A program made the translations under genes and the position numbers. The notes under the pieces are model-generated. The model had not been told where the DNA came from and searched no databases. It saw only the letters and a list, made by a program, of their open reading frames with translations. This document shows, in pieces, positions 1 through 64,000 of a DNA stretch of 64,000 nucleotides (position 1 is its first letter; each line of letters starts with the position of its first letter). Source of the DNA: Thioalkalivibrio sp. ALE31 (lineage in GTDB: Bacteria > Pseudomonadota > Gammaproteobacteria > Ectothiorhodospirales > Ectothiorhodospiraceae); NCBI RefSeq assembly GCF_000377405.1, contig NZ_KB905021.1, positions 334,038 through 398,037 on the forward strand, written 5' to 3'.

Positions 1-630
1 GTTGACCAGATCCGTGCGCAGATCGAGGAAGCGACCTCCGACTACGACAAGGAAAAGCTGCAGGAACGCGTGGCCAAGCTGGCCGGCGGTGTTGCGGTGA
101 TCAAGGTCGGTGCTGCCACCGAGGTCGAGATGAAAGAGAAGAAGGCCCGCGTCGAGGACGCCCTGCACGCCACGCGTGCGGCGGTGGAAGAAGGCGTGGT
201 CCCCGGCGGTGGCGTGGCCCTGCTGCGTGCCTGCGCCGCGATCACCAAGCTCAAGGGCGACAACGAAGAGCAGACCGCGGGTATCAACATCTGCCGCCGT
301 GCGATGGAAGAGCCGCTGCGCCAAATCGTCTACAACTCCGGTGACGAGCCGTCCGTGGTCCTGAACCAGGTCCTCGAAGGCAAAGGCAACTACGGCTACA
401 ACGCCGCCACTGGCGAGTTCGGCGACATGATCGACATGGGCATCCTGGATCCGACCAAGGTGACCCGTTCCGCACTGCAGAACGCCGCGTCCGTGGCAGC
501 CCTGCTGATCACCACCGAGGCCATGATCGCCGACATCCCGAAGAAGGATGACGGTGGCGGCGCCGGTGGCGACGACATGGGCGGTATGGGAGGCATGGGC
601 GGTATGGGAGGCATGGGCGGCATGATGTAA
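1..630 (+). CDS. groEL: Chaperonin GroEL (60 kDa), C-terminal part only
   Basis: The reading frame is open from base 1, so the gene starts upstream of the window; the last 209 residues are present. GroEL forms the double-ring ATP-dependent folding chamber of the cytoplasm together with GroES. The visible part carries the conserved GroEL stretch with [22 protein letters not shown] and the apical-to-equatorial return around GYNAATGEF, followed by ITTEAMIAD. It ends in the typical Gly-Gly-Met repeat tail (five GGM units, then a final M), which lines the cavity floor. A rho-independent terminator follows 36 bases after the stop. Identification is secure; only the start is missing. Confidence 0.98.
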
Positions 631-665
631 GCCGCGCCTTCTCCGTACATCGCCGATGTACCCGG

Positions 666-690
666 GACCCCGCTTCGGCGGGGTCTTTTT
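666..690 (+). terminator. Rho-independent terminator of groEL
   Basis: Perfect 8-bp stem GACCCCGC / GCGGGGTC with a TTCG tetraloop, followed by five T. It lies just after the groEL stop and should end the groESL transcript. Confidence 0.93.
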
Positions 691-1057
691 GTCTGGCGAG
701 ACGATCGGCCCCAGTGTGGTCTCGTGGGTCGGCGCCGCGTCAGGGAACCCTTAATGCGACTGTGTGTCCCTTGAGATACGCGGGATCCCCGCAGGGGCTG
801 TTGCAATGACGTGACAGTCCGGCCGAAAGTGGCTGGATCCCGGCCAGTTTGCGGAATGTGACGGCGTTGTGATGCCGACACAAAAATTGCGTCTCGTTGC
901 GTGCAAAACCAGAACTTGTGTGCCAGTATCAGGGTACTGTAGAGGGCTTGGCGCAAGGAGCTCGCTGCTTTGGATTGCGGATGCGCGTGCGACTACTGAT
1001 TTCCGCACGACCGCAAACGGGGTCCGACGTCGATTGTTTTTACAAGGAGGCTATGCA
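691..1057. other. Intergenic region between groEL terminator and OmpA-family gene
   Basis: About 370 bases without a supported gene. It presumably holds the promoter of the OmpA-family gene at 1058, but I see no convincing -35/-10 pair. An open frame runs back from the OmpA gene to 869, yet the AAGGAGG ribosome binding site at 1044-1050 and the signal peptide place the start at 1058, so I treat the upstream part as non-coding. Confidence 0.6.
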
Positions 1058-1699
1058 ATGAATCATAAGCTCGTTAAGAATCTTCTGGCCGCGTCCGTGG
1101 CTTCGCTGGTGCTGGGCGCCGCCGGGCAGGTCGTTGCGCAGGAACCGCCGGCCGCGAACGTCACTGACCGCAGCGGCAAGGTCGTGGTCGATCGCTCTGG
1201 CGAGTGCGTGCGCACGCGTTCCTGGGCCCCGGAAAACGTGAAGTTCGAACAGTGCGCGGGCTACATCCAGGAAACCGCCGAAGCCCCCGAGCCCGAGCCC
1301 GCCGCTGCCCCGCAGCCGGAGCCGGAGCCGGAATTCACCACTACCACGCTGAGCGCCCAGGCGCTGTTCGACTTCGACAGCGCCGAGCTGCGCTCCGAAG
1401 GCCGTTCCGCCCTGCGTGACCTGGCCCGCAGCCTGACCGCCGACGACGCCGAGTACAGCTCGGTGCTGGTCGAAGGTCACACCTGCACCATCGGCCCGGC
1501 CGACTACAACCAGGGTCTGTCCGAGCGTCGTGCCCAGGCCGTCGCCGACTTCCTGGCCAGCGAAGGCGTGCGTGAAAGCGACATCCGCACCGTCGGCTAC
1601 GGCGAAGACCGCCCGACCGCCGACAACTCCACCCAGGCTGGTCGTGAGGCCAACCGCCGCGTGGAAGTGACCTCCGACGTGCGCCAGCGCGCCAACTAA
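1058..1699 (+). CDS. OmpA-family peptidoglycan-associated outer membrane protein
   Basis: 213 residues. The start is fixed by a strong AAGGAGG site 7 bases upstream and by a clear signal peptide (MNHKLVKNLLAASVASLVLG, cleavage near VVAQ at about residue 28). After a short region with two Cys (SGECVRTRSW and FEQC) comes a Pro/Glu-rich linker of PEPEP type (about residues 75-95). A C-terminal OmpA domain follows (FDFDSAELRSEG, then LVEGHTCTIG, LSERRAQAVADFL, VGYGEDRPTADN, NRRVEV), the fold that binds diaminopimelate in peptidoglycan. There is no N-terminal beta-barrel, so this is a short OmpA/Pal-like protein rather than classical OmpA. It is probably monocistronic, with its own terminator downstream. 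Confidence 0.9.
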   Translation: MNHKLVKNLLAASVASLVLGAAGQVVAQEPPAANVTDRSGKVVVDRSGECVRTRSWAPENVKFEQCAGYIQETAEAPEPEPAAAPQPEPEPEFTTTTLSAQALFDFDSAELRSEGRSALRDLARSLTADDAEYSSVLVEGHTCTIGPADYNQGLSERRAQAVADFLASEGVRESDIRTVGYGEDRPTADNSTQAGREANRRVEVTSDVRQRAN

Positions 1700-1748
1700 G
1701 GTCGCTCGCAACACCCCGGTCGCCGGTTCGCCGGCGAGCCGGTGCAAG

Positions 1749-1772
1749 GCCCCGCTCCAGCGGGGCTTTTTT
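1749..1772 (+). terminator. Rho-independent terminator after OmpA-family gene
   Basis: GC stem GCCCCGC / GCGGGGC with a 4-base loop, followed by six T, 50 bases after the stop codon. Confidence 0.92.
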
Positions 1773-1908
1773 GTGCGAGTTTCCCCGCCAGGTCGCCGAT
1801 GAACCCCTCTCCGCTCCCGGGCTGGCCGGGTTGGCGCGAAACCCCCTTCAGTCTGCGTTAATCTTGTGCCCCTAGACTGGGACCAGATATCTGGAGAGGC
1901 CGATCATC

Positions 1909-2409
1909 ATGACGATCCATCGAATCCCGAGACGCAATCCGTTCGCGGCCCTGCTGGGGGGCGTTACCCTGATGGCGGGCTTGCTGCTGACGACCCCCGC
2001 GGCCGCCGGCGGCGTGGAACGCGCGACCGATCTGCGGGCCCTGGCCGGTAACGGTGATGGTCGGCCGACCGTGATCATGTTCGCCTCCAGTAGCTGCCCC
2101 TACTGTGACCGGGCGGAACAACAGCACTTGGGCCCGATGGCCGAGGATCCGGCCTTTGCCGGAGTGCATATCCGTAAGGTGATGCTGGACCGGGACGAGG
2201 TCCGCGACTTTGATGGCGAGACGCTGCCCGGGAATCGCCTCGGCCGGAACTACGGGGTGCGCGTCGTGCCGACCATCATGGCCTTCGATGCCGAGGGTCG
2301 TCCGGCCGGGACGCCGCTGGTGGGCATCCCCAACGAGCAGCTGTACCGCAGCCAGATCCGCACCCGCATCGAGGCCGCCCGCAACGGGGCCCGCGACGCC
2401 TCGAGCTAA
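1909..2409 (+). CDS. Periplasmic thioredoxin-fold protein (CPYC)
   Basis: 166 residues. The N-terminus has a basic stretch and a hydrophobic segment ending in PAAAGG (about residues 12-35), typical of a signal peptide for export. The mature part has a thioredoxin-like fold with the redox motif CPYC at residues 63-66 and a cis-proline loop VRVVPTIMAF, as in SoxW/DsbE-like thioredoxin-related proteins. It probably reduces or oxidises disulfides of periplasmic partners, but no dedicated partner lies next to it. A GGAGAG site precedes the ATG. It stands alone between the OmpA-family gene and the convergent tamB. The specific substrate is unknown. Confidence 0.82.
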   Translation: MTIHRIPRRNPFAALLGGVTLMAGLLLTTPAAAGGVERATDLRALAGNGDGRPTVIMFASSSCPYCDRAEQQHLGPMAEDPAFAGVHIRKVMLDRDEVRDFDGETLPGNRLGRNYGVRVVPTIMAFDAEGRPAGTPLVGIPNEQLYRSQIRTRIEAARNGARDASS

Positions 2410-2480
2410 CAGGGAACTCTGGACGCCCACCGTGTCGGTTCGGCGTGGTGACGTGGGCGCGTTGGAGTGGATGCCTCACC

Positions 2481-2512
2481 GATCGCCACGTCGCTTCGCT
2501 CCTCGCGATGAC
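2481..2512. repeat. REP-like imperfect palindrome
   Basis: GATCGCCACGTCGC...GCGATGAC, an imperfect hairpin with the CTTCG loop region. Read on the other strand (GTCATCGCGAG...GTGGCGATC) it has the same end motifs as the elements at 51466 and 51591, so it looks like one member of a dispersed extragenic palindrome family. It lies between two convergent genes. Confidence 0.6.
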
Positions 2513-2701
2513 CGGTCGGTCAGCGCCGGCCTCGAGAAGATTCTCGGGGAGTAGTCGTGATTCGAGTGTCGGTCAGCCGTTGCGAGAAAGCGCGGTGTTT
2601 CGGTGAGCTTGGTGTGCTAATGCCTGCATCCGAACCGCTTTTTCTTCGTGCCTTCGTGCGCTTCGTGGTGAAAAAAACGGGTTTACAGGGCGCAGCGTCT
2701 C

Positions 2702-5700
2702 CTAGCGTTCGATGCGGTAGATCAGGTCGACGGACTGTTCCGTGGTGCCGGAGGCGGTTTCCACGCTCAGGTTGCGGGTCAGTTCATAGCGCAGCAGGAC
2801 CTTCGAGGTGTTGTCGAACAACCCGATGGAGTAGCGCAGCAGGAGTCTTGGCGAGAGGTACAGACCCAGCGTCAGCGCGCTCTCGTCCAGCCCGCCCTCG
2901 GTATCCAGTTCCACCTCGTCCAGGCCCAGTTCGCGGCCGATGCGCTCGGTGATGACCGCACCCTGTTCCAGGCCGTAGGCCGCCGCGGCGGCGGCGATCA
3001 TGTTGCCGTCCGATTGTGATGCGCCCGACAGGGGGCGACCGGTCAGCAGGAACGACATTGCCTCGGTCTCGTCCATCGGCGGGTCGGAGACCACCCGCGA
3101 GCGCAGGTTGTCCGGCGTGCCGCGGATCTCCAGGCCGACTGTCACGTTGTATTCCCGCACGGTGCGCACCGCGCGCAGGTCCAGTTCCGGGGTTTCCGCC
3201 GGCCCCTGGAAGACGAGGCTGCCGCGTTCCACCCGCAGATCCTGGCCATAGTCGCTGTACTGCCCCTCGGGGATGGTGATCTCGCCGAAGAGCTGGGTGG
3301 GCTGCCCGGTGATCTCCTCGACATCCACCTCGCCGGCGAAGCGCGCGGTCAGGCCGAAGCCGTCGAAGCGCACGTCGTTGCCCAGCCGGATCCGGATCCG
3401 GATGTCGGTCTTCAGCCCCTGGGCCTCCTGGATCTCCTCGCCGAGGATGATCTCGTCGCCGGAGACCCGGATCGCGCCCGGCGGCAGGTCCGGCGGGCGG
3501 ATGCGCGCCCAGGGCAGGAACACCTCGCCGCGCACGCGAATGCCGTCGGCGGGGGTGAAGACCAGCTGCAGGTCCGGTGTGATGCGGGCCTCCGCGTCCA
3601 CCCGATTGACCACCAGGAAGTCCGTGCCGGCCAGATTCAGTTCGGCGCGCGGGCCGTCGCCCCCGAGATCGACCCGGCCGTCGAGGTCGATGCCGCCATC
3701 GCCCGACTCCAGCCGCCCGGCGAGCGTCAGCTCCTCGGCCGACACCACGCGGGCCGTGATCTCGGGGATCACGACGTCGATACCCGCCTCCGGGATCAGC
3801 ACGCCCCCGTCGCGGAAGGCCACCTCACCCTCCACCAGCGGTGCGTCGAGGCGGCCACCAAAGTCCAGGCGGGCGTCCAGCGACCCTCTCAGGCGCTGGA
3901 TCTCGGGGCTCAGGGCGGCCAGCCAGGCCAGGTCCTCGAGCCGCGCGACAAAGTCACCGTCCAGGCGCAGGTCCTCGCCGTCCGGGCGCAGGCGGATGTC
4001 GCTGCGGGCGGTTCCGCCCTCCAGGAAGTCGAGGCGCAGGGCGGCGTCCACGTCGCGGTCGCGTATCCGGGCGGTCAGGCGCCCATCGCGATAGGGGACC
4101 TCTTCGAGATCCCCGTCCTCGTCCCGCACGATCAGGTGGCCGTCGGTCGGGGTCACGGCCAGGTCGGCCGCCAGGGTGCCGTCGGGGTCGAGGCGGCCGC
4201 TGGCGTCGGCGTTCAACTCGCCGGCGATGGCCAGTTCCGGCGGCAGGAAGGGTTCCAGCCACGCCAGGTCCAGGGCCCGGATGTCGGCATCGAATTCCGC
4301 CCCTGCGGTGGCGCTCCAGCGGGCCTCGGTACACAGGCGTGCGTCGTCCCGAGCCAGGCACAGGCGCCCCAGCCGCGCCTGCTCGGGCCCGCCCTCCAGC
4401 GCGACCGGCTCGGCCAGGCTCCAGGCCCCGGCGGCGGGCTGGTCCAGGTCCAGTCGTGCGAGCTGTCCGCGCCAGTGCAGGGTCTCGGGGTCCAGGCCGC
4501 CGCGCAGCGCCAGTTCCAGCGAACCCAGGTCTGCCGCATCTGCGGCGAGGGTGACGCGGTGTTCATCCACGCGGCCGGAGGCGTCCAGCCGCAAAGACTC
4601 CACCCGCGTACCGTCGCCCGGTTCGAGCCCGGTCAGGCGCAGCTCGATCTCGGCGGGTGCGGCCACCTCGAGGCCCGCATCGGCCTGCAATTCCAGCCGT
4701 TCCAGGGTGATGTCCGCCAGTCGCAGGCCGGCGCCGCTGCCGCGCGCCGCAACGCGCGGACGCTCGGGGTCCCCCGCGATACGCGCATCCAGTTCCAGTC
4801 GGCCGCCAAGGTCGGGCCAGGCCCGGTCCAGCTCCGGTGCATCCAGTTGCAGTTCGAAGTCGAGGGCGTCGGTCCACTCGCCGCGGGCGCTCAGCGTGTT
4901 CCGACCCAGCGCCAGGTCCAGGCGGTCCACGCGCAGGTGTTCGCCCTCCAGCGCGAGTTCCGCCTGACCGGAAACGGGCTGTTCGCGCAGGCGGCCCTCC
5001 AGGCGCTGTAGTCGGGCCTGGAGGCGCGGGCGGCCGTCGGCGTCCAGGTGTCCCTCGCTGGTCAGGGCCAGCGCGAGCTGGCCGGGGAGCTCGGCGGCCA
5101 CCAGTGACGGGTCCAGCCTCTCGCCGTCCAGCGCGAGATCCCACGCCAGGCCTTCGGTCCAGTCGAGGTCGCCGCTCAGGGCCAGCCGGGCACCTGTGTC
5201 GGCAGCGAGCTGCAGCCGTTCGATCTGGCCACCGGTCTCGCTCAGCGCGACCCGGGCGTCACCCGTGATGTCGATCCCGCGCAGGCCGGCCTGCAGCGGG
5301 GCCAGCTTGAGCTGCGCGGCGAGGCCACCGCTGGCGGGTGCGTAGTCGCCGTCCAGTGCCACGCGCAGTTGTTCGATGTGGCCGTCCAGCTCTGGGTGCA
5401 GGCGTGCCAGTTCCGGGGCCGCGAGGTCCAGCCCGAGGTCGAAGGCGATGCGGTGATCGGGATCGGTCAGGTCGCCGGCCAGGCCCGTGGCCGCACCCGC
5501 CAGATCCAGCCGCGCGAGGTCGCGGATGGCCAAGCGGGTGTCCTCGATGCCGGCCTCGCCATCGGCCACCCACGCGTTCAGGCGCCCGCTGAGCGGATGA
5601 TCCTCGAAATGTCCTTCCAGTTCGGTGACGCTCGCGCGTGCCTCCAGGGCGGCCAGGGGCGGGGCGTCGGTCCCCAGCGGCAGGTGACCCTGCAGCTGCG

Positions 5701-6853
5701 CCTTCAGATGCTCGATCCCGGCATCCACGTCCAGACCCAGCGGCGTCGGCGTCAGCTGATGGGCCTCCAGGGCCAGGTCCCAGTCCAGGGCGTCGTCGAA
5801 GCGGACCGGGCCGGACAGGGCGATCCGACCGGCTTCGGAAGCGATCTCGAGGCCGTCAAGCTCCAGCGATTCGAGGTCTCCCCGTGCACGGGTGCTCACG
5901 GCGATGCGCGGCCAGGTTGCGAGGGTGGCGGCCGTATCGATCTCCAGGGCCCAGGCCTCCGGTGTGCCGTGCACCTCAAGGCGCCCGGCCTCTATGTCGA
6001 CGTGCTGTTCCGGATCGAGGTGGTAGGCGAAGGGCTGCCACTGCGCGGTCAGTTCCAGCTCTGGCGTGGCGAACAGTTCGCGGGCGCTGGCATGCAGGCT
6101 CAGCTCGATGCCGGCGCGCAGGTCATGGTCCACCTGTACGCGTTCCCGCAGGGCCCCCGTGACCCGCAGCTCGCCGTGTGCCTCGTCGGTTCCCAGGCCC
6201 TCGGCGGCCGTCTCGGGCAGGGGGGCCTGCCACTGGCCGCGCAGCTCGAGCGGATAGTCCCCGTCGGTCTCGATCGCCCCGCTCAGTCGGGCGCGGATCT
6301 CCGGCATATCCAGTTCCAGCGCCTGCAGCTCGACCCGCGAACCGCGCGCCCGGGCGCCGGCCGTCAGGCGGGTGATGGTAGCCAGTGGCTCGCCGGTCTG
6401 AAGGATCTCCAGATCCTCGACGAGTAGCTGGCCCAGGCGCACTGCCAGGGGTAGCTGGATGGATTCGGGCAGTGCGAAGGGTTCATCGTCGGAGACCGCC
6501 TCGGGGTCGGGCGGCGGGAGATCGACGCGCATGCCCGTGGCGGCCAGCACCTGGATGTTCAGTTCCCCGCGCAGCAGGCTGCGGGCACTGACGCCGATGC
6601 GGCCCGCGGGCAGATCGATCTCCGGCCCGTCGGGGAGCGCCAGGTACAGGCCGTGCAGCCGCAGTTCGGTAAACAGCGTTCCCTCGACCCGGTCGATGCG
6701 CAGCTCGACCGGGGCCAGGCGCTCGCCCTGGGCGGCCAGCCAGCGGGTACCGGACTCGGTGGCGAGCAGGGCGCCGAGGGTCCCCAGCAGGACGATCACC
6801 AGGGTCAGGAGCGTGGACAGCCCCCACAGGCTGGCGCGCAGAACGGACTTCAA
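2702..6853 (-). CDS. tamB: Translocation and assembly module subunit TamB
   Basis: 1383 residues. It is the inner-membrane-anchored, periplasm-spanning partner of TamA, implicated in outer membrane protein assembly and in phospholipid transport to the outer membrane. The N-terminus has one hydrophobic anchor (about residues 8-30, LSTLLTLVIVLLG). A very long repetitive beta region rich in Asp/Glu and Leu follows, and then the conserved C-terminal TamB domain (DUF490), including GEITIPEGQYSDYGQDL and a terminal segment ending YRIER. The length fits the AsmA-like/TamB family (1250-1500). The start codon is TTG, overlapping the tamA stop in the sequence TTGA, so the two genes are translationally coupled. 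Confidence 0.96.
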   Translation of the reverse strand: MKSVLRASLWGLSTLLTLVIVLLGTLGALLATESGTRWLAAQGERLAPVELRIDRVEGTLFTELRLHGLYLALPDGPEIDLPAGRIGVSARSLLRGELNIQVLAATGMRVDLPPPDPEAVSDDEPFALPESIQLPLAVRLGQLLVEDLEILQTGEPLATITRLTAGARARGSRVELQALELDMPEIRARLSGAIETDGDYPLELRGQWQAPLPETAAEGLGTDEAHGELRVTGALRERVQVDHDLRAGIELSLHASARELFATPELELTAQWQPFAYHLDPEQHVDIEAGRLEVHGTPEAWALEIDTAATLATWPRIAVSTRARGDLESLELDGLEIASEAGRIALSGPVRFDDALDWDLALEAHQLTPTPLGLDVDAGIEHLKAQLQGHLPLGTDAPPLAALEARASVTELEGHFEDHPLSGRLNAWVADGEAGIEDTRLAIRDLARLDLAGAATGLAGDLTDPDHRIAFDLGLDLAAPELARLHPELDGHIEQLRVALDGDYAPASGGLAAQLKLAPLQAGLRGIDITGDARVALSETGGQIERLQLAADTGARLALSGDLDWTEGLAWDLALDGERLDPSLVAAELPGQLALALTSEGHLDADGRPRLQARLQRLEGRLREQPVSGQAELALEGEHLRVDRLDLALGRNTLSARGEWTDALDFELQLDAPELDRAWPDLGGRLELDARIAGDPERPRVAARGSGAGLRLADITLERLELQADAGLEVAAPAEIELRLTGLEPGDGTRVESLRLDASGRVDEHRVTLAADAADLGSLELALRGGLDPETLHWRGQLARLDLDQPAAGAWSLAEPVALEGGPEQARLGRLCLARDDARLCTEARWSATAGAEFDADIRALDLAWLEPFLPPELAIAGELNADASGRLDPDGTLAADLAVTPTDGHLIVRDEDGDLEEVPYRDGRLTARIRDRDVDAALRLDFLEGGTARSDIRLRPDGEDLRLDGDFVARLEDLAWLAALSPEIQRLRGSLDARLDFGGRLDAPLVEGEVAFRDGGVLIPEAGIDVVIPEITARVVSAEELTLAGRLESGDGGIDLDGRVDLGGDGPRAELNLAGTDFLVVNRVDAEARITPDLQLVFTPADGIRVRGEVFLPWARIRPPDLPPGAIRVSGDEIILGEEIQEAQGLKTDIRIRIRLGNDVRFDGFGLTARFAGEVDVEEITGQPTQLFGEITIPEGQYSDYGQDLRVERGSLVFQGPAETPELDLRAVRTVREYNVTVGLEIRGTPDNLRSRVVSDPPMDETEAMSFLLTGRPLSGASQSDGNMIAAAAAAYGLEQGAVITERIGRELGLDEVELDTEGGLDESALTLGLYLSPRLLLRYSIGLFDNTSKVLLRYELTRNLSVETASGTTEQSVDLIYRIER

Positions 6854-8640
6854 AGGTCCGGCCCCATGGAGAAGTGGATGCGGAAGTCGTCTTCCGAATC
6901 CGGGCCGTGGGCCAGGTCCACGCGGATGGGACCGACCGGGGAGCGCCAGCGCACGCCGATCCCGACCCCGTAGACCGGGTCGAATTCATCCCACTCGTTG
7001 ACCACGTTGCCGGCGTCCACGAAGGCCGCGGCGCTCCAGTTGCCGACGACCGGGTAGTCGTACTCCAGGCTTCCAACCACCTTGTGGCGCCCGCCGATCA
7101 CATCGCCGTCCTCGTTGCGCGGGCCGACCCGCTGATAGCCGTAGCCGCGGATACTGGCGTCACCGCCGGCGTAGAAGCGCAGGGAGCTGGGGAGCTCCTG
7201 CACCGCGTCGACCTCGGTGAAACCGGCGTCCGCGCGCGCCAGTACCCGTCCGGGGCCGAGGCCGCGGACGATCTTGCCGCTGGCCAGTACCTGCGCAAAC
7301 GAGGTACTGGACAGGATCTCCTCGCGCGCGCCCTGCACGGTGGCCTCGAAGCGGTAGCCGCGCCGCGGGGTCATCGGATCGTCCGCATCCATGCGGCTGA
7401 TGCGGTAGGACGGGATCAGCAGCTGGCTGCGGCCGCTGTCGTCCTCGCCGGCGGTGTAGTCCTCGTATTCGTAGCGCAGCCCCTCGGTGGTCTGCCAGCC
7501 ACTGCGGCGCTGCAGGATACGGTTGGCCCCGATCTGGAAGCGGTCGGATTCCTGGGTGTCCGTCTTTTCCGTGCGGTAGGTGGTGAACAGGTTCAGGCGT
7601 TCACGCAGCGGGTCGCGCAGCGGGATCTCGTAGTTGTAGCCGATGCCGGATCGCACCGGGGACGCCTCGATCTCGGCCTGGTAGCGGTGGCCCCGGGTGT
7701 TGACGTAGCGATGTTCGTAGCGCAGGCGGATGCGCGGTCCGATATCGGTGGAGTAGCCGATGCCGGCCTCGTAGCTGTGGCGTTTGCGTGGTTCCAGCTC
7801 CGCGAGGATCGGGACTTCCAGCCCGTCCGCCGCATCGCGCTGCGGGCGCACGCGGACGCCGCCGAAGTAGCCGCTGTCGTTCAGGTTGCGTTGCAGTGCG
7901 ATGATCTGCGCCGAGCTGTATGGGTCGCCGGCCTCGAAGGGCACCATGCGCTGGACGAAGTCGTCGGCGAGGATGTCCTGGTCGATACGGACCTGGCCCA
8001 TGCGGTAGCGATCCCCGGTCTCCATGTGCAGGCGGATGGTGGCGGCGCGCGCGTCGCGGTCTATCTCGAGGCGCCGGGTGTGGAGATCGGCGTCGAAGTA
8101 GCCGCGATCGGCGGCGATCCGCGTCATGCGGTTACGCAGGGCCTCGTAGCGGTCGTGGCGCAGGGTGTCACCCACGCGGATCTCGGTCTGGCTGCGCACG
8201 GCCTCGAAGCCCAGGTCGTCGGCCCCCTCGCCAGTGATCTGGATATCGATCCGCTCGACCGTGGTGGGTGGCCCGGGGTCCAGGGTGATACGGACGTCCC
8301 AGCAGTCCTCGCCGCGCTCGAAGTCCAGCTCCAGCTCGGCGTCGTAGAAGCCGATGGCGCGCAGGGCGTTGCGGGCGCGTTCCTCGGTGTCGCGCAGGAC
8401 CCGGCGTTCGCGAAACCCCGGCAGGTCGCAGGGGTGCCGCGCCAGGTTGATGCTGTTGCGGATGTTCTCGCGCTGGGCGTCGGTTCCGCCCTCGATCTGC
8501 AGACCCGGGGTGGCGCCATTCTCGGCGGCGGCTGGGCTTGCCAGGCCCGCCAGGCCCGCGAGCGCCAGCATTACCAGTGCGACCCCGCCGACGCGCGACA
8601 GGGCTAACCGGCGAATGAACAGGGCGCGGAGACGGGTCAT
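6850..8640 (-). CDS. tamA: Outer membrane translocation and assembly module protein TamA
   Basis: 596 residues, a BamA/Omp85-superfamily outer membrane barrel that works with TamB. I chose the ATG at 8640 because it begins a signal peptide (MTRLRALFIRRL, hydrophobic stretch, cleavage near SPAAAEN). A longer frame from a GTG at 8700 would bury that signal. POTRA-like domains fill about residues 40-270. The C-terminal half is a beta-barrel with the Omp85 lid-lock motif region GGDASIRGYGYQRVG and ends in SMGPDL. There is no strong Shine-Dalgarno sequence at either start. tamB follows with a 4-base overlap, as an operon. Confidence 0.95.
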   Translation of the reverse strand: MTRLRALFIRRLALSRVGGVALVMLALAGLAGLASPAAAENGATPGLQIEGGTDAQRENIRNSINLARHPCDLPGFRERRVLRDTEERARNALRAIGFYDAELELDFERGEDCWDVRITLDPGPPTTVERIDIQITGEGADDLGFEAVRSQTEIRVGDTLRHDRYEALRNRMTRIAADRGYFDADLHTRRLEIDRDARAATIRLHMETGDRYRMGQVRIDQDILADDFVQRMVPFEAGDPYSSAQIIALQRNLNDSGYFGGVRVRPQRDAADGLEVPILAELEPRKRHSYEAGIGYSTDIGPRIRLRYEHRYVNTRGHRYQAEIEASPVRSGIGYNYEIPLRDPLRERLNLFTTYRTEKTDTQESDRFQIGANRILQRRSGWQTTEGLRYEYEDYTAGEDDSGRSQLLIPSYRISRMDADDPMTPRRGYRFEATVQGAREEILSSTSFAQVLASGKIVRGLGPGRVLARADAGFTEVDAVQELPSSLRFYAGGDASIRGYGYQRVGPRNEDGDVIGGRHKVVGSLEYDYPVVGNWSAAAFVDAGNVVNEWDEFDPVYGVGIGVRWRSPVGPIRVDLAHGPDSEDDFRIHFSMGPDL

Positions 8641-8744
8641 GGAACGATGATAGCGGTTGCGAAGCGGGGCGCGTGTGAGGATCGGAACGCGCCAACTCAC
8701 GCGAGTTCCCGCCCGACCGGCCGTTGCGTTACGCCGGCGGCGGA

Positions 8745-9869
8745 TCAGGTCGCCGGGCAGTCCACCCCGCTACCCCGCGAGAACACCACCAGGTGGGTGA
8801 AATCGAGACGCAGGCGTACGTGTTCGCCGATCACGAAGTTGTCGTGGGATGGGGCCATGCACAGCACGCTGAGCCCGTCCGGCAGACGCAGGGTGTAGAG
8901 GAAGTCCGCTCCGCGGAAGGCCTTGTCGAGGATCTCGGTGCGGATGGTGCCGGCCTCGTTGTCGATCGCGATGTCGTCCGGGCGGACCAGGACATCCACG
9001 GCCGTGCCGGGCGGCAGCTGCTCCGACAGGGTGCCCTCGATCTCGCCGAAGGCGGTATCCACCACATGCTCGGCGCAGACCATGCCGGGGATCAGCGTGC
9101 CCTCGCCGACGAAGTCGGCGACGAAGCGATCCGCCGGGCGGTGGTAGAGGTTGTAGGCGGTATCCCACTGGGCCACGCGGCCCTGGTGGATGACCGCGAT
9201 GCGGTCGGCGAAGGCGAAGGCCTCGTGCTGGTCATGGGTGACCAGGATGGCGGTGGTGTTCTCCGCGCGCAGGATACGCCGCACTTCGCGCGCGAGCTCG
9301 CTGCGCAGCTCCACGTCCATGCTGGAGAAGGGCTCGTCCAGCAACAGCAGTTTGGGCCGCGGGGCCAGGGCCCGGGCCAGCGCGATGCGCTGCTGCTGGC
9401 CGCCGGACAGGGCATGCGGGAAGGACTCGCCATAGCCCGACAGGCCCACCAGCTTGAGCAGCGAGCGGATGCGCTCGTCGCGATCCTCGCGGCCCCAGTG
9501 GCGAATGCCGAAGGCGATGTTGTCGGCCACGCTCAAGTGCGGGAACAGGGCGAAGTCCTGGAACACCATGCCGACCCCGCGCTTCTCCGGCGGCACCGTG
9601 CCCCGGGCGTCGCTGACGCTGCGCCCGTCCAGCTGGATGCTGCCGGCCATCAGCGGCTCGAACCCGGCGATGGCGCGCAGGAGCGTGGTCTTGCCGCAGC
9701 CGGAGGGGCCCAGCAGGCACCCGATCTGGCCCTTGGGCAGGGCCAGCGATACTTGGTGTACCACGGCGGTGCCGTCGTAGCCGATGTCCACCTGATCGAG
9801 GGCGATCAGCGGCGTGTGAGGCACCTGCAGGCTGGTGTCGATGGGCTGGGTCATGGCGGGCTGGGTCAT
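8745..9869 (-). CDS. fbpC: Ferric iron ABC transporter ATP-binding protein FbpC
   Basis: 374 residues. This is the nucleotide-binding subunit of an Fbp/Sfu-type periplasmic Fe(III) importer. Visible motifs are Walker A GPSGCGKTT, Q-loop VFQDFALFPH, ABC signature LSGGQQQRIALARAL, Walker B LLLLDEPF and the switch His in ILVTHDQHEAF. The C-terminal TOBE-like region (DVLVRPDDIAI) is typical of the FbpC/PotA class. The ATG overlaps the fbpB stop (ATGA). The first nine residues contain a duplicated MTQP start; the second ATG at 9854 is an alternative. Substrate specificity is inferred from fbpA and fbpB. Confidence 0.92.
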   Translation of the reverse strand: MTQPAMTQPIDTSLQVPHTPLIALDQVDIGYDGTAVVHQVSLALPKGQIGCLLGPSGCGKTTLLRAIAGFEPLMAGSIQLDGRSVSDARGTVPPEKRGVGMVFQDFALFPHLSVADNIAFGIRHWGREDRDERIRSLLKLVGLSGYGESFPHALSGGQQQRIALARALAPRPKLLLLDEPFSSMDVELRSELAREVRRILRAENTTAILVTHDQHEAFAFADRIAVIHQGRVAQWDTAYNLYHRPADRFVADFVGEGTLIPGMVCAEHVVDTAFGEIEGTLSEQLPPGTAVDVLVRPDDIAIDNEAGTIRTEILDKAFRGADFLYTLRLPDGLSVLCMAPSHDNFVIGEHVRLRLDFTHLVVFSRGSGVDCPAT

Positions 9870-11632
9870 GGGGAATTCGTCGTGCCTGCGGGCATGGCGA
9901 GGGGTTTCTGCGGCGGCTGTTCGTCCGCCGCGCGGGTCGGGCCCTGCTGGCCGGGGCGCGAGCGGCCGATGGTCACGGACAGCAGGATAACGGGAACCAG
10001 GCCCACCAGCACGATCGCCAGTGCGGCGGAGGAGGATTCGGCCAGGCGTTCGTCGCCGGCCAGCTCGAAGGCGCGCACCGCGAGGGTGTTGAAGTCGAAC
10101 GGGCGCAGGATCAGCGTGGCGGGCAGCTCCTTGAGTACGTCGACGAACACCAGCAGCAGCGCGGTCAGCAGGGTGCCGCGCATGATCGGCAGGTGCACCC
10201 GCGTCAGGGTCTGCAGGGGGCGCATCCCGAGCGAGCGGGCGGCGTCATCCATGCTCGGCTGGATCTTGCCCAGCCCCGCCTCGACCGTCTGCAGCGAGAC
10301 CGCCAGGAAGCGCACGGTGTAGGCGAACAGCAGGGCGAACACCGTGCCGGACAGCAGCAAGCCGGTGGACAGCCCGAAGGTGTCGCGCATGAAGCCGTCC
10401 AGGGCGTTGTCGAAGGCGGCAAACGGGATCATCACGCCGATCGCGATCACGATGCCGGGCACCGCATAGCCCATCCCGGCGACGCGTACAGCGGCGTTCG
10501 TGAAACGACCGCCTTCCATGCGCCGGGCATAGGCAAGGAGCAGGGCCAGGGCGACGGCGATCACGGCAGCCGCGATCGCCAGCCAGAAGCTGTTGAAGAC
10601 CAGGCGCCCGAAGGCCGGGTTCATCCAGTGGTCGGTGGTCTGCATGGTCCACAGGCCGAGCTGGAGGGCCGGCAGCAGGAAGCCCAGCAGCACTGGCAGC
10701 AGGCAGCCGACGAAGGCCGCGGCCCCCTTCCAGCCGCGCAGTTGATAGCGCGGAAGGGTGGAGTAGCGGCGGCTGGTGTGATGGAAGCGTGCCCGAGCCC
10801 GGGACCAGCGTTCCAGCACGATCAGCACGAAGACGAAGGTCAGCAGTACGGCCGACAGCTGGGCGGCGGCGGCCGGGTCGCCCAGGCCGTACCAGGTGCG
10901 GAAGATCCCGGTGGTGAAGGTGCTGACGCCGAAGTAGGCGACCGTGCCGTAGTCGGCCAGGACCTCCATCAGGGCGAGGGTCAGTCCGGCGATGATGGCC
11001 GGGCGCGCGAGCGGCAGGGCGACCCGGCGAAAACCGCCGAACGGGCCGGCGCCCAGGGTGCGGGAGACCTCCAGAACGCACACCGACTGTTCCAGGAAGG
11101 CGGCCCGGCTGAGCAGGTAGACATAGGGGTACAGCACCAGTGTGAGCATGGCCATGGCGCCGCCGAGCGAGCGGATCTCGGGGAACCAGTATTCGCCGTA
11201 GCCCAGGCCGGTCAGGTCGCGGATCAGCACCTGTACCGGGCCGCTGAAATCCAGCATGCCGGTATAGGTATAGGCAATGATGTAGGCCGGCATGGCCAGC
11301 GGCAGCATCAGCGCCCACTGGAAGATGCCGCGCCCGGGAAAGTCGCAGACGCTGACCAGCCAGGCCACCGGCACCCCGATCAGCAGGACCCCGATACCGA
11401 CCCCGATCAGCAGCGCCAGGGAATTGAACACGTAATCCGCGAGGACAGTCTCGCGCAGATGGGTCCAGACCTCCCCGGCGGGGATGAATACGTGCCCGAA
11501 GATGACCAGGATCGGCAGGGCGAGGGTCAGCGCCACGACGAGGGCAATCGCCGTCCACGGACTCGACGGCAGGCGCCGGCGGGTCGCGTGGGGTGCCGCT
11601 GGGGCGGCCGTACTGGTCGTCTGTGCGCTCAT
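9866..11632 (-). CDS. fbpB: Ferric iron ABC transporter permease FbpB (fused two-domain)
   Basis: 588 residues, with two homologous halves each of about six membrane segments, as in FbpB/SfuB, where one chain supplies both permease domains. Conserved EAA-loop regions are visible: EVSRTLGAGPFGGFRRVALP in the first half and DDAARSLGMRPLQTLTRVHLP in the second. These dock to FbpC. It moves iron delivered by the periplasmic binding protein across the inner membrane. It lies downstream of fbpA, separated by about 180 bases that contain a terminator hairpin, so fbpBC may be transcribed less than fbpA or from its own promoter. Confidence 0.93.
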   Translation of the reverse strand: MSAQTTSTAAPAAPHATRRRLPSSPWTAIALVVALTLALPILVIFGHVFIPAGEVWTHLRETVLADYVFNSLALLIGVGIGVLLIGVPVAWLVSVCDFPGRGIFQWALMLPLAMPAYIIAYTYTGMLDFSGPVQVLIRDLTGLGYGEYWFPEIRSLGGAMAMLTLVLYPYVYLLSRAAFLEQSVCVLEVSRTLGAGPFGGFRRVALPLARPAIIAGLTLALMEVLADYGTVAYFGVSTFTTGIFRTWYGLGDPAAAAQLSAVLLTFVFVLIVLERWSRARARFHHTSRRYSTLPRYQLRGWKGAAAFVGCLLPVLLGFLLPALQLGLWTMQTTDHWMNPAFGRLVFNSFWLAIAAAVIAVALALLLAYARRMEGGRFTNAAVRVAGMGYAVPGIVIAIGVMIPFAAFDNALDGFMRDTFGLSTGLLLSGTVFALLFAYTVRFLAVSLQTVEAGLGKIQPSMDDAARSLGMRPLQTLTRVHLPIMRGTLLTALLLVFVDVLKELPATLILRPFDFNTLAVRAFELAGDERLAESSSAALAIVLVGLVPVILLSVTIGRSRPGQQGPTRAADEQPPQKPLAMPAGTTNSP

Positions 11633-11755
11633 GGAGTGCGAATAGTAAAGGTTCTTGTTTCGAATACCACTATGGCCGCTTCAGGACTGGCGGATTAACG
11701 CCGGCGCGATGGCGGGCTCTTTGCATCCGAGTCTCCGATGTCTTCCGGAGTGCAA

Positions 11756-11783
11756 ACAAAACGCCCCCGGAGGGCCGGGGGCG
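11756..11783 (-). terminator. Terminator after fbpA (minus strand)
   Basis: On the minus strand a perfect 9-bp stem CGCCCCCGG / CCGGGGGCG with a 4-base loop is followed by TTTTGT. It lies about 30 bases past the fbpA stop and before fbpB. Partial read-through here would give more binding protein than permease. Confidence 0.85.
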
Positions 11784-11813
11784 AGTGGGGGTACATAGTG
11801 TGATGGGGCAGAC

Positions 11814-12851
11814 TCAGCGCCAGCGGGCCCGATCCATCACGCGCACGGCCTCGGCGTTGTGGTTGCCCAGCCGGTAGAGCTCGATGTTGTCGGCCTTGAA
11901 GTCGCCGAATCCCTGAAGGATCTCGCTCGCCGGGACGTCGTCGCGGATCGGGTACTCCTGGTTGACCTCGGCGTACCACTCCTGGGCCTCGGTGGCGGAG
12001 AGGAACTCCAGCAGGCGGATCGCGTTGTCCCGGTTCGGGGCGTGCGCGGTGACACCGGCGCCGCTGATGTTGACGTGCGTACCGCGGTCGTCCTGGTTGG
12101 GCCAGAAGACGCCGATCTGTTCGGCGACTTCGCGGTCACGCCCTTCGCCGTCCAGCATCAGGCCCAGGTAGTAGGTGTTGGCGATCGCGATGTCGCAGAC
12201 CCCGTCGGCCACCGCGCGGATCTGGTCGCGATCTCCGCCCTGCGGCTGGCGCGCCATGTTGGCGACGATTCCGTTGGCCCACTCCTGGGCGGCGTCGGTG
12301 CCCTCGGTCGCGATCATCGCGGCCACCAGCGACTGGTTGTAGACGTTGCTGGAGGAACGGATGCAGATGCGGCCTTCCCATTGGCTATCGGTCAGGGCCT
12401 CGTAGGTCGACAGCTCGGAGGGGTCGACGCGATCCTTGTGATAAAGGATCGGGCGGGCCCGCGAGGACAGGCCGAACCACAGCCCGTCGGGGTCGCGATA
12501 ACGTTCGGGGATGTTCTCGTGCAGCACCTCGGACTCGATTCCCTGCAGCACGCCGGCCTCGCGGGCCTGATGCAGGCGCGCCGCATCCACGGTGATGAAG
12601 ACATCGGCCGGGGAGTTGCGGCCCTCGTGGCGCAGGCGCTGGAGCAGGCTGTCCGCACCGCCGGTCACCAGGTTGACCTGAATGCCGGTCTGATCGGTGA
12701 AGTCGTCGAGCAGCGGCTTGATCAGGTTCTCCTGGCGCGCCGAATAGAGGTTGACCTCGTCCTGATCGGCGGGGCTGCAGCCGACCAGCGGCATGCTGAC
12801 GGCGATGGCCGCGGCGGTGCCGATCAGCCAGGCAAGTGGACGAAGCGTCAT
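11814..12851 (-). CDS. fbpA: Ferric iron ABC transporter substrate-binding lipoprotein FbpA
   Basis: 345 residues from the ATG at 12851, which has a GAGGA site 8-9 bases upstream; an in-frame ATG at 12866 lacks one. The N-terminus is a lipoprotein signal with lipobox LVGC at about residues 22-25, so the binding protein should be anchored to a membrane instead of free in the periplasm. The body is a class-II periplasmic binding fold of the FbpA family: VNLYSARQ near the start, GGADSLLQRL, and the twin-tyrosine iron-ligand motif NTYYLGL. It captures Fe(III) and hands it to FbpB/FbpC. The gene is transcribed away from glnE, with a candidate Fur site in between. Confidence 0.93.
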   Translation of the reverse strand: MTLRPLAWLIGTAAAIAVSMPLVGCSPADQDEVNLYSARQENLIKPLLDDFTDQTGIQVNLVTGGADSLLQRLRHEGRNSPADVFITVDAARLHQAREAGVLQGIESEVLHENIPERYRDPDGLWFGLSSRARPILYHKDRVDPSELSTYEALTDSQWEGRICIRSSSNVYNQSLVAAMIATEGTDAAQEWANGIVANMARQPQGGDRDQIRAVADGVCDIAIANTYYLGLMLDGEGRDREVAEQIGVFWPNQDDRGTHVNISGAGVTAHAPNRDNAIRLLEFLSATEAQEWYAEVNQEYPIRDDVPASEILQGFGDFKADNIELYRLGNHNAEAVRVMDRARWR

Positions 12852-12899
12852 GGTGCGGTTCCTCATTGAACAATGGTCAGGTATTGGTATCTAGTAGAC

Positions 12900-12918
12900 G
12901 AGAACGATTGTTATTTGT
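12900..12918 (-). promoter_or_regulatory. Candidate Fur box upstream of fbpA
   Basis: Read on the minus strand, ACAAATAACAATCGTTCTC matches the classical 19-base Fur consensus GATAATGATAATCATTATC at 12 of 19 positions. It also forms part of a GAGAAC-N13-GTTCTC dyad (12900-12924). It sits about 50 bases upstream of the fbpA start, where an iron-responsive repressor site is expected. Inferred from sequence only. Confidence 0.55.
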
Positions 12919-13003
12919 GTTCTCATCCCGTGTCAATACCCATTGGGTCGGCGGCGCGCTGGGCCGGGCACCCAATCGGGTGCAACGCTGATAGGCTTGG
13001 CAC

Positions 13004-15931
13004 ATGGACAAGCCTCTGCCCGAATCCCCCGCGTCCCTGCCCGCGTCGTTGCAGCAGGAGGTTCGCGACCTGCTGGCCGAGCTGGATGAGAAATGCGCCT
13101 GGCCGGATACCTTCCTCGCGGCGACGCCCGTGGCGCTGGCCTTCAGCCATTACCTGGCGCAGACGGTGCGCCAGCACCCGGAATACCTGCTCGAGGCCCT
13201 GGACCCGGAGGGCCGGGTGGCGGCCTGTGACGATGCCGCTTTCGAACGCACCCTCCAGGCGCGACTGGAGGGTGCCGCCGACGAGGCCGCGCTGCGGCAT
13301 GTGCTGCGCGAGACCCGGCATCGCGAGATGATCCGCGTGGCCTGGCGCGATCTGTCGGGCCAGGCAGGCCTCGACGAGGTGATGCACGACCTGAGCCGGC
13401 TGGCCCGATCCCTGATCGAGGGCGGGCTGCAGTGGCTGGACCGGCACTTGCAGGAGCGTTACGGCCAGCCCCGCGGGCCGGCGGGCGAGGCCCAGTCCAT
13501 GGTGGTCCTGGGGCTGGGCAAGCTGGGGGGCGGCGAGCTCAATTTCTCCTCCGACATCGATCTGATCTTCGCCTTCGAGGAGGCGGGCGAGACCGATGGC
13601 GAACGGGTGATCGAGAACCAGGCGTTTTTCCAGCGCCTGGGGCGGCAGTTGATCGCGGTGCTGTCGGATGTGACCGCGGATGGCTTCTGCTATCGCGTGG
13701 ACATGCGCCTGCGTCCCTTCGGCGATTCCGGCCCGCTGGTGATGCACTTCGACGCCATGGAGGACTACTACCAGGCACACGGGCGCGAGTGGGAGCGCTA
13801 CGCCCTGATCAAGGCCAGCCCGCTGGCGGGCGACCCCGAGGCCGGCGCGCGGCTGATGCGGCGGCTGCGCCCGTTCATCTATCGGCGTTACCTGGACTAC
13901 GGCACCCTCGCCAACCTGCGCGAGCTGAAGCAGATGATCAACGACGAGTCGGCGCGGCGCGGCCGGTTCGAGGACGTGAAGCACGGCGAGGGCGGGATCC
14001 GTGAGGTCGAGTTCATCGCGCAGTCGTTCCAGCTGATCCGGGGCGGACGCGACCAGGCGCTGCAGCGTCGCGACCTGCTGGGCGTGATGGGGGTGCTGCG
14101 CGAGCGCGAGCTCCTGCCGGCCTACGCGGTCGAGCAGCTGGAGCGTTCCTATCGCTTCCTGCGCCGCGTGGAGAATCGCCTGCAGATGCTGAATGATCAG
14201 CAGACGCACCGCCTGCCCTCCAACGGGGATGACCGCCACCGCCTGGCGCTGTCGCTGGGTTTCGACGACGAGGCCGCGTTCGAGATGGCGCTGCTGCGCG
14301 AGCAGCGGCGGGTGCATGCCCACTTCGAGCAGGTCTTCAGCGCCCCGCAGCGCGCGGACGGGGCGGCCATGGAGGCCTCGCCGGAGGCGGATCGCGAGCA
14401 GCAGCTGAATCGTCTCTGGCAGGGCGCGCTCCCGGAGGATGACGCCCGCGCGGTACTGGAGACGATGGACTTCCAGCATGCGGACGAGGCCCTGCGCGGC
14501 ATCGCCGATCTACGCGAGAGCCCGGGCGTGCGTGCGATGAGCGTGACCGGGCGCCAGCGGCTGGACCGCCTGATGCCGCTGCTGATCGGGGCCATCGCGG
14601 AGATGGAGGCCCCGGATGCGGTGCTGCCCCGGGCCCTGCAGATGGTGCGCACCATTGCCCGGCGTTCGGTCTACCTGTCGCTGCTGGTGGAAAACCCGCT
14701 GGCGCTGTCCCGGTTGGTGAAGCTGGTGGCCGCCAGCCCGTGGATCAACGAACAGCTGACCCGGCATCCGGTGCTGCTGGACGAGCTGCTGGATCCGCGT
14801 GCGCTCTACGCACCGCCGGATCGCGACGGGCTGCGCGAGGAGCTGGAGGCCGAACTGGCGCAGTTTCCCGAGCAGGACCACGAACAGATGCTGGACCGCC
14901 TGCGGCAGTTCAAGCAGGTGCAGACGCTGCGCGTGGCGGCCGCCGACATCATGGGCTTCCTGCCGCTGATGAAGGTCTCCGATCACCTGACCTGGCTTGC
15001 CGAGGTCCTGCTGGAGCGGGTGCTGCAACTGGCGTGGGAGAAGATGGTCGAGCGCCACGGCGAGCCGCAGTGCGGGGCGTCGGACGCGCGGCGGGTGGCG
15101 CGCTTCGCGGTGATTGGCTACGGCAAGCTGGGCGGCTTCGAGCTGGGCTACGGTTCGGATCTGGACGTGGTGTTCCTGCACGACAGTGAAGGGGACGAAG
15201 CGCAGACGGCGGGCCCGAAGGTGATCGACAACACCGAGTTCTTCGCGCGGGTGGCCCAGCGGGTGGTGCACCTGCTGGGGGCCTTTACCCCGGCGGGCCG
15301 CCTGTACGAGGTGGATACCCGGCTGCGGCCCAGTGGCACGGCGGGATTGCTGGTCAGTGGCCTGCAGGCGTTCCGGCGCTACCAGGACGAGTCCGCCTGG
15401 ACCTGGGAACACCAGGCGCTGGTGCGGGCCCGCTTCGTGACCGGCGATGCCGAGCTGGGCGAGCGCTTTCACGCCCTGCGCCGCGAGGTCCTGACCCGCG
15501 AGCGCGACGCCGGGGCGCTGCGGGCCGAGGTCGTCGAGATGCGCGATCGCATGCTGGCGGAACACGCCTCGAAGAAGGGCCAGGGCTTCCATCTCAAGCG
15601 CGACCGTGGCGGTATCACTGATATTGAATTCATGGTTCAATACTGGGTTTTGGTATCCGCGCACGAGCACCCCGCCGTCTGCGACTGGCCGGACAAGATC
15701 CGCACGCTGGAGGCGCTCGGGCGCGAGGGTGTGATCGACGCGAGCCTGAGCGCGGCGCTGGCGGATGCCTACCGGGATCTGCGCAATCGCATCCACCGCC
15801 TCACGCTGGCGGGGTCGGATGCCCGAGTCGAGGCGCCCGACGACGCGCTCTGCGCCGTGCGCGATCGCGTGATCGAAGCCTGGAATGACCTGTTCGGCGA
15901 GCCGCAAACGGCCGCGAACCAGAACGCATAG
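13004..15931 (+). CDS. glnE: Bifunctional glutamine synthetase adenylyltransferase/deadenylase
   Basis: 975 residues, close to the usual 945-985. GlnE adds or removes AMP on glutamine synthetase in response to PII and glutamine. The two nucleotidyltransferase domains are both intact. The N-terminal deadenylase domain has GLGKLGGGELNFSSDIDL (about residue 170). The C-terminal adenylyltransferase domain has GYGKLGGFELGYGSDLDVV (about residue 705). The helical linker and the C-terminal DIEFMVQYWVL region are present. It is followed 12 bases later by ilvE, the common gammaproteobacterial order, so the two are probably cotranscribed. Confidence 0.97.
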   Translation: MDKPLPESPASLPASLQQEVRDLLAELDEKCAWPDTFLAATPVALAFSHYLAQTVRQHPEYLLEALDPEGRVAACDDAAFERTLQARLEGAADEAALRHVLRETRHREMIRVAWRDLSGQAGLDEVMHDLSRLARSLIEGGLQWLDRHLQERYGQPRGPAGEAQSMVVLGLGKLGGGELNFSSDIDLIFAFEEAGETDGERVIENQAFFQRLGRQLIAVLSDVTADGFCYRVDMRLRPFGDSGPLVMHFDAMEDYYQAHGREWERYALIKASPLAGDPEAGARLMRRLRPFIYRRYLDYGTLANLRELKQMINDESARRGRFEDVKHGEGGIREVEFIAQSFQLIRGGRDQALQRRDLLGVMGVLRERELLPAYAVEQLERSYRFLRRVENRLQMLNDQQTHRLPSNGDDRHRLALSLGFDDEAAFEMALLREQRRVHAHFEQVFSAPQRADGAAMEASPEADREQQLNRLWQGALPEDDARAVLETMDFQHADEALRGIADLRESPGVRAMSVTGRQRLDRLMPLLIGAIAEMEAPDAVLPRALQMVRTIARRSVYLSLLVENPLALSRLVKLVAASPWINEQLTRHPVLLDELLDPRALYAPPDRDGLREELEAELAQFPEQDHEQMLDRLRQFKQVQTLRVAAADIMGFLPLMKVSDHLTWLAEVLLERVLQLAWEKMVERHGEPQCGASDARRVARFAVIGYGKLGGFELGYGSDLDVVFLHDSEGDEAQTAGPKVIDNTEFFARVAQRVVHLLGAFTPAGRLYEVDTRLRPSGTAGLLVSGLQAFRRYQDESAWTWEHQALVRARFVTGDAELGERFHALRREVLTRERDAGALRAEVVEMRDRMLAEHASKKGQGFHLKRDRGGITDIEFMVQYWVLVSAHEHPAVCDWPDKIRTLEALGREGVIDASLSAALADAYRDLRNRIHRLTLAGSDARVEAPDDALCAVRDRVIEAWNDLFGEPQTAANQNA

Positions 15932-15943
15932 AGGAACAAGACG

Positions 15944-16864
15944 ATGTCGATGGCCGACCGCGACGGGGTGATCTGGCTGGACGGGCAGATGGTGCCCTGG
16001 CGCGAGGCGCAGACCCACGTACTGACCCACACCCTGCACTACGGCATGGGGGTGTTCGAGGGCGTGCGCGCCTACAAGACCGCGCGGGGCCCGGCGATCT
16101 TCCGCCTGCAGGATCACACCCGACGGCTGTTCAACTCGGCCAAGATCGTCGGGATGACCATCCCCTACACCGCCGAGGCGCTGAACGAGGCGCAGATCGC
16201 GTCCGTGCGCGACAACGGACTGGAAAGCGCCTACCTGCGGCCGATGTGTTTTCTCGGCTCCGAGGGCATGGGGCTGCGCGCCGACAACCTGCTGGTGCAC
16301 GCGATGGTCGCGGCCTGGCACTGGGGCAGCTACCTGGGCGACGAGGGGATCGAGAAGGGAATCCGCATCCGCACCTCTTCCTACAGCCGCCACCACGTGA
16401 ACGTGACCATGTGCAAGGCCAAGGCCAACGGCAACTACATGAACTCCATGATGGCCCTGCAGGAGGCCACCCGCTGCGGCTACGACGAGGCCATGCTGCT
16501 GGATACCGAGGGCTTCGTGGCCGAGGGCAGTGGCGAGAACATCTTCATCGTGCACGACGGCGTGCTGTTTACCCCGGACCTGACCTCCGCGCTGGACGGC
16601 ATCACCCGCCGCACGGTGATCGAGCTGGCGCGTGAGGAGGGGCTGGAGGTCATTGAGAAGCGCATCACCCGCGACGAGGTGTACATTGCCGACGAGGCCT
16701 TTTTCACTGGCACCGCCGCCGAGGTGACCCCGATCCGCGAGGTCGACGATCGCCCGATCGGCACCGGCACCCGCGGCCCGATCACCGAGCGCCTGCAGTC
16801 ACGCTACTTCGACGTGGTGCAGGGGCGCGACAGCCGCCACGAGGGCTGGCTGACCTTCGTCTGA
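15944..16864 (+). CDS. ilvE: Branched-chain amino acid aminotransferase
   Basis: 306 residues. It is a fold-type IV PLP enzyme catalysing the last step of Val, Leu and Ile synthesis with glutamate as amino donor. Evidence includes HYGMGVFEGVRAY near the N-terminus, the PLP-lysine region KAKANGNYMNSMMALQEA, EGSGENIFIV, and the C-terminal TGTAAEVTPIREVD. A GAGGAA site precedes the ATG, 12 bases after the glnE stop. The sequence is of the short proteobacterial IlvE type (300-310 residues). Confidence 0.96.
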   Translation: MSMADRDGVIWLDGQMVPWREAQTHVLTHTLHYGMGVFEGVRAYKTARGPAIFRLQDHTRRLFNSAKIVGMTIPYTAEALNEAQIASVRDNGLESAYLRPMCFLGSEGMGLRADNLLVHAMVAAWHWGSYLGDEGIEKGIRIRTSSYSRHHVNVTMCKAKANGNYMNSMMALQEATRCGYDEAMLLDTEGFVAEGSGENIFIVHDGVLFTPDLTSALDGITRRTVIELAREEGLEVIEKRITRDEVYIADEAFFTGTAAEVTPIREVDDRPIGTGTRGPITERLQSRYFDVVQGRDSRHEGWLTFV

Positions 16865-16903
16865 GGCGCCCGAATTTTCCGTCAACCGGAAGCGAGAAGA
16901 ATC

Positions 16904-17125
16904 ATGGTGAATCCCGATACCGCCCACCATCAGGACCAGTACCAGACACCGAACGCGCAGACCGAGATCACGGTCACGCGCAAGGACCTGCCGCTGCACT
17001 GCCCCACGCCCAAGATGGCCCTGTGGGCCTCGCACCCGCGTGTCTTCCTCCCGATCGACGAGACTCCGGACGGCCGCTTCCAGTGCCCCTACTGCGGCAC
17101 CCAGTTCATCCTGAAGGACGATTAA
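16904..17125 (+). CDS. Small zinc-finger (zf-CHCC) domain protein
   Basis: 73 residues. The C-terminal half carries a zinc-finger pattern: LHCPTP...SHPRVFLPI...FQCPYCGTQFIL, i.e. Cys-His-Cys-Cys ligands of the zf-CHCC family, related to the accessory subunit NDUFS6 of mitochondrial complex I. In gammaproteobacteria this family is often found directly after ilvE, as here. Its function in bacteria is not settled. A Shine-Dalgarno-like AGCGAGA lies before the ATG. Confidence 0.85.
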   Translation: MVNPDTAHHQDQYQTPNAQTEITVTRKDLPLHCPTPKMALWASHPRVFLPIDETPDGRFQCPYCGTQFILKDD

Positions 17126-17128
17126 ACA

Positions 17129-17676
17129 GTCAGTCGCTGTTGCGTGTGGTTTGTCCGCGGCAGACTCCAGGCCGTCACACTCTGATACCGTCTGTGAGCG
17201 CCCGTTCTGATCAGGGGGCGGCCGGTTCACCTGTTGCTGACTGGAGATGGGCCATCGAAGACCGAGTTGCAGGCCCAGGCCAGAGATTCTGAAGCGGCCG
17301 GCCGGATCCATTGCCTGGGCTGGTAACACAATCCGAGCCCCAGCTTTTATCTGGCGGACCTTTTGGTGTGCCCCTCGCGGCATGAGCCGCTGGGCAATGT
17401 TCTGCTTGAGGCCTGAGCGCATCGTGGCCCGATCGCTTCAATCCGTACCCTTGGTGCGCTAGAGCTCATCGTGGATGGGGTTTCGAGCTTGCTGTGCGAT
17501 ATCGAGGTTCCGGACAGATGACCGCGCAAATGCAGGCCACCTTGCAGGCTGCGCCTTCCCAGCGTGAGCTGCTGATCGTGAAGGGCCTGCGCGCGCTGGA
17601 TGTGCGCTTTAGCGAGCGGGCGGTTGTGCAGGCCTATCAGGGCCTGTACCAGCAGTTATTGGAGAGGTTTCGCTGA
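17129..17676 (+). pseudogene. Decayed family-4 glycosyltransferase (C-terminal domain remnant)
   Basis: No intact gene occupies this stretch, but translated pieces in successive frames read as the C-terminal half of a GT-B glycosyltransferase. One frame gives GRLQAVTL, a stop, then PVHLLLTGDGPSKTELQAQA and GRIHCLGW before a stop at about 17324. After a frame change comes FYLADLLVCPSRHEPLGN with VLLEA, then a TGA where the family usually has Trp, then AHRGPIASIRTLGALELIVD. Another stop at about 17519 is followed by ALDVRFSERAVVQAYQGLY to the end. The N-terminal domain is missing. At least four internal stops and one frameshift rule out a working protein. Its end abuts asnB. Confidence 0.85.
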
Positions 17677-19518
17677 ATGTGTGGCATCGCCGGGGTGTAT
17701 ACGCCAGGTCGTCCAGTCTCGTTGCCTGGTGTCATGCCGATGTTGCAGGCGCTGGCGCACCGAGGCCCCGACGGGCAAGGCCACTTTGTCGACCAGGATG
17801 TAGCGCTGTTGCATGCGCGCCTGTCGATCATCGACCTGGCACGGGGTAGCCAACCACTTTTCAGCCAGGGCCGTGAGCGCATCCTGGTGGCCAATGGTGA
17901 GGTCTACAACCACCCGGAGCTGCGACAGTCCCTGTGTTCCCAAGGGGTGAGGTTTTCCACCCAGTCCGATTGTGAGGTGATCCTGCCGCTGGCCGAGCGA
18001 GACCCGGAGGGCTTCGCCACTCACCTGAAAGGCATGTTTGCGCTGGCGTTGTTTGATCAAACAACCCGCTGCCTGACGCTGGTGAGGGACCGTTTCGGTA
18101 TCAAGCCTTTGTACTACATGGAGGTGCCGGGCGGCATCGCGTTTGCTTCGGAAACGAAAGCCCTCTTGCCGCTGCTGGGGGGCGCTCCGGAAGTCGAGGA
18201 TGCCGCGGTTGGGCGGTTTCTTCAGGTCAACTTCGCAAGCGGGGACCAGACCGCATTCCGAAGGATCAAGCGCGTCCCCCCGGGTGGGCGCCTGACTGTC
18301 GATTCCCACGGCAAGGTTATGCTCTCGGCCTGGTGGCGCCTGGCGGACGAGGTTGCTCGCCAGCCTGCATTCACCGGGCAACTGACCGATGCCGTCGAGT
18401 GCTTTGACCAGTTGATGCATCGTGCTGTGACCGAGCACTTACGCGCAGACGTTCCCGTCGGCCTGTTTCTGTCAGGGGGCGTCGATTCCAGCATCCTGGC
18501 GATGCAGCTGGCGCGGCAGCCCGCTCAGGCGGGTCAGCCGAAGGCCTGGAGCATGGGGTTCGAGACCCAGTCGGTACAGGATGAGGCAGTGGCCGCGACG
18601 GAAGTCGCGCAGACCTGCGGCATCGAGCTGAATCTGGTCCGGGCGAACCCGGTCGCCCTGTTTGATCATCTGGTGTACGCGACCTGGGCGGCAGACGAGC
18701 TGATGGGTGATTTTGCCTCCCTGCCGACACTGCTTCTGGCGGCGGAAGCGGCTTCGGCGTCACACAAGGTTGTGCTGGCAGGAGAAGGCGGGGATGAAGT
18801 CTTCGCAGGCTATGGGCGCTACCGGATGCCGCGCTTGCAGCGCTGGCTGTATTCGCTTCGCGCCCCGGGAAGCGGCGGCTTTCGCACACGCGGGCGATTT
18901 GACAAGGCGCTGCCAGCGGCCTTGTTGAGACAGGGCTGGCGGCGGCAGATGAACAACGCCTGGCGAGTGCCTTTTCGGCAAACCTGGCGGGAGACGCCGG
19001 GGTTTGATGACCTGCAAAAGCGGCAGATCACCGATATGCAGACGTGGCTGGCCGACGACCTGATGACCAAGACCGACCGGATGTTGATGGCGCAGGGTGT
19101 CGAGGGCCGCGTGCCTTTCCTGGACCACGAGCTGGTCTTGTTCGGTTTGTCCCTGCCGGCCTCTATGAAGATTCAGGGGCGGACCGGTAAGCAGGTGCCC
19201 CGTACCTGGCTACAGGCGCAAGCAGGCGTGAACGCGATGGGTCGCAAGCGGGGGTTCTCGGTGCCCGTCGTGGATTGGGTGCAGTCCCTGGATCGTAAGC
19301 AGCTACTGCGGGCCCTGACCCGGTCAGCCGCTCTGCAGCCGCTACTGGATCCGGAGGCCTTGGCATCCAGCCTGAAAGCCCCGGGGCCGCTCAACAGACG
19401 ACTGGTTGAGCCCCTGGCTGCACTCGTGCAGTTCGCGATATGGTCCAGGTTGTTCATCGAGCGCGCGGGCGAAGCCCCGCCCAGGCAGGTTGATCCACTC
19501 GCCTGGCTGCTGGAATGA
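17677..19518 (+). CDS. asnB: Glutamine-hydrolysing asparagine synthetase (AsnB-type)
   Basis: 613 residues. The protein begins MCGIAGVY, so Cys2 is the N-terminal nucleophile of the class-II glutaminase domain; HRGPDGQG follows. The synthetase domain has the ATP-pyrophosphatase P-loop LFLSGGVDSSILAM at about residue 264 and GEGGDEVFAGYGRY. It transfers amide nitrogen from glutamine to aspartate, or, for paralogues in polysaccharide regions, possibly amidates a sugar acid or peptide. Location among glycosyltransferases leaves that second option open. The ATG follows the pseudogene stop directly. It precedes a convergent glycosyltransferase-like gene. Confidence 0.9.
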   Translation: MCGIAGVYTPGRPVSLPGVMPMLQALAHRGPDGQGHFVDQDVALLHARLSIIDLARGSQPLFSQGRERILVANGEVYNHPELRQSLCSQGVRFSTQSDCEVILPLAERDPEGFATHLKGMFALALFDQTTRCLTLVRDRFGIKPLYYMEVPGGIAFASETKALLPLLGGAPEVEDAAVGRFLQVNFASGDQTAFRRIKRVPPGGRLTVDSHGKVMLSAWWRLADEVARQPAFTGQLTDAVECFDQLMHRAVTEHLRADVPVGLFLSGGVDSSILAMQLARQPAQAGQPKAWSMGFETQSVQDEAVAATEVAQTCGIELNLVRANPVALFDHLVYATWAADELMGDFASLPTLLLAAEAASASHKVVLAGEGGDEVFAGYGRYRMPRLQRWLYSLRAPGSGGFRTRGRFDKALPAALLRQGWRRQMNNAWRVPFRQTWRETPGFDDLQKRQITDMQTWLADDLMTKTDRMLMAQGVEGRVPFLDHELVLFGLSLPASMKIQGRTGKQVPRTWLQAQAGVNAMGRKRGFSVPVVDWVQSLDRKQLLRALTRSAALQPLLDPEALASSLKAPGPLNRRLVEPLAALVQFAIWSRLFIERAGEAPPRQVDPLAWLLE

Positions 19519-19580
19519 GGGCGGGCGATTCACCTTGAGTGAATGCTCGCTATAAACCCAGATCGCACCTTGGTTGGTGG

Positions 19581-20408
19581 TCAGTCTTCAGCCGATTCCC
19601 TGGATTCTTGGGCCAGAAACTCTTCTGAGCGGGTCCAGTAGGTATCAATCCAGCTGGCTGGCCGGATCTTCTTGTAGAGCCTTTTCCTCCAGCGCTTTTC
19701 TGGCCACTTGCCCTGGAGCGCGTCCGGCGGGTTCGGAGAGCCGGGGAATGCAACCACCCTTGCGCCTTCGGGGATCGCGGGAGTGCGCCAAAGGCGCATG
19801 GGCCAGGCCGGTACGCAATGCACCTTGAATAGCACACACCAAGCATCCGGCCAGAACTGCAGCGCGTCGATCTCGCGGCTGATGAAGGTTTGCTCGTTGC
19901 GGTATTGCTCGCGGAAGTGGTCGAAGTCGCCGAGCAGCCGTTCCAGCAGGTAGCCGTGCACGCCCATGCGGAATCGAAACACCGAGGTGTTGCCGATTCC
20001 TTTCCCGGGTTGGGTCCAGTTCTGCATGACGACGAAGGGATGCTCGGGTTCGAACTCGAAGAATGAGTCCAGGCAGTCCGTGACGACCACGTCCAGATCC
20101 AGGAAGAGCCAGTCGCCCTCCAGCCCGGAGAGCGAGGCTGGATCGAGGTAGAGCGTCATCTTGCGCCAGCCGGTGTTGCACCAGGGTTCCGGAAGATCGA
20201 TCTCTGGACAGGGATGCGATTCGATTTCCGGTCGCAGGCCCGTCGCGTCGTCCGTGAGGCATACGAACCGAAGAGGTCCTGTCGTTTGGCGTCGAACGGC
20301 AGCGTACAGCCGGTTCACGTACTCCGGACCGTAGAGCGAACCCCATTTCATGCAGATAACTTGTTTGCGGCGGACTCCGTGGGCAGGTGTTTGCGCGCTC
20401 TGTTCCAT
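19581..20408 (-). CDS. Putative DXD-type glycosyltransferase-like protein
   Basis: 275 residues from the ATG at 20408, chosen because GAGGAAG lies 8-9 bases upstream; the frame stays open further upstream but without such a site. The N-terminus (VICMKWGSLYGPEYVNRLYA) resembles sugar-nucleotide-using GT-A-like enzymes of surface polysaccharide clusters. WLFLDLDVVV supplies a DXD-like metal/nucleotide motif, and PFVVMQNW and KVHCVPAW lie further on. I recognise the type, not a named family member. It is transcribed convergently to asnB and divergently from the O-antigen ligase-like gene. Its acceptor is unknown. Confidence 0.65.
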   Translation of the reverse strand: MEQSAQTPAHGVRRKQVICMKWGSLYGPEYVNRLYAAVRRQTTGPLRFVCLTDDATGLRPEIESHPCPEIDLPEPWCNTGWRKMTLYLDPASLSGLEGDWLFLDLDVVVTDCLDSFFEFEPEHPFVVMQNWTQPGKGIGNTSVFRFRMGVHGYLLERLLGDFDHFREQYRNEQTFISREIDALQFWPDAWCVLFKVHCVPAWPMRLWRTPAIPEGARVVAFPGSPNPPDALQGKWPEKRWRKRLYKKIRPASWIDTYWTRSEEFLAQESRESAED

Positions 20409-20606
20409 GGCGGTTCTTCCTCTTCGATTGCGTTGAAGAGCCAGGACCAGCCTGACCTTCCGGAGTGCCTGCAACGACCACTGTTGGGCGGCTGGATTGT
20501 CGCCCAAAGTCGGACTGCTGTCAGGTCGAATCCGACGCAGCTCACCCCGCAGGTCGCCTCGGTCCGGTAATATTCCGCGCTTATTGGACGATTGTCGGAG
20601 TTGAGG

Positions 20607-21866
20607 ATGGTTCCGAACGGGGGTGTCAGAGGGAGATCTGTCGGCCACCAGGGCTACTGGCTGGTGGTGGGGGTGGCCGCGCTCGCCTTGTTTGTGCTGC
20701 CGTTTGGCACGGGGGTCTTTCTTCCTCTGGCGCTGCTTGCCCTGGGGGGGCTCGCTCTTGTGGCCTTTCGCTTGCCTGCGCTGTGGTCCGAGGTCTGGAT
20801 CAGGTGGGTATTGTTGCTCTTGCTCGCATTATGGCTTCCCCAGTTACTGGCATTGAGCGTGGCGGTGGACTTTGATCGCGCTCTGCGTACAGCCCTGACC
20901 TACCCGCTCTTTGCGGCGGCAATACTTCCCTTGCTCTGGTTCGCCCGGCATCGTGATGTAGCGACGCCGTTGCTCTATGGAGTCCTCGCGCTGGCCGTTT
21001 TCTGGTCGCTGGACGGGATCTTTCAGTTTGTCACCGGCGCGAACGTATTGGGGTACCCGTACAACGGACGCCGTATTGACGGGCTGTTTCATCCGAACCT
21101 GCGGTTAGGCATCGTGCTGGCGCATTTCCTGCCGTTTGTTCTGGAGGCGTCGCGGCGCCTGACCTATACCAATCGGCTGGCGGCCCTGCTGCCTCTGATC
21201 GTGATCGTCGCGATACTCCTCTCGGGTTCCCGGGCGGCCATGGTGGCGACCTTGATCGTACTGTTCGTCTACGGTCTCTTCCTCGTCGGGTATTACCAGC
21301 TGCGTATGCGTACGGTGAGCGCGTTCCTGAGCATCCTCGTACTGGGGATTGTCGTGGCGCTGTGGGTGTCGCCCGAGACTCGGGATCGTCTGGCGGTCGT
21401 CTCGAAGGCCTCTGAGCTCAGCATCGAGGCCATTGATGAGGCGACGGCGAAGCGCGGGACGATCTGGTTTGCTTCCTGGCGCGTGGCGATGGACGAGCCG
21501 ATCCTGGGTGTGGGGGTGCGCGGTGTTGAGCCTGTGGCCGAAGCCCGCGGCTATACGGATATGGCCTTTGCCCACATCCATTTGTATTTCCTCGATGTGC
21601 TGGTTTCGACCGGGATCGTCGGGCTGGTGGCCTACATGGGGGTGTTGCTGGCGATCCTCCTGGCATTGTGGCGACGCGCGAGGAGAAGCGAGCGAGACCT
21701 TCTTCCGCTCTACGTCGTTGGAGGCGTGGCGATCTTCGTGGCACTGAATCCAGTCAATGTCCACTGGACGATCTACAGTTCCTACACGACAGCGGTGTTG
21801 TGGCTGGTGGTCGCGCTGGCGCTGGTACCCCTGGTGCGAGGGGAGGCGGCCGGTTGCCAGGGCTGA
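20607..21866 (+). CDS. O-antigen ligase-like (WaaL/Wzy_C) membrane protein
   Basis: 419 residues, strongly hydrophobic, with about ten to twelve membrane segments. A large periplasmic loop lies around residues 265-325 and contains GTIWFASWRVAMDEPILGVG and AFAHIHLYFLDVLVSTG, the arrangement and His region typical of the Wzy_C/WaaL superfamily. Members ligate undecaprenyl-linked polysaccharide to lipid A-core or polymerise O units. The ATG at 20607 has GGAG about 9 bases upstream; a TTG at 20592 in the same frame is possible. Ligase and polymerase functions cannot be separated from sequence alone. Confidence 0.85.
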   Translation: MVPNGGVRGRSVGHQGYWLVVGVAALALFVLPFGTGVFLPLALLALGGLALVAFRLPALWSEVWIRWVLLLLLALWLPQLLALSVAVDFDRALRTALTYPLFAAAILPLLWFARHRDVATPLLYGVLALAVFWSLDGIFQFVTGANVLGYPYNGRRIDGLFHPNLRLGIVLAHFLPFVLEASRRLTYTNRLAALLPLIVIVAILLSGSRAAMVATLIVLFVYGLFLVGYYQLRMRTVSAFLSILVLGIVVALWVSPETRDRLAVVSKASELSIEAIDEATAKRGTIWFASWRVAMDEPILGVGVRGVEPVAEARGYTDMAFAHIHLYFLDVLVSTGIVGLVAYMGVLLAILLALWRRARRSERDLLPLYVVGGVAIFVALNPVNVHWTIYSSYTTAVLWLVVALALVPLVRGEAAGCQG

Positions 21867-21874
21867 CCAGCCGG

Positions 21875-22984
21875 TCAGCGGCCGGCGAGTGCCTCGTAGA
21901 GATCGATTGTCCGGCGACGCATGGTGTCCAGGTCCCACGCGTGCGGCCATCGAGGGGTCGGGGCGTTGCCCCCCGCCCAGTGGGCAAGACGCTCAACAGC
22001 GGCCGAGGTTTGTCCTGAGGGTATGAGTCCTTCGGGCAGCAGTTCGGCGAGCTGTTCGCCCACGCCGCCGTGATCGTAACCGAGCACGGGCCGCCCCAGG
22101 CTGAGCGCCTCCAGAGTCGTGCGGCCGAAAGACTCGGGTTGGGTGGAGATTGATAACACGGCATCCGAAACCGCCAGGATTTCACGCAGATCGGAACGCT
22201 GCCCGGTGAAGGTCACGTGGGATTCCAGGCCGAGCTGCGAGAGGCGGTCTTCCAGTTCGCGATGATAGGCCTGCTTGCGCGGATCGGTGCCGCCTGCCAT
22301 CAGCAGGTGCGCGGGGATTCCCCGCTGTAGCAGGCCCTGCAGTATGTCCAGGGCGTCGAAGTGCCCCTTCAGTCGGGTAATGCGGCCCGGAAGCGTGAGG
22401 ATGTACTGCCCCTGAAGCTGCGGGAAGGCGGTTTGCCACTGGGTGACCCAGGAAGTTGAGGGCTGGAAATCGGGGTTATAGTCGCGTGTGTCGATTCCGC
22501 GATGGATCACTTCAATGCGCTCAGGATCAAGCCGTGGATACCGGGCGATCAAAAAATTCCTGAGGGTCTCGGATACCGTCACCACCCGTTCGCCCCGGGT
22601 GAGGATCTCGCTGTAGCGGTTAACGGAATTGAATCCGTGTACCGAGGTCACCAGCCTTGGCCGGGTTACTGCGGGCATCCGCGACCAGGCCCGCCAGACG
22701 ACCCAGGCCGGCATGCGCGAGCGAACATCAATCACATCCACGCGTTGTTGTTGCAGAAAACGGCGTAGTGGGCGCACGAGCCGGAAAGTCCAGGGGGACT
22801 TCTGCCCGATCGGCCAGGCGAAGTGCTCGCTGCCCCGGGACTCGAGTTCGGTCACCATGCGGCCGCCCGCCGAGATCACCAGAGAGCGATGCCCGTTTTC
22901 GACCAGGGCCTGCGCGACCTCGAGGGTGCCGCGTTCCACGCCGCCGGATTCCAGAGCGGGCACGATCTGAAGGACGGTAGCCAT
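21875..22984 (-). CDS. Family-4 (GT-B) glycosyltransferase
   Basis: 369 residues. The N-terminal Rossmann domain begins VLQIVPALESGGVERGTLEV, the standard GT4 donor-independent opening with GGxER. The C-terminal donor-binding domain has LTLPGRITRLKGHFDALDIL and STQPESFGRTTLEALSLGRP, with the E-x7-E motif (ESFGRTTLE) of retaining GT4 enzymes. It probably adds a hexose to LPS core or a surface glycan on the cytoplasmic face. It ends 8 bases from the O-antigen ligase-like gene, convergent with it. Donor and acceptor are not readable from sequence. Confidence 0.9.
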   Translation of the reverse strand: MATVLQIVPALESGGVERGTLEVAQALVENGHRSLVISAGGRMVTELESRGSEHFAWPIGQKSPWTFRLVRPLRRFLQQQRVDVIDVRSRMPAWVVWRAWSRMPAVTRPRLVTSVHGFNSVNRYSEILTRGERVVTVSETLRNFLIARYPRLDPERIEVIHRGIDTRDYNPDFQPSTSWVTQWQTAFPQLQGQYILTLPGRITRLKGHFDALDILQGLLQRGIPAHLLMAGGTDPRKQAYHRELEDRLSQLGLESHVTFTGQRSDLREILAVSDAVLSISTQPESFGRTTLEALSLGRPVLGYDHGGVGEQLAELLPEGLIPSGQTSAAVERLAHWAGGNAPTPRWPHAWDLDTMRRRTIDLYEALAGR

Positions 22985-23099
22985 GGCGCACGCGGGTGGA
23001 GAAAAACAGTGAGTCTATCAGGCGGCCGAGGGATGGGTGCGGTTGGGCGTCTCTTCCGAAGGGCATACAATGATCCCAGTGGAACCTCAGGTGTCTTGA

Positions 23100-23771
23100 A
23101 TGAATTCAGCGGTCGAAGTGGCAGAGCAGGTTGAGGCGTCGTTGCGCGGGGCGCTGTCCGAGCCGTATCCGTATCGGCGGTGGTATCCGCAGGCGGTGCT
23201 GCCCGAGGCGGCGGCGCGAGCGGTGGAGGCACTGCCGTTCGAAGCGCCGGCGATCGGCGATACCGAGGGCAAGCGCGAGACGCACAACAGCTCCCGGCGC
23301 TTCTTCGACGCCGAGAATCGGAAGGCCTTCGAGGTCTGCGAGAGCGTTGCGGCGGCCTTCGAGAGTCCGCAGGTGCTGGATGCGATCTTTGAGGTGTGCG
23401 GCGTGGACGTGAGTGGCAATTACCTGCGCATTGAGCACTGTCTGGATACCGAGGGTTTCTGGCTGGCACCACACACGGACCTGGGCGTGAAGAAATTCAC
23501 CATGCTGCTGTACCTGTCGACCGACCCCGGTTACGAGGCCTGGGGCACGGACGTGTACGTGGACGCAGACACGCATTACGAGACGGCGCCCGGCACCTAC
23601 AACAGCGCGCTGGTATTCGTGCCAGCGGACAACACCTGGCATGGCTACCACCTTCGTCCCCTGAAAGGCGTGCGACGCTCGTTGATCATCAACTACGTGA
23701 CCGAAGAGTGGCGCAATCGCCACGAGCTGGCCTCGCCGGATACTCCCGTTCAGCGGGGTGTACCAGCTTGA
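23100..23771 (+). CDS. 2-oxoglutarate/Fe(II)-dependent oxygenase
   Basis: 223 residues. The double-stranded beta-helix iron site is visible as PHTDLGVKKFTMLLYLS (His-x-Asp), NTWHGYH (second His) and RRSLIINYV, where Arg would bind the 2-oxoglutarate carboxylate. Enzymes of this type hydroxylate amino acids, lipids or sugars. Placement between two glycosyltransferase genes suggests a surface-glycan or lipid A-linked substrate, but that is inference; small free-standing members of this family sit in many polysaccharide clusters without known substrates. It diverges from the GT4 gene upstream, with a 115-base gap, and no strong ribosome site is visible. Confidence 0.82.
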   Translation: MNSAVEVAEQVEASLRGALSEPYPYRRWYPQAVLPEAAARAVEALPFEAPAIGDTEGKRETHNSSRRFFDAENRKAFEVCESVAAAFESPQVLDAIFEVCGVDVSGNYLRIEHCLDTEGFWLAPHTDLGVKKFTMLLYLSTDPGYEAWGTDVYVDADTHYETAPGTYNSALVFVPADNTWHGYHLRPLKGVRRSLIINYVTEEWRNRHELASPDTPVQRGVPA

Positions 23772-23843
23772 TCGCTTTTTAAGACTGGATGGCTCAAGGC
23801 GGCGATTTCTTCTACGTCGACGCCTGTCTTGTTGGGGGCGCCG

Positions 23844-24926
23844 ATGAAGATCGCTCAGATTATGCTGAGTCAGGGGTTTGGTGGAGCGGAGCGGTACTAC
23901 GTGGACCTTTGCCGCGCTCTCGCCGATCGCGGCTATTCCGTGCTGGCTGTCTGCAGGCACGGATCGGTCGCCCATGGCGAACTGACGAAGCACGCGGCTA
24001 TCGCCGTCGAACCCGTTCGTGTTCTGGGGGCCTGGGACCCACTGGCCCGGCGAGTGATTCGGCGTGCGGTCGGCCGCTTTGGGCCGGAGTTGGTGCACAC
24101 CCATATGGCTCGGGGTGCCTGGCTGGGTGGAAGTGCGGCACGACAGCTGGGACTTCCTGTCGTCACGAAGCTTCATAACTATGTGAAACTCAAGTACTAT
24201 CGATACGTCGACTGGTTCAACGTGACCACCTGCAGCCAGCGTGACTACCTCCTGAGCCATGGGATCGAACCGGACCGCATTCGGGTGATTCCGAACTTCT
24301 CGTCGTTTCCACCAAAGGATTGTGTAGAAGGTAAGACGGATTCTCGGCTAAAGGTTTGGGCAAGTTTTGGGCGTTTTGTACCCAAGAAGGGGTTTGACCT
24401 GCTATTGCGGGCCTTTGCCTGTTTGCTCACCGAGTATCCCGACGCACGATTAGTGCTGGCTGGAGACGGCGAAGAGGCAGAACGGCTCAAAGCGCTGGCT
24501 CTGGATCTGGGTATCGAAGGGTCTGTCGAGTTCCCGGGGTGGGTGACTGACATCAGGAGCTTTCTTGAACAGGCGGATGTTTTCGTATTGCCATCTCGTG
24601 ACGAGCCATTCGGCATTGCCATCCTGGAGGCCATGGCGTGCGGCGTCCCGATCGTCTCGACGAAAACGAAGGGGCCGGTCGAGATTCTCGGTGAACCGTA
24701 TGCCTTTATGTGTGAAGTCGACAGCATGGAAGATCTGTTGCGGGCAATGCGAAGTGCAGCTGGGTCGCCGGCTGAATCCAGAGAACGTGCCCAGTCTGCA
24801 CTGGCCCGATACCGCGAGAACTATTTCGAGGGATCCGTGCTGCCGCGAGTTGTCGGCTTGTACGCCGATATGCTGGAGGCTTCGAGCGTCGGGCGCGATG
24901 GTGTCAAAGAGCCCTCGCATCCGTGA
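23844..24926 (+). CDS. Family-4 (GT-B) glycosyltransferase
   Basis: 360 residues from the ATG at 23844 (MKIAQIMLSQGFGGAERYY); a TTG at 23829 in frame is less likely. The GGAER opening is followed by LVHTHMARGAWLGG. The C-terminal domain has SFGRFVPKKGFDLLLRAF, LVLAGDGEEAERL and PSRDEPFGIAILEAMACGVP with the E-x7-E motif. Similar enzymes add core-oligosaccharide sugars. Codon use and GC are visibly less extreme than in the surrounding housekeeping genes (for example many AAG/TTT and A-ending codons), a mild hint of separate ancestry. A 142-base gap separates it from the ELM1-like gene. Confidence 0.88.
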   Translation: MKIAQIMLSQGFGGAERYYVDLCRALADRGYSVLAVCRHGSVAHGELTKHAAIAVEPVRVLGAWDPLARRVIRRAVGRFGPELVHTHMARGAWLGGSAARQLGLPVVTKLHNYVKLKYYRYVDWFNVTTCSQRDYLLSHGIEPDRIRVIPNFSSFPPKDCVEGKTDSRLKVWASFGRFVPKKGFDLLLRAFACLLTEYPDARLVLAGDGEEAERLKALALDLGIEGSVEFPGWVTDIRSFLEQADVFVLPSRDEPFGIAILEAMACGVPIVSTKTKGPVEILGEPYAFMCEVDSMEDLLRAMRSAAGSPAESRERAQSALARYRENYFEGSVLPRVVGLYADMLEASSVGRDGVKEPSHP

Positions 24927-25068
24927 ACCCGATTCGGCTCGCTAGATGGAGCGGAAAAGTGGTCTCGCCCGCGTTGATAGGCTGGGTCGGAAAAGCCGCA
25001 GGCTAGCGCAAGAGATGAGTGCCCATAGGGGGATCGATAATGGCTGATTCGCTTCAGAACTTTGCCCC

Positions 25069-26031
25069 ATGATCGACGCGCCGCATTGCTGGACCCTGAC
25101 CACTGGCGAGGCCGGGATGACCAGTCAGGTCCGTGGCCTGGCCGAGGCCGTCGGACTGCCCTACGAGCACAAGACGGTGGGTCTGCGACGCCCTTGGCGC
25201 TGGATGCCCGGCTCCTTTGCCCCGGGCGTGCTGCGGGGACTGACCGCTGACAGTGATGCCCTGGAGCCACCCTGGCCACGCCTGCTGATCTCTTGCGGGC
25301 GGCGGAGCGCCACGGTTGCCGTCGCCCTCAAGCGCGCCAGTCGTGGCGCCATCATGACTGTGCATGTGCAGGACCCGCAGATCTCTCCGCGCCATTTCGA
25401 CTGGGTGGTGCCGCCGCGTCACGATGGGCTGGCCGGCCCCAACGTGATTGCGACGCGTGGCGCCCTGCACCGGGTGACGATCGAGCGGCTGGAGTCGGCG
25501 CGCGCGGATCTGGGGGGCGCCTGGGCGGCGTTTCCCCGGCCCTGGGTCGCGGTGCTGATCGGGGGTGCTACCCAGCGCGGTGATCTGGGGCAGGAACGAC
25601 TGGATGCCCTGATCCGTGACCTGCGTTCGGCCGCAGAAGCCTCCGGGGGAAGTGTGCTGGTCACGCCCTCGCGGCGGACGGGCGCGGCCAGCACGCGACG
25701 ACTGGTCGAGGGGTTGGCGGATGTTCCCGGGTTTGTCTGGGACGGGCAGGGCGAGAACCCCTTTATGGCAATGCTGGCAACAGCCGACCATATCGTGGTC
25801 AGTGCCGATTCCGTGTCCATGGTCTCGGAGGCGGCGGCGACCGGTGTCCCCGTATACACGGTGGCCCTGGGGCCGCTCGGCCGTCGCCTGCAGGCCTTTC
25901 ACTCTGCCCTGGAGGCGGAAGGCGTGACCCGACCGTTTACCGGGGCGCTCGATCAGTGGTCCTACGCGCCGGTGAATGACACGCCGAAAGTGGCTGCGCA
26001 TATCCGCCGCGAATTGGATCTGGAAGACTGA
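25069..26031 (+). CDS. ELM1/GtrOC1-like protein (mitochondrial fission ELM1 family)
   Basis: 320 residues. It matches the ELM1 family (bacterial GtrOC1-like): N-terminal CWTLTTGEAGMTSQVRGLAEA, then LISCGRRSATVAVALKR, VHVQDPQI, WVAVLIGGAT, and C-terminal ISADSVSMVSEA-type segment (VVSADSVSMVSEAAATGVPV). The GT-B-like fold and position between glycosyltransferases and lipid A genes fit a role as a sugar transferase in LPS synthesis. Bacterial members are poorly characterised, and plant ELM1 recruits dynamin, so the name is only historical. lpxL follows convergently after 13 bases. Confidence 0.85.
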   Translation: MIDAPHCWTLTTGEAGMTSQVRGLAEAVGLPYEHKTVGLRRPWRWMPGSFAPGVLRGLTADSDALEPPWPRLLISCGRRSATVAVALKRASRGAIMTVHVQDPQISPRHFDWVVPPRHDGLAGPNVIATRGALHRVTIERLESARADLGGAWAAFPRPWVAVLIGGATQRGDLGQERLDALIRDLRSAAEASGGSVLVTPSRRTGAASTRRLVEGLADVPGFVWDGQGENPFMAMLATADHIVVSADSVSMVSEAAATGVPVYTVALGPLGRRLQAFHSALEAEGVTRPFTGALDQWSYAPVNDTPKVAAHIRRELDLED

Positions 26032-26044
26032 TCGCGCGCGAGCC

Positions 26045-26974
26045 TCAGCCCGCGTAAGGATCGGGCATGCCCGCGCGCTTCTTGAAGCGCTTGTGGGTCC
26101 AGAAGTACTGGCCCGGGGCGTCCATCACGGCTTCTTCGATGATGTGGTTGATGCGCAGGGTGTCGGCGTAGGCGTCCTCGGTGGGGAAGTCTTCCACCGG
26201 GGGGTGGATGGTCACGACATAGTGGCCGTCTTCCCGGCGGTAGCCGAAAAAGGGCAGGACCGGGGCGCCGCTGACCCGGGCGATGCGATGGGTGGCCGTT
26301 TGCGTGTTGGCGGGTTCGCCGAAGAACGGGACCAGTTCGGTCTGGCGCCCGCTGGTGGCCTGGTCGGGCGCGTACCACACGGGCATGTTGTTGCGCAGGG
26401 TGCGTAGCAGTCCCTTGACGTCGTCGCGTGCGATTACGCCTGCCGTGTGGCGGTCGCGATTCACCTTGAAAAGGTGGTTGATCAGCGGGCGTTCGCTGGG
26501 CCGGTACATCGCGGCAAAGCGGCGGTGCAGGCCCAGCAGGCGCCCGCAAAGCTCGAGTGTGGTGAAATGGGCGCTCACCAGCAGGGCACCCTTGCCCTGT
26601 TCCAGCGCCTTGTCCAGATGCTCCAGTCCGTGGATTGTGTAATGCCCCTTGAGTTGCGTGTCGCGTCCCCACCAGGCCATGGCCATCTCCAGGATCCCCA
26701 TGCCGGCCGCCTCGAAGTGCTCGCGCAGCCACTGTTCGCGCTGTTCGCCGGGCTGGTCGGGAAAGCACAGTTCGAGGTTGGTGCGGGCGATCGCACGGCG
26801 CTCGCGGCCGAAACGGTAGAACAGTCGCCCGATGCCGCGGCCGAGCGCCTGCTGCCAGCGGATGGGCAGCTGGATGACCAGCCGTGCCAGGCCGATGACC
26901 GCCCACATGGGCCAGGTGGCGGGACCGCGGGGTGGGCGTTCGGTCGCGCTCGATGGTTCGGGCCGTGCCGTCAC
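26045..26974 (-). CDS. lpxL: Lipid A biosynthesis lauroyl (lysophospholipid) acyltransferase
   Basis: 309 residues. It is an LpxL/HtrB-family enzyme that adds a secondary acyl chain to Kdo2-lipid IVA at the inner membrane. The catalytic H-x4-E motif is present as AHFTTLELCGR at about residue 136; MYRPSERPLINHL and WYAPDQATSG follow, as in the family, and an N-terminal hydrophobic segment follows the start. The start is a GTG at 26974 with GGGAGA about 9 bases upstream. It diverges from waaA over only 20 bases, consistent with co-regulated lipid A/Kdo assembly. LpxL versus LpxM/P specificity is not certain. Confidence 0.92.
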   Translation of the reverse strand: MTARPEPSSATERPPRGPATWPMWAVIGLARLVIQLPIRWQQALGRGIGRLFYRFGRERRAIARTNLELCFPDQPGEQREQWLREHFEAAGMGILEMAMAWWGRDTQLKGHYTIHGLEHLDKALEQGKGALLVSAHFTTLELCGRLLGLHRRFAAMYRPSERPLINHLFKVNRDRHTAGVIARDDVKGLLRTLRNNMPVWYAPDQATSGRQTELVPFFGEPANTQTATHRIARVSGAPVLPFFGYRREDGHYVVTIHPPVEDFPTEDAYADTLRINHIIEEAVMDAPGQYFWTHKRFKKRAGMPDPYAG

Positions 26975-26994
26975 GGATCGGAGTCTCCCTGCGA

Positions 26995-28257
26995 ATGACC
27001 CGCGTAGTCTACACGGCGCTGCTTGCGTTGCTGACCCCCTTGTTGCTGATCCGCCACGGCTTGCGCAGCCGTCGGGCTTCGGTGCGTGTCCGGCTGGGCG
27101 AGGTCATGGGCTGGGCGCGCGCGCCGGAGCCGGCCGAGATCTGGATTCATGCGGTATCGGTCGGCGAGGTGCTGGCGGCGGAAGCCCTGATTCGCCGGCT
27201 GCTGGACGCCGGCCCGCGGCGCATTCTGGTGACGACCACGACGCCGACCGGTGCCGCCATGCTGACGGAGCGGCTCGGCGGTCAGGTCATGCATCGTTTC
27301 CTGCCACTGGACCTGCCCTGGCTGCAGCGCCGATTCCTGCGTGCCGTGCGACCGCGCGCCATCGTGGTCATGGAGACCGAGATCTGGCCGAACATGCTGG
27401 CGGAGGCGCGGCGTGCCGCGGTGCCGGTCGTGCTGGCGAACGCCCGGATGTCCGGACGTTCGGCCCGACGCTATGCCCGGATCCCGCGGCTGATCGCGCC
27501 GGCCATGAGCGGATTTGACTGGATTGCCTGTCGCAATGCGCTGGACCGGGAGCGCTTCGTCGCCCTTGGGGCCGTGCCCGATCGCGTGACGGTCAATGGC
27601 GATATCAAGTTCGACATCCACATCGAGGAGGACGATCGCCAGGAGGTCCGGTCTCTGCGTCCGGTGGTTGACGGGCGCCCGGTGGTGATTCTCGCCAGTA
27701 CCCATGCCGACGAAGAGGCCCAATTGCTGCCGGGGCTGCACGCCTTGCGCGCTGAGTATCCACGCCTTCTGGTGATCGTGGCACCACGCCATCCGCAGCG
27801 GTTTCCCGAAGTGGCAGACCTGCTGGAACGTTCCGGGCAAAGCTTCATTCGCCGCAGCGAAGGGGTGCCGGATGCCGCCACGCATTTCTGGCTGCTGGAC
27901 ACGCTGGGGGAGTTGAAACGTTTCTTTGGCCTGGCCGATGTCGCCTTTATTGGGGGGTCACTGGTCGGTGTTGGTGGCCACAACCCGCTGGAGGCCGCAT
28001 TGTGGAATTGTCCGGTCGTCATGGGGCCGCATGTCGACAACTTTGAACTTCTGGTGGAACGCATGGAGGCCGCGGATCTGCTATGGCGTTCAAGGAATGC
28101 CGAGGAGGCGGTCGCGCGGATGGCTGCGTGGCTGGGGGAGGATGAGTCCCGACGCGAGATTACTCGGCAGCGCGCAACCGCTTTTATTGCAGAGAATCAG
28201 GGTGCAACGGCGCGTTTACTGGAGTATCTGAACCGACATTCCTTCCCGGGACGATGA
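26995..28257 (+). CDS. waaA: 3-deoxy-D-manno-octulosonic acid (Kdo) transferase
   Basis: 420 residues from the ATG at 26995 (MTRVVYTALLALLTPLLL), a single membrane anchor followed by the GT30 domain. Key segments: IWIHAVSVGEVLAAEALIRR (with the catalytic Glu region), LVTTTTPTGAAM, HRFLPLDLPW, METEIWPN, LANARMSGRS and GGSLVGVGGHNPLEAA. It transfers Kdo from CMP-Kdo to lipid IVA, the step before LpxL acylation, and LpxL is encoded head-to-head next to it. An upstream in-frame start at 26932 would overlap lpxL and lacks support. Confidence 0.96.
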   Translation: MTRVVYTALLALLTPLLLIRHGLRSRRASVRVRLGEVMGWARAPEPAEIWIHAVSVGEVLAAEALIRRLLDAGPRRILVTTTTPTGAAMLTERLGGQVMHRFLPLDLPWLQRRFLRAVRPRAIVVMETEIWPNMLAEARRAAVPVVLANARMSGRSARRYARIPRLIAPAMSGFDWIACRNALDRERFVALGAVPDRVTVNGDIKFDIHIEEDDRQEVRSLRPVVDGRPVVILASTHADEEAQLLPGLHALRAEYPRLLVIVAPRHPQRFPEVADLLERSGQSFIRRSEGVPDAATHFWLLDTLGELKRFFGLADVAFIGGSLVGVGGHNPLEAALWNCPVVMGPHVDNFELLVERMEAADLLWRSRNAEEAVARMAAWLGEDESRREITRQRATAFIAENQGATARLLEYLNRHSFPGR

Positions 28258-28330
28258 CGGCGGGGTGCCGGGTTTTCATATGATCCCGGCGCGCCCGGAT
28301 GCGTGTGCTTGATCGTGGGTGCGCGCGGTA

Positions 28331-28894
28331 TCAGCTGCAACTCCTGCCGGAGCGTCGCAGCCACTGGCCGCATTGGCGGCATTGGTACCGATAGCCGCGC
28401 TTGTTAATGAGAAAGTGTCGGCGGGCGCTCAGGGGCTGGGGACCGCATCCGCATACATAGTCGTACTGGCGCATCGTGCGAGTGGTCAGCGCCGTCGCAT
28501 GCGTGACACTCGGATTGGGGAAACCCAGCGCCCGCATCAGCCCTTTCCATTCGGGGCCATGGGGCCGAACCCTTCGTATGCCGTGGGCGCGGTAGACCAG
28601 CGAGTGGGCCACCTCGTGCGCCACCGTCTCGGGAAAATGCTGATCCCATTCCAGGCTGAAGGCTTCCGGATTGAAGCGCAGGGTTTCCGCATTCTTGCTC
28701 AGGCGCCATTGCCCGGCTGCCCGGCCTTTCAGATCAAATCGAATGGCCGGGAGGTCTTTGCCCGGTGTGCCTTCGATCAAATGATACAGCCGTGCCACCT
28801 CGTCACATATCTGCTTTCTCTTTTCAGGAGAAAGAGTGCGAGCGGACGCTTGTATTTCCTGCGTATTCTTATAATCTTTCTGGCATCGTTCCAT
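28331..28894 (-). CDS. sprT: SprT-family zinc metalloprotease-like protein
   Basis: 187 residues. It has a gluzincin-type HEVAH motif (ETVAHEVAHSLVYRAHG) in a SprT-like domain and a C-terminal zinc ribbon with two Cys pairs (CGC and CRQC). Bacterial SprT is of uncertain function; eukaryotic relatives (Spartan) cleave DNA-protein crosslinks. No good ribosome binding site precedes the ATG. The region immediately upstream (28921-29190) is a 270-bp inverted-repeat element, so its promoter may lie in or next to that insertion. Confidence 0.87.
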   Translation of the reverse strand: MERCQKDYKNTQEIQASARTLSPEKRKQICDEVARLYHLIEGTPGKDLPAIRFDLKGRAAGQWRLSKNAETLRFNPEAFSLEWDQHFPETVAHEVAHSLVYRAHGIRRVRPHGPEWKGLMRALGFPNPSVTHATALTTRTMRQYDYVCGCGPQPLSARRHFLINKRGYRYQCRQCGQWLRRSGRSCS

Positions 28895-28920
28895 GGGTTC
28901 GTATTATTCTGCCGTGGCCA

Positions 28921-29190
28921 AGGGAAACACTGGTTAATGTACACGCTCACGCTCGAGTCGCTTTTGTGTGCGAACAAGGCGCGGTGACTGCCGTGCAGTC
29001 ATTCTGCACAAGGGAGCCGCAACGCCGTTCACGCACAAAAGCGGCCGAGCCCCTTCGGGGTTGGCACCCCAGGTTCCCCAATCCTGCGTTGCCGCCCTTG
29101 CCGGTAGAACCACTACCGGCTGCACACCGCGCCTTGGCTCGGAAAACCTGGGGAGCCAACGTGAGCGTGTACATTAACCAGTGTTTCCCT
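28921..29190. mobile_element. 270-bp non-coding element with perfect 30-bp terminal inverted repeats (MITE-like)
   Basis: The first 30 bases (beginning AGGGAAACACTGG) and the last 30 (ending CCAGTGTTTCCCT) are perfect reverse complements. Further in, CAAGGCGCGGTG and CACCGCGCCTTG form a second 12-base inverted pair. The centre holds smaller hairpins, such as CCGGTAG-AACCA-CTACCGG at 29101-29119. No protein is encoded. Terminal inverted repeats with a short non-coding core are the hallmark of a miniature inverted-repeat transposable element. No clear target duplication is visible at the ends, and I cannot name the parent insertion sequence. It separates sprT from the gene at 29275. Confidence 0.82.
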
Positions 29191-29274
29191 AGTTTTAGAG
29201 AATGGGGCGGGGTTATGAACCCCCTGTGGCCCAGACCTGTCATTGAATCGATTTTCAGAATCCGGGAGTGTTGC

Positions 29275-29721
29275 ATGAGCATGGATAACAAGAAGGCCTC
29301 CGATCTTTCAGCCGAAGAACTCTACGCCCTCGCGCGCCAGCGGGAAAAGGAAGAGGCCGAGCGCAAGGAGGCCGAGCGCCGCCAGAAGCGCGAGAAGCTG
29401 ATGGAAAAGCGCAAGGAGATGCTGGCGCGCCACCGCAAGGAGCTCAACGAGCTGGAGCGCCAGATCCGCGAACTGGGCGGCCGTGTGGGCCGAGCCGCCA
29501 GCACCGGCGGTGGTCGTCGCGGGCGGCGCGCCGGAGGCGAGTCGATCAGCCAGAAGCTGTGCGAGATTGTCGCGAAAAAGCCGGAGATGGGTATCAAGGA
29601 GATCAAGGCCGAGGCCGAGAAGATCGGCCTGGATACCAAGAACATCAGCCAGACCCTGGCCTACCTGAAGCGCCAGGGCCGGCTGAGCTCGCCGCGTCGC
29701 GGGATCTACAAGGCGGCCTGA
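29275..29721 (+). CDS. Coiled-coil plus winged-helix-like protein, function unknown
   Basis: 148 residues. The ATG at 29275 has a GGGAG site 6 bases upstream. Residues about 12-70 are a highly charged, Lys/Glu/Arg-rich helix predicted to form a coiled coil (EKEEAERKEAERRQKREKL and following). A basic Gly/Arg linker (TGGGRRGRRAGG) follows. A C-terminal domain of about 55 residues then looks like a small winged helix (SQKLCEIVAKKPEMGIKEIK ... TKNISQTLAYLKRQGRL). This architecture resembles oligomerising nucleoid-associated DNA-binding proteins such as H-NS relatives, but I see no actual H-NS motif. The name is descriptive only. Confidence 0.7.
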   Translation: MSMDNKKASDLSAEELYALARQREKEEAERKEAERRQKREKLMEKRKEMLARHRKELNELERQIRELGGRVGRAASTGGGRRGRRAGGESISQKLCEIVAKKPEMGIKEIKAEAEKIGLDTKNISQTLAYLKRQGRLSSPRRGIYKAA

Positions 29722-29749
29722 CCGCCCCGCAGATCCGCCCGTTCGATGC

Positions 29750-30898
29750 TCACGGGCGGATCTGCAAGCCCTCCTCCGTACGTGCCAGTTCGCCATCGCC
29801 CGCAAACCAGCGGGCGATGGTCTTTCCGGCGATCTCGTGGCGCCAGCCGCTGCCCAGGCGGCCGGTTGTGCCGTCCCCCTTCAGCAACTCGATGACATCC
29901 TTGCGCTGGGCGATCGCGGCGGCGGTGATCTGGTTGCGTCGCGCGCATTCGCGCAGCAGGGCCATGCCGATGTCGGCCAGGACCTCCTCGGCCTCGGTGA
30001 GCTTCGCCTTCTCCGGGAGCTGTGGCCATTCCTCACGCGGCAGGGCCTGGCCCTCGCGGATCGCCTCCAGCAGTTCTTCCTGACGCGGCGGCTTCATGCC
30101 GTCGGGAAAGCCCCGCAGCTGGTGCAGGGCCGCGGTGTCCTGAGGGGTGCGCCGGGCGATGTCGATCAGGATATCGTCGGCCAGGATCCAGCGTCGCGGG
30201 CGATCACTCGCCTGTGCGGCGCGTTCGCGCCAGGCCGCCACGGCCTTCAGCACGCCGCGCTCGCGCGGCTTGAGCCGCTTGACGCCAGAGACGCGCTGCC
30301 AGGCACCGTCGGGATCCGGTTCGTACAGGGCGGGGTTGCTCAGCGCCTCCATCTCCGGGCGCAGCCAGTGCATGCGGTCGTGGCTCTCCAGTTCATGCAG
30401 CAGGCGCATGAACACCGTGGCCAGAAAGCGCACGTCGTCCGCGGCGTAGTGGATCTGCTGTTCGCTCAGCGGGCGGCGTGACCAGTCCGTGCGGGTCTGG
30501 CTCTTGTCGAGGTCGCGGTCGAGGATCGCCTTGACCAGGTTGGCATAGCCGATCTGCTCGCCGTAGCCGAGCATGCTGGCGGCGATCTGGGTATCGAATA
30601 CCGGGGCGGGGACGCGCCCGAGCTCGCGATACAGGACCTCGAGATCCTGTGATGCCGAATGGAAGACCTTGGTCACGCCGGCATCGAACAGCAGGGGCTC
30701 AAGCAGGCCCATATCCAGCCGCAGCGGGTCGACACAGGCGATCTGGTCGAGGGTGGCCAGCTGGATCAGGCACAGGCGCGGGTAGTAGGTCTTCTCGCGC
30801 ATGAACTCGGTGTCCAGCGCGATCCAGTCGGTCCCGGCAATGGTGTCGAGAAAGCCCTGCAGGGCCTCCGGGGTCTCGATCAGGCCATGATCATGCAT
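29750..30898 (-). CDS. rnd: Ribonuclease D
   Basis: 382 residues, matching the usual 370-390. DEDD-type 3'-5' exoribonuclease acting in tRNA 3' maturation. Catalytic motifs are WIALDTEFMRE (DxE), KVFHSASQDLEVL, and the third motif region HYAADDVRFLATVF (Tyr-x3-Asp). The C-terminal HRDC-like region follows (LKAVAAWRERAAQ and RGFPDGMKPPRQEELLEAI). The start at 30898 overlaps the end of the DUF1244 gene by 8 bases, so the two are cotranscribed on the minus strand. Confidence 0.95.
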   Translation of the reverse strand: MHDHGLIETPEALQGFLDTIAGTDWIALDTEFMREKTYYPRLCLIQLATLDQIACVDPLRLDMGLLEPLLFDAGVTKVFHSASQDLEVLYRELGRVPAPVFDTQIAASMLGYGEQIGYANLVKAILDRDLDKSQTRTDWSRRPLSEQQIHYAADDVRFLATVFMRLLHELESHDRMHWLRPEMEALSNPALYEPDPDGAWQRVSGVKRLKPRERGVLKAVAAWRERAAQASDRPRRWILADDILIDIARRTPQDTAALHQLRGFPDGMKPPRQEELLEAIREGQALPREEWPQLPEKAKLTEAEEVLADIGMALLRECARRNQITAAAIAQRKDVIELLKGDGTTGRLGSGWRHEIAGKTIARWFAGDGELARTEEGLQIRP

Positions 30899-31193
30899 CG
30901 TGCGATTTCTGGCTGGCCTCGAATGCCGCCTTCTGCTCGGGGGTCGCTTCTTGCTGGTAGCGCGCCTTCCATTCGCTGTAGGGCATGCCGTAGACGATCT
31001 CGCGCGCCCCTTCGTAGTCGATCGACTCGCCGCGTTCCTCGGCGGCGGCCACGTACCATTTGGACAGGCAGTTGCGGCAGAAGCCGGCCAGGTTCATCAA
31101 GTCGATGTTCTGCACGTCCTTGCGCTCGTCCAGATGCTGCAGCAGGCGGCGGAATACGGCGGCCTCGATCTCGGTTTGCTTGTTCGTGTCCAT
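30891..31193 (-). CDS. DUF1244 (SMc04008-like) small protein
   Basis: 100 residues. I place the start at ATG 31193 (MDTNKQTEIEAAVFRRLLQH), which has GGAG upstream; the frame stays open to 31226. The body with NIDLMNLAGFCRNCLSKWY and YGMPYSEWKARYQ is the conserved DUF1244 signature (FCRNC). The function is not established. It overlaps rnd, which suggests a link to RNA processing, but that is speculation from context only. Confidence 0.85.
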   Translation of the reverse strand: MDTNKQTEIEAAVFRRLLQHLDERKDVQNIDLMNLAGFCRNCLSKWYVAAAEERGESIDYEGAREIVYGMPYSEWKARYQQEATPEQKAAFEASQKSHDA

Positions 31194-31291
31194 GGCAGGG
31201 CTCCTTGTTTCGGGTTGGCGGGGCACAGTATGCGTGACCGTTCACGCTGCTTCGAGCCGGGCGCGGGTATGTGCACGAATCGGCGTCTCCC

Positions 31292-31783
31292 TCAGGTCAG
31301 GTGCAGGAGCCAGCGCCGGCGCACGTCGCGCAGCAGGAAAAAGATCAGCGGCCAGAGCAGGGCGCTGGTGATCACCGGGGCCCAGTACGTAATCCGGTCC
31401 GGTGGAAAACCGGTAATCCCCTGGGGCCACAGGGCCAGCAGCTTGTACAGGGCGACCAGGATCGCGACCACCATCATCTGCTGCCAGACCGGGTACACCC
31501 GCAGGCGCGGATGGATCTGCAGCACGATGTAGATGATCACCGCCAGGGCGATGGCGTTCTGCCCCAGCAGTTGCCCCATCAGGGTATCCAGCAGTAAGCC
31601 GGCGACAAAGGCGGTCAGGATGCCCACGCGGGTCGGAAACGCCATGGCCCAGTAGATCAGGACCAGTGCCAGCCACTCCGGCCGCGCGGGGCGCAGGGTC
31701 TCGGGGATTGGCACGATGGCCAGGGCCAGGGCCGCCAGCAGGGTCAGCGCCACCGGCCAGGGGATGCCGATGGCGCGGGTCAT
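31292..31783 (-). CDS. mreD: Rod shape-determining protein MreD
   Basis: 163 residues, hydrophobic with five to six predicted membrane segments. It has the conserved MreD sequence ARPEWLALVLIYWAMAFP and a membrane core LDTLMGQLLGQNA. Together with MreB, MreC, RodA and PBP2 it forms the elongasome that directs lateral wall synthesis. The ATG overlaps the mreC stop (ATGA), as in the standard mreBCD operon. Confidence 0.94.
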   Translation of the reverse strand: MTRAIGIPWPVALTLLAALALAIVPIPETLRPARPEWLALVLIYWAMAFPTRVGILTAFVAGLLLDTLMGQLLGQNAIALAVIIYIVLQIHPRLRVYPVWQQMMVVAILVALYKLLALWPQGITGFPPDRITYWAPVITSALLWPLIFFLLRDVRRRWLLHLT

Positions 31784-32709
31784 GGCGTTGCCGGCGCGTT
31801 GTCGTCCGGCTCGGGTTCCGGCGTGAATGCGCCCGGCCTTGCCTCCGCATCCTCATCCAGTTCAAGGGGGGCGATGCCCGGCATGATTCCCTCGGTCCAC
31901 AGCAGCAGGACCTCCCGGGAACGGTCCAGCGCCGCCAGTGGCTCGGCCTGGATGCTCAGAAAGGGCTGGCCCTGCGGGCGCTCGACGGAGGTGACCCGGG
32001 CGACTGGATAGTCGGCCGGGAAACGGCCGCCCAGCCCGGAGGTCAGCAGCAGGTCGCCGGGTTCGACGTCTTCCTGCAGCGGGACGTGGCGCATTTCGAG
32101 GCGTTGCGGGTTGCCGGTCCCGACCACCAGCCCCCGCAGGCCCGTGCGCGCGCTGAGCACCGGCAGGGCGTGGCTGGGATCGGAGATTAGCAGGGCCACG
32201 GAGCTGGTCAGGCGGGTGGACAGGACCTGACCGATCACGCCATCGGCATTGATGACCGGCTGGCCCGCGTAGACGTCGTCCGCGCGCCCCTTGTTGAGCA
32301 CGATCTGCTGGCGGAAGGGGTCCAGGTCCACGGCCAGCAGCTTGGCGATCTCGACGCGTTCCTCGGCCTGCTGCGCGGTATTGAGCAGGGCCCGCAGGCG
32401 GTCGTTCTCCTGCTGCAGGGCCTCGAAACGCAGCTGGCGGGCGCGCAGTTCGGCGTTCTCGCTGCGCAGGATGCGGTTCTCGGTGATCAGGTCCTCGCGG
32501 CGGGTGAACGACTCGAACACCCGGCTGACCGCCCGGACCGGTGCGTCCACCGCGACCTGCAGCGGGTAGGTCACGGTGGCCAGGGTGCTGCGGACAAACT
32601 GCAGTTCATTGACGCGGTGGTCCAGCGCCATCAGCGCCAGGCCCAGCAGGATGACCGCGAGCAGGCGCAGAGTGGGCGAGACACCCAGTCTGAACAGCGG
32701 CTTGCTGAT
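31780..32709 (-). CDS. mreC: Rod shape-determining protein MreC, probable ATC start
   Basis: About 309 residues from an ATC codon at 32707-32709. That codon follows GGAGG by 7 bases and opens ISKPLFRLGVSP followed by the membrane helix LRLLAVILLGLALMALDHRV, exactly the expected MreC N-terminus. The first in-frame ATG is 78 bases further in (32631) and would cut away the membrane anchor; no ATG, GTG or TTG lies between it and the ribosome site. The rest is typical MreC: a coiled coil (about residues 65-105) and the beta-barrel domain with VINADGVIGQV and LLISDPSHALPV. It bridges MreB to the periplasmic wall machinery. Confidence 0.9.
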   Translation of the reverse strand: MSKPLFRLGVSPTLRLLAVILLGLALMALDHRVNELQFVRSTLATVTYPLQVAVDAPVRAVSRVFESFTRREDLITENRILRSENAELRARQLRFEALQQENDRLRALLNTAQQAEERVEIAKLLAVDLDPFRQQIVLNKGRADDVYAGQPVINADGVIGQVLSTRLTSSVALLISDPSHALPVLSARTGLRGLVVGTGNPQRLEMRHVPLQEDVEPGDLLLTSGLGGRFPADYPVARVTSVERPQGQPFLSIQAEPLAALDRSREVLLLWTEGIMPGIAPLELDEDAEARPGAFTPEPEPDDNAPATP

Positions 32710-32811
32710 GGCGTGACCTCCGGTTGCGGATCGCGTCGACGAGGCAGGGTTGCGGGGTGTTGTACCCGCGATCCTGCCGACCAGTTGCGGTCCGGAGTGT
32801 AACCCGAGTCA

Positions 32812-32845
32812 CCGGCCGCGGGAGAGCCAGGGCTCCCGTGGCCGG
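32812..32845 (-). promoter_or_regulatory. Intercistronic hairpin between mreB and mreC
   Basis: 13-bp inverted repeat CCGGCCGCGGGAG / CTCCCGTGGCCGG (one non-Watson-Crick position) with an 8-base loop, 9 bases after the mreB stop. It lacks a T-run, so it is not a classical terminator; it could stabilise mreB mRNA or lower mreC expression. Confidence 0.5.
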
Positions 32846-32853
32846 AGTGGGGG

Positions 32854-33945
<1,092 letters not shown>

Positions 33946-34040
33946 CTAGCAAGCGCCCGGGGTTTGGGCAACAACGGCTTTGTGGTAAGTTTGCGCTCCG
34001 TTTTGCCCGTTGAACTGAACGCAACAGGACCCTTCCCGCC

Positions 34041-34328
34041 ATGTCCGTCGATACCTCCGAAGTCCGGCGCATCGCCCATCTCTCCCGTCTGGCCATGAAC
34101 GACGATCAGGCCCGGGATTTCGCGGGAGGGCTGAGCGATATCTTTGCCTTTGTCGAACAACTGGATGGGGCGGCCATCGAGGGTGTCGAGCCGATGGCCC
34201 ACCCGCTGGATGCCGAGCAGCGTCTGCGTCCGGATGCGGTCACCGAGCCGGACCGGCGCGAGGCCTACCAGGCGATCGCCCCGGCCGTCGAGGGCGGACT
34301 GTATCTGGTCCCGCGCGTGATCGAGTGA
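34041..34328 (+). CDS. gatC: Asp-tRNA(Asn)/Glu-tRNA(Gln) amidotransferase subunit GatC
   Basis: 95 residues, the usual size. GatC is the small subunit that bridges GatA and GatB. Family features are the start DTSEVRRIAHLSRLAMN, then DIFAFVEQLDGAAIEGVEPM and the HPLD motif. It is first of gatCAB, with 81 bases before gatA. The complex amidates misacylated tRNA; the presence of tRNA-Gln and an AsnB gene in this window does not by itself show which tRNAs need it here. Confidence 0.94.
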   Translation: MSVDTSEVRRIAHLSRLAMNDDQARDFAGGLSDIFAFVEQLDGAAIEGVEPMAHPLDAEQRLRPDAVTEPDRREAYQAIAPAVEGGLYLVPRVIE

Positions 34329-34409
34329 TCCCCCGCGCGTGATCCACTCCACGTTGTCACCGTTCTGTTGAATCCGTCACGCTTCTAGCCAGCAAGAGTC
34401 CCCGAAACC

Positions 34410-35864
34410 ATGGCCCAGGAAACCCTGTCCGGCTGGGTGCGCAAGCTCCAGGCCCGCGAGATCAGTTCGCGCGAACTGACCCAGCTGTATCTGGACCGGA
34501 TCGAGCGCCTCGATCCGGAACTGAACAGCTTTATCACCGTGACCGCCGAGCAGGCGCTGGCGCAGGCCGACGCCGCCGATGCGCGTCTGGCCCAGGGCGA
34601 GCAAGCGCCGTTGCTGGGGGTGCCGATCGCGCAGAAGGACATCTTCTGCACCGAGGGCGTGCGCACCTCCTGCGGCTCGCGCATGCTGGATCCGTTCGTC
34701 TCGCCCTATAACGCCACCGTGGTCGAGCGCATGAATGCCGCCGGGGCGGTGATGCTGGGCAAGACCAACATGGACGAATTCGCGATGGGTTCGTCCAACG
34801 AGACCAGTTTCTACGGGCCCGTGCGCAATCCCTGGGATACCGGGCGGGTCCCGGGTGGTTCCTCCGGGGGCTCCGCCGCCGCGGTGGGCGCGCGCCTGGT
34901 GCCGGGGGCCACCGGCACCGACACCGGCGGCTCGATCCGCCAGCCGGCCGCGTTCTGCGGCATTACCGGGCTTAAGCCGACCTACGGCCGCGTCTCGCGC
35001 TACGGGATGATCGCCTTCGCCTCCAGTCTCGACCAGGGCGGGCCGATGGCCGCGACCGCCGAGGACTGCGGCCGGATGCTGAACGCGATGGCGGGCTTCG
35101 ACGAGCGCGACTCCACCAGCGTCGAACGCCCGGCTGAGGACTTCACCGCCGGTCTGAACCAGGACCTCAAGGGCCTGCGCATCGGGCTGCCGACCGAGTT
35201 CTTCGGCGAGGCGGGCCTCGACGAGCGCGTGCGCGGCGTAATCGACGCGGCCATCGAGGTGCTCAAGGGCCGCGGTGCCGAGGTGCGCGAGGTCGGCCTG
35301 CCCAACAGCCACCTGTCGGTGCCGGCCTATTACGTGGTCGCCCCGGCCGAATGCTCCTCCAACCTCGCGCGTTTCGACGGCGTGCGCTATGGCTATCGCT
35401 GCGAGAACCCCGAGGACCTGATGGACCTCTACACCCGCTCGCGCGGGGAGGGCTTCGGCGACGAGGTGAAGCGCCGCATCATGGTCGGCACCTACGTGCT
35501 GTCCGCCGGCTACTACGACGCCTACTACCTGAAGGCGCAGAAGGTCCGCCGTATCATCGCCGACGACTTCCGCCGCGCGTTTGCGGACGTGGACGTGCTG
35601 CTGGCCCCGACCACCCCGGAACTGCCGTTCGCACTCGGTGCCAAGGCCGACCCGGTCAGCATGTATCTGTCCGACATCTACACCATCGCCGCGAACCTCG
35701 CCGGGCTGCCGGCGATGTCGCTGCCGGCCGGCGAGATCGACGGCCTGCCGGTGGGGCTACAACTGATCGGCAACTACTTCGACGAGGCGCGCCTTCTGGG
35801 CGTCGCCCATCAGTATCAGCAAGAGACCGACTGGCACACGCGTGTGCCGGCGGCCTTCGCCTGA
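34410..35864 (+). CDS. gatA: Asp-tRNA(Asn)/Glu-tRNA(Gln) amidotransferase subunit GatA
   Basis: 484 residues. Amidase-signature subunit that releases ammonia from glutamine. The Ser-cisSer-Lys triad is complete: Lys in [13 protein letters not shown], the cis-Ser in [13 protein letters not shown] and the nucleophile Ser in [17 protein letters not shown]. Substrate pocket features ([13 protein letters not shown]) and the C-terminal [14 protein letters not shown] are as expected. gatB follows after 10 bases. Confidence 0.97.
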
Positions 35865-35874
35865 GGATCGCCGC

Positions 35875-37308
35875 ATGGAATGGGAAACCGTCATCGGGCT
35901 GGAGATTCATGCCCAGCTCAATACCGTCTCCAAGATCTTTTCCGGGGCGCCCACCGCCTACGGCGCCGAGCCCAACCGCCAGGCCTGCCCGGTGGATCTG
36001 GGCATGCCGGGCGTGCTGCCGGTGCTGAACCAGGGCGCGGTCGAACGGGCCGTGATGCTGGGGCTGGCGATCAACGCCGAGATCACCCCGCGCTCGGTGT
36101 TCGCGCGCAAGAACTACTTTTATCCGGATCTCCCCAAGGGCTACCAGATCTCGCAGTTCGAGCTGCCGATCGTGGGCCTGGGGCACCTGGATATCGAGCT
36201 GGAAGACGGCACGACCAAGCGCATCGGGGTGACCCGCGCGCACCTCGAGGAGGACGCCGGCAAGAGCCTGCACGAGGGCTTCGAGGCGATGACCGGTATC
36301 GACCTCAACCGCGCCGGTACCCCGCTGATCGAGATCGTCTCCGAGCCGGAGCTGCGCTCCGCGAAGGAAGCCGTCGCCTACATGAAGAAGCTGCACTCGC
36401 TGGTGCGCTATCTCGATATCTGCGACGGCAACATGCAGGAAGGCAGCTTCCGCTGTGACGCGAACGTCTCGATCCGACCGAAGGGACAGACCGAGTTCGG
36501 TACCCGCGCGGAACTGAAGAATCTGAACTCCTTCCGCTTCGTCGAGCGCGCGATCAACTTCGAGGTCGAACGCCAGATCGACGTGATCGAGAGTGGCGGC
36601 ACGGTGGTCCAGGAGACCCGCCTGTACGACCCGGACCGCGACGAGACGCGTTCCATGCGCAGCAAGGAAGAGGCCAACGACTACCGCTACTTCCCCGATC
36701 CGGATCTGCTGCCACTGGTCGTGGACAGCGCCTTCATCGAGACCGTGCGCGAAAAGCTCCCGGAGCTGCCGGACGCCAAGCGCGCGCGCTTCGTCGAGCA
36801 GTACGGCCTGTCGGACTACGACGCCGGCGTGCTGACCGCGACCCGCGAGATGGGCGACTTCTACGAGGCCGTGGCCGCCGGCTGCGATGCACCCAAGCTG
36901 GCCGCCAACTGGGTGATGGGCGAATTCTCCGCCGCGCTCAACCGCTCCGAGGTGGAACTGGGGGAGGCCCCGGTCAACGCCGACGGCCTGGCCGGACTGA
37001 TCGCGCGCATCCAGGACGAGACCATCTCCGGCAAGATCGCCAAGGAGGTCTTCGAGGCGATGTGGAACGGCGAGGGCGACGCCGACGCGGTGATCGAGGC
37101 CAAGGGCCTCAAGCAGATCACTGACACCGGCGCGATCGACGCCATCATCGACGAGGTCATGGCCAACAACCCGCAGCAGCTCGAGCAGTACCGCGGCGGC
37201 AAGGACAAGCTGTTCGGCTTCTTCGTCGGCCAGGTGATGAAGGCCACCCAGGGCAAGGCCAACCCGGCCCAGGTCAACGAGCGCCTGAAGGCGAAGCTGG
37301 ACGGTTGA
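35875..37308 (+). CDS. gatB: Asp-tRNA(Asn)/Glu-tRNA(Gln) amidotransferase subunit GatB
   Basis: 477 residues from the ATG at 35875, which follows GAGG and gives the invariant start [17 protein letters not shown]. The glycine-rich ATP-binding/kinase domain contains [39 protein letters not shown] and [11 protein letters not shown]; the C-terminal YqeY-like helical domain that grips tRNA is complete and ends KAKLDG. GatB phosphorylates the misacylated Asp or Glu before amidation. Operon gatC-gatA-gatB. Confidence 0.97.
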
Positions 37309-37326
37309 TGCGCGGACCGCGATCCC

Positions 37327-38223
37327 ATGCGTGAGGCCGACACCCTGCATCGCTTCATGCTGGAGGAGGCCGGGGTGCGTGGTGAATGGGTGCACCTCGA
37401 CGCCGCCTGGCAGGCCCTGCTGCAGCGCCACGAGTACCCGCCCGTGGTGCGCGATCTGCTGGGCCAGGCCTATGCGGCCGTGGCCCTGACCGCGGCCACG
37501 CTCAAGTTCAATGGCTCGTTGATCCTGCAGGTGACCGGTCCCGGCCCCGTGCACATGATCGTGGCCCAGGCCGATGGCCAGGGCCGGCTGCGCGGGCTCG
37601 CCCGCTTTCGCGAGACGCCGCCCGAGGGCGCCACACTGGCCGAGTGCGCCGGAGAGGACGCGCGGCTGATGCTGACGCTGGACCCCGGCGACGGTGGCGA
37701 GCGCTACCAGGGTGTGGTCGAGCTGGAGGGCGAGACCCTCGCGGATGCCATGAATGTCTACTTCGAGCGTTCGGAGCAGCTGCCGACCCGGCTGTGGCTG
37801 GCCAGCGGGGCGGAGTCCGCGGCCGGCATGCTGTTGCAGGCGCTCCCGGGCGAGGGCGGCGATGCGGTCACGCGGGACTCGGAGGCATGGAACCGCGCGA
37901 CGATCCTGGCCGAGACCACCACCGCCGAGGAGTTGCTGGAGCTGGATGCCGGCACGCTGCTGGGCCGGCTGTTCGCCGAAGAGCGCGTGCGCCTGTTCGA
38001 CGGCACGGGCGTCAGCTTTCACTGCCCGTGTTCCCGCGAGCGTATCGGCGAGACCCTGCGCAGCCTCGGCCGTGACGAGATCCGCGGCATCATCGAGGAG
38101 CAGGGCGCGGTGGATGTGACCTGCGAATTCTGCAACGCCCACTACCACTTCGACCCGGTCGATGCCGAGGCCCTCTGCGCCGCCGAGGGTACCCAGCCTC
38201 CGACCCCGGACACCCGTCAGTAG
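37327..38223 (+). CDS. hslO: Redox-regulated molecular chaperone Hsp33
   Basis: 298 residues. A holdase activated by oxidation through a C-terminal zinc centre. The four zinc cysteines are present as HCPCSRERIGETL (C-x-C) and VTCEFCNAHYHF (C-x2-C). The N-terminal domain has VALTAATLKFNGSLILQV and VHMIVAQADGQGRLRG. It begins 18 bases after gatB and may be cotranscribed with it. Length matches the family (about 290). Confidence 0.96.
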   Translation: MREADTLHRFMLEEAGVRGEWVHLDAAWQALLQRHEYPPVVRDLLGQAYAAVALTAATLKFNGSLILQVTGPGPVHMIVAQADGQGRLRGLARFRETPPEGATLAECAGEDARLMLTLDPGDGGERYQGVVELEGETLADAMNVYFERSEQLPTRLWLASGAESAAGMLLQALPGEGGDAVTRDSEAWNRATILAETTTAEELLELDAGTLLGRLFAEERVRLFDGTGVSFHCPCSRERIGETLRSLGRDEIRGIIEEQGAVDVTCEFCNAHYHFDPVDAEALCAAEGTQPPTPDTRQ

Positions 38224-38370
38224 TCAGCCCTTTGCGGCCCTCCCGCCGCACCCTCTCGTTAGCCCGCCGTGACCCCCGGTCGCCGGCCGGGCGCGGGCCG
38301 AGCCCCCGAGCGCCCGTGGTCTTGCTATAGAAGCAGGACTGATCTAGCAGCGTTCGCAGACGGGGGCGCA

Positions 38371-38787
38371 ATGTATTCCCGGCATACCGAAATCCCGACC
38401 CTGGATGTCCGCCCCGGCTGGCTGGTGGAGGCGCGTTACTTCAACCAGGTGCGGCGTGCCCTGGCCCGTCTGGGGCCGGAGGTGCGCCTGTCGCCGCCGG
38501 GGCTGAAGCATCTCGACCTGATCCTCCAGCGCGATGCGTGGATTGTGGTCGACCGGGTGCTGAACGATATGCCGGTGGTCGCCTGGACCGCCTTTCACTC
38601 CCGGGGGCGGCGCAGCCTGCATCGCCCAGTGGCCTGCGAACTGCTGCTGTTCCACGCCATGGCCAGCATGGTGATGAACCGCACCCTGTCGGCGATGGAG
38701 CCGGAGCTCGCGGCCGCACTGGCCGAGGCCGGGCCGCCGGCGGCCTCCGGCAAGGTCCTGCCGTTTAATCCGCGCTCCTGCGCCTGA
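38371..38787 (+). CDS. Hypothetical protein
   Basis: 138 residues. The ATG at 38371 has a GGGGG run about 6 bases before it. No family was recognised. It has no signal peptide or membrane segment; there is an amphipathic helix-rich core (WLVEARYFNQVRRALARLG and following) and the C-terminal half is rich in Ala and Leu. It lies between hslO and the convergent moeB. Coding potential is good in this frame, so it is probably a real small cytoplasmic protein of unknown role. Confidence 0.6.
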   Translation: MYSRHTEIPTLDVRPGWLVEARYFNQVRRALARLGPEVRLSPPGLKHLDLILQRDAWIVVDRVLNDMPVVAWTAFHSRGRRSLHRPVACELLLFHAMASMVMNRTLSAMEPELAAALAEAGPPAASGKVLPFNPRSCA

Positions 38788-38805
38788 ATCGGGGTTGCCC
38801 CGGGT

Positions 38806-39561
38806 TCAGGACGGGGCGTGGCGGTGGCCACACGCGGGGCAGCCGGGGTCGCGCCGCAGGCGAATCTCCCGGAACTGCATGGCCAGTCCGTCGAGGATCA
38901 GCAGCCGGCCGCTCAGGGTCGGCAGGCCCATCAGCAGCTTCAGCGCCTCGGTGGCCTGCAGGCTGCCGACCACGCCGGGCAGACTGGCCAGCACCCCGTT
39001 TGCGGCGCAGGTGTCCTCGTCGCCGCCCCCTTCGCCGTAGAGACAGTGGTAGCAGGCCGCCTCGGGATCGCGGTAGTCGAAGGTGGTCAGCTGCCCCTCG
39101 AAACGGATCACGGCGCCGGAGACCAGTGGCGTGCCGGCTGCCAGCGCGGCCCGGTTGATGGCCCCGCGGGCGGCGAAGTTGTCCGTGCCGTCCAGGACCG
39201 CGTCGGCGTCGGCGAACAGCCGGCGCATGGCCGCGTCGTCGAGACGTTCGGCGCGCGCCTCCACCCGGCAGGCGGGGTTCATCGCGGCGATGCGGTCGGT
39301 CGCCGAGGCGACCTTGTCGCGGCCGATGTCGGCATCGGTATGCAGGATCTGGCGCTGCAGGTTGGTCACCTCGACGTGGTCCGGGTCCACAAGGGTCAGG
39401 CGGCCCACGCCGGCCGCCGCCAGATAGGCGGCGACCGGAGAGCCCAGCCCGCCCAGTCCCATGATCACCGCATGCGCCTGCTGCAGGGCCTCCTGACCCT
39501 CCACCCCCACGCCGGGGAGCATGATCTGGCGGCTGTACCGCAGGAGCTGGTCGTCATCCAT
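38806..39561 (-). CDS. moeB: Molybdopterin-synthase adenylyltransferase (MoeB/ThiF/HesA family)
   Basis: 251 residues from the ATG at 39561 (MDDDQLLRYSRQIMLPGVG), supported by GGAGA 8 bases upstream; the frame continues to 39738 without further support. The E1-like adenylation fold is clear: GLGGLGSPVAAYLAAAGVGR, DPDHVEVTNLQRQI and DGTDNFAAR. Two Cys pairs (CYHCLYGE and CPACGH) form the structural zinc site of MoeB/ThiF. It adenylates the C-terminal glycine of a ubiquitin-like sulfur carrier for molybdopterin or thiamine synthesis. MoeB versus ThiF assignment is not certain; no moa or thi genes are nearby. Confidence 0.88.
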   Translation of the reverse strand: MDDDQLLRYSRQIMLPGVGVEGQEALQQAHAVIMGLGGLGSPVAAYLAAAGVGRLTLVDPDHVEVTNLQRQILHTDADIGRDKVASATDRIAAMNPACRVEARAERLDDAAMRRLFADADAVLDGTDNFAARGAINRAALAAGTPLVSGAVIRFEGQLTTFDYRDPEAACYHCLYGEGGGDEDTCAANGVLASLPGVVGSLQATEALKLLMGLPTLSGRLLILDGLAMQFREIRLRRDPGCPACGHRHAPS

Positions 39562-39740
39562 GGAGCAGGTCTCCGGAGAAAGGCCGAAATTGTAACCGGC
39601 GTCACGCTCGCCGGCGGCCTCAGTTGGGTACCGTTCAGGAACGCGGAATAGGCTGAATCCTGGCAATCCTGCCACAACCACGGGTCGGTCGACGCTCCTG
39701 AGGAGCGCGCGGACGACCCGAATGGAAGGAGGGATCACTT

Positions 39741-40103
39741 ATGAAGCGACTCACGATTCTGGTACCTGCGGCTTTGCTGGCGCTTGCCCTGGCCGCCCCC
39801 ACCCATGCGGCCCATCCGGTCACCGGCCCGATGCAGGCGGCGGGTGCCGCCAGCTTCGATGCCGCCGCGCTGCAGCCTGTGCGGCATGGACATTCTCGGG
39901 GGTACAAGCACTACCGCGGCCACCCGGGCGCCCGCGGCCACAAGCAGGCCAAGCGCGCGAAACACCGCGGCCGCGGCCACCACAAGCACTCGCGCAGCTA
40001 CGAGCATCATCACTACCACTACTATGACAACCGCTCGAGCCGCTACCGCCACCGTTCTTCGCCCAGCGGCTCGGTCAACCTGCACCTGCGCCTGCCGCTC
40101 TGA
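39741..40103 (+). CDS. Small His-rich basic secreted protein, function unknown
   Basis: 120 residues. A strong AAGGAGG site precedes the ATG. The N-terminus is a clean signal peptide (MKRLTILVPAALLALALAAP, cleavage near THAA). From about residue 48 the mature protein is a low-complexity stretch rich in His, Lys, Arg and Tyr: KHYRGHPGARGHKQAKRAKH, then a cluster with HHKHSRSYEHHHYHYY. It ends SVNLHLRLPL. It is probably periplasmic and may bind metal or polyanions; no homologue was recognised. A good terminator follows, so it is a single-gene unit transcribed away from moeB. Confidence 0.75.
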   Translation: MKRLTILVPAALLALALAAPTHAAHPVTGPMQAAGAASFDAAALQPVRHGHSRGYKHYRGHPGARGHKQAKRAKHRGRGHHKHSRSYEHHHYHYYDNRSSRYRHRSSPSGSVNLHLRLPL

Positions 40104-40129
40104 TCCGGACGCAGCCTGATGCAACGCGA

Positions 40130-40155
40130 GCCCCGGCCCCTGGCCGGGGCTTTTT
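40130..40155 (+). terminator. Rho-independent terminator of the His-rich protein gene
   Basis: 9-bp stem GCCCCGGCC / GGCCGGGGC with a CCT loop and five T, 27 bases after the stop codon. Confidence 0.93.
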
Positions 40156-40198
40156 CGTGATGGTTGCAAGCGCCAACTGATTCAGTGGTCGCCCAAGG

Positions 40199-41053
40199 TC
40201 AGTGCATCCCCAGCGTGGTCCGTTCCTGGCCGGCGGGGTCCCTCAAGGTCCGGATCGCCCGGTAGCCCGCCTGTTGCAGGCGGTCCCGCACGGCCGGGCC
40301 CTGATCGAAGCCGTGTTCCAGCAGCAGCCATCCGCCGCGATTCAGGTGGGGCCGGGCGGTATCGATCACCCGGTACAGGTCGGCCAGGCCATGGGCGTCC
40401 GCCGCCAGGGCCGAACGCGGTTCGAAGCGCAGGTCGCCACGGGTCAGGTGCGGATCATCCGGGTCGATGTACGGCGGGTTGCAGGTGATGATGTCCAGCC
40501 CTGCCGTTGGCGTCAGCGCGTCCAGCCAGTCGCCCTGCCACAGCCCGACCGGCAGCCCCAGGTCGCGCGCGTTGGTCTGCGCCTGTTGCAGCGCCGCATG
40601 ACTGCGGTCGCTGGCGAAGGCCCGGATGCGCGGGCGTTCGCTTTTCAGTGCCAGGATGATGGTACCGGGGCCGGTGCCGAGGTCCAGCACCCAGGGGGTG
40701 TCGGTTGCGAGCGTGTCGATGGCCAGGAGGGCCTGTTCCACCAGCAGCTCGGTTTCGGGGCGTGGGATCAGGCAGGCGGGGGAGACGCCCAGGTCCAGTG
40801 TCCAGAAGCTGCGTCGGCCGAGGATGTGGGCCATCGGTTCGCCGGCACAGCGGCGCTGGCAGAGCGTGTCGGCGCGGGCGGCCTGTTCGGCCGTGGCGGG
40901 GTCGGTGCCGTGGGCGATCAGCTGCGCGGTGTCCAGGCCGGTGGCGGCGCCCAGCAGCATACGAGCCTCGAGTCCGGGCGCCTCGATCCCGGCGGCCTCC
41001 AGGCGGGCACGCAGGTCCCCCAGCAGGCTGTCCAGCGTGGCCGGGGTTTCCAT
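40199..41053 (-). CDS. prmC: Peptide chain release factor N5-glutamine methyltransferase
   Basis: 284 residues. Methylates the Gln of the GGQ motif of RF1 and RF2 using S-adenosylmethionine. The SAM fold has WVLDLGTGPGTIILALKSER and the catalytic NPPY motif (IITCNPPYIDPDD). The N-terminal helical domain contains ARMLLGAATGLD and MAHILGRRSFW. The start overlaps the prfA stop by 1 base (TAATG), so the enzyme is translated together with its substrate release factor. Confidence 0.96.
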   Translation of the reverse strand: METPATLDSLLGDLRARLEAAGIEAPGLEARMLLGAATGLDTAQLIAHGTDPATAEQAARADTLCQRRCAGEPMAHILGRRSFWTLDLGVSPACLIPRPETELLVEQALLAIDTLATDTPWVLDLGTGPGTIILALKSERPRIRAFASDRSHAALQQAQTNARDLGLPVGLWQGDWLDALTPTAGLDIITCNPPYIDPDDPHLTRGDLRFEPRSALAADAHGLADLYRVIDTARPHLNRGGWLLLEHGFDQGPAVRDRLQQAGYRAIRTLRDPAGQERTTLGMH

Positions 41054-42138
41054 TACGTTTCGGAGAGGGTGGCGAGCTGCTCGGCCTGGTATTCGTGGAT
41101 CAGCGGGTCGATGACCGGGTCGAGATCACCGGCCATCACCTGTTCCAGCTTGTACAGGGTCAGGTTGATGCGGTGGTCGGTTACGCGGCCCTGCGGGAAG
41201 TTGTAGGTGCGGATGCGCTCGGAGCGGTCGCCGCTGCCGACCAGGCCCTTGCGTTCCGCGCTCTGCGCGGCGGCCTGGGCCTCGCGTTCGGCCTCGAACA
41301 TGCGCGCGGCCAGGTAGGTCATGGCCTTGGCGCGGTTCTTGTGCTGCGAGCGTTCTTCCTGGCACTCGACCACGATTCCGGTGGGCAGGTGGGTCAGGCG
41401 CACCGCGGAGTCGGTCTTGTTGACGTGCTGGCCCCCGGCGCCGGAGGCGCGGAAGGTGTCCACGCGCAGGTCGGCCGGGTTGATCTCCGGCATCTCGACC
41501 TCCTCCAGTTCCGGCAGGATGGCGACGGTCGCGGCGGAGGTGTGGATGCGGCCCTGGGATTCGGTCTCGGGGACGCGCTGCACGCGATGGGCGCCGGATT
41601 CGAACTTGAGTCGCGAGTAGGCGCCCTGACCGGCCAGGCGCCCGATCACCTCGCGGTAGCCGCCATGTTCGCCTTCGCTGGCGCTGAGGATCTCCAGCTT
41701 CCAGTTCTTCTGCTCGGCGTAGCGGGTGTACATGCGCAGCAGGTCGCCGGCGAACAGCGCGGCCTCGTCACCGCCGGTGCCGGCGCGGATCTCGAGGAAC
41801 ACGTTGGCGTTGTCGTGCGGGTCCTTCGGGATCAGGTGGCGGTAGAGCTCGGCCTCCAGGGCCTCGGTCTGCTCGGTCAGGGCCTCGATCTCGGCCTCGG
41901 CCATCGCACGCAGTTCGGGGTCGTCCTCCGCGAGCATCGCGCGCGCCTCGTCCAGTGCGGCGTGGTTTTCGTGCCAGGCCTTCCAGGCCTCGGCGACCGG
42001 CTCCAGCTGGCTGTATTCCTGAGACAGACGACGCAGCTGGTCCGGGTCCTCGGCGGCATCCGGGGTGGCCAGCAGTTGCGCGATCTCGGCGTGGCGCTCG
42101 GCCAGGCCCTCGAGCTTGGTGCGGAACGAGGCCTTCAC
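41053..42138 (-). CDS. prfA: Peptide chain release factor 1
   Basis: 361 residues, the usual length. Recognises UAA and UAG. The decoding tripeptide of RF1 lies in the [18 protein letters not shown] area (family position), and the peptidyl hydrolysis motif GGQ is in [19 protein letters not shown]. The start is a GTG at 42138, in a GTGA overlap with the hemA stop. Part of hemA-prfA-prmC. Confidence 0.97.
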
Positions 42139-43433
42139 GAATGGGTGCCGGAGTCGGGATCGTTGCCGGGGTCGTCTTCCGGGGCCGGTAGCTGGAACAG
42201 GCGGTGCGCGGCCTCCAGCAGGCGGGCGTCGCCCTCGTGGGCCGCGGTGTTCAGCGATTTGCAGGGGGCGTGCATCAGCTTGTTGGTCAGGTTGTGCGCC
42301 AGGAGCTGCATCGCCTCCTCCGGCGACTTGCCGGCGCGCAGCATCGCCTCGGCTTTCGCCAGGGCTTCCGCCTTCACGCTGTCGGCGCGCTGGCGCAGCT
42401 GGCGGATGCTGTCCACCGAGTCGCGGGCCCGCAGCCAGCGCATGAATTCGCCGGCGCGCTGGGTGATGATCTCTTCGGCCTGTTCGGCCGCGGCCTGGCG
42501 CGAGGCCATGTTCTCGTCGATGACCTCCTGCAGGTCGTCGACGGTGTAGAGGTAGACGTCCTCGAGCTGGCCGACTTCGGGCTCGATGTCGCGCGGCACG
42601 GCGATGTCCACCATGAACATCGGCTTGTGGCGCCGCTTGCGCAGGGCGCGTTCCACCGCCCCCTTGCCCAGGATGGGCAACGGCGCGGCGGTGGAGGAGA
42701 TCACGATATCGGCATCGGCCAGGCGGTCCGGGAGCTGGTCGAGGCTGATGGCCTCGGCGTCGAAACGCCCGGCCACCGCGCGGGCGCGCTCGACCGTGCG
42801 GTTGGCCACGATCACGTTGCCAATGCCGCCACCGGAGAGGTGCTGCAGGGCCAGTTCGATGGTCTCGCCGGCGCCAATGACCATGGCCGTCAGGGGCTTC
42901 AGGTCACCGAAGATCTGGCGCGCCAGCGAAACGGCTGCAAAGGCCACCGAAACGGCGCTCTGGCCGATGGCAGTCTGGGTGCGTACATCCTTGGCGGTGG
43001 CGAAGGCGTGCTGGAACAGCCGTTCCAGCGAACGCCCCAGCGTGCCGGCGTCGTGGGCATGCTGGTAGGCGGTCTTCATCTGTCCCAGGATCTGCGGCTC
43101 GCCCAGGACCATGGAGTCCAGCCCGCTGGCCACGCGCAGGGTGTGGCGCACGGCGGAGCCGTCGTGGTGCAGATAGAGGTAGGGCTTCAGTTCGTCGCGG
43201 TCGATGCCGTGGTAGCCGCCGATCCAGTCGAGCACGCGCTGTTCGCTGTGGGGGTCGCCCTCGCGGAAGTAGACCTCGGTGCGGTTGCAGGTCGACAGGA
43301 TCGCGGTTTCCGGCAGCAGCACGCCGGAGCGCAGCGAGTGCAGGGCCTCGCCGAGCTCGTGCTCGTTGACGGAAAGCCGCTCGCGAATGGCGACCGGTGC
43401 CGTCTTGTGATTGATCCCGAGAGTGAACAGCAT
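42135..43433 (-). CDS. hemA: Glutamyl-tRNA reductase
   Basis: 432 residues from the ATG at 43433 ([20 protein letters not shown]). First committed step of C5 haem synthesis: Glu-tRNA plus NADPH to glutamate-1-semialdehyde. The catalytic Cys lies in [12 protein letters not shown]; the NADPH domain has [16 protein letters not shown], and the C-terminal dimerisation domain is complete. An upstream in-frame extension to 43556 runs into the promoter region of the opposite gene and is rejected. It diverges from the TPR lipoprotein gene and is the first gene of hemA-prfA-prmC. Confidence 0.97.
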
Positions 43434-43591
43434 GCTGGCGCGTATTGTGCCGGAAAACGCGGGCGCGTGGCCGAATTTCCCGATAGTGTACTGTGCTGTA
43501 GGCTTGCGGTGGATTGCGGCGGGGATGGAACCCCGCAGGTGCCTGCCCCGTCCCACCCGGTATGCCTGTGCTGATGCCGACTGGATACAAG

Positions 43592-45307
43592 ATGATTCGA
43601 AGCCTGCTCGCGCTGACCGCCGTGTTCTCCCTGGCGGGCTGCGCGCACACCCAACTGGATGCCTCGGAACCGCCGGAGTCGGATCGCCCCGAGGTGCTCC
43701 CGCTGATGCAGACCGAGGATCCGGAGGCCGCGCTGATGTTCAGCGTGCTGGCCGCCGAGATCGCGGTGCGTTCCGGCGAGCATGCCGAGGCCGCGCGCTA
43801 CTACGGGGCGGCGGCCCTGCTGAGTGACGATCCCGCCATTGCCGAACGCGCCACGCGCATCGCGCTGTTCGCGCGCGATCACGAGCAGGCCCAGCGGTCG
43901 GCCGACCGCTGGCTGCGGCTCGCGCCGGAGAGCATGGAGGCCAGCCAGGTCTCGACGGTGCTGCGGATCAATGCGGGGGATGCCGAACAGGCGGCCGAGC
44001 AGCTGGATTCGCTGATGAATCGGGTGGTGGTGCAGGGTGGCGACCCCAACGCCACGCTGGGCGGTGTGATCGGCCAGGCCCAGGACCAGGCCGCCGCCCT
44101 GGAGACCATGCGGCTGCTCGCCGAGCGGCGCAGCGACGATGTCGGTGTCCACCGTGTACTGGCCGAGGCCGCGCTGCGCTTCGGCGAGCCGGGCGAGGAG
44201 GTGCTGGCGGTGACCGGGCCGGCCAGCGAGCGCTTCCCGGATTCGGTGCCGCTGCAGCTGCTGCATGCGCGAGCCCAGAGCGAGGCCGGGCAGGAGGACG
44301 CCGCGATCGAGACCCTGCGCGCGACGGTGGAGGCGCATCCGGAGAGCCGCGAGGCCCGGCTGGGCTACGCGCGCGTCCTGACCGAAATGGAGGATGACGC
44401 CTTCGCCCGCGAGGAGATGGATCGCCTGGTGGAGCTGGCGCCGGAGGATACCCAGCTCCTGCTGGCGCTGGCCCTGATGAACCTGGAGGCGGAGCAGTTG
44501 GGGCCGGCCCGGGATTATCTGGAGCGCCTGGACGCACTGGGGGAGCGCGAGAACGATGTCGCCTACTACCTCGGTCGGCTGCACGAGATGGCCGACGAGC
44601 CGGACGCCGCCCTGGCCGCCTATGGCCGCGTAGAGGGGGGCGATCACGCCGATGATGCACGCCTGCGCAGTGCGCGCCTGACGCTGCGGCACGACGGCCA
44701 AGAAGCGGCGCGCGACTTGTTTGCGCCGATGCAGCAGGGCGTGGACGACGATCTGGCCCGGCGCGCCTATCTGGCGGAGGCGAACGCACTGCGCGAGATC
44801 GGCGACTATGCCGAGGCACGCGCCCGGTTGAATCGCGGGCTGGTGCAGTTCCCCGGGGATACCCGGCTGCTGTACCTGCGGGGTCTGGTCCACGAGCGCG
44901 AAGACGACATCGCGGCCGCCGAGGCCGATTTCCGCACGATCCTCGAGTCCGATCCCGAGAACGTCGCGGCCCTGAACGCGCTGGGGTACACCCTGGCGGA
45001 TCGCACCGAGCGGTATGACGAGGCCTATGACCTGATCCTGCGTGCCTACGAGCAGGAGCCGGACGATGCCGCCATCATCGACAGCTACGGCTGGGTGCTG
45101 TATCGCCTGGGCCGGCTGGAGGAGGCCGAGACGCAGCTTCGCCGCGCGTACTCGCTGTCGGACGACGGCGAGATCGCCAGCAATCTGGCCGTCGTCCTCT
45201 GGGAGCGAGGTGCGCGCGACGAGGCGCGGGAGATCCTCGAGGCTGCGCTGGAGCGCGAGCCCGATCATGAACGCCTGCAGCGCGTACGCAACGACCTGAT
45301 CGAATGA
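43592..45307 (+). CDS. TPR-repeat lipoprotein
   Basis: 571 residues from the ATG at 43592 (MIRSLLALTAVFSLAGCAHT), which gives a lipobox LAGC at about residues 14-17; earlier in-frame ATGs at 43562 and 43574 would only lengthen the signal. The remainder is a helical solenoid with roughly ten to twelve tetratricopeptide-like repeats (for example AALNALGYTLADRTERYDEA and IDSYGWVLYRLGRLEEAE near the C-terminus). It is almost certainly an outer membrane or periplasmic scaffold lipoprotein. The same gene precedes lolB in many gammaproteobacteria. The stop overlaps lolB (ATGA). Confidence 0.88.
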   Translation: MIRSLLALTAVFSLAGCAHTQLDASEPPESDRPEVLPLMQTEDPEAALMFSVLAAEIAVRSGEHAEAARYYGAAALLSDDPAIAERATRIALFARDHEQAQRSADRWLRLAPESMEASQVSTVLRINAGDAEQAAEQLDSLMNRVVVQGGDPNATLGGVIGQAQDQAAALETMRLLAERRSDDVGVHRVLAEAALRFGEPGEEVLAVTGPASERFPDSVPLQLLHARAQSEAGQEDAAIETLRATVEAHPESREARLGYARVLTEMEDDAFAREEMDRLVELAPEDTQLLLALALMNLEAEQLGPARDYLERLDALGERENDVAYYLGRLHEMADEPDAALAAYGRVEGGDHADDARLRSARLTLRHDGQEAARDLFAPMQQGVDDDLARRAYLAEANALREIGDYAEARARLNRGLVQFPGDTRLLYLRGLVHEREDDIAAAEADFRTILESDPENVAALNALGYTLADRTERYDEAYDLILRAYEQEPDDAAIIDSYGWVLYRLGRLEEAETQLRRAYSLSDDGEIASNLAVVLWERGARDEAREILEAALEREPDHERLQRVRNDLIE

Positions 45308-45966
45308 GTCGGGCTGCGGGGATGCGGAAGCCCGGGGATCTTGCGGGCGGGGCGAGGCTGGCCGGTCTGCTGGTCGGCCTGGGTCTTCTGCTGGGTGGCT
45401 GTGCCGCGCCCCTGCCGGAGGCGGATACCTCGCCGGCCGCCGAGGCCGCCTTCGAGGCCCGCACCGCACAGCTGGAGGCGCTGGACAGCTGGCGACTGGT
45501 CGCGCGCCTGGGGCTGGCCTCCGGTGAGGAATACTGGTCCGCCCAGCTCAACTGGCGGGTGCAGGAAGGTCAGCACGTGCTGGACCTGTCCGGCCCGATG
45601 GGGCGCGGTGGTGGCCGGCTGACGCTGTCGGAGAACGGCCGCGCGCTGCTGGTGACCCGGTCCGGCGAGCGTTTCCAGGCGCAGGACCCGGATGCGCTCG
45701 TCGCGCGGGTCCTGGGCGAGTCGATCCCGGTCAGCGGCATGGTCTACTGGGTGCGTGGCCTGCTCCACCCCGAGGCCTCGTACCAGCTGGATGTCGACGC
45801 GGACGGCCGGCCACTGGAGATCCACCAGTCCGGCTGGACCATCGAGTACAACGAATTCGAGGAAATCGACGGCCTGGCGATGCCGGTCACCATGGTGCTG
45901 GAGCGCGAAGGGGTGGAATTGCGGGCCCGCATCGGTCGCTGGCAGCTTGGTGGTGATCCGTCATGA
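45304..45966 (+). CDS. lolB: Outer membrane lipoprotein receptor LolB
   Basis: 220 residues. LolB takes lipoproteins from LolA and inserts them in the outer membrane, and is itself a lipoprotein: signal and lipobox LLGGCAAP at about residues 30-35. The half-barrel fold is indicated by SWRLVARLGLASGEEYW and LNWRVQEGQHVLDLSGPMG, and HQSGWTIEYNEFEEIDGLAM is the C-terminal LolB pattern. It overlaps the preceding TPR lipoprotein and the following ispE by 4 bases each, so the three are tightly coupled. Confidence 0.93.
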   Translation: MSRAAGMRKPGDLAGGARLAGLLVGLGLLLGGCAAPLPEADTSPAAEAAFEARTAQLEALDSWRLVARLGLASGEEYWSAQLNWRVQEGQHVLDLSGPMGRGGGRLTLSENGRALLVTRSGERFQAQDPDALVARVLGESIPVSGMVYWVRGLLHPEASYQLDVDADGRPLEIHQSGWTIEYNEFEEIDGLAMPVTMVLEREGVELRARIGRWQLGGDPS

Positions 45967-46844
45967 CCGCTGCCGTCGCGGGCGGGGCCTTCGACACCAC
46001 TTTTCCCGCGCCCGCCAAGATCAATCGATTCCTGCATATCACCGGCCGGCGGGCGGACGGATATCACGAGCTGCAGACGGTGTTCCAGTTCCTCGGGCTG
46101 GAGGATCGCCTGCGCTTCGAGCCCCTGCCGGCGGGGCGCTTCGAGATGGCGGGCGCGGCCATCGACGGGGCCGACAACCTGTGCCTGCGCGCGGCCCGGC
46201 GCCTGGCCCGGGTGGCGAAGACCCCATTTGGCGTGCGTATCCATCTCGACAAGCGGATCCCGGTGGGCGGTGGCCTGGGGGGCGGCAGTTCCGATGCCGC
46301 CACCACGCTGGTGGCCTTGAATGCCCTGTTCGAGCTGGGGTGTGATGTCGAGCAGCTGGTGGGGATCGGCCTGGAGCTGGGTGCCGACGTACCGGTGTTC
46401 GTGGTCGGCCAGGCAGCCTGGGCCGAGGGTGTGGGCGAGCGGCTCACGGCCGTGGCCCCGGATACCGGCTGGATCCTGCTGATCGACCCCGGGGTTTCGG
46501 TCGCCACCGGGGCGATGTTCGGGTGTGCGGAATTGACACGCGACTGCCCCACCGAGACAATTTCGTCCGCCGTCGACGCCAGCCGGTTCGTCAACGTGTT
46601 CGAACCGGTGGTGCGGGCTCGTTATCCGGAGGTGGATCGAGCGCTGCACTGGCTGGCGGAGCAGACGCCGCGGGCGCGCCTGAGCGGGAGTGGCGGTTGC
46701 GTGTTCGGGGTGTTCCCCGACGAAGCGGCCGCTGGGGCGGCGCAGTCCGCGCAGCCGGCTCCGTGGCGCAGCTGGGTGACACCGCTGGTAAACGTGTCGC
46801 CCCTGCGGGCCTGGCTGCCGCCAGGCGGTGTCGAGACAGAGTAA
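45963..46844 (+). CDS. ispE: 4-diphosphocytidyl-2-C-methyl-D-erythritol kinase
   Basis: 293 residues. GHMP kinase of the non-mevalonate isoprenoid pathway. The lysine/aspartate start region FPAPAKINRFLHITGRRADG, the ATP loop IPVGGGLGGGSSDAATTL, and the third motif ARLSGSGGCVFGVF are all intact. The stop codon lies 12 bases before the first interrupted tRNA-Gln unit, so ispE runs into the tRNA array. This lolB-ispE-tRNA-Gln-prs order is typical of gammaproteobacteria. Confidence 0.97.
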   Translation: MTAAVAGGAFDTTFPAPAKINRFLHITGRRADGYHELQTVFQFLGLEDRLRFEPLPAGRFEMAGAAIDGADNLCLRAARRLARVAKTPFGVRIHLDKRIPVGGGLGGGSSDAATTLVALNALFELGCDVEQLVGIGLELGADVPVFVVGQAAWAEGVGERLTAVAPDTGWILLIDPGVSVATGAMFGCAELTRDCPTETISSAVDASRFVNVFEPVVRARYPEVDRALHWLAEQTPRARLSGSGGCVFGVFPDEAAAGAAQSAQPAPWRSWVTPLVNVSPLRAWLPPGGVETE

Positions 46845-46856
46845 GTCCAGAGTTAT

Positions 46857-46998
46857 TGGGCCGTGGCCAGGCGGTAAGGCAGCGGGTTTTGATCCCGCTA
46901 AGCGCCAGGTTCGACGCGAGCGGCGCAGCCGCGACCGACCGTCGCCGAAGGTGACGGCCCGTAAGGGTGGCGCGCAGCGCCATCATCCTGCCGGCCCG
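46857..46998 (+). pseudogene. Interrupted tRNA-Gln(TTG) copy 1, T-loop split by 70-nt insert
   Basis: Bases 46857-46914 read as a tRNA-Gln(TTG) from the acceptor 5' strand through the anticodon (TTTTGAT loop) to TTCGA of the T-loop. A 70-base insert (46915-46984) follows, then ATCCTGCCGGCCCG, the T-stem and acceptor 3' half. Deleting the insert restores TTCGAATCC exactly. This copy has decayed: A14 is changed (CCAGGCGG), the variable/T-stem side carries one extra base, and the discriminator/CCA region reads GGATC instead of GCCA. It is probably not a working tRNA. Confidence 0.8.
46915..46984 (+). other. Hairpin-rich 70-nt insert in tRNA-Gln copy 1
   Basis: Nearly every base can pair into a chain of short hairpins: GCGGC-GCA-GCCGC (46920-46932), CCGTCGCC-GAA-GGTGACGG (46939-46957), CCC-GTAA-GGG (46958-46967) and TGGCGC-GCA-GCGCCA (46968-46982). 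The 5' end CGCGA plus a five-pair GC stem with GCA loop resembles the REP-like element at 51591. It contains no reading frame and is far too short for a self-splicing intron. Confidence 0.75.
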
Positions 46999-47050
46999 GA
47001 TCGGCGCCGCCGATCCGCGGGATGGACCGGGCACGACGCCGGCCGGGCAG

Positions 47051-47056
47051 TACAAT
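47051..47056 (+). promoter_or_regulatory. Candidate -10 box of tRNA-Gln copy 2
   Basis: TACAAT, 17 bases before the tRNA start; a weak -35-like CGGGCA lies 17 bases upstream (47028-47033). The same spacing recurs in the next unit. Confidence 0.5.
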
Positions 47057-47073
47057 AGAGTCCAGCGAGTTAT

Positions 47074-47213
47074 TGGGCCGTAGCCAAGCGGTAAGGCAGC
47101 GGGTTTTGATCCCGCCATGCGCAGGTTCGACGCGAGCGGCGCAGCCGCGACCGACCGTCGCCGCAGGTGACGGCCCGAAGGGTGGCGCGCAGCGCCATCA
47201 TCCTGCCGGCCCG
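47074..47213 (+). pseudogene. Interrupted tRNA-Gln(TTG) copy 2, T-loop split by 69-nt insert
   Basis: Bases 47074-47130 match the intact tRNA-Gln to TTCGA, except the first anticodon-stem pair, which is G-C instead of C-G on both sides. A 69-base insert (47131-47199) follows, then ATCCTGCCGGCCCG. The conserved A14, the D-arm and the anticodon loop are intact, so with the insert removed it would fold as a complete tRNA. It lacks an encoded CCA (reads GATC after the discriminator). It is functional only if the insert is excised and CCA is added by the CCA-adding enzyme; by default I call it a pseudogene. Confidence 0.8.
47131..47199 (+). other. Hairpin-rich 69-nt insert in tRNA-Gln copy 2
   Basis: Same structure as in copy 1 with few changes: the middle hairpin loop is GCA instead of GAA, and one base is lost in the mini-hairpin (CCCGAAGGG in place of CCCGTAAGGG). 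All stems are preserved, showing that structure, not only sequence, is retained between copies. Confidence 0.75.
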
Positions 47214-47265
47214 GATCGGCGACGCCGATCCGCGGGATGGACCGGGCACGATGCCGGCCAGGCAG

Positions 47266-47271
47266 TAGAAT
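47266..47271 (+). promoter_or_regulatory. Candidate -10 box of the intact tRNA-Gln
   Basis: TAGAAT 17 bases before the mature tRNA, with a -35-like CGGGCA at 47243-47248 (17-base spacer). It lies in the tail of interrupted unit 2, so the functional tRNA's promoter is part of the repeat. Confidence 0.5.
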
Positions 47272-47288
47272 AGAGTTCAGCAAGTTAT

Positions 47289-47363
47289 TGGGCCGTAGCC
47301 AAGCGGTAAGGCACCGGGTTTTGATCCCGGCATGCGCAGGTTCGAATCCTGCCGGCCCAGCCA
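47289..47363 (+). tRNA. glnT: tRNA-Gln, anticodon TTG
   Basis: A complete 75-nt cloverleaf: acceptor TGGGCCG / CGGCCCA, D-arm GCC / GGC, anticodon stem CCGGG / CCCGG with loop TTTTGAT (anticodon TTG), T-arm GCAGG-TTCGAAT-CCTGC, discriminator G and encoded CCA. Mature end at 47363. It is the only intact member of the three-copy array, located between ispE and prs, the classical gammaproteobacterial position. Confidence 0.97.
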
Positions 47364-47488
47364 ACACCCGCCCCGCGCCCGAGATGGCGCGAGGCAAAAC
47401 CATCAAGACCCCGGCCCAGCACCGGGGTCTATACTGGGGCCCGGGCGATATCGCAGCCCGCCCCACTCCATCCAGACCGGGACGAACC

Positions 47489-48445
47489 GTGGTCGACAAG
47501 AATCGCATGATGATCTTCGCGGGCAATGCGAACCCGCGTCTCGCCCAGGCCGTTGCCGAGCACCTGGGGCTGCCCATGGGCAAGGCCATCGTCGGACGTT
47601 TCAGTGATGGCGAGGTGCAGGTCGAGCTGCTGGAGAACGTCCGCGGTCGCGACGTGTTCCTGATCCAGCCGACCGGCCAGCCAACCAACGAGAACATCAT
47701 GGAGCTGGTGATCATGGTGGATGCGCTGCGCCGCGCCTCGGCCGGCCGCATTACCACGGTGATCCCGTATTTCGGCTACGCGCGCCAGGATCGGCGCGTG
47801 CGCTCGGCGCGGGTGCCGATCTCGGCCAAGGTGGTCGCGAACATGATCGAGGCGGTCGGCGCGGACCGTGTGCTGACGATCGACGTGCACGCCGACCAGG
47901 TGCAGGGCTTCTTCAACGTCCCGGTAGACAACATCTATGCCTCGCCGGTCCTGCTGGGCGATGTCTGGCGACATGTCTCGGGCGATCTGACCGTGGTGTC
48001 GCCGGATGTCGGCGGGGTGGTGCGCGCCCGCGCGATCGCCAAGCGGCTGGACGACGCCGACCTGGCGATCATCGACAAGCGCCGCCCGCGCGCGAACGAG
48101 TCGGAGGTGATGCACATCATCGGTGACGTGCGCGGCAAGTCCTGCATCATCATCGATGACCTGGTGGATACCGCCGGCACGCTGTGCCAGGCCGCAAAGG
48201 CCCTGAAAGAACACGGGGCGCACTCGGTGATGGCCTACGCCACGCACCCCGTGCTTTCTGGCGCGGCAATTGATAACATAAACGGTTCGGCGCTTGACGA
48301 GCTTGTGGTGACCGACACGCTGGCCCTGCAGCCCAACGCGCAGAGCTGCGACAAGATCCGGCAGTTGTCGGTGGCGGAGATGCTGGCCGAGACCATCCGC
48401 CGCATCAACCGCGAGGAATCCGTCAGTTCGCTGTTCATGGACTAG
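47489..48445 (+). CDS. prs: Ribose-phosphate pyrophosphokinase (PRPP synthetase)
   Basis: 318 residues from the GTG at 47489. The following in-frame ATGs at 47507 and 47510 lack a ribosome site and would shorten the conserved N-terminus; a GGGACG lies before the GTG, but the choice is not certain. It makes PRPP for nucleotides, His, Trp and NAD. Motifs: [69 protein letters not shown], and the PRPP loop [14 protein letters not shown]. rplY follows after a hairpin. Confidence 0.95.
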
Positions 48446-48526
48446 CGAGAGCGTCGGGCCGAAAACGATTTCGGGAGGTTCGCCTCCCTTCAGCGCCCCG
48501 CCTGGTCGCGGGCGGGGTGTGTTCAG

Positions 48527-48555
48527 GGCGCTTCGGGTGAAGCGCCTTTCATTTT
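48527..48555 (+). terminator. Stem-loop between prs and rplY (terminator/attenuator-like)
   Basis: Perfect 8-bp stem GGCGCTTC-GGGT-GAAGCGCC followed by TTTCATTTT; a GC-rich CCCCGC/GCGGGG stem precedes it. It ends 14 bases before the rplY start, so it acts either as a prs terminator with read-through or as a leader structure for L25 control. Confidence 0.6.
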
Positions 48556-48568
48556 GGAGACCGTAGCA

Positions 48569-49270
48569 ATGAGCATGAGCTTTACCATTGAAGCCGAGAA
48601 GCGTGGCGAACAGGGTTCGAGTGCGAGCCGCCGCCTGCGTCGCGCCGGCAAGCTGCCCGCCATCCTGTACGGGGCGGACAAGGACGCCGTGGCCATCACG
48701 CTGGATCACAACGCGATGGTCCATAACCTCAAGGAAGACGCGTTCTACTCGCACATCCTCAGCGTGAAGCTGGACGGCAAGACCGAGAAGGCGATCCTGC
48801 GCGACGTGCAGCGCCATCCGTTCAAGCCGACCATCTACCACGTCGACCTGATGCGCGTGAGCGCCAACCAGCCGATCCGCGTCAGCGTGCCGCTGCACTT
48901 CCATAACGAGGAAGAGGCCAAGGGCGTGAAGCTGGGCGGCGGCATGGTCAGCCGCATGATCAACGAGCTCGAGGTCGAGTGCCTGCCGGGCGATCTGCCC
49001 GAGTCCATCGATATCGATGTCGTCGAGATGGATGTCGGCGACACCCTGCATATCTCCGAGCTGAAGCTTCCGGAAGGCGTGCAGAGTGTCGCGCTGATGC
49101 ATGGCGAGGAATACGACTACGCCGTGGTCAGCGTCCTGCTGCCGCGCGCCGCCAAGACCGAGGAAGAAGAGGTCGGGGAAGGCGAGGCTGCCGAGGCCGA
49201 AGGTGGCGAGGAAGCCGCGGGTGGCGAAGAGGCCTCCGGCGACGAGTCGGAGTCCGGGGACAAGGAGTAA
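48569..49270 (+). CDS. rplY: 50S ribosomal protein L25/general stress protein Ctc
   Basis: 233 residues from the ATG at 48569 (GGAGA upstream). N-terminal L25 5S-rRNA-binding domain ([52 protein letters not shown]) plus a C-terminal TL5/Ctc domain ([20 protein letters not shown]). It ends in an acidic Glu/Gly/Ser tail (from [18 protein letters not shown] to SGDKE), typical of the long Ctc form, and the acidity is in line with a salt-adapted proteome. Context prs-rplY-pth-ychF is standard. Confidence 0.95.
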
Positions 49271-49295
49271 GCCCCTGCGGCTTGCCGCCTGAACG

Positions 49296-49919
49296 ATGGC
49301 GATCCAACCCGAACCGATTCGTCTGGTGGTCGGGCTGGGCAACCCGGGCCCGCGTTATGCCGAAACCCGGCATAACGCGGGTTTCTGGTTTGTGGACACC
49401 CTGGCCCGCCGGCATGGCGTGGACTTTCGCCCCGAGAGCCGCTTCGATGGCGAGGCGGCCCGCCTCAACCTGCCCACGGGCGACTGCTGGCTGCTCAAGC
49501 CCATGAGCTTCATGAACAAGAGCGGCCTGCCGGTGCGCAAGTGCGCCGATTTCTACCGTATACCCCCCGAGGCTATCCTGATCGTCCACGACGAACTGGA
49601 CCTCGATCCGGGCGTGGTGCGGCTGAAAATGGGTGGCGGGCATGGCGGCCACAATGGCCTGCGGGATCTGCATCGACACCTGGGCGGCCCGAACTACGCT
49701 CGGCTGCGGGTCGGCATCGGCCACCCGGGGCATCGCGATGATGTGGTGCCCTTCGTGCTGGATCGTCCCGGCAAGGCCGACACGCAGGCGATCGAGGAAG
49801 CCATCGACAAGGCCCTGGATCAGGTGCCTGCGCTGGTAGCCGGGCGCTGGGACGAGGCGGTGCGCAATCTGCATGGCGGCAGCACGAAGCCGGCCACGAA
49901 TTCCGAGGAAACCCGATGA
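49296..49919 (+). CDS. pth: Peptidyl-tRNA hydrolase
   Basis: 207 residues. Recycles peptidyl-tRNA dropped by ribosomes. Conserved [20 protein letters not shown] with the catalytic His (HNAGF), [36 protein letters not shown] and [13 protein letters not shown]. The gene overlaps ychF by 4 bases (ATGA), as is common. Confidence 0.97.
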
Positions 49920-51010
49920 GTCTTAAATGCGGGATCGTGGGTCTGCCGAACGTCGGCAAGTCCACCCTGTTCAATGCCCTCACGCGTGCGGAGATCGCCG
50001 CGGAGAACTATCCCTTCTGCACCATCGACCCGAACGTGGGTGTGGTGGAGGTCCCGGATCCGCGCCTGACCCGGCTGAGCGAGATCGTGAAGCCCCAGCG
50101 CACGCTTCCCACCACGGTCGAGTTCGTGGACATTGCTGGGCTGGTGGCCGGGGCGGCCCAGGGCGAGGGGCTGGGCAACCAGTTTCTGGCGCATATCCGC
50201 GAGACCGACGCCATCGCGCAGGTGGTGCGCTGCTTCGAGGACGACGACATTGTGCATGTCGCCGGCAAGGTCGATCCGATCGCCGACATCGAGACCATCA
50301 GCACCGAGTTGATGCTGGCGGATCTGGAGACCGTGAACAAGGCGCTGAAGCGTCTGGAACGGGCGGCCAAGTCGCAGGACAAGACCGCGATCGCCCAGCT
50401 CAAGGCCGCCGAGAAGGTCGGGGCCGGCCTGGATCAGGGGATTCCTGCGCGGGCCCAGGATCTGGACGAGGACGAGCGCCAGGCACTGTACGACCTGCAT
50501 CTGTTGACCCTCAAGCCGCTGATGTACATCGCCAATGTCGACGAGGCCTCGCTTGCCGGGGGTAACGCGATGGTGGAGGCAGTGCAGGCCCGCGCGGCCG
50601 AGGAGGGTGCCGAGGTAGTCAGTGTCTGCGCTGCCATCGAGGCGGAGATCGCGGTGCTCGACCCGGAGGAGCGCGCGGAATTTCTGGCCGATCTGGGGCT
50701 GGAAGAGCCGGGGCTGGACCGGGTGATCCGCACCGCCTATCGCCTGCTGAGCCTGCAGACATTTTTCACCGCCGGCGAGAAGGAAGTCCGCGCCTGGACC
50801 GTGCGCCAGGGCTCCAGCGCGCCGCAGGGGGCCGGGGTGATCCACACCGATTTCGAGCGCGGTTTCATCCGTGCCGAGGTGGTGGGGTACGAGGACTTCG
50901 TGGCCCACAACGGCGAGCAGGGCGCGAAGGACGCGGGGAAATGGCGCCTCGAGGGCAAGGAATACGTGCTCAAGGAAGGCGACGTGGTACATTTCCGCTT
51001 CAATGTCTGA
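49916..51010 (+). CDS. ychF: Redox-regulated ATPase YchF (Obg-like GTPase family)
   Basis: 364 residues. P-loop [34 protein letters not shown] (switch II), then a coiled coil (about residues 130-190) and a C-terminal TGS domain ([31 protein letters not shown]). YchF prefers ATP, associates with ribosomes and is involved in oxidative-stress sensing. It is translationally coupled to pth. Confidence 0.96.
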
Positions 51011-51014
51011 GCGT

Positions 51015-51020
51015 TATACT
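51015..51020 (+). promoter_or_regulatory. Candidate -10 box for grxD
   Basis: TATACT just after the ychF stop, 71 bases before the grxD ATG. A weak -35-like TTTCCG lies 17 bases upstream inside ychF. Sequence match only. Confidence 0.3.
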
Positions 51021-51091
51021 AGGAATTGACCCGGGGGCGTCGGGCCCTGCCGCCTGGCGCCCTGTTCGGCACCCAATCTCGGAGTACAGTA

Positions 51092-51421
51092 ATGGACGTA
51101 ATGGATCGTATCCGCCAGCAGGTGGAAGAAAACCCGGTGGTGATCTTCATGAAGGGCACCCCGCAGTTCCCCATGTGCGGCTTCTCCAGCCGTGCAGTGG
51201 AGGCGCTGAAGCGCTGCGACCAGGAATTCGGCTACGTGAACGTGATCGCGGACCAGGAGGTTATGCAGAACCTGCCGCGTTTCGCCGACTGGCCGACCTT
51301 CCCCCAGGTCTATATCGACGGCGAACTGATTGGCGGCTGCGACATCACCCTCGAGATGTTCGAGAGCGGCGAGTTGAAGAAGATGGTCGACGAGGCCCAC
51401 GCCAAGCGCGCCGCGAGCTAA
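51092..51421 (+). CDS. grxD: Monothiol glutaredoxin Grx4 (GrxD)
   Basis: 109 residues from the ATG at 51092 with GGAG 7 bases upstream. Monothiol CGFS motif in PQFPMCGFSSRAVEAL; glutathione and cluster-binding region WPTFPQVYIDGELIGGCD. GrxD binds and delivers [2Fe-2S] clusters. It follows ychF and stands before the convergent rnt gene. Confidence 0.96.
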   Translation: MDVMDRIRQQVEENPVVIFMKGTPQFPMCGFSSRAVEALKRCDQEFGYVNVIADQEVMQNLPRFADWPTFPQVYIDGELIGGCDITLEMFESGELKKMVDEAHAKRAAS

Positions 51422-51430
51422 AGCGGCTTG

Positions 51431-51453
51431 TGCCGCAGCCGCTGGCTGCGGCA
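51431..51453. other. Hairpin after grxD
   Basis: Perfect 10-bp inverted repeat TGCCGCAGCC-GCT-GGCTGCGGCA directly after the grxD stop, without a T-run. It may end transcription from both sides in the converging grxD/rnt interval or stabilise mRNA ends. Confidence 0.6.
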
Positions 51454-51465
51454 CACCCGAGATCC

Positions 51466-51503
51466 GTCGTCGCGAGGCCCCGTCCGGGGCCATGGCGATC
51501 TCC
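51466..51503. repeat. REP-like palindrome
   Basis: GTCGTCGCGAGGCCCCGTCC...GGGGCCATGGCGATCTCC: stem GGCCCCG/CGGGGCC between GTCGTCGCGA and TGGCGATC ends, like the elements at 2481 and 51591. Confidence 0.65.
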
Positions 51504-51540
51504 TGACGTGGCCACCTGCTCCCGCTTCGTGCCCGCGCGC

Positions 51541-51578
51541 CGGGAGATTGCTTCACCCCTGCGGGGTTCGCAATGACG
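51541..51578. repeat. REP-like palindrome, second subtype
   Basis: CGGGAGATTGCTTCACCCCTGCGGGGTTCGCAATGAC: GAGATTGCTTC and GCAATGAC ends with a CCCC/GGGG stem. Similar motifs are widespread between proteobacterial genes. It lies within the same 300-bp repeat cluster between grxD and rnt. Confidence 0.55.
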
Positions 51579-51590
51579 GGGTTGCGGTTG

Positions 51591-51630
51591 TGTCATCGCG
51601 AGCCGCGCAGCGGCGTGGCGATCTCCTCGG
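51591..51630. repeat. REP-like palindrome
   Basis: GTCATCGCGAGCCGCGCAGCGGCGTGGCGATC: stem GCCGC-GCA-GCGGC preceded by CGCGA. It shares the CGCGA plus five-pair GC stem with a GCA loop seen at the 5' end of the tRNA-Gln inserts. Confidence 0.65.
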
Positions 51631-51714
51631 GTGGCCCCGCGGCCTTTCAATGCCCTTCGCGCTTTTGTGCCACCGACCCTGCGGCGCCTCGTCATGACGG
51701 GGGCGACGTCGGGC

Positions 51715-52401
51715 TCAGCTGCCTGGTGGCAGTTCTTCCGGATCGGGCAGACGCAGGGCGTTCGCCGGTACGCCGACCCCGTCCTGCCAGCGGTTCGCGA
51801 TCTGGCAGAAGATGTCCGCCGTCTTTTCCGCGTCGAAGGAGGCGCTGTGGGCGGCCTCCGTATCCCATCCCAGCCCCGCGGCATCGGCCGCGCGCGCCAG
51901 AACGGTCTGGCCGAAGGCCAGGGCCGCCAGCGATACCGTGTCCAGGCTGGAGAACGGGTGGAACGGGTTGCGCTTGATGCCGCAGCGTTCCGCCGTCGCG
52001 TGCACGAAGCCCAGGTCGAAGTGGGCATTGTGCCCGACCAGGACCGCGCGCTTGCAGTGGTTCACCTTGACCTCCCGGCGCACCTCGCTGAACAGCTTGC
52101 CCATGGCCTGATCCTCCGGCCAGGCCGCCCGCAGCGGGTGGTAGGGGTCGATCCCGTTCACTTCCAGTGACTTCGGGTCCAGTTCCGAGCCCTCGAACGG
52201 GCGCACATGCAGGCTCACCGTGCGATCGCGCACCAGGTGGTCGTTCGCGTCGCGACGCAGGAATACCGCGGCGATTTGCAGCAGGGCATGCCGGCGGCAG
52301 TCGAAACCACCGGTTTCCACGTCGACGACCACCGGAAGAAAGCCGCGGAAGCGGTTCGCCATCGGGCGGTGGTTGGGGTCCAGCTGCAGGGATTCGGGCA
52401 T
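51715..52401 (-). CDS. rnt: Ribonuclease T
   Basis: 228 residues from the ATG at 52401. DEDDh exoribonuclease that trims tRNA 3' ends and other structured RNAs. Catalytic motifs: VVVDVETGGFDCRRHALLQI (DxE), VGHNAHFDLGFVHA (Exo II), and the C-terminal H-x4-D region AHSASFDAEKTADIF. The frame stays open further upstream to 52509; ATG 52401 fits the family length (200-225), and an internal ATG at 52362 is the alternative. Convergent with grxD across the REP cluster, divergent from aceE. Confidence 0.94.
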   Translation of the reverse strand: MPESLQLDPNHRPMANRFRGFLPVVVDVETGGFDCRRHALLQIAAVFLRRDANDHLVRDRTVSLHVRPFEGSELDPKSLEVNGIDPYHPLRAAWPEDQAMGKLFSEVRREVKVNHCKRAVLVGHNAHFDLGFVHATAERCGIKRNPFHPFSSLDTVSLAALAFGQTVLARAADAAGLGWDTEAAHSASFDAEKTADIFCQIANRWQDGVGVPANALRLPDPEELPPGS

Positions 52402-52698
52402 TGGGGTACTCGGTTTCGCGCGGGGCGTTGGTTCGGGATGTGGACGGTGCCGGGTCGGGTACGGGTCCAGCTTCCATAGGTTCGGGCGGAATGGGTGCGG
52501 ATTGCGCACGTTCCCTCAGTTTTCCCCGACGATCGGCGCCATAGAAGGCTTTCGCTTGACCTGTTGGCGGCACAGTCGGGATACTTGCGCCTTTTATGCC
52601 CGCCCGACACCGGCGCATGGTAGCAAATGCCCGACCGCCCGGTGGCCCGGCCCTTTAGTGGCAACCCGATTTCCAACCCGTTTTCAGGGGTAGAGCGC

Positions 52699-55362
52699 AT
52701 GGACCCGAACGCGACCGAACACGATATCGACCCGCAGGAGACCCAGGAGTGGATCGACGCCCTGGCCTCCGTGCTGGAGACGGATGGCCCCGAGCGGGCG
52801 CATGCCCTCCTCGAGCGGCTGGTCGACAAGGCGCGCCGCAGCGGGGCTTACCTGCCGTACTCCGCCAATACCGCCTATGTGAACACCATCCCCACCCACC
52901 TGGAGCCCGAGTATCCGGGCGACGGCGCGGTGGAGCACCGCATCCGTTCCTACATCCGCTGGAACGCGATGGCCATGGTGGTCAAGGCCAACCGTGCCTC
53001 GGCCGAGCTGGGCGGGCATATCGCGACCTTCGCGTCCGCCGCCACGCTGTATGACGTCGGCTTCAACCACTTCTGGCATGCCCCGTCGCACGATCATGGT
53101 GGCGACCTGCTGTTTGCCCAGGGGCATTCCTCGCCGGGGATCTACGCCCGCGCGTTCATGGAGGGCCGCCTGAGCGAGGAGCAGCTGGACCACTTCCGTC
53201 GCGAGGTCGATGGCAAGGGCCTGTCCTCCTACCCGCATCCGTGGCTGATGCCGGACTTCTGGCAGTTCCCGACCGTGTCCATGGGCCTGGGCCCGATCAT
53301 GAGCATCTACCAGGCGCGTTTCATGCGCTATCTGCAGGATCGCGGCCTGGCGCAGACCGAGAACCGTCGCGTCTGGAGCTTTGTCGGCGACGGCGAGGTG
53401 GACGAGCCGGAGACCCTGGGCGCGATCACGCTGGCCTCGCGCGAGAAGCTGGACAACCTGACCTGGGTGGTGAACTGCAACCTGCAACGTCTGGACGGCC
53501 CGGTGCGTGGCAATGGCAAGATCGTGCAGGAGCTGGAGGCGATCTTCCGCGGTGCCGGCTGGAACGTGGTCAAGGTGCTGTGGGGTCGCTACTGGGACCC
53601 GCTGCTGGCCAAGGATACCGACGGGTTGCTGCAGAAACGCATGATGGAGGCGGTCGACGGCGACTACCAGAACTACAAGTCGCGCGACGGCGCCTACGTG
53701 CGCGAGCACTTCTTCGGCAAGTACCCCGAGCTCAAGCGCATGGTGGCCAACATGTCCGACGAGGACATCTGGCGCCTGAATCGCGGCGGCCATGACCCGG
53801 TGAAGGTCTATGCGGCCTACAAGGCGGCGGCTGAGCACAAGGGCCAGCCGACCGTGATCCTCGCGCACACGGTGAAGGGTTACGGCATGGGCGCGGCGGG
53901 CGAGGCGCAGAACCGCACCCACAGCCAGAAGAAGATGGACGCGGACGACATGAAGCAGTTCCGCGACCGCTTCAATATCCCGCTGTCGGACGAGCAGGTG
54001 GAGAGGGCCGAGTACATCAAGCCGGACCCCGACTCCGACGAGATGAAGTACATGCACGAGCGGCGCAAGGACCTCGGCGGCTACCTGCCGGTGCGCCGCC
54101 CGCTGGCCACCCCGCTGGAGATCCCGGGGCTGGATGCCTTCAATGGTCTGCTGGAGGCCTCCGGCGAGCGCGAGATGTCCACCACCATGGCCTTCGTGCG
54201 TCTGCTGACCCTGCTCGCGCGCGACAAGAAGATCGGCAAGAACATCGTCCCGATCGTGCCCGACGAGGCTCGTACCTTCGGCATGGAAGGGCTGTTCCGT
54301 CAGCTGGGGATCTACTCCTCGGTCGGCCAGCTCTACGAGCCGCAGGACAAGGACCAGGTGATGTATTACAAGGAGGACAAGAAGGGCCAGATCCTGGAAG
54401 AGGGGATCAACGAGGCCGGCTCCATGTCCTCCTGGATCGCGGCGGCCACCTCCTATTCCACGCATGGCGTGGCGATGGTGCCGTTCTACATCTTCTATTC
54501 GATGTTCGGCTTCCAGCGCGTCGGCGACCTGATCTGGGCCGCCGGCGACATGCGTGCCCGCGGCTTCCTGATGGGGGCGACTGCCGGGCGCACCACGCTG
54601 GCCGGCGAGGGCCTGCAGCACGATGACGGCCACAGCCTGATGATGGCCGCCAACGTGCCCAACTGCATCGCCTACGACCCGACCTTCGCCTTTGAGCTGG
54701 CGGTGATCGTGCAGGACGGCATGCGCCGCATGTACGCGGAGCAGCAGAGCGTCTTCTACTACATCACCGTGATGAACGAGAACTACCCGCAGCCGGCCAT
54801 GCCGAAGGGCGCCGAGGAAGGCATCCGCCGCGGCCTGTACCGGCTGCAGGCCGGCGGGCGCAAGAAAAAGAAGGTGCGCCTGCTGGGCTCCGGTACCATC
54901 CTGCGCGAGGCCATTGCCGCCGCCGAACTGCTGGACCAGGACTTCGGCGTGGCCGCCGAGGTCTGGAGCGCGACCAGCTTCAACGAACTGGCCCGCGACG
55001 GCCGCGATGCCGAGCGCCATGCGCGCCTGCACCCGGACGCCAAACCGCGCACATCCTGGGTGGAGGAATGCCTGGGTGATTCGGATGCGCCGGTGGTCGC
55101 CGCGACCGACTACGTGCAGGCCTATGCCGACCAGATCCGTGCCTTTGTGCCGGCCGACTACCGTGTGCTGGGGACCGACGGCTTCGGCCGTTCGGATACC
55201 CGCGCCGCGCTGCGCCGCCACTTCGAGGTGGATCGCTACCACATCGCGGTCACGGCCCTGAAGGCCCTGGCCGATGCCGGGACCGTCGAGGTCAAGACCG
55301 TGGCCGACGCGATCAAGAAGTACAAGATCGACGTCGAACGGCCCAACCCGTTGCAGGCCTGA
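52699..55362 (+). CDS. aceE: Pyruvate dehydrogenase E1 component, homodimeric type
   Basis: 887 residues from the ATG at 52699 (AGGGG site). Thiamine-diphosphate-dependent decarboxylase of pyruvate in the PDH complex. Markers: YLPYSANTAYVNTIPTHLEP, the TPP-binding stretch FVGDGEVDEPETLGAI with the GDG...N pattern (NLTWVVNCNLQRLDGPVRGN), and GLQHDDGHSLMMAANVPNC. Usual length about 885-890. First gene of aceE-aceF-lpd; no pdhR-like regulator is adjacent. Confidence 0.97.
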   Translation: MDPNATEHDIDPQETQEWIDALASVLETDGPERAHALLERLVDKARRSGAYLPYSANTAYVNTIPTHLEPEYPGDGAVEHRIRSYIRWNAMAMVVKANRASAELGGHIATFASAATLYDVGFNHFWHAPSHDHGGDLLFAQGHSSPGIYARAFMEGRLSEEQLDHFRREVDGKGLSSYPHPWLMPDFWQFPTVSMGLGPIMSIYQARFMRYLQDRGLAQTENRRVWSFVGDGEVDEPETLGAITLASREKLDNLTWVVNCNLQRLDGPVRGNGKIVQELEAIFRGAGWNVVKVLWGRYWDPLLAKDTDGLLQKRMMEAVDGDYQNYKSRDGAYVREHFFGKYPELKRMVANMSDEDIWRLNRGGHDPVKVYAAYKAAAEHKGQPTVILAHTVKGYGMGAAGEAQNRTHSQKKMDADDMKQFRDRFNIPLSDEQVERAEYIKPDPDSDEMKYMHERRKDLGGYLPVRRPLATPLEIPGLDAFNGLLEASGEREMSTTMAFVRLLTLLARDKKIGKNIVPIVPDEARTFGMEGLFRQLGIYSSVGQLYEPQDKDQVMYYKEDKKGQILEEGINEAGSMSSWIAAATSYSTHGVAMVPFYIFYSMFGFQRVGDLIWAAGDMRARGFLMGATAGRTTLAGEGLQHDDGHSLMMAANVPNCIAYDPTFAFELAVIVQDGMRRMYAEQQSVFYYITVMNENYPQPAMPKGAEEGIRRGLYRLQAGGRKKKKVRLLGSGTILREAIAAAELLDQDFGVAAEVWSATSFNELARDGRDAERHARLHPDAKPRTSWVEECLGDSDAPVVAATDYVQAYADQIRAFVPADYRVLGTDGFGRSDTRAALRRHFEVDRYHIAVTALKALADAGTVEVKTVADAIKKYKIDVERPNPLQA

Positions 55363-55390
55363 GGCCGCCGGACCCGAGGCAGGAGCAGAC

Positions 55391-56710
55391 ATGAGCAACA
55401 CGACTACTGTGCACGTCCCGGATATCGGCGACTTCAAGGACGTCGAGATCATCGAGGTCATCGTCAGCCCGGGGGACACCGTTTCCCCCGAGGACCCGCT
55501 GATCACGCTGGAATCCGACAAGGCCTCCATCGAGATCCCCGCCCCGCAGGGCGGCACCGTGAAGGCGCTGAAGGTAAAGGCCGGCGACCGCGTGAACGAG
55601 GGCGACCCGATCCTGGAACTGGAGCCCTCCGACGAGGGTGCCGCCGAGGACACCTCCGCCAAGGACGAGGCACCGAAGCAGGAAGCGTCGTCTTCCGCGG
55701 AAGCCCCGGCCGAGCCGGCCCCCGAGGCCGAGAAGTCGCAGCCTGCCCCGAAGGCCGCCGACCGGGCCGATCCGCGGCCGTCGCCCACCGAGCATATCCG
55801 CGACGAATCCGCCTTCCGCAAGGCCCATGCCTCGCCGGTAGTGCGCAAGTTCGCGCGCGAGCTGGGCGTGGACCTGAGCAAGGTCGAGGGTTCCGGGCGC
55901 AAGGGCCGCATCCTGCGCGAGGACGTGCAGGGCTTCGTCAAGCGCGCGTTGAGCCAGGGCGCCGGCGGTGGCCTGGGCGTGGAGCCGATGCCGGAGATCG
56001 ACTTCTCCGAGTTCGGTCCGATCGAGACCCAGCCGCTGTCGAAGATCAACAAGCTCACCGGCAAGAACCTGCACCGCAACTGGGTCACCGTCCCGCACGT
56101 CACCCAGTTCGACGAGGCGGACATCACCGAGCTCGAGGACTTCCGCAAGTCGCTGAAGGCCGAGTACGAGAAGAAGGGCGTGAAGGTCACCTTCCTGCCG
56201 TTTTTGATGAAGGCGGTGGTCTCCGCGCTCAAGCAGTACCCGCGCTTCAACGCCTCGCTGGATGCGACCGGCGAGAACCTGATCCTGAAGCAGTACTACA
56301 ACCTCGGCATCGCGGTGGACACGCCGGACGGTCTGGTCGTCCCGGTGGTGCGTGACGTCGACCGCAAGAGCCTGGTCGACATCGCCTCCGAGCTGATGGA
56401 CCTGTCTCAGCGCGCCCGCGACAAGAAGCTCAAGCCGGCGGACATGCAGGGCGGCTGCCTGACCATCTCCAGCCTCGGCGGGATCGGCGGGACCCAGTTC
56501 ACCCCGATCGTGAATGCCCCCGAGGTCGCGATCCTCGGCGTGTCGCGCTCCAGCATGAAGCCGGTGTGGAACGGCAAGGAGTTCGAGCCGCGCCTGATCC
56601 TGCCGCTGGCGCTGTCGTACGATCACCGGGTGATCGACGGGGCCCTGGGCGCGCGCTTTGCCACCACGCTGAGCGCATTGCTGTCCGACATGCGCCGCAT
56701 GCTTCTGTAA
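55391..56710 (+). CDS. aceF: Dihydrolipoamide acetyltransferase (PDH E2)
   Basis: 439 residues. One N-terminal lipoyl domain (about residues 8-80) with lipoylated Lys in TLESDKASIEIP. An Ala/Glu/Pro linker follows, then the E1/E3-binding domain ASPVVRKFARELGVDLSKV, and a catalytic domain ending with the active-site His motif SYDHRVIDGALGARF. E. coli AceF has three lipoyl domains; here there is one in E2 and another in Lpd. ATG follows CAGGAG. The linker is long and acidic. Confidence 0.96.
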   Translation: MSNTTTVHVPDIGDFKDVEIIEVIVSPGDTVSPEDPLITLESDKASIEIPAPQGGTVKALKVKAGDRVNEGDPILELEPSDEGAAEDTSAKDEAPKQEASSSAEAPAEPAPEAEKSQPAPKAADRADPRPSPTEHIRDESAFRKAHASPVVRKFARELGVDLSKVEGSGRKGRILREDVQGFVKRALSQGAGGGLGVEPMPEIDFSEFGPIETQPLSKINKLTGKNLHRNWVTVPHVTQFDEADITELEDFRKSLKAEYEKKGVKVTFLPFLMKAVVSALKQYPRFNASLDATGENLILKQYYNLGIAVDTPDGLVVPVVRDVDRKSLVDIASELMDLSQRARDKKLKPADMQGGCLTISSLGGIGGTQFTPIVNAPEVAILGVSRSSMKPVWNGKEFEPRLILPLALSYDHRVIDGALGARFATTLSALLSDMRRMLL

Positions 56711-56734
56711 TTGAATTCTTACCGGAGTGACTGG

Positions 56735-58516
56735 ATGAGCCAGACCAAGACCATCGAGGTCCCGGATATCGGGGATTTCAAGGACGTCGAGATCATCGAG
56801 GTCCTGGTGCAGCCGGGCAGCGAGATCGCGCCGGAAGACCCGCTGATCACGCTGGAGTCCGACAAGGCGACCATCGACGTGCCTGCCCCCGAGGCCGGCA
56901 CCGTGAAGAAGCTGCACGTGAAGGTCGGGGACAAGGTGTCCCAAGGCAGCAAGCTCCTGGACCTTGAGGCCAGCGGCGCGGCCGCGGAAAGCGATGACAC
57001 CCCCGCATCGGGCGGCGACAAGGCCGAATCCGCCAAGGCGGAATCCGCTGCCGAGAGTGCGCCGAAGAAGGAGGCGCCCAAGGCCGCTGCCGACCCGAAC
57101 ACCGACAGTCAGTGCCAGGTACTGGTGCTGGGCTCCGGCCCCGGCGGCTACACCGCCGCCTTCCGCGCCGCCGATCTGGGGCTGGACGTGGTGATGGTCG
57201 AACGCTACCCGGTGATCGGCGGCGTGTGCCTGAACGTTGGCTGCATCCCGTCCAAGGCGTTGCTGCATGCCGGCGAGGTGCTGCACGAGGCCGAGCGCTT
57301 TGCCGCGCTGGGTATCAAGTTCGGCGAGCCGGAGATCGATCTCGACGGCCTGCGCGGCTACAAGGGCAACGCGGTCAAGAAGCTGACCGGCGGCCTGAAG
57401 CAGCTGTGCAAGCAGCGCAAGGTGCGCGTGGTGCAGGGTGTGGGCGAATTCGTCGGCGCCAACAGCATCGCGGTGGAGGGTGACGAGGGCCGCGAGGTGA
57501 TCGGTTTCGAGCACGCGATCATTGCGGTCGGCTCGCAGGCGATCAAGCTGCCGGGCTTCCCCTGGGACGACGAGCGGGTCATGGATTCCACCGACGCCCT
57601 GGACCTGGCCGAGATCCCCAAGCGCATGCTGGTGGTCGGCGGCGGCATCATCGGTCTGGAAATGGCCTGTGTGTACGAGGCGCTGGGCTCCAGGGTCACG
57701 GTGGTGGAGCTGTCCGACACCCTGATGCCGGGCGCGGACCGCGACATCGTGCGCCCGTTCGAGAAGCGCGCGAAGAAGCGTTTCGAGAACATCTTCCTCA
57801 AGAGCAAGGTGACCGAGGCCAAGGCCACCAAGGCCGGGATCGTCTGCCAGTTCGAGGGCGAGGCCAAGGGCCTGCCGGAAGAGGACACCTTCGACCGGGT
57901 GCTGGTCGCCGTGGGTCGCAGCCCGAACGGGGCCAAGATCAAGGCCGAGGCGGCCGGCGTGCAGGTGACCGATCGCGGTTTCATCGAGGTCGACAGCCAG
58001 CAGCGCACCAACGTCGAGCATATCTTCGCCATCGGCGACGTGGTCGGCCAGCCGATGCTGGCGCACAAGGCCACCCACGAGGGCAAGGTCGCGGCCGAGG
58101 TGATCGCCGGGCACAAGGTGCACTTCGATGCCCGCGCGATCCCGTCCGTTGCCTATACCCACCCCGAGGTCGCCTGGATGGGCGTGACCGAGGAGCAGGC
58201 CAAGGCCGACGGCATCGAATACACCAAGGGCGTGTTCCCCTGGGCTGCCTCCGGCCGCGCGATCGCGCTGGGCGCGGAGGACGGCCTGACCAAACTGCTG
58301 TTCGACGCGGATGGCCGCGTGATCGGAGCCGGCATCGTGGGCCCGTCCGCCGGCGACCTGATCGGCGAAGCGATGCTGGCGCTGGAGATGGGCGCCGAGG
58401 CCGAGGACATCGGCCTGACCGTGCACCCGCACCCGACGCTCAGCGAGACCGTGGCCTTTGCCGCCGAGGTCGCGCACGGCTCGATCACCGACATCCTGCC
58501 GCCGAAGAAGCGCTAG
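56735..58516 (+). CDS. lpd: Dihydrolipoamide dehydrogenase with N-terminal lipoyl domain (PDH E3)
   Basis: 593 residues, about 120 more than a plain Lpd because a lipoyl domain is fused at the N-terminus (lipoyl Lys in TLESDKATIDVP). It closely resembles the AceF lipoyl domain, including PDIGDFKDVEIIEV. A flexible Ala/Glu/Ser-rich linker follows, then the flavoprotein: FAD site LGSGPGGYTAAFRAADLGLD, redox disulfide GGVCLNVGCIPSKALL, NAD site VGGGIIGLEMACVYEALGS and the catalytic His-Glu pair HPHPTLSE. Known in some beta- and gammaproteobacteria and Neisseria. Confidence 0.96.
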   Translation: MSQTKTIEVPDIGDFKDVEIIEVLVQPGSEIAPEDPLITLESDKATIDVPAPEAGTVKKLHVKVGDKVSQGSKLLDLEASGAAAESDDTPASGGDKAESAKAESAAESAPKKEAPKAAADPNTDSQCQVLVLGSGPGGYTAAFRAADLGLDVVMVERYPVIGGVCLNVGCIPSKALLHAGEVLHEAERFAALGIKFGEPEIDLDGLRGYKGNAVKKLTGGLKQLCKQRKVRVVQGVGEFVGANSIAVEGDEGREVIGFEHAIIAVGSQAIKLPGFPWDDERVMDSTDALDLAEIPKRMLVVGGGIIGLEMACVYEALGSRVTVVELSDTLMPGADRDIVRPFEKRAKKRFENIFLKSKVTEAKATKAGIVCQFEGEAKGLPEEDTFDRVLVAVGRSPNGAKIKAEAAGVQVTDRGFIEVDSQQRTNVEHIFAIGDVVGQPMLAHKATHEGKVAAEVIAGHKVHFDARAIPSVAYTHPEVAWMGVTEEQAKADGIEYTKGVFPWAASGRAIALGAEDGLTKLLFDADGRVIGAGIVGPSAGDLIGEAMLALEMGAEAEDIGLTVHPHPTLSETVAFAAEVAHGSITDILPPKKR

Positions 58517-58522
58517 CCGGCC

Positions 58523-59503
58523 ATGGCCGGCCTGCGCCAGTGGCTGCGTCGTGCGCTCCCGGGCCTCCTGGTACTGGGGGCCGGCATGGCCACGGCGGGC
58601 GCCGGGCCCTACAGCGAGCCGCTGGAGCACAGTGACTGGCAGTTGACCGAGGGCGATGCGAGCTGCCGCATGGAACAGACGGTCCGTCATGGCGGCGTCC
58701 TGCGCTTCGAGGCCCGGCCGGGCCTGATGACCGCGGCGTTCTGGGAGGCCCCCTATCCGATGCCGCCGGGTAGTGCACCGCGTCTGCGAACCGGTGCCCC
58801 GGAGTGGCTGCGTCCTGCGACCGAGGCCCCGCTGGACCTGCAACTGCAGGCGCGTGACGATCGCCTGTTCCGTGTGCCCCCGGCCTTCGCCCAGCCGCTG
58901 AAGGCGCGTCTGCTGGCGGGGCACGACGTGCGCATCGACTTCCCGGACGGGGATGATGCCGTGCATTTCCGGGGCATCCGCTTCGCCCGGCGGGCCCACG
59001 ACTTCCGCGCCTGCTACGGCGAGCACGCTGCGCCCGCGGCGACGCCGGAGGCGGGCGCGCTGGACCGCTGGAGCGTCTATTTCGAAACGGGCCGCCACCG
59101 CCTCGATGCCGAGGCACAGGAGGTCCTGAAACGGGCGGCGCGTGCGCTGGTGGGCGCCGATGCCCCCCGCATACGGGTGGTGGGCTGGACGGACGCCGCC
59201 GGCCCGCTGGAGATCAACCGCCCCTTGAGCCGCAACCGTGCCGAGGCGGTGCGCGATGCCCTGGTGGACGAGGGGGTGCCGGTCACAGGGATCGAGATCC
59301 AGGCCCCGGGCGTCGATCCGGCCGCGGAGGGTGCCCGTCAGGCCTCGCGCCGCAGCGATATCTGGTGGCTGGATACTGGCGGGCCGAGTGTGGATGGCCC
59401 AGCGGCCGCGCCGCGGCCCTCCGGCTCTTCGGAGGGCGCTGACGGGCGCGGTTTGGGCCCCGAAGAGGATCCGTCCGCACCGTCCGCGACCCCGGCGTGG
59501 TAG
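58523..59503 (+). CDS. OmpA-domain protein with MotY-like N-terminal domain
   Basis: 326 residues. Signal peptide (LPGLLVLGAGMATAG). N-terminal domain (about residues 30-175) with PYSEPLEHSDWQLTEGDASC and the ending RRAHDFRACYGEH, which resembles the MotY N-terminal domain (YxxPxxxSxW..., later DC pair). C-terminal OmpA domain (VYFETGRHRLDAEAQEVL, VVGWTDAAGPLEINRPLSRN, NRAEAVRDALVDEG). It ends in a low-complexity Pro/Ser/Gly tail. MotY of sodium-driven flagella forms the T-ring; no flagellar genes lie here, so a peptidoglycan-tethered envelope role is all I can claim. It starts 6 bases after lpd. Confidence 0.7.
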   Translation: MAGLRQWLRRALPGLLVLGAGMATAGAGPYSEPLEHSDWQLTEGDASCRMEQTVRHGGVLRFEARPGLMTAAFWEAPYPMPPGSAPRLRTGAPEWLRPATEAPLDLQLQARDDRLFRVPPAFAQPLKARLLAGHDVRIDFPDGDDAVHFRGIRFARRAHDFRACYGEHAAPAATPEAGALDRWSVYFETGRHRLDAEAQEVLKRAARALVGADAPRIRVVGWTDAAGPLEINRPLSRNRAEAVRDALVDEGVPVTGIEIQAPGVDPAAEGARQASRRSDIWWLDTGGPSVDGPAAAPRPSGSSEGADGRGLGPEEDPSAPSATPAW

Positions 59504-59560
59504 TGACGCCGGTTACGAAAACGACTATATCTTCACGTTAAGACAAGGATTGGCATTCTT

Positions 59561-60784
<1,224 letters not shown>

Positions 60785-60785
60785 C

Positions 60786-62810
60786 ATGACGGCACCCGGT
60801 CGTCAGTACCTGCAACCCAGGAGCGCCCCGCGCAGGTGCTTCGGGGCCGGGTGGCTGGGGCTGGCGGGCCTGTTGCTGGCGGTCCTCGGCGGTCTCGTCC
60901 CGTTCGCGGCCGGGGCCATGGACGAGGGCGACCCCGCCGCCGAAGGGCAGCGCATGGTCCTGGGTGTGCTGGCCCACCGCGGCGACGACGTCGCCCGCAG
61001 TCGCTGGACGCCGTTTGTCGAATACCTGACAGAGCAGGTGGACGGCGCGAGCTTCGAGCTGGAACCTGTGGACAACGACGCGTTGCAGGCGGCGGTGGCG
61101 GAGGCGCGCTTCGACCTGATCCTGACCAACAGCGGTTCCTACGTGATGCTGGAACAGCAGCACGGGATCTCGCGGATCGCCACCATGCAGCCGCGCCAGG
61201 TGGGCCGTGACGAGGATCGCTTTGGGGCGGTCGTGATCGCGCGGGCTGACCGCGAAGACCTGGTGGAGCTGGACGACCTGCGCGGGCAGCGCCTGTCCGC
61301 CGTGCACCCGGATGCCTTCGGGGGCTGGTGGATGACCTGGCGCGAGTTGCAGGCGGCCGGTCTGGACGTCGAGGCGGATCTGGCGTCGCTGGTGTTTACC
61401 GGCTTCCCGGTCAGCCGCGGCCTGGACTGGGTGCTGCAGGGCGAGGTCGATGCCGCGACCTTCCGTACCGGTATCCTGGAGGATCTCGAGGCCCGAGGAG
61501 ATCCGCGGGTCGATCAGGTCCGGGTGGTCGGCGAGCGCGCCTTCCCGTCGTTCGGCTATCGTTCCAGCACCCGCCTGTACCCCGAGTGGCCGCTGGCGAT
61601 GCGCGGCGATCTGGATGCCGGCCTGGCCCACGCGATCCTGTTGGCGACCCTTTCCCTGGACGAGAGCCACCCGGTGAGCCGGGCGGCCGGGATCGGCGGC
61701 TGGGCCGCGCCCCGTTCCTACGAGGACGTGCACGGGCTGATGTACGAGCTGGGGGTGGGGCTGTACGCCCCGCAGCCCTTCGACATCCTGGCCTGGCTGC
61801 GCGCCCATCTACTGTGGCTGGTCTCGGCGCTGGCGGCGGTTGCGCTGCTGGCGCTGCTGTATGTCTCGCGGGTACATGCCCGGGTGCGCCGCTCCGGGCA
61901 CAATCTGGAGCGCAGCCTGGAGGCGATTCCGGACGCGGTCATCACCCTGGATGCCCATGGCGGAATCGCCTACATCAACTCGGCCGCCCGCGAGCTGGCG
62001 GGGCTGAACCGCGATCAGGTGCTGGGTTGCTCCCTTGACCAGCTCCTCGACCTGCGCGAGCTGGGCAGCAATCGCCCGCTGTTGCCGGACAACGCCCGGG
62101 GCGAACGGCTCGACCAGGCCCTGGGAGAACGCTCGGATGCGCGCCTGGTCCGGCGCGACGGGCATGAACTGATCGTGCGCATCGCCCGCACGGCCCTGGA
62201 TCCGGTCGCCGGCAGTTCGGTCCGTACCTTGCTGGTGCTGACGGACGTGTCCGAGGAGCGCCGGCTGGTCGACCGCCTGGTGCACGAGGCCAGCCACGAT
62301 GGCCTGACCGGCCTGCTGAACCGGCGCGCCTTCGAGCGCGAACTGGAGATCGCGATGCACGCGGCCCGCGAGAATCGCGCGGTGGCCAGCCTGTTGCTGG
62401 TGGACCTCGACTACTTCAAGGAGGTCAACGACCGTCATGGACACCGCGTGGGCGACGACCTGCTGCGTCAGGTGGCCCATGTCCTGCGCCAGTTGACCCG
62501 CGGCCATGATGCCGTGGCGCGGATCGGGGGCGACGAATTTGCGATCATTGCCCGTGACACCAACGCCGAGTATGGGCGTATTCTTGGTCAGCGCATCTGC
62601 TCGGCCCTCGGTGACCGGCCGTTGCAGGTCGAAGCACGTGACGTCACCATTGGCGCATCGGTAGGCGTGGTCGAGCTGGGGCCCGATATCCCCGGCGTGG
62701 ACGAGGCGTTCGTCGCCGCCGACCGGGCCTGCTACCACGCCAAGGATCAGGGTCGCGGCCAGGTCGGGCTCGCGCGCAAGGCGGATATCCATCCGATTGC
62801 CGGATCCTGA
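60786..62810 (+). CDS. Diguanylate cyclase with periplasmic PhnD-like sensor, PAS and GGDEF domains
   Basis: 674 residues. An N-terminal hydrophobic segment (WLGLAGLLLAVLGGLVPFAA) leads to a PhnD-like periplasmic binding domain (about residues 55-330: LGVLAHRGDDVARSRWTPFV, LILTNSGSYVML, VDAATFRTGILE). A second membrane segment (about 345-365) follows, then a PAS domain (SLEAIPDAVITLDAHGGIAYI). The C-terminal GGDEF domain has an intact active loop RIGGDEFAIIA after HDGLTGLLNRRAFEREL. It should make cyclic di-GMP in response to a periplasmic ligand. No EAL domain. argG is directly upstream. Confidence 0.9.
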   Translation: MTAPGRQYLQPRSAPRRCFGAGWLGLAGLLLAVLGGLVPFAAGAMDEGDPAAEGQRMVLGVLAHRGDDVARSRWTPFVEYLTEQVDGASFELEPVDNDALQAAVAEARFDLILTNSGSYVMLEQQHGISRIATMQPRQVGRDEDRFGAVVIARADREDLVELDDLRGQRLSAVHPDAFGGWWMTWRELQAAGLDVEADLASLVFTGFPVSRGLDWVLQGEVDAATFRTGILEDLEARGDPRVDQVRVVGERAFPSFGYRSSTRLYPEWPLAMRGDLDAGLAHAILLATLSLDESHPVSRAAGIGGWAAPRSYEDVHGLMYELGVGLYAPQPFDILAWLRAHLLWLVSALAAVALLALLYVSRVHARVRRSGHNLERSLEAIPDAVITLDAHGGIAYINSAARELAGLNRDQVLGCSLDQLLDLRELGSNRPLLPDNARGERLDQALGERSDARLVRRDGHELIVRIARTALDPVAGSSVRTLLVLTDVSEERRLVDRLVHEASHDGLTGLLNRRAFERELEIAMHAARENRAVASLLLVDLDYFKEVNDRHGHRVGDDLLRQVAHVLRQLTRGHDAVARIGGDEFAIIARDTNAEYGRILGQRICSALGDRPLQVEARDVTIGASVGVVELGPDIPGVDEAFVAADRACYHAKDQGRGQVGLARKADIHPIAGS

Positions 62811-62902
62811 GGGCGATCCGGTACCGGCCTGCGCGGAACGGCTTCGTGCCGGCGCGGTCCCTGCGACACCGGTGCGGCGCCGGTTCGAAAGAAAGGAATT
62901 AC

Positions 62903-63691
62903 ATGTCCATTGTCTCCCGCTTGCGACCGGGCCTGCTGGCCCTGATGTTTCTTGGCCTGACCGGCTGCGCCACGGTGCCCAGCGAGGACCGTCACCCGGA
63001 TGATCCCTGGGAGTCCTACAACCGCGCCGTGTTCGAGTTCAACCAGGACTTCGACGAGTCCCTGCTGCGGCCCGCGGCGGTACAGTACCGGCGTCTTCCG
63101 CAACCGGTACAGACCGGGGTTGGCAACTTCTTTTCCAATCTCAACGACTTCACGGTCCTGTTCAACAACCTGTTGCAGGGCAACCTGGAGAATGCCGCGT
63201 CGGACACTGGGCGCATCATGTTCAACACGACCTTCGGGCTGTTCGGACTGATCGACGTGGCGTCGCCAATGGGGCTGGACAAGAACAACGAGGACTTCGG
63301 CCAGACTCTGGGCGCCTGGGGCGTGGCCCGTGGCCCCTACCTGCAACTGCCCTTCCTCGGACCGAGCACGGCGCGGGATGCCCCGGCGCGGCTGGTGGAT
63401 GGCTACACCAGCCCGCTCTATCACACTAACCTGCGCGACGATCACACGGGGTGGTGGATCGGCCTGATCGCGCTGGACGTGGTCGACATGCGCGCCGGTC
63501 TGATCTCCACCGAGCGCATGCTGGCGCAGTTGTCCGATGACCCCTATATCGCGATGCGCCAGGGCTACCTGCAGCGCCGCGACTTCCTGGTGCGGGGCGG
63601 CATGGGGGACGAAGAGGCCGGTGCCATGCTGGACGAGCTGGAAGAACTCGAGGCGCTGGAGGCCATGGAGGCCGAGGAGCAGGGGCGTTGA
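62903..63691 (+). CDS. mlaA: Phospholipid-binding lipoprotein MlaA (VacJ)
   Basis: 262 residues from the ATG at 62903 (AAAGGA upstream). Lipoprotein signal with lipobox LTGC at about residues 18-21. Typical MlaA sequence: DPWESYNRAVFEFNQDFDE, NFFSNLNDFTVLFNNLLQG, FNTTFGLFGLIDVASPMGL and NEDFGQTLGAWGVARGPYLQ. It removes misplaced phospholipids from the outer leaflet as part of Mla. An acidic C-terminal tail (ELEELEALEAMEAEEQ) is present. No mlaBCDEF genes are in the window. Confidence 0.95.
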   Translation: MSIVSRLRPGLLALMFLGLTGCATVPSEDRHPDDPWESYNRAVFEFNQDFDESLLRPAAVQYRRLPQPVQTGVGNFFSNLNDFTVLFNNLLQGNLENAASDTGRIMFNTTFGLFGLIDVASPMGLDKNNEDFGQTLGAWGVARGPYLQLPFLGPSTARDAPARLVDGYTSPLYHTNLRDDHTGWWIGLIALDVVDMRAGLISTERMLAQLSDDPYIAMRQGYLQRRDFLVRGGMGDEEAGAMLDELEELEALEAMEAEEQGR

Positions 63692-64000
63692 ACGGTCTGA
63701 CCCCGATGCTGAACATCCTGCGCCTGCACAGCGGGCCGCAGGACCTGCCGGCGGACAACGGCACGCTGATCTTCTGGGTCGGCATCGCGCTGATCGCCGG
63801 GATGGTGATCGGCATCCCGCTGTACGGCTTCGGCCAGGCGCTGGCGCTGAACGTGATGGACCTGGTGGTCCTGTACGCCTTTGTCGTCATCGTGCTCAAT
63901 CTGCGCGGGGTGCCGGACCGCTGGCGCCAGACCTTTACCGCCATGGCAGGCACGGGCGCGGTGCTGGGGCTGTTGATGGCGCTGCTGATGCTGCTGGCGG
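63688..64000 (+). CDS. Membrane protein, N-terminal part (window ends)
   Basis: The frame is open to the window end, giving at least 104 residues. The start is either a TTG at 63688 in a TTGA overlap with the mlaA stop, or an ATG at 63706. After about 25 residues come three strongly hydrophobic segments (LIFWVGIALIAGMVIGIPLY, VMDLVVLYAFVVIVLNLRG, GAVLGLLMALLMLL), so it is an integral membrane protein. No family was recognised from this part; coupling to mlaA suggests an envelope role. Confidence 0.6.
   Translation, partial: MNGLTPMLNILRLHSGPQDLPADNGTLIFWVGIALIAGMVIGIPLYGFGQALALNVMDLVVLYAFVVIVLNLRGVPDRWRQTFTAMAGTGAVLGLLMALLMLLA

Follow-up and report, generated by a model that had tools for sequence, protein, structure and literature searches.

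The two tRNA-Gln(TTG) genes that are interrupted in their T-loops in Thioalkalivibrio sp. ALE31 carry inserts which, by sequence comparison, appear to belong with the gammaproteobacterial four-hairpin unit best known from RtT RNA and the tyrT repeats. We consider it probable, if well short of certain, that the inserts are an RtT-like four-hairpin insertion unit and that both interrupted copies are dead tRNA genes, multiplied in tandem. The form found in the window (the whole 64,000-nt stretch of DNA analysed here)—an upstream tRNA fused to an RtT-like core—appears to be new; the RtT kind of repeat itself is known, if poorly understood. The observation is real and reflects neither chance nor an assembly slip of one genome. 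When relatives were searched for T-loop inserts, as an earlier note on this DNA had proposed, upstream copies were present at the tRNA-Gln(TTG) locus in 10 of the 20 same-genus genomes inspected (out of 30, the window's included; one to three copies each), and a T-loop-split copy lay downstream of the intact gene in 13 of the 20, the window's genome having none. Such recurrence speaks against the assembly error that had been named as a way for the observation to vanish.

Direct reading of the window revealed three tRNA-Gln(TTG) sequences, all on the plus strand, between a GHMP kinase gene (45963..46844, plus strand; PF00288, PF08544), presumably ispE, which ends 12 bases before copy 1, and the ribose-phosphate pyrophosphokinase gene prs (47489..48445, plus strand; PF13793, PF14572). 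Copy 1 comprises a tRNA 5' part to TTCGA (bases 1-58; 46857..46914), a 70-nt RtT-like core between A58 and base 59 (46915..46984) and the T-stem/acceptor 3' strand, ATCCTGCCGGCCC (46985..46997), whose letters are those of the intact gene at 47346-47358 and which stops before base 72. Copy 2 has the same parts: a 5' part to TTCGA (47074..47130), a 69-nt core, again between A58 and base 59 (47131..47199), and the 3' strand ATCCTGCCGGCCC (47200..47212), both cores being recognised by RF00391 and by our model R1 (below). In each copy a hairpin, GGATCGGC...GCCGATCC (46998..47016 and 47213..47231), stands where base 72, the discriminator and CCA would stand; GGATCG came next after the 3' strand in all 14 matched upstream Gln copies of same-genus genomes. 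The third sequence is an intact tRNA-Gln(TTG) with encoded CCA (47289..47363). The coordinates and insert lengths reported earlier were right, and removing the inserts does restore the T-loop of the intact neighbour, the split lying between A58 and base 59. That copy 2 keeps everything except the CCA was correct for the CCA only: base 72 is changed as well, giving U1-G72, and the hairpin follows. Elsewhere in the window, a complete aceE-II RNA motif (RF04317, 239.5 bits) occupies 52517-52707, and a sigma-70-like promoter match (10/12) lies at 46533-46561, in the 3' end of the ispE-like gene and about 300 bases before copy 1.

Scored against RF00005, the intact gene reached 68.7 bits, copy 2 29.2 bits and copy 1 24.3 bits. 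A functional tRNA would be expected to have an intact base 72 and the conserved A14; both copies have G instead of A at base 72, so that U1-G72 replaces U1-A72, and copy 1 has lost A9 and A14 (G14 is present) and has one extra base before the T-loop. G72, the missing CCA, G14 in copy 1 and the intact gene in the same cell together argue against charging of either copy, and most likely the two no longer function as tRNA genes and bear the mark of an insertion unit. ARAGORN nevertheless reports both as tRNA-Gln in the window as it stands, and calls a tRNA-Gln(TTG) cloverleaf for each when the insert is left out: a warning for annotation, given that split tRNAs of this type get called as real genes. 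Forced into a cloverleaf, copy 2 lies 3.4 kcal/mol above its best fold if the core is free to refold and 4.5 kcal/mol above it with the hairpins as drawn, both energies being computed without tertiary contacts. In its free ensemble, acceptor pairs 2-6 and the anticodon stem have a probability >0.97, the D-stem pairs one of 0.01 and the T-stem pairs one of 0.14-0.19. By this folding model, a tRNA-like RNA from copy 2 is possible, not predicted. Since the T-loop motif consists of bases 54-58 while bases 59-60 bulge out, extra bases at the split could leave the elbow intact; a split placed just after bases 54-58 might thus let a transcript keep its normal elbow, and the split copies could possibly yield a stable tRNA-like RNA with extra arms.

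The kinship with RtT RNA rests on several comparisons. Under permissive settings, Rfam family RF00391 matched copy 2 with 39.7 bits (47083-47217) and copy 1 with 30.0 bits (46866-47002), both below its gathering score of 45 bits and hence outside the family by score; an Rfam search restricted to hits above the gathering scores missed this kinship. Relatives did reach or pass the cut-off (57.5, 50.2, 46.1, 45.0 and 45.0 bits; genus best 67.9). RF00391 matched 26 of 30 genus genomes at E≤0.01—over the cut-off in 23 of the 30—and, among 14 control genomes, E. coli only. We further used two models trained on the genus's Ser cores, R1, which includes the T-loop flanks and so favours T-loop matches, and R2, which lacks flanks. 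R1 scored core 2 at 56.0 bits (47124-47203) and core 1 at 49.6 bits (46908-46988); R2 gave 45.6 and 38.1 bits, a match of both window cores to the genus Ser-core model. The tyrT-tyrV-rttR region of E. coli K-12 holds four cores. GGTTCGA (once GGTTCGG) precedes each of them and ATCCTTCCCCCACCACCA follows, and in the rttR region and the tyrT-tyrV spacer the cores end in GAGTA or GAATA ahead of ATCCTTCCCCCACCACCA. As E. coli K-12 shows the order GGTTCGA/core/ATCC too, the T-loop split is a general RtT feature and not special to the window. The window copies share with E. coli the T-loop-split core followed by the tRNA 3' strand; RtT RNA, annotated in E. coli at 171 nt, would be expected to follow an intact tRNA gene and to close with the CCA of that gene, which the window copies, upstream and without CCA, do not. 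Scores below the cut-off together with this upstream, CCA-less site make the window copies RtT-like rather than strict family members. RtT was reportedly first described by Bosl and Kersten in 1991, and we know of no agreed origin or function for the repeats beside E. coli tyrT.

We inspected 203 non-redundant R1 matches, drawn from stretches picked as better-scoring (211 matches less seven duplicates and one at window position 4024 that had 16.2 bits). The core, with the consensus C-H1-AA-H2-H3-H4-(GA)GTA or a variant, is non-coding and mostly 60-85 bases long, with TTCGA on the left in 151 of the 203 and ATCC on the right in the same number. H3 is of the CCC-GNA-GGG type, with a GNA loop in 175 of 180 simple H3 hairpins. 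An alignment of 131 matches (120 distinct), itself fitted to the structure, had two-sided changes at 25 of 25 pairs and 94.0% of cells paired, as compared to 65.6% in shuffles and at most 43.2% in slid controls. On a gap-free alignment of 19 genus cores, 24 cells changed on both sides (6.2 in shuffles), pair types were not in excess (12 vs 11.8) and the outer H3 pair failed in nine of the 19. The window inserts folded alone are little more stable than shuffles (z -1.8 and -1.1); in their best free fold H2 forms and the region of H1 pairs with that of H4. Four local hairpins formed freely in 99 of 201 of the non-redundant matches, neither window core among them. The earlier description of the inserts as hairpins therefore calls for caution: the window inserts taken alone prefer another fold, and the four-hairpin structure is drawn from relatives and covariation. 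The covariation fits a selected RNA just as well as an insertion element. The share of G-T pairs, considered as a sign of hairpins formed at the DNA and not the RNA level, gave no contrast (2.4-2.7% vs 3.3% in tRNA stems).

Sorting the same 203 matches by context showed that downstream copies keeping the tRNA 3' part make up most of those inspected, the upstream form with a 5' part being rarer. In 112, a short T-arm piece, the core and a tRNA 3' part occurred together and the stretch also contained the tRNA in question, which was a Ser, Gln, Tyr, Arg, Glu or Val tRNA. Another 31 had a T-loop-like start and no matching tRNA within the stretch. Of these, at least four depart from the downstream form: L118 1849 is an upstream copy, L121 1182 and L122 1514 are decayed, and L110 1429 lies on the opposite strand. 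Nineteen resembled the window in having the whole 5' part of a tRNA—Gln(TTG) 13, Ser(TGA) 4, Ser(CGA) 1 and Arg(CCT) 1—although this class required an intact tRNA within the stretch, so that their position beside an intact gene is partly built in. Three interrupted the D-loop of tRNA-Ser after GGCTGA, six interrupted a dispersed CGTCATTGCGAG repeat, and the rest comprised 16 unclassified, 11 that lacked the H3 motif, four resembling a T-loop on their left side alone, and one T-loop row (L330) at first assigned to the repeat. By eye, two further D-loop cases were recognised (L267, then L199), so that tRNA-Ser copies, partial or whole, have a core within the D-loop at L310 134-216, L333 1311-1405, L252 2483-2565, L267 1201-1288 and L199 2061-2145; an intact tRNA-Ser(GCT) follows within 200 bases in L310, L333 and L267.

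Within the window's own genome, R2 found 12 places: seven split T-loops, one remnant beside a Ser array and four in the dispersed repeat. RtT-like arrays stand there at tRNA-Ser(CGA) (L009 2765-4100) and tRNA-Ser(TGA) (L010 2811-3076), with a further one at a contig end. R1 had matches in 27 of the 30 genomes of the genus and, among Gammaproteobacteria, in 67 of 232 genomes belonging to 58 of 196 genera (E≤0.001, these E-values being rough). Across the phylum it matched 37 of 299 genomes at E≤1e-6; 15 of these are not Gammaproteobacteria, and all 15 come from one family. Four families (f1, f100, f107 and f111) showed the upstream form, at several tRNA genes. A contig scan gave at least 120 stretches, many of the 80 listed arising by chance; R1 matched 22 of those 80 (E≤0.001), and the named records among the matches listed included Marinobacter, Aquisalimonas, Pseudoxanthomonas and Thioalkalivibrio (two records). 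The idea that all downstream copies are closed by the complement of their own tRNA's 3' strand held for some only: the own-tRNA complement exceeded the average over tRNAs of other amino acids in 61 of 97 copies (means of 4.8 vs 3.6 pairs), and complement stems of at least eight pairs occurred only at Tyr, Glu and some Gln genes.

The dispersed repeat supplies the strongest evidence for a discrete unit. It occurs uninterrupted, ATTGCGAG...CGAAGCAATC, nine times in the window's genome (L359-L367) and with a core four times (L280, L281, L282, L283), the cores sitting exactly between GCA (once GTA) and ATCT and ending GAGTA (once GAGTT). This junction equals that of the T-loop, A|C...GAGTA|ATC. 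In one relative (G009), the CGTCATTGCGAG repeat likewise harbours RtT-like cores (L284, L286, L369, L370, L371), and the last bases of the core are common to 12 places, five of which were read. The unit thus occupies A^ATC in T-loops, GA^A in tRNA-Ser D-loops and GCA^ATC in the dispersed repeat. Because empty and filled repeats coexist in one genome, we take the core to be a discrete insertable unit; the comparison caught no insertion event as such, and precise loss of the core would give the same set of empty and filled repeats. The core looks like a precise insertion unit, a tiny insertable element rather than an intron. Of the possibilities the earlier note had raised, a REP-like or mobile sequence inserted in the T-loop and then duplicated comes near this result, with its precise unit in T-loops, D-loops and a dispersed repeat; what it missed was the kinship with RtT RNA (RF00391) and the genus-wide arrays at other tRNAs.

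A search for the mover considered Y1 transposases. The window's genome has two PF01797 genes, and all 23 near-complete genus genomes have such genes, including two (G016 and G017) without an R1 match; R2, run at E≤1 on 12 stretches around Y1 transposase genes, one of them from the window's genome, found no core. With genes present with or without cores and flanks free of R2 matches, a Y1 transposase as mover is unsupported, and a linked Y1 transposase with the same hairpins, as looked for in a comparison with REP/RAYT or IS200-IS605 systems, was not found. By eye, a single CCCGGAGGG-like motif was seen in two of five transposase-flank stretches.

At the tRNA-Gln(TTG) locus, copies come and go around a constant gene. 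All 20 genus loci retain the intact gene, four have neither an upstream nor a downstream copy, and one (G008) has an upstream 3' remnant without a tRNA 5' part. Tandem upstream copies have a unit of 215-220 bases. In 12 of 14 upstream Gln copies, the 5' part was closer to the intact gene of its own genome than to the mean of other genomes' genes, and in six of the 14 it was identical to it; the two exceptions to the former are the window's copies 1 and 2. Pair 27-43, A-U or G-C, changes in step with the intact gene in nine of 10 genomes, the window again being the exception, with G27-C43 in both copies and C27-G43 in the intact gene (47289-47363). Nine other intact genes have G-C or A-U at this pair, which points to a double change in the window's functional gene. 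Since 5' parts track their own intact gene, neighbours seem to have repeatedly exchanged sequence in the relatives, not demonstrably in the window, and the sequences suggest that recombination with the intact gene keeps the copies tRNA-like in those relatives. The downstream core of one genome (G022) shares 97% identity with six of the 14 upstream cores, whereas upstream and downstream cores from a single genome share 73-86%, implying that cores were exchanged or replaced too. The window's two exceptions and the limited identity of cores within a genome count against the reading we prefer.

How the copies arose and persist can be put as a sequence of events under the reading we prefer, an RtT-like insertion unit in dead tRNA genes. 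The core would be, or would once have been, a non-autonomous insertion element that spreads with the help of an enzyme acting on it; a tRNA-Gln gene fused to, or struck by, a core would have given rise to copies 1 and 2; and tandem multiplication of the fusion, in units of about 215 bases, would have followed. The products would make no working tRNA-Gln and would be tolerated because the intact gene remains. Going further, one may suspect—tentatively, and with somewhat less than even confidence—that the RtT/tyrT repeats and the window inserts alike are arrays or scars of one class of tiny non-coding mobile hairpin elements, which would land precisely in both elbow loops of tRNA genes (in the T-loop after A58, and in the D-loop) and in a dispersed repeat, leave an intact tRNA beside them and depend on an enzyme recognising hairpins that adjoin a short target, ATCY for instance.

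The most serious rival, unlikely on balance yet deserving weight since relatives are reported as expressed in Actinobacillus (in the passages of PMC4986893 on these RNAs), holds, in line with another possibility raised in the earlier note, that the copies encode a selected RNA: a tRNA-like 5' part plus core, transcribed with the intact tRNA and cut by tRNA-processing enzymes, acting for instance as a decoy for enzymes of the tRNA elbow or T-arm or in an amino-acid shortage response as claimed for E. coli RtT. The same passages describe Northern-positive relatives in Actinobacillus pleuropneumoniae and the release of E. coli RtT from the tyrT transcript (PMC4986893), and the strong pairing constraint on the cores, the upstream form at several tRNA genes in four families and a cloverleaf for copy 2 that is 3.4 kcal/mol above its best fold (4.5 as drawn) all fit. 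Against it stand the comings and goings of the copies, absent altogether at tRNA-Gln(TTG) in 4 of 20 genus genomes, the tRNA features lost from copy 1, the same core in dispersed repeats away from any tRNA, the low ensemble probabilities of the D-stem (0.01) and T-stem (0.14-0.19) of copy 2, and a sole promoter-like match about 300 bases before copy 1, inside ispE. Plain pseudogenes, that is, random tRNA-Gln duplicates that carry an old insert and decay, seem an improbable account in themselves. The losses of A14 and A9 in copy 1 and of A72 and CCA in both, the intact gene next door and the lack of special closeness between the window copies and their own intact gene would all follow, but decay alone would not leave a 5' part identical to the intact gene in six of 14 upstream Gln copies or keep the pairs of the cores in relatives. 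If recombination maintains the copies, pseudogenes are compatible with the insertion-unit explanation.

Islands with a tyrosine integrase likewise exploit the portion of a tRNA that runs from the T-loop to the 3' end, and in downstream copies the 3' part of the tRNA does come after the split, as it does at integrase attachment sites; still, scars of such islands are a very improbable source, given five housekeeping proteins and no integrase among the five neighbouring proteins tested (45963-51007), a core conserved across tRNAs and dispersed-repeat cores that lack a tRNA 3' end. Less credible again is an intron or tolerated insertion, in which the inserts would be removed or the split tRNA would work, as the earlier note had also considered. 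The boundaries are precise and the split lies at a fold point of the T-loop that, from tRNA structure, may tolerate extra bases, but an intact Gln(TTG) gene exists at all 20 genus loci inspected, the acceptor end is damaged (U1-G72), copy 1 lacks A14, and units of this kind also interrupt partial tRNA copies, which could not function.

Beyond copies 1 and 2, the wider pattern of cores is the more interesting outcome. The comparison gives RtT repeats a concrete anatomy, with a covarying core and a fixed junction at A58, and gives RtT-like cores a wide range, a second tRNA site in the D-loop and a site outside tRNAs that exists both empty and filled. Whether the repeats are RNA genes or mobile elements can thereby be put to a direct test. 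In full-text literature, with few subscription papers covered, we found no report of RtT cores inserted in tRNA loops and none linking RtT cores to the CGTCATTGCGAG repeat; this silence is weak evidence of novelty.

Compared with known systems, the inserts resemble some in part. Group I and archaeal tRNA introns interrupt a tRNA gene, and their removal restores it; the inserts are unlike them in having 70 bases, a T-loop position, a damaged acceptor end and an intact gene beside. REP and IS200-IS605-type miniature elements are short palindromic non-coding units with a precise junction. The core shares palindromes and precise junction with them, and its insertion next to ATCY fits a short one-sided target; it differs in having four hairpins and in its absence near 12 Y1 transposase genes. 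Among small RNAs, Aggregatibacter AaHKsRNA22 (RF02902) shows a sub-cut-off likeness to two relatives (35.8 bits for L275 and 32.3 for L310; cut-off 39.8), and Arrc20/Arrc21 of Actinobacillus pleuropneumoniae have been assigned to RtT (PMC4986893); the relevant passages describe AaHKsRNA22 and Arrc20/21 as small RNAs adjoining tRNA genes and leave T-loop insertion unmentioned. Enterobacterial rtT-like elements upstream of gatY, rbfA, cvpA and other genes were assigned to BIME repeats, so that rtT had been connected with dispersed repeats before; in the part of that paper concerned they are read as transcription attenuators, with no split tRNA or comparison of empty and filled sites there (PMC2965389). 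For Salmonella serovars, a section of PMC2658671 gives repeat-number changes of 175 bp in rtT RNA and of 220 bp at a tRNA-Gly, which are in keeping with tandem copy-number change.

The nearest relatives remain the RtT/tyrT repeats of E. coli. The window copies differ from them in lying upstream with a complete tRNA 5' part, without base 72 and CCA, and in scoring below the cut-off. Many downstream copies, like RtT, have a GGATGAGAA-type inverted stretch ahead; tandem spacing is 178 bases in E. coli RtT and about 182-186 at the genus's tRNA-Ser genes, and the tRNA 3' part is included. Window copies and RtT/tyrT repeats have in common the split GGTTCGA/core/ATCC and the same core layout.
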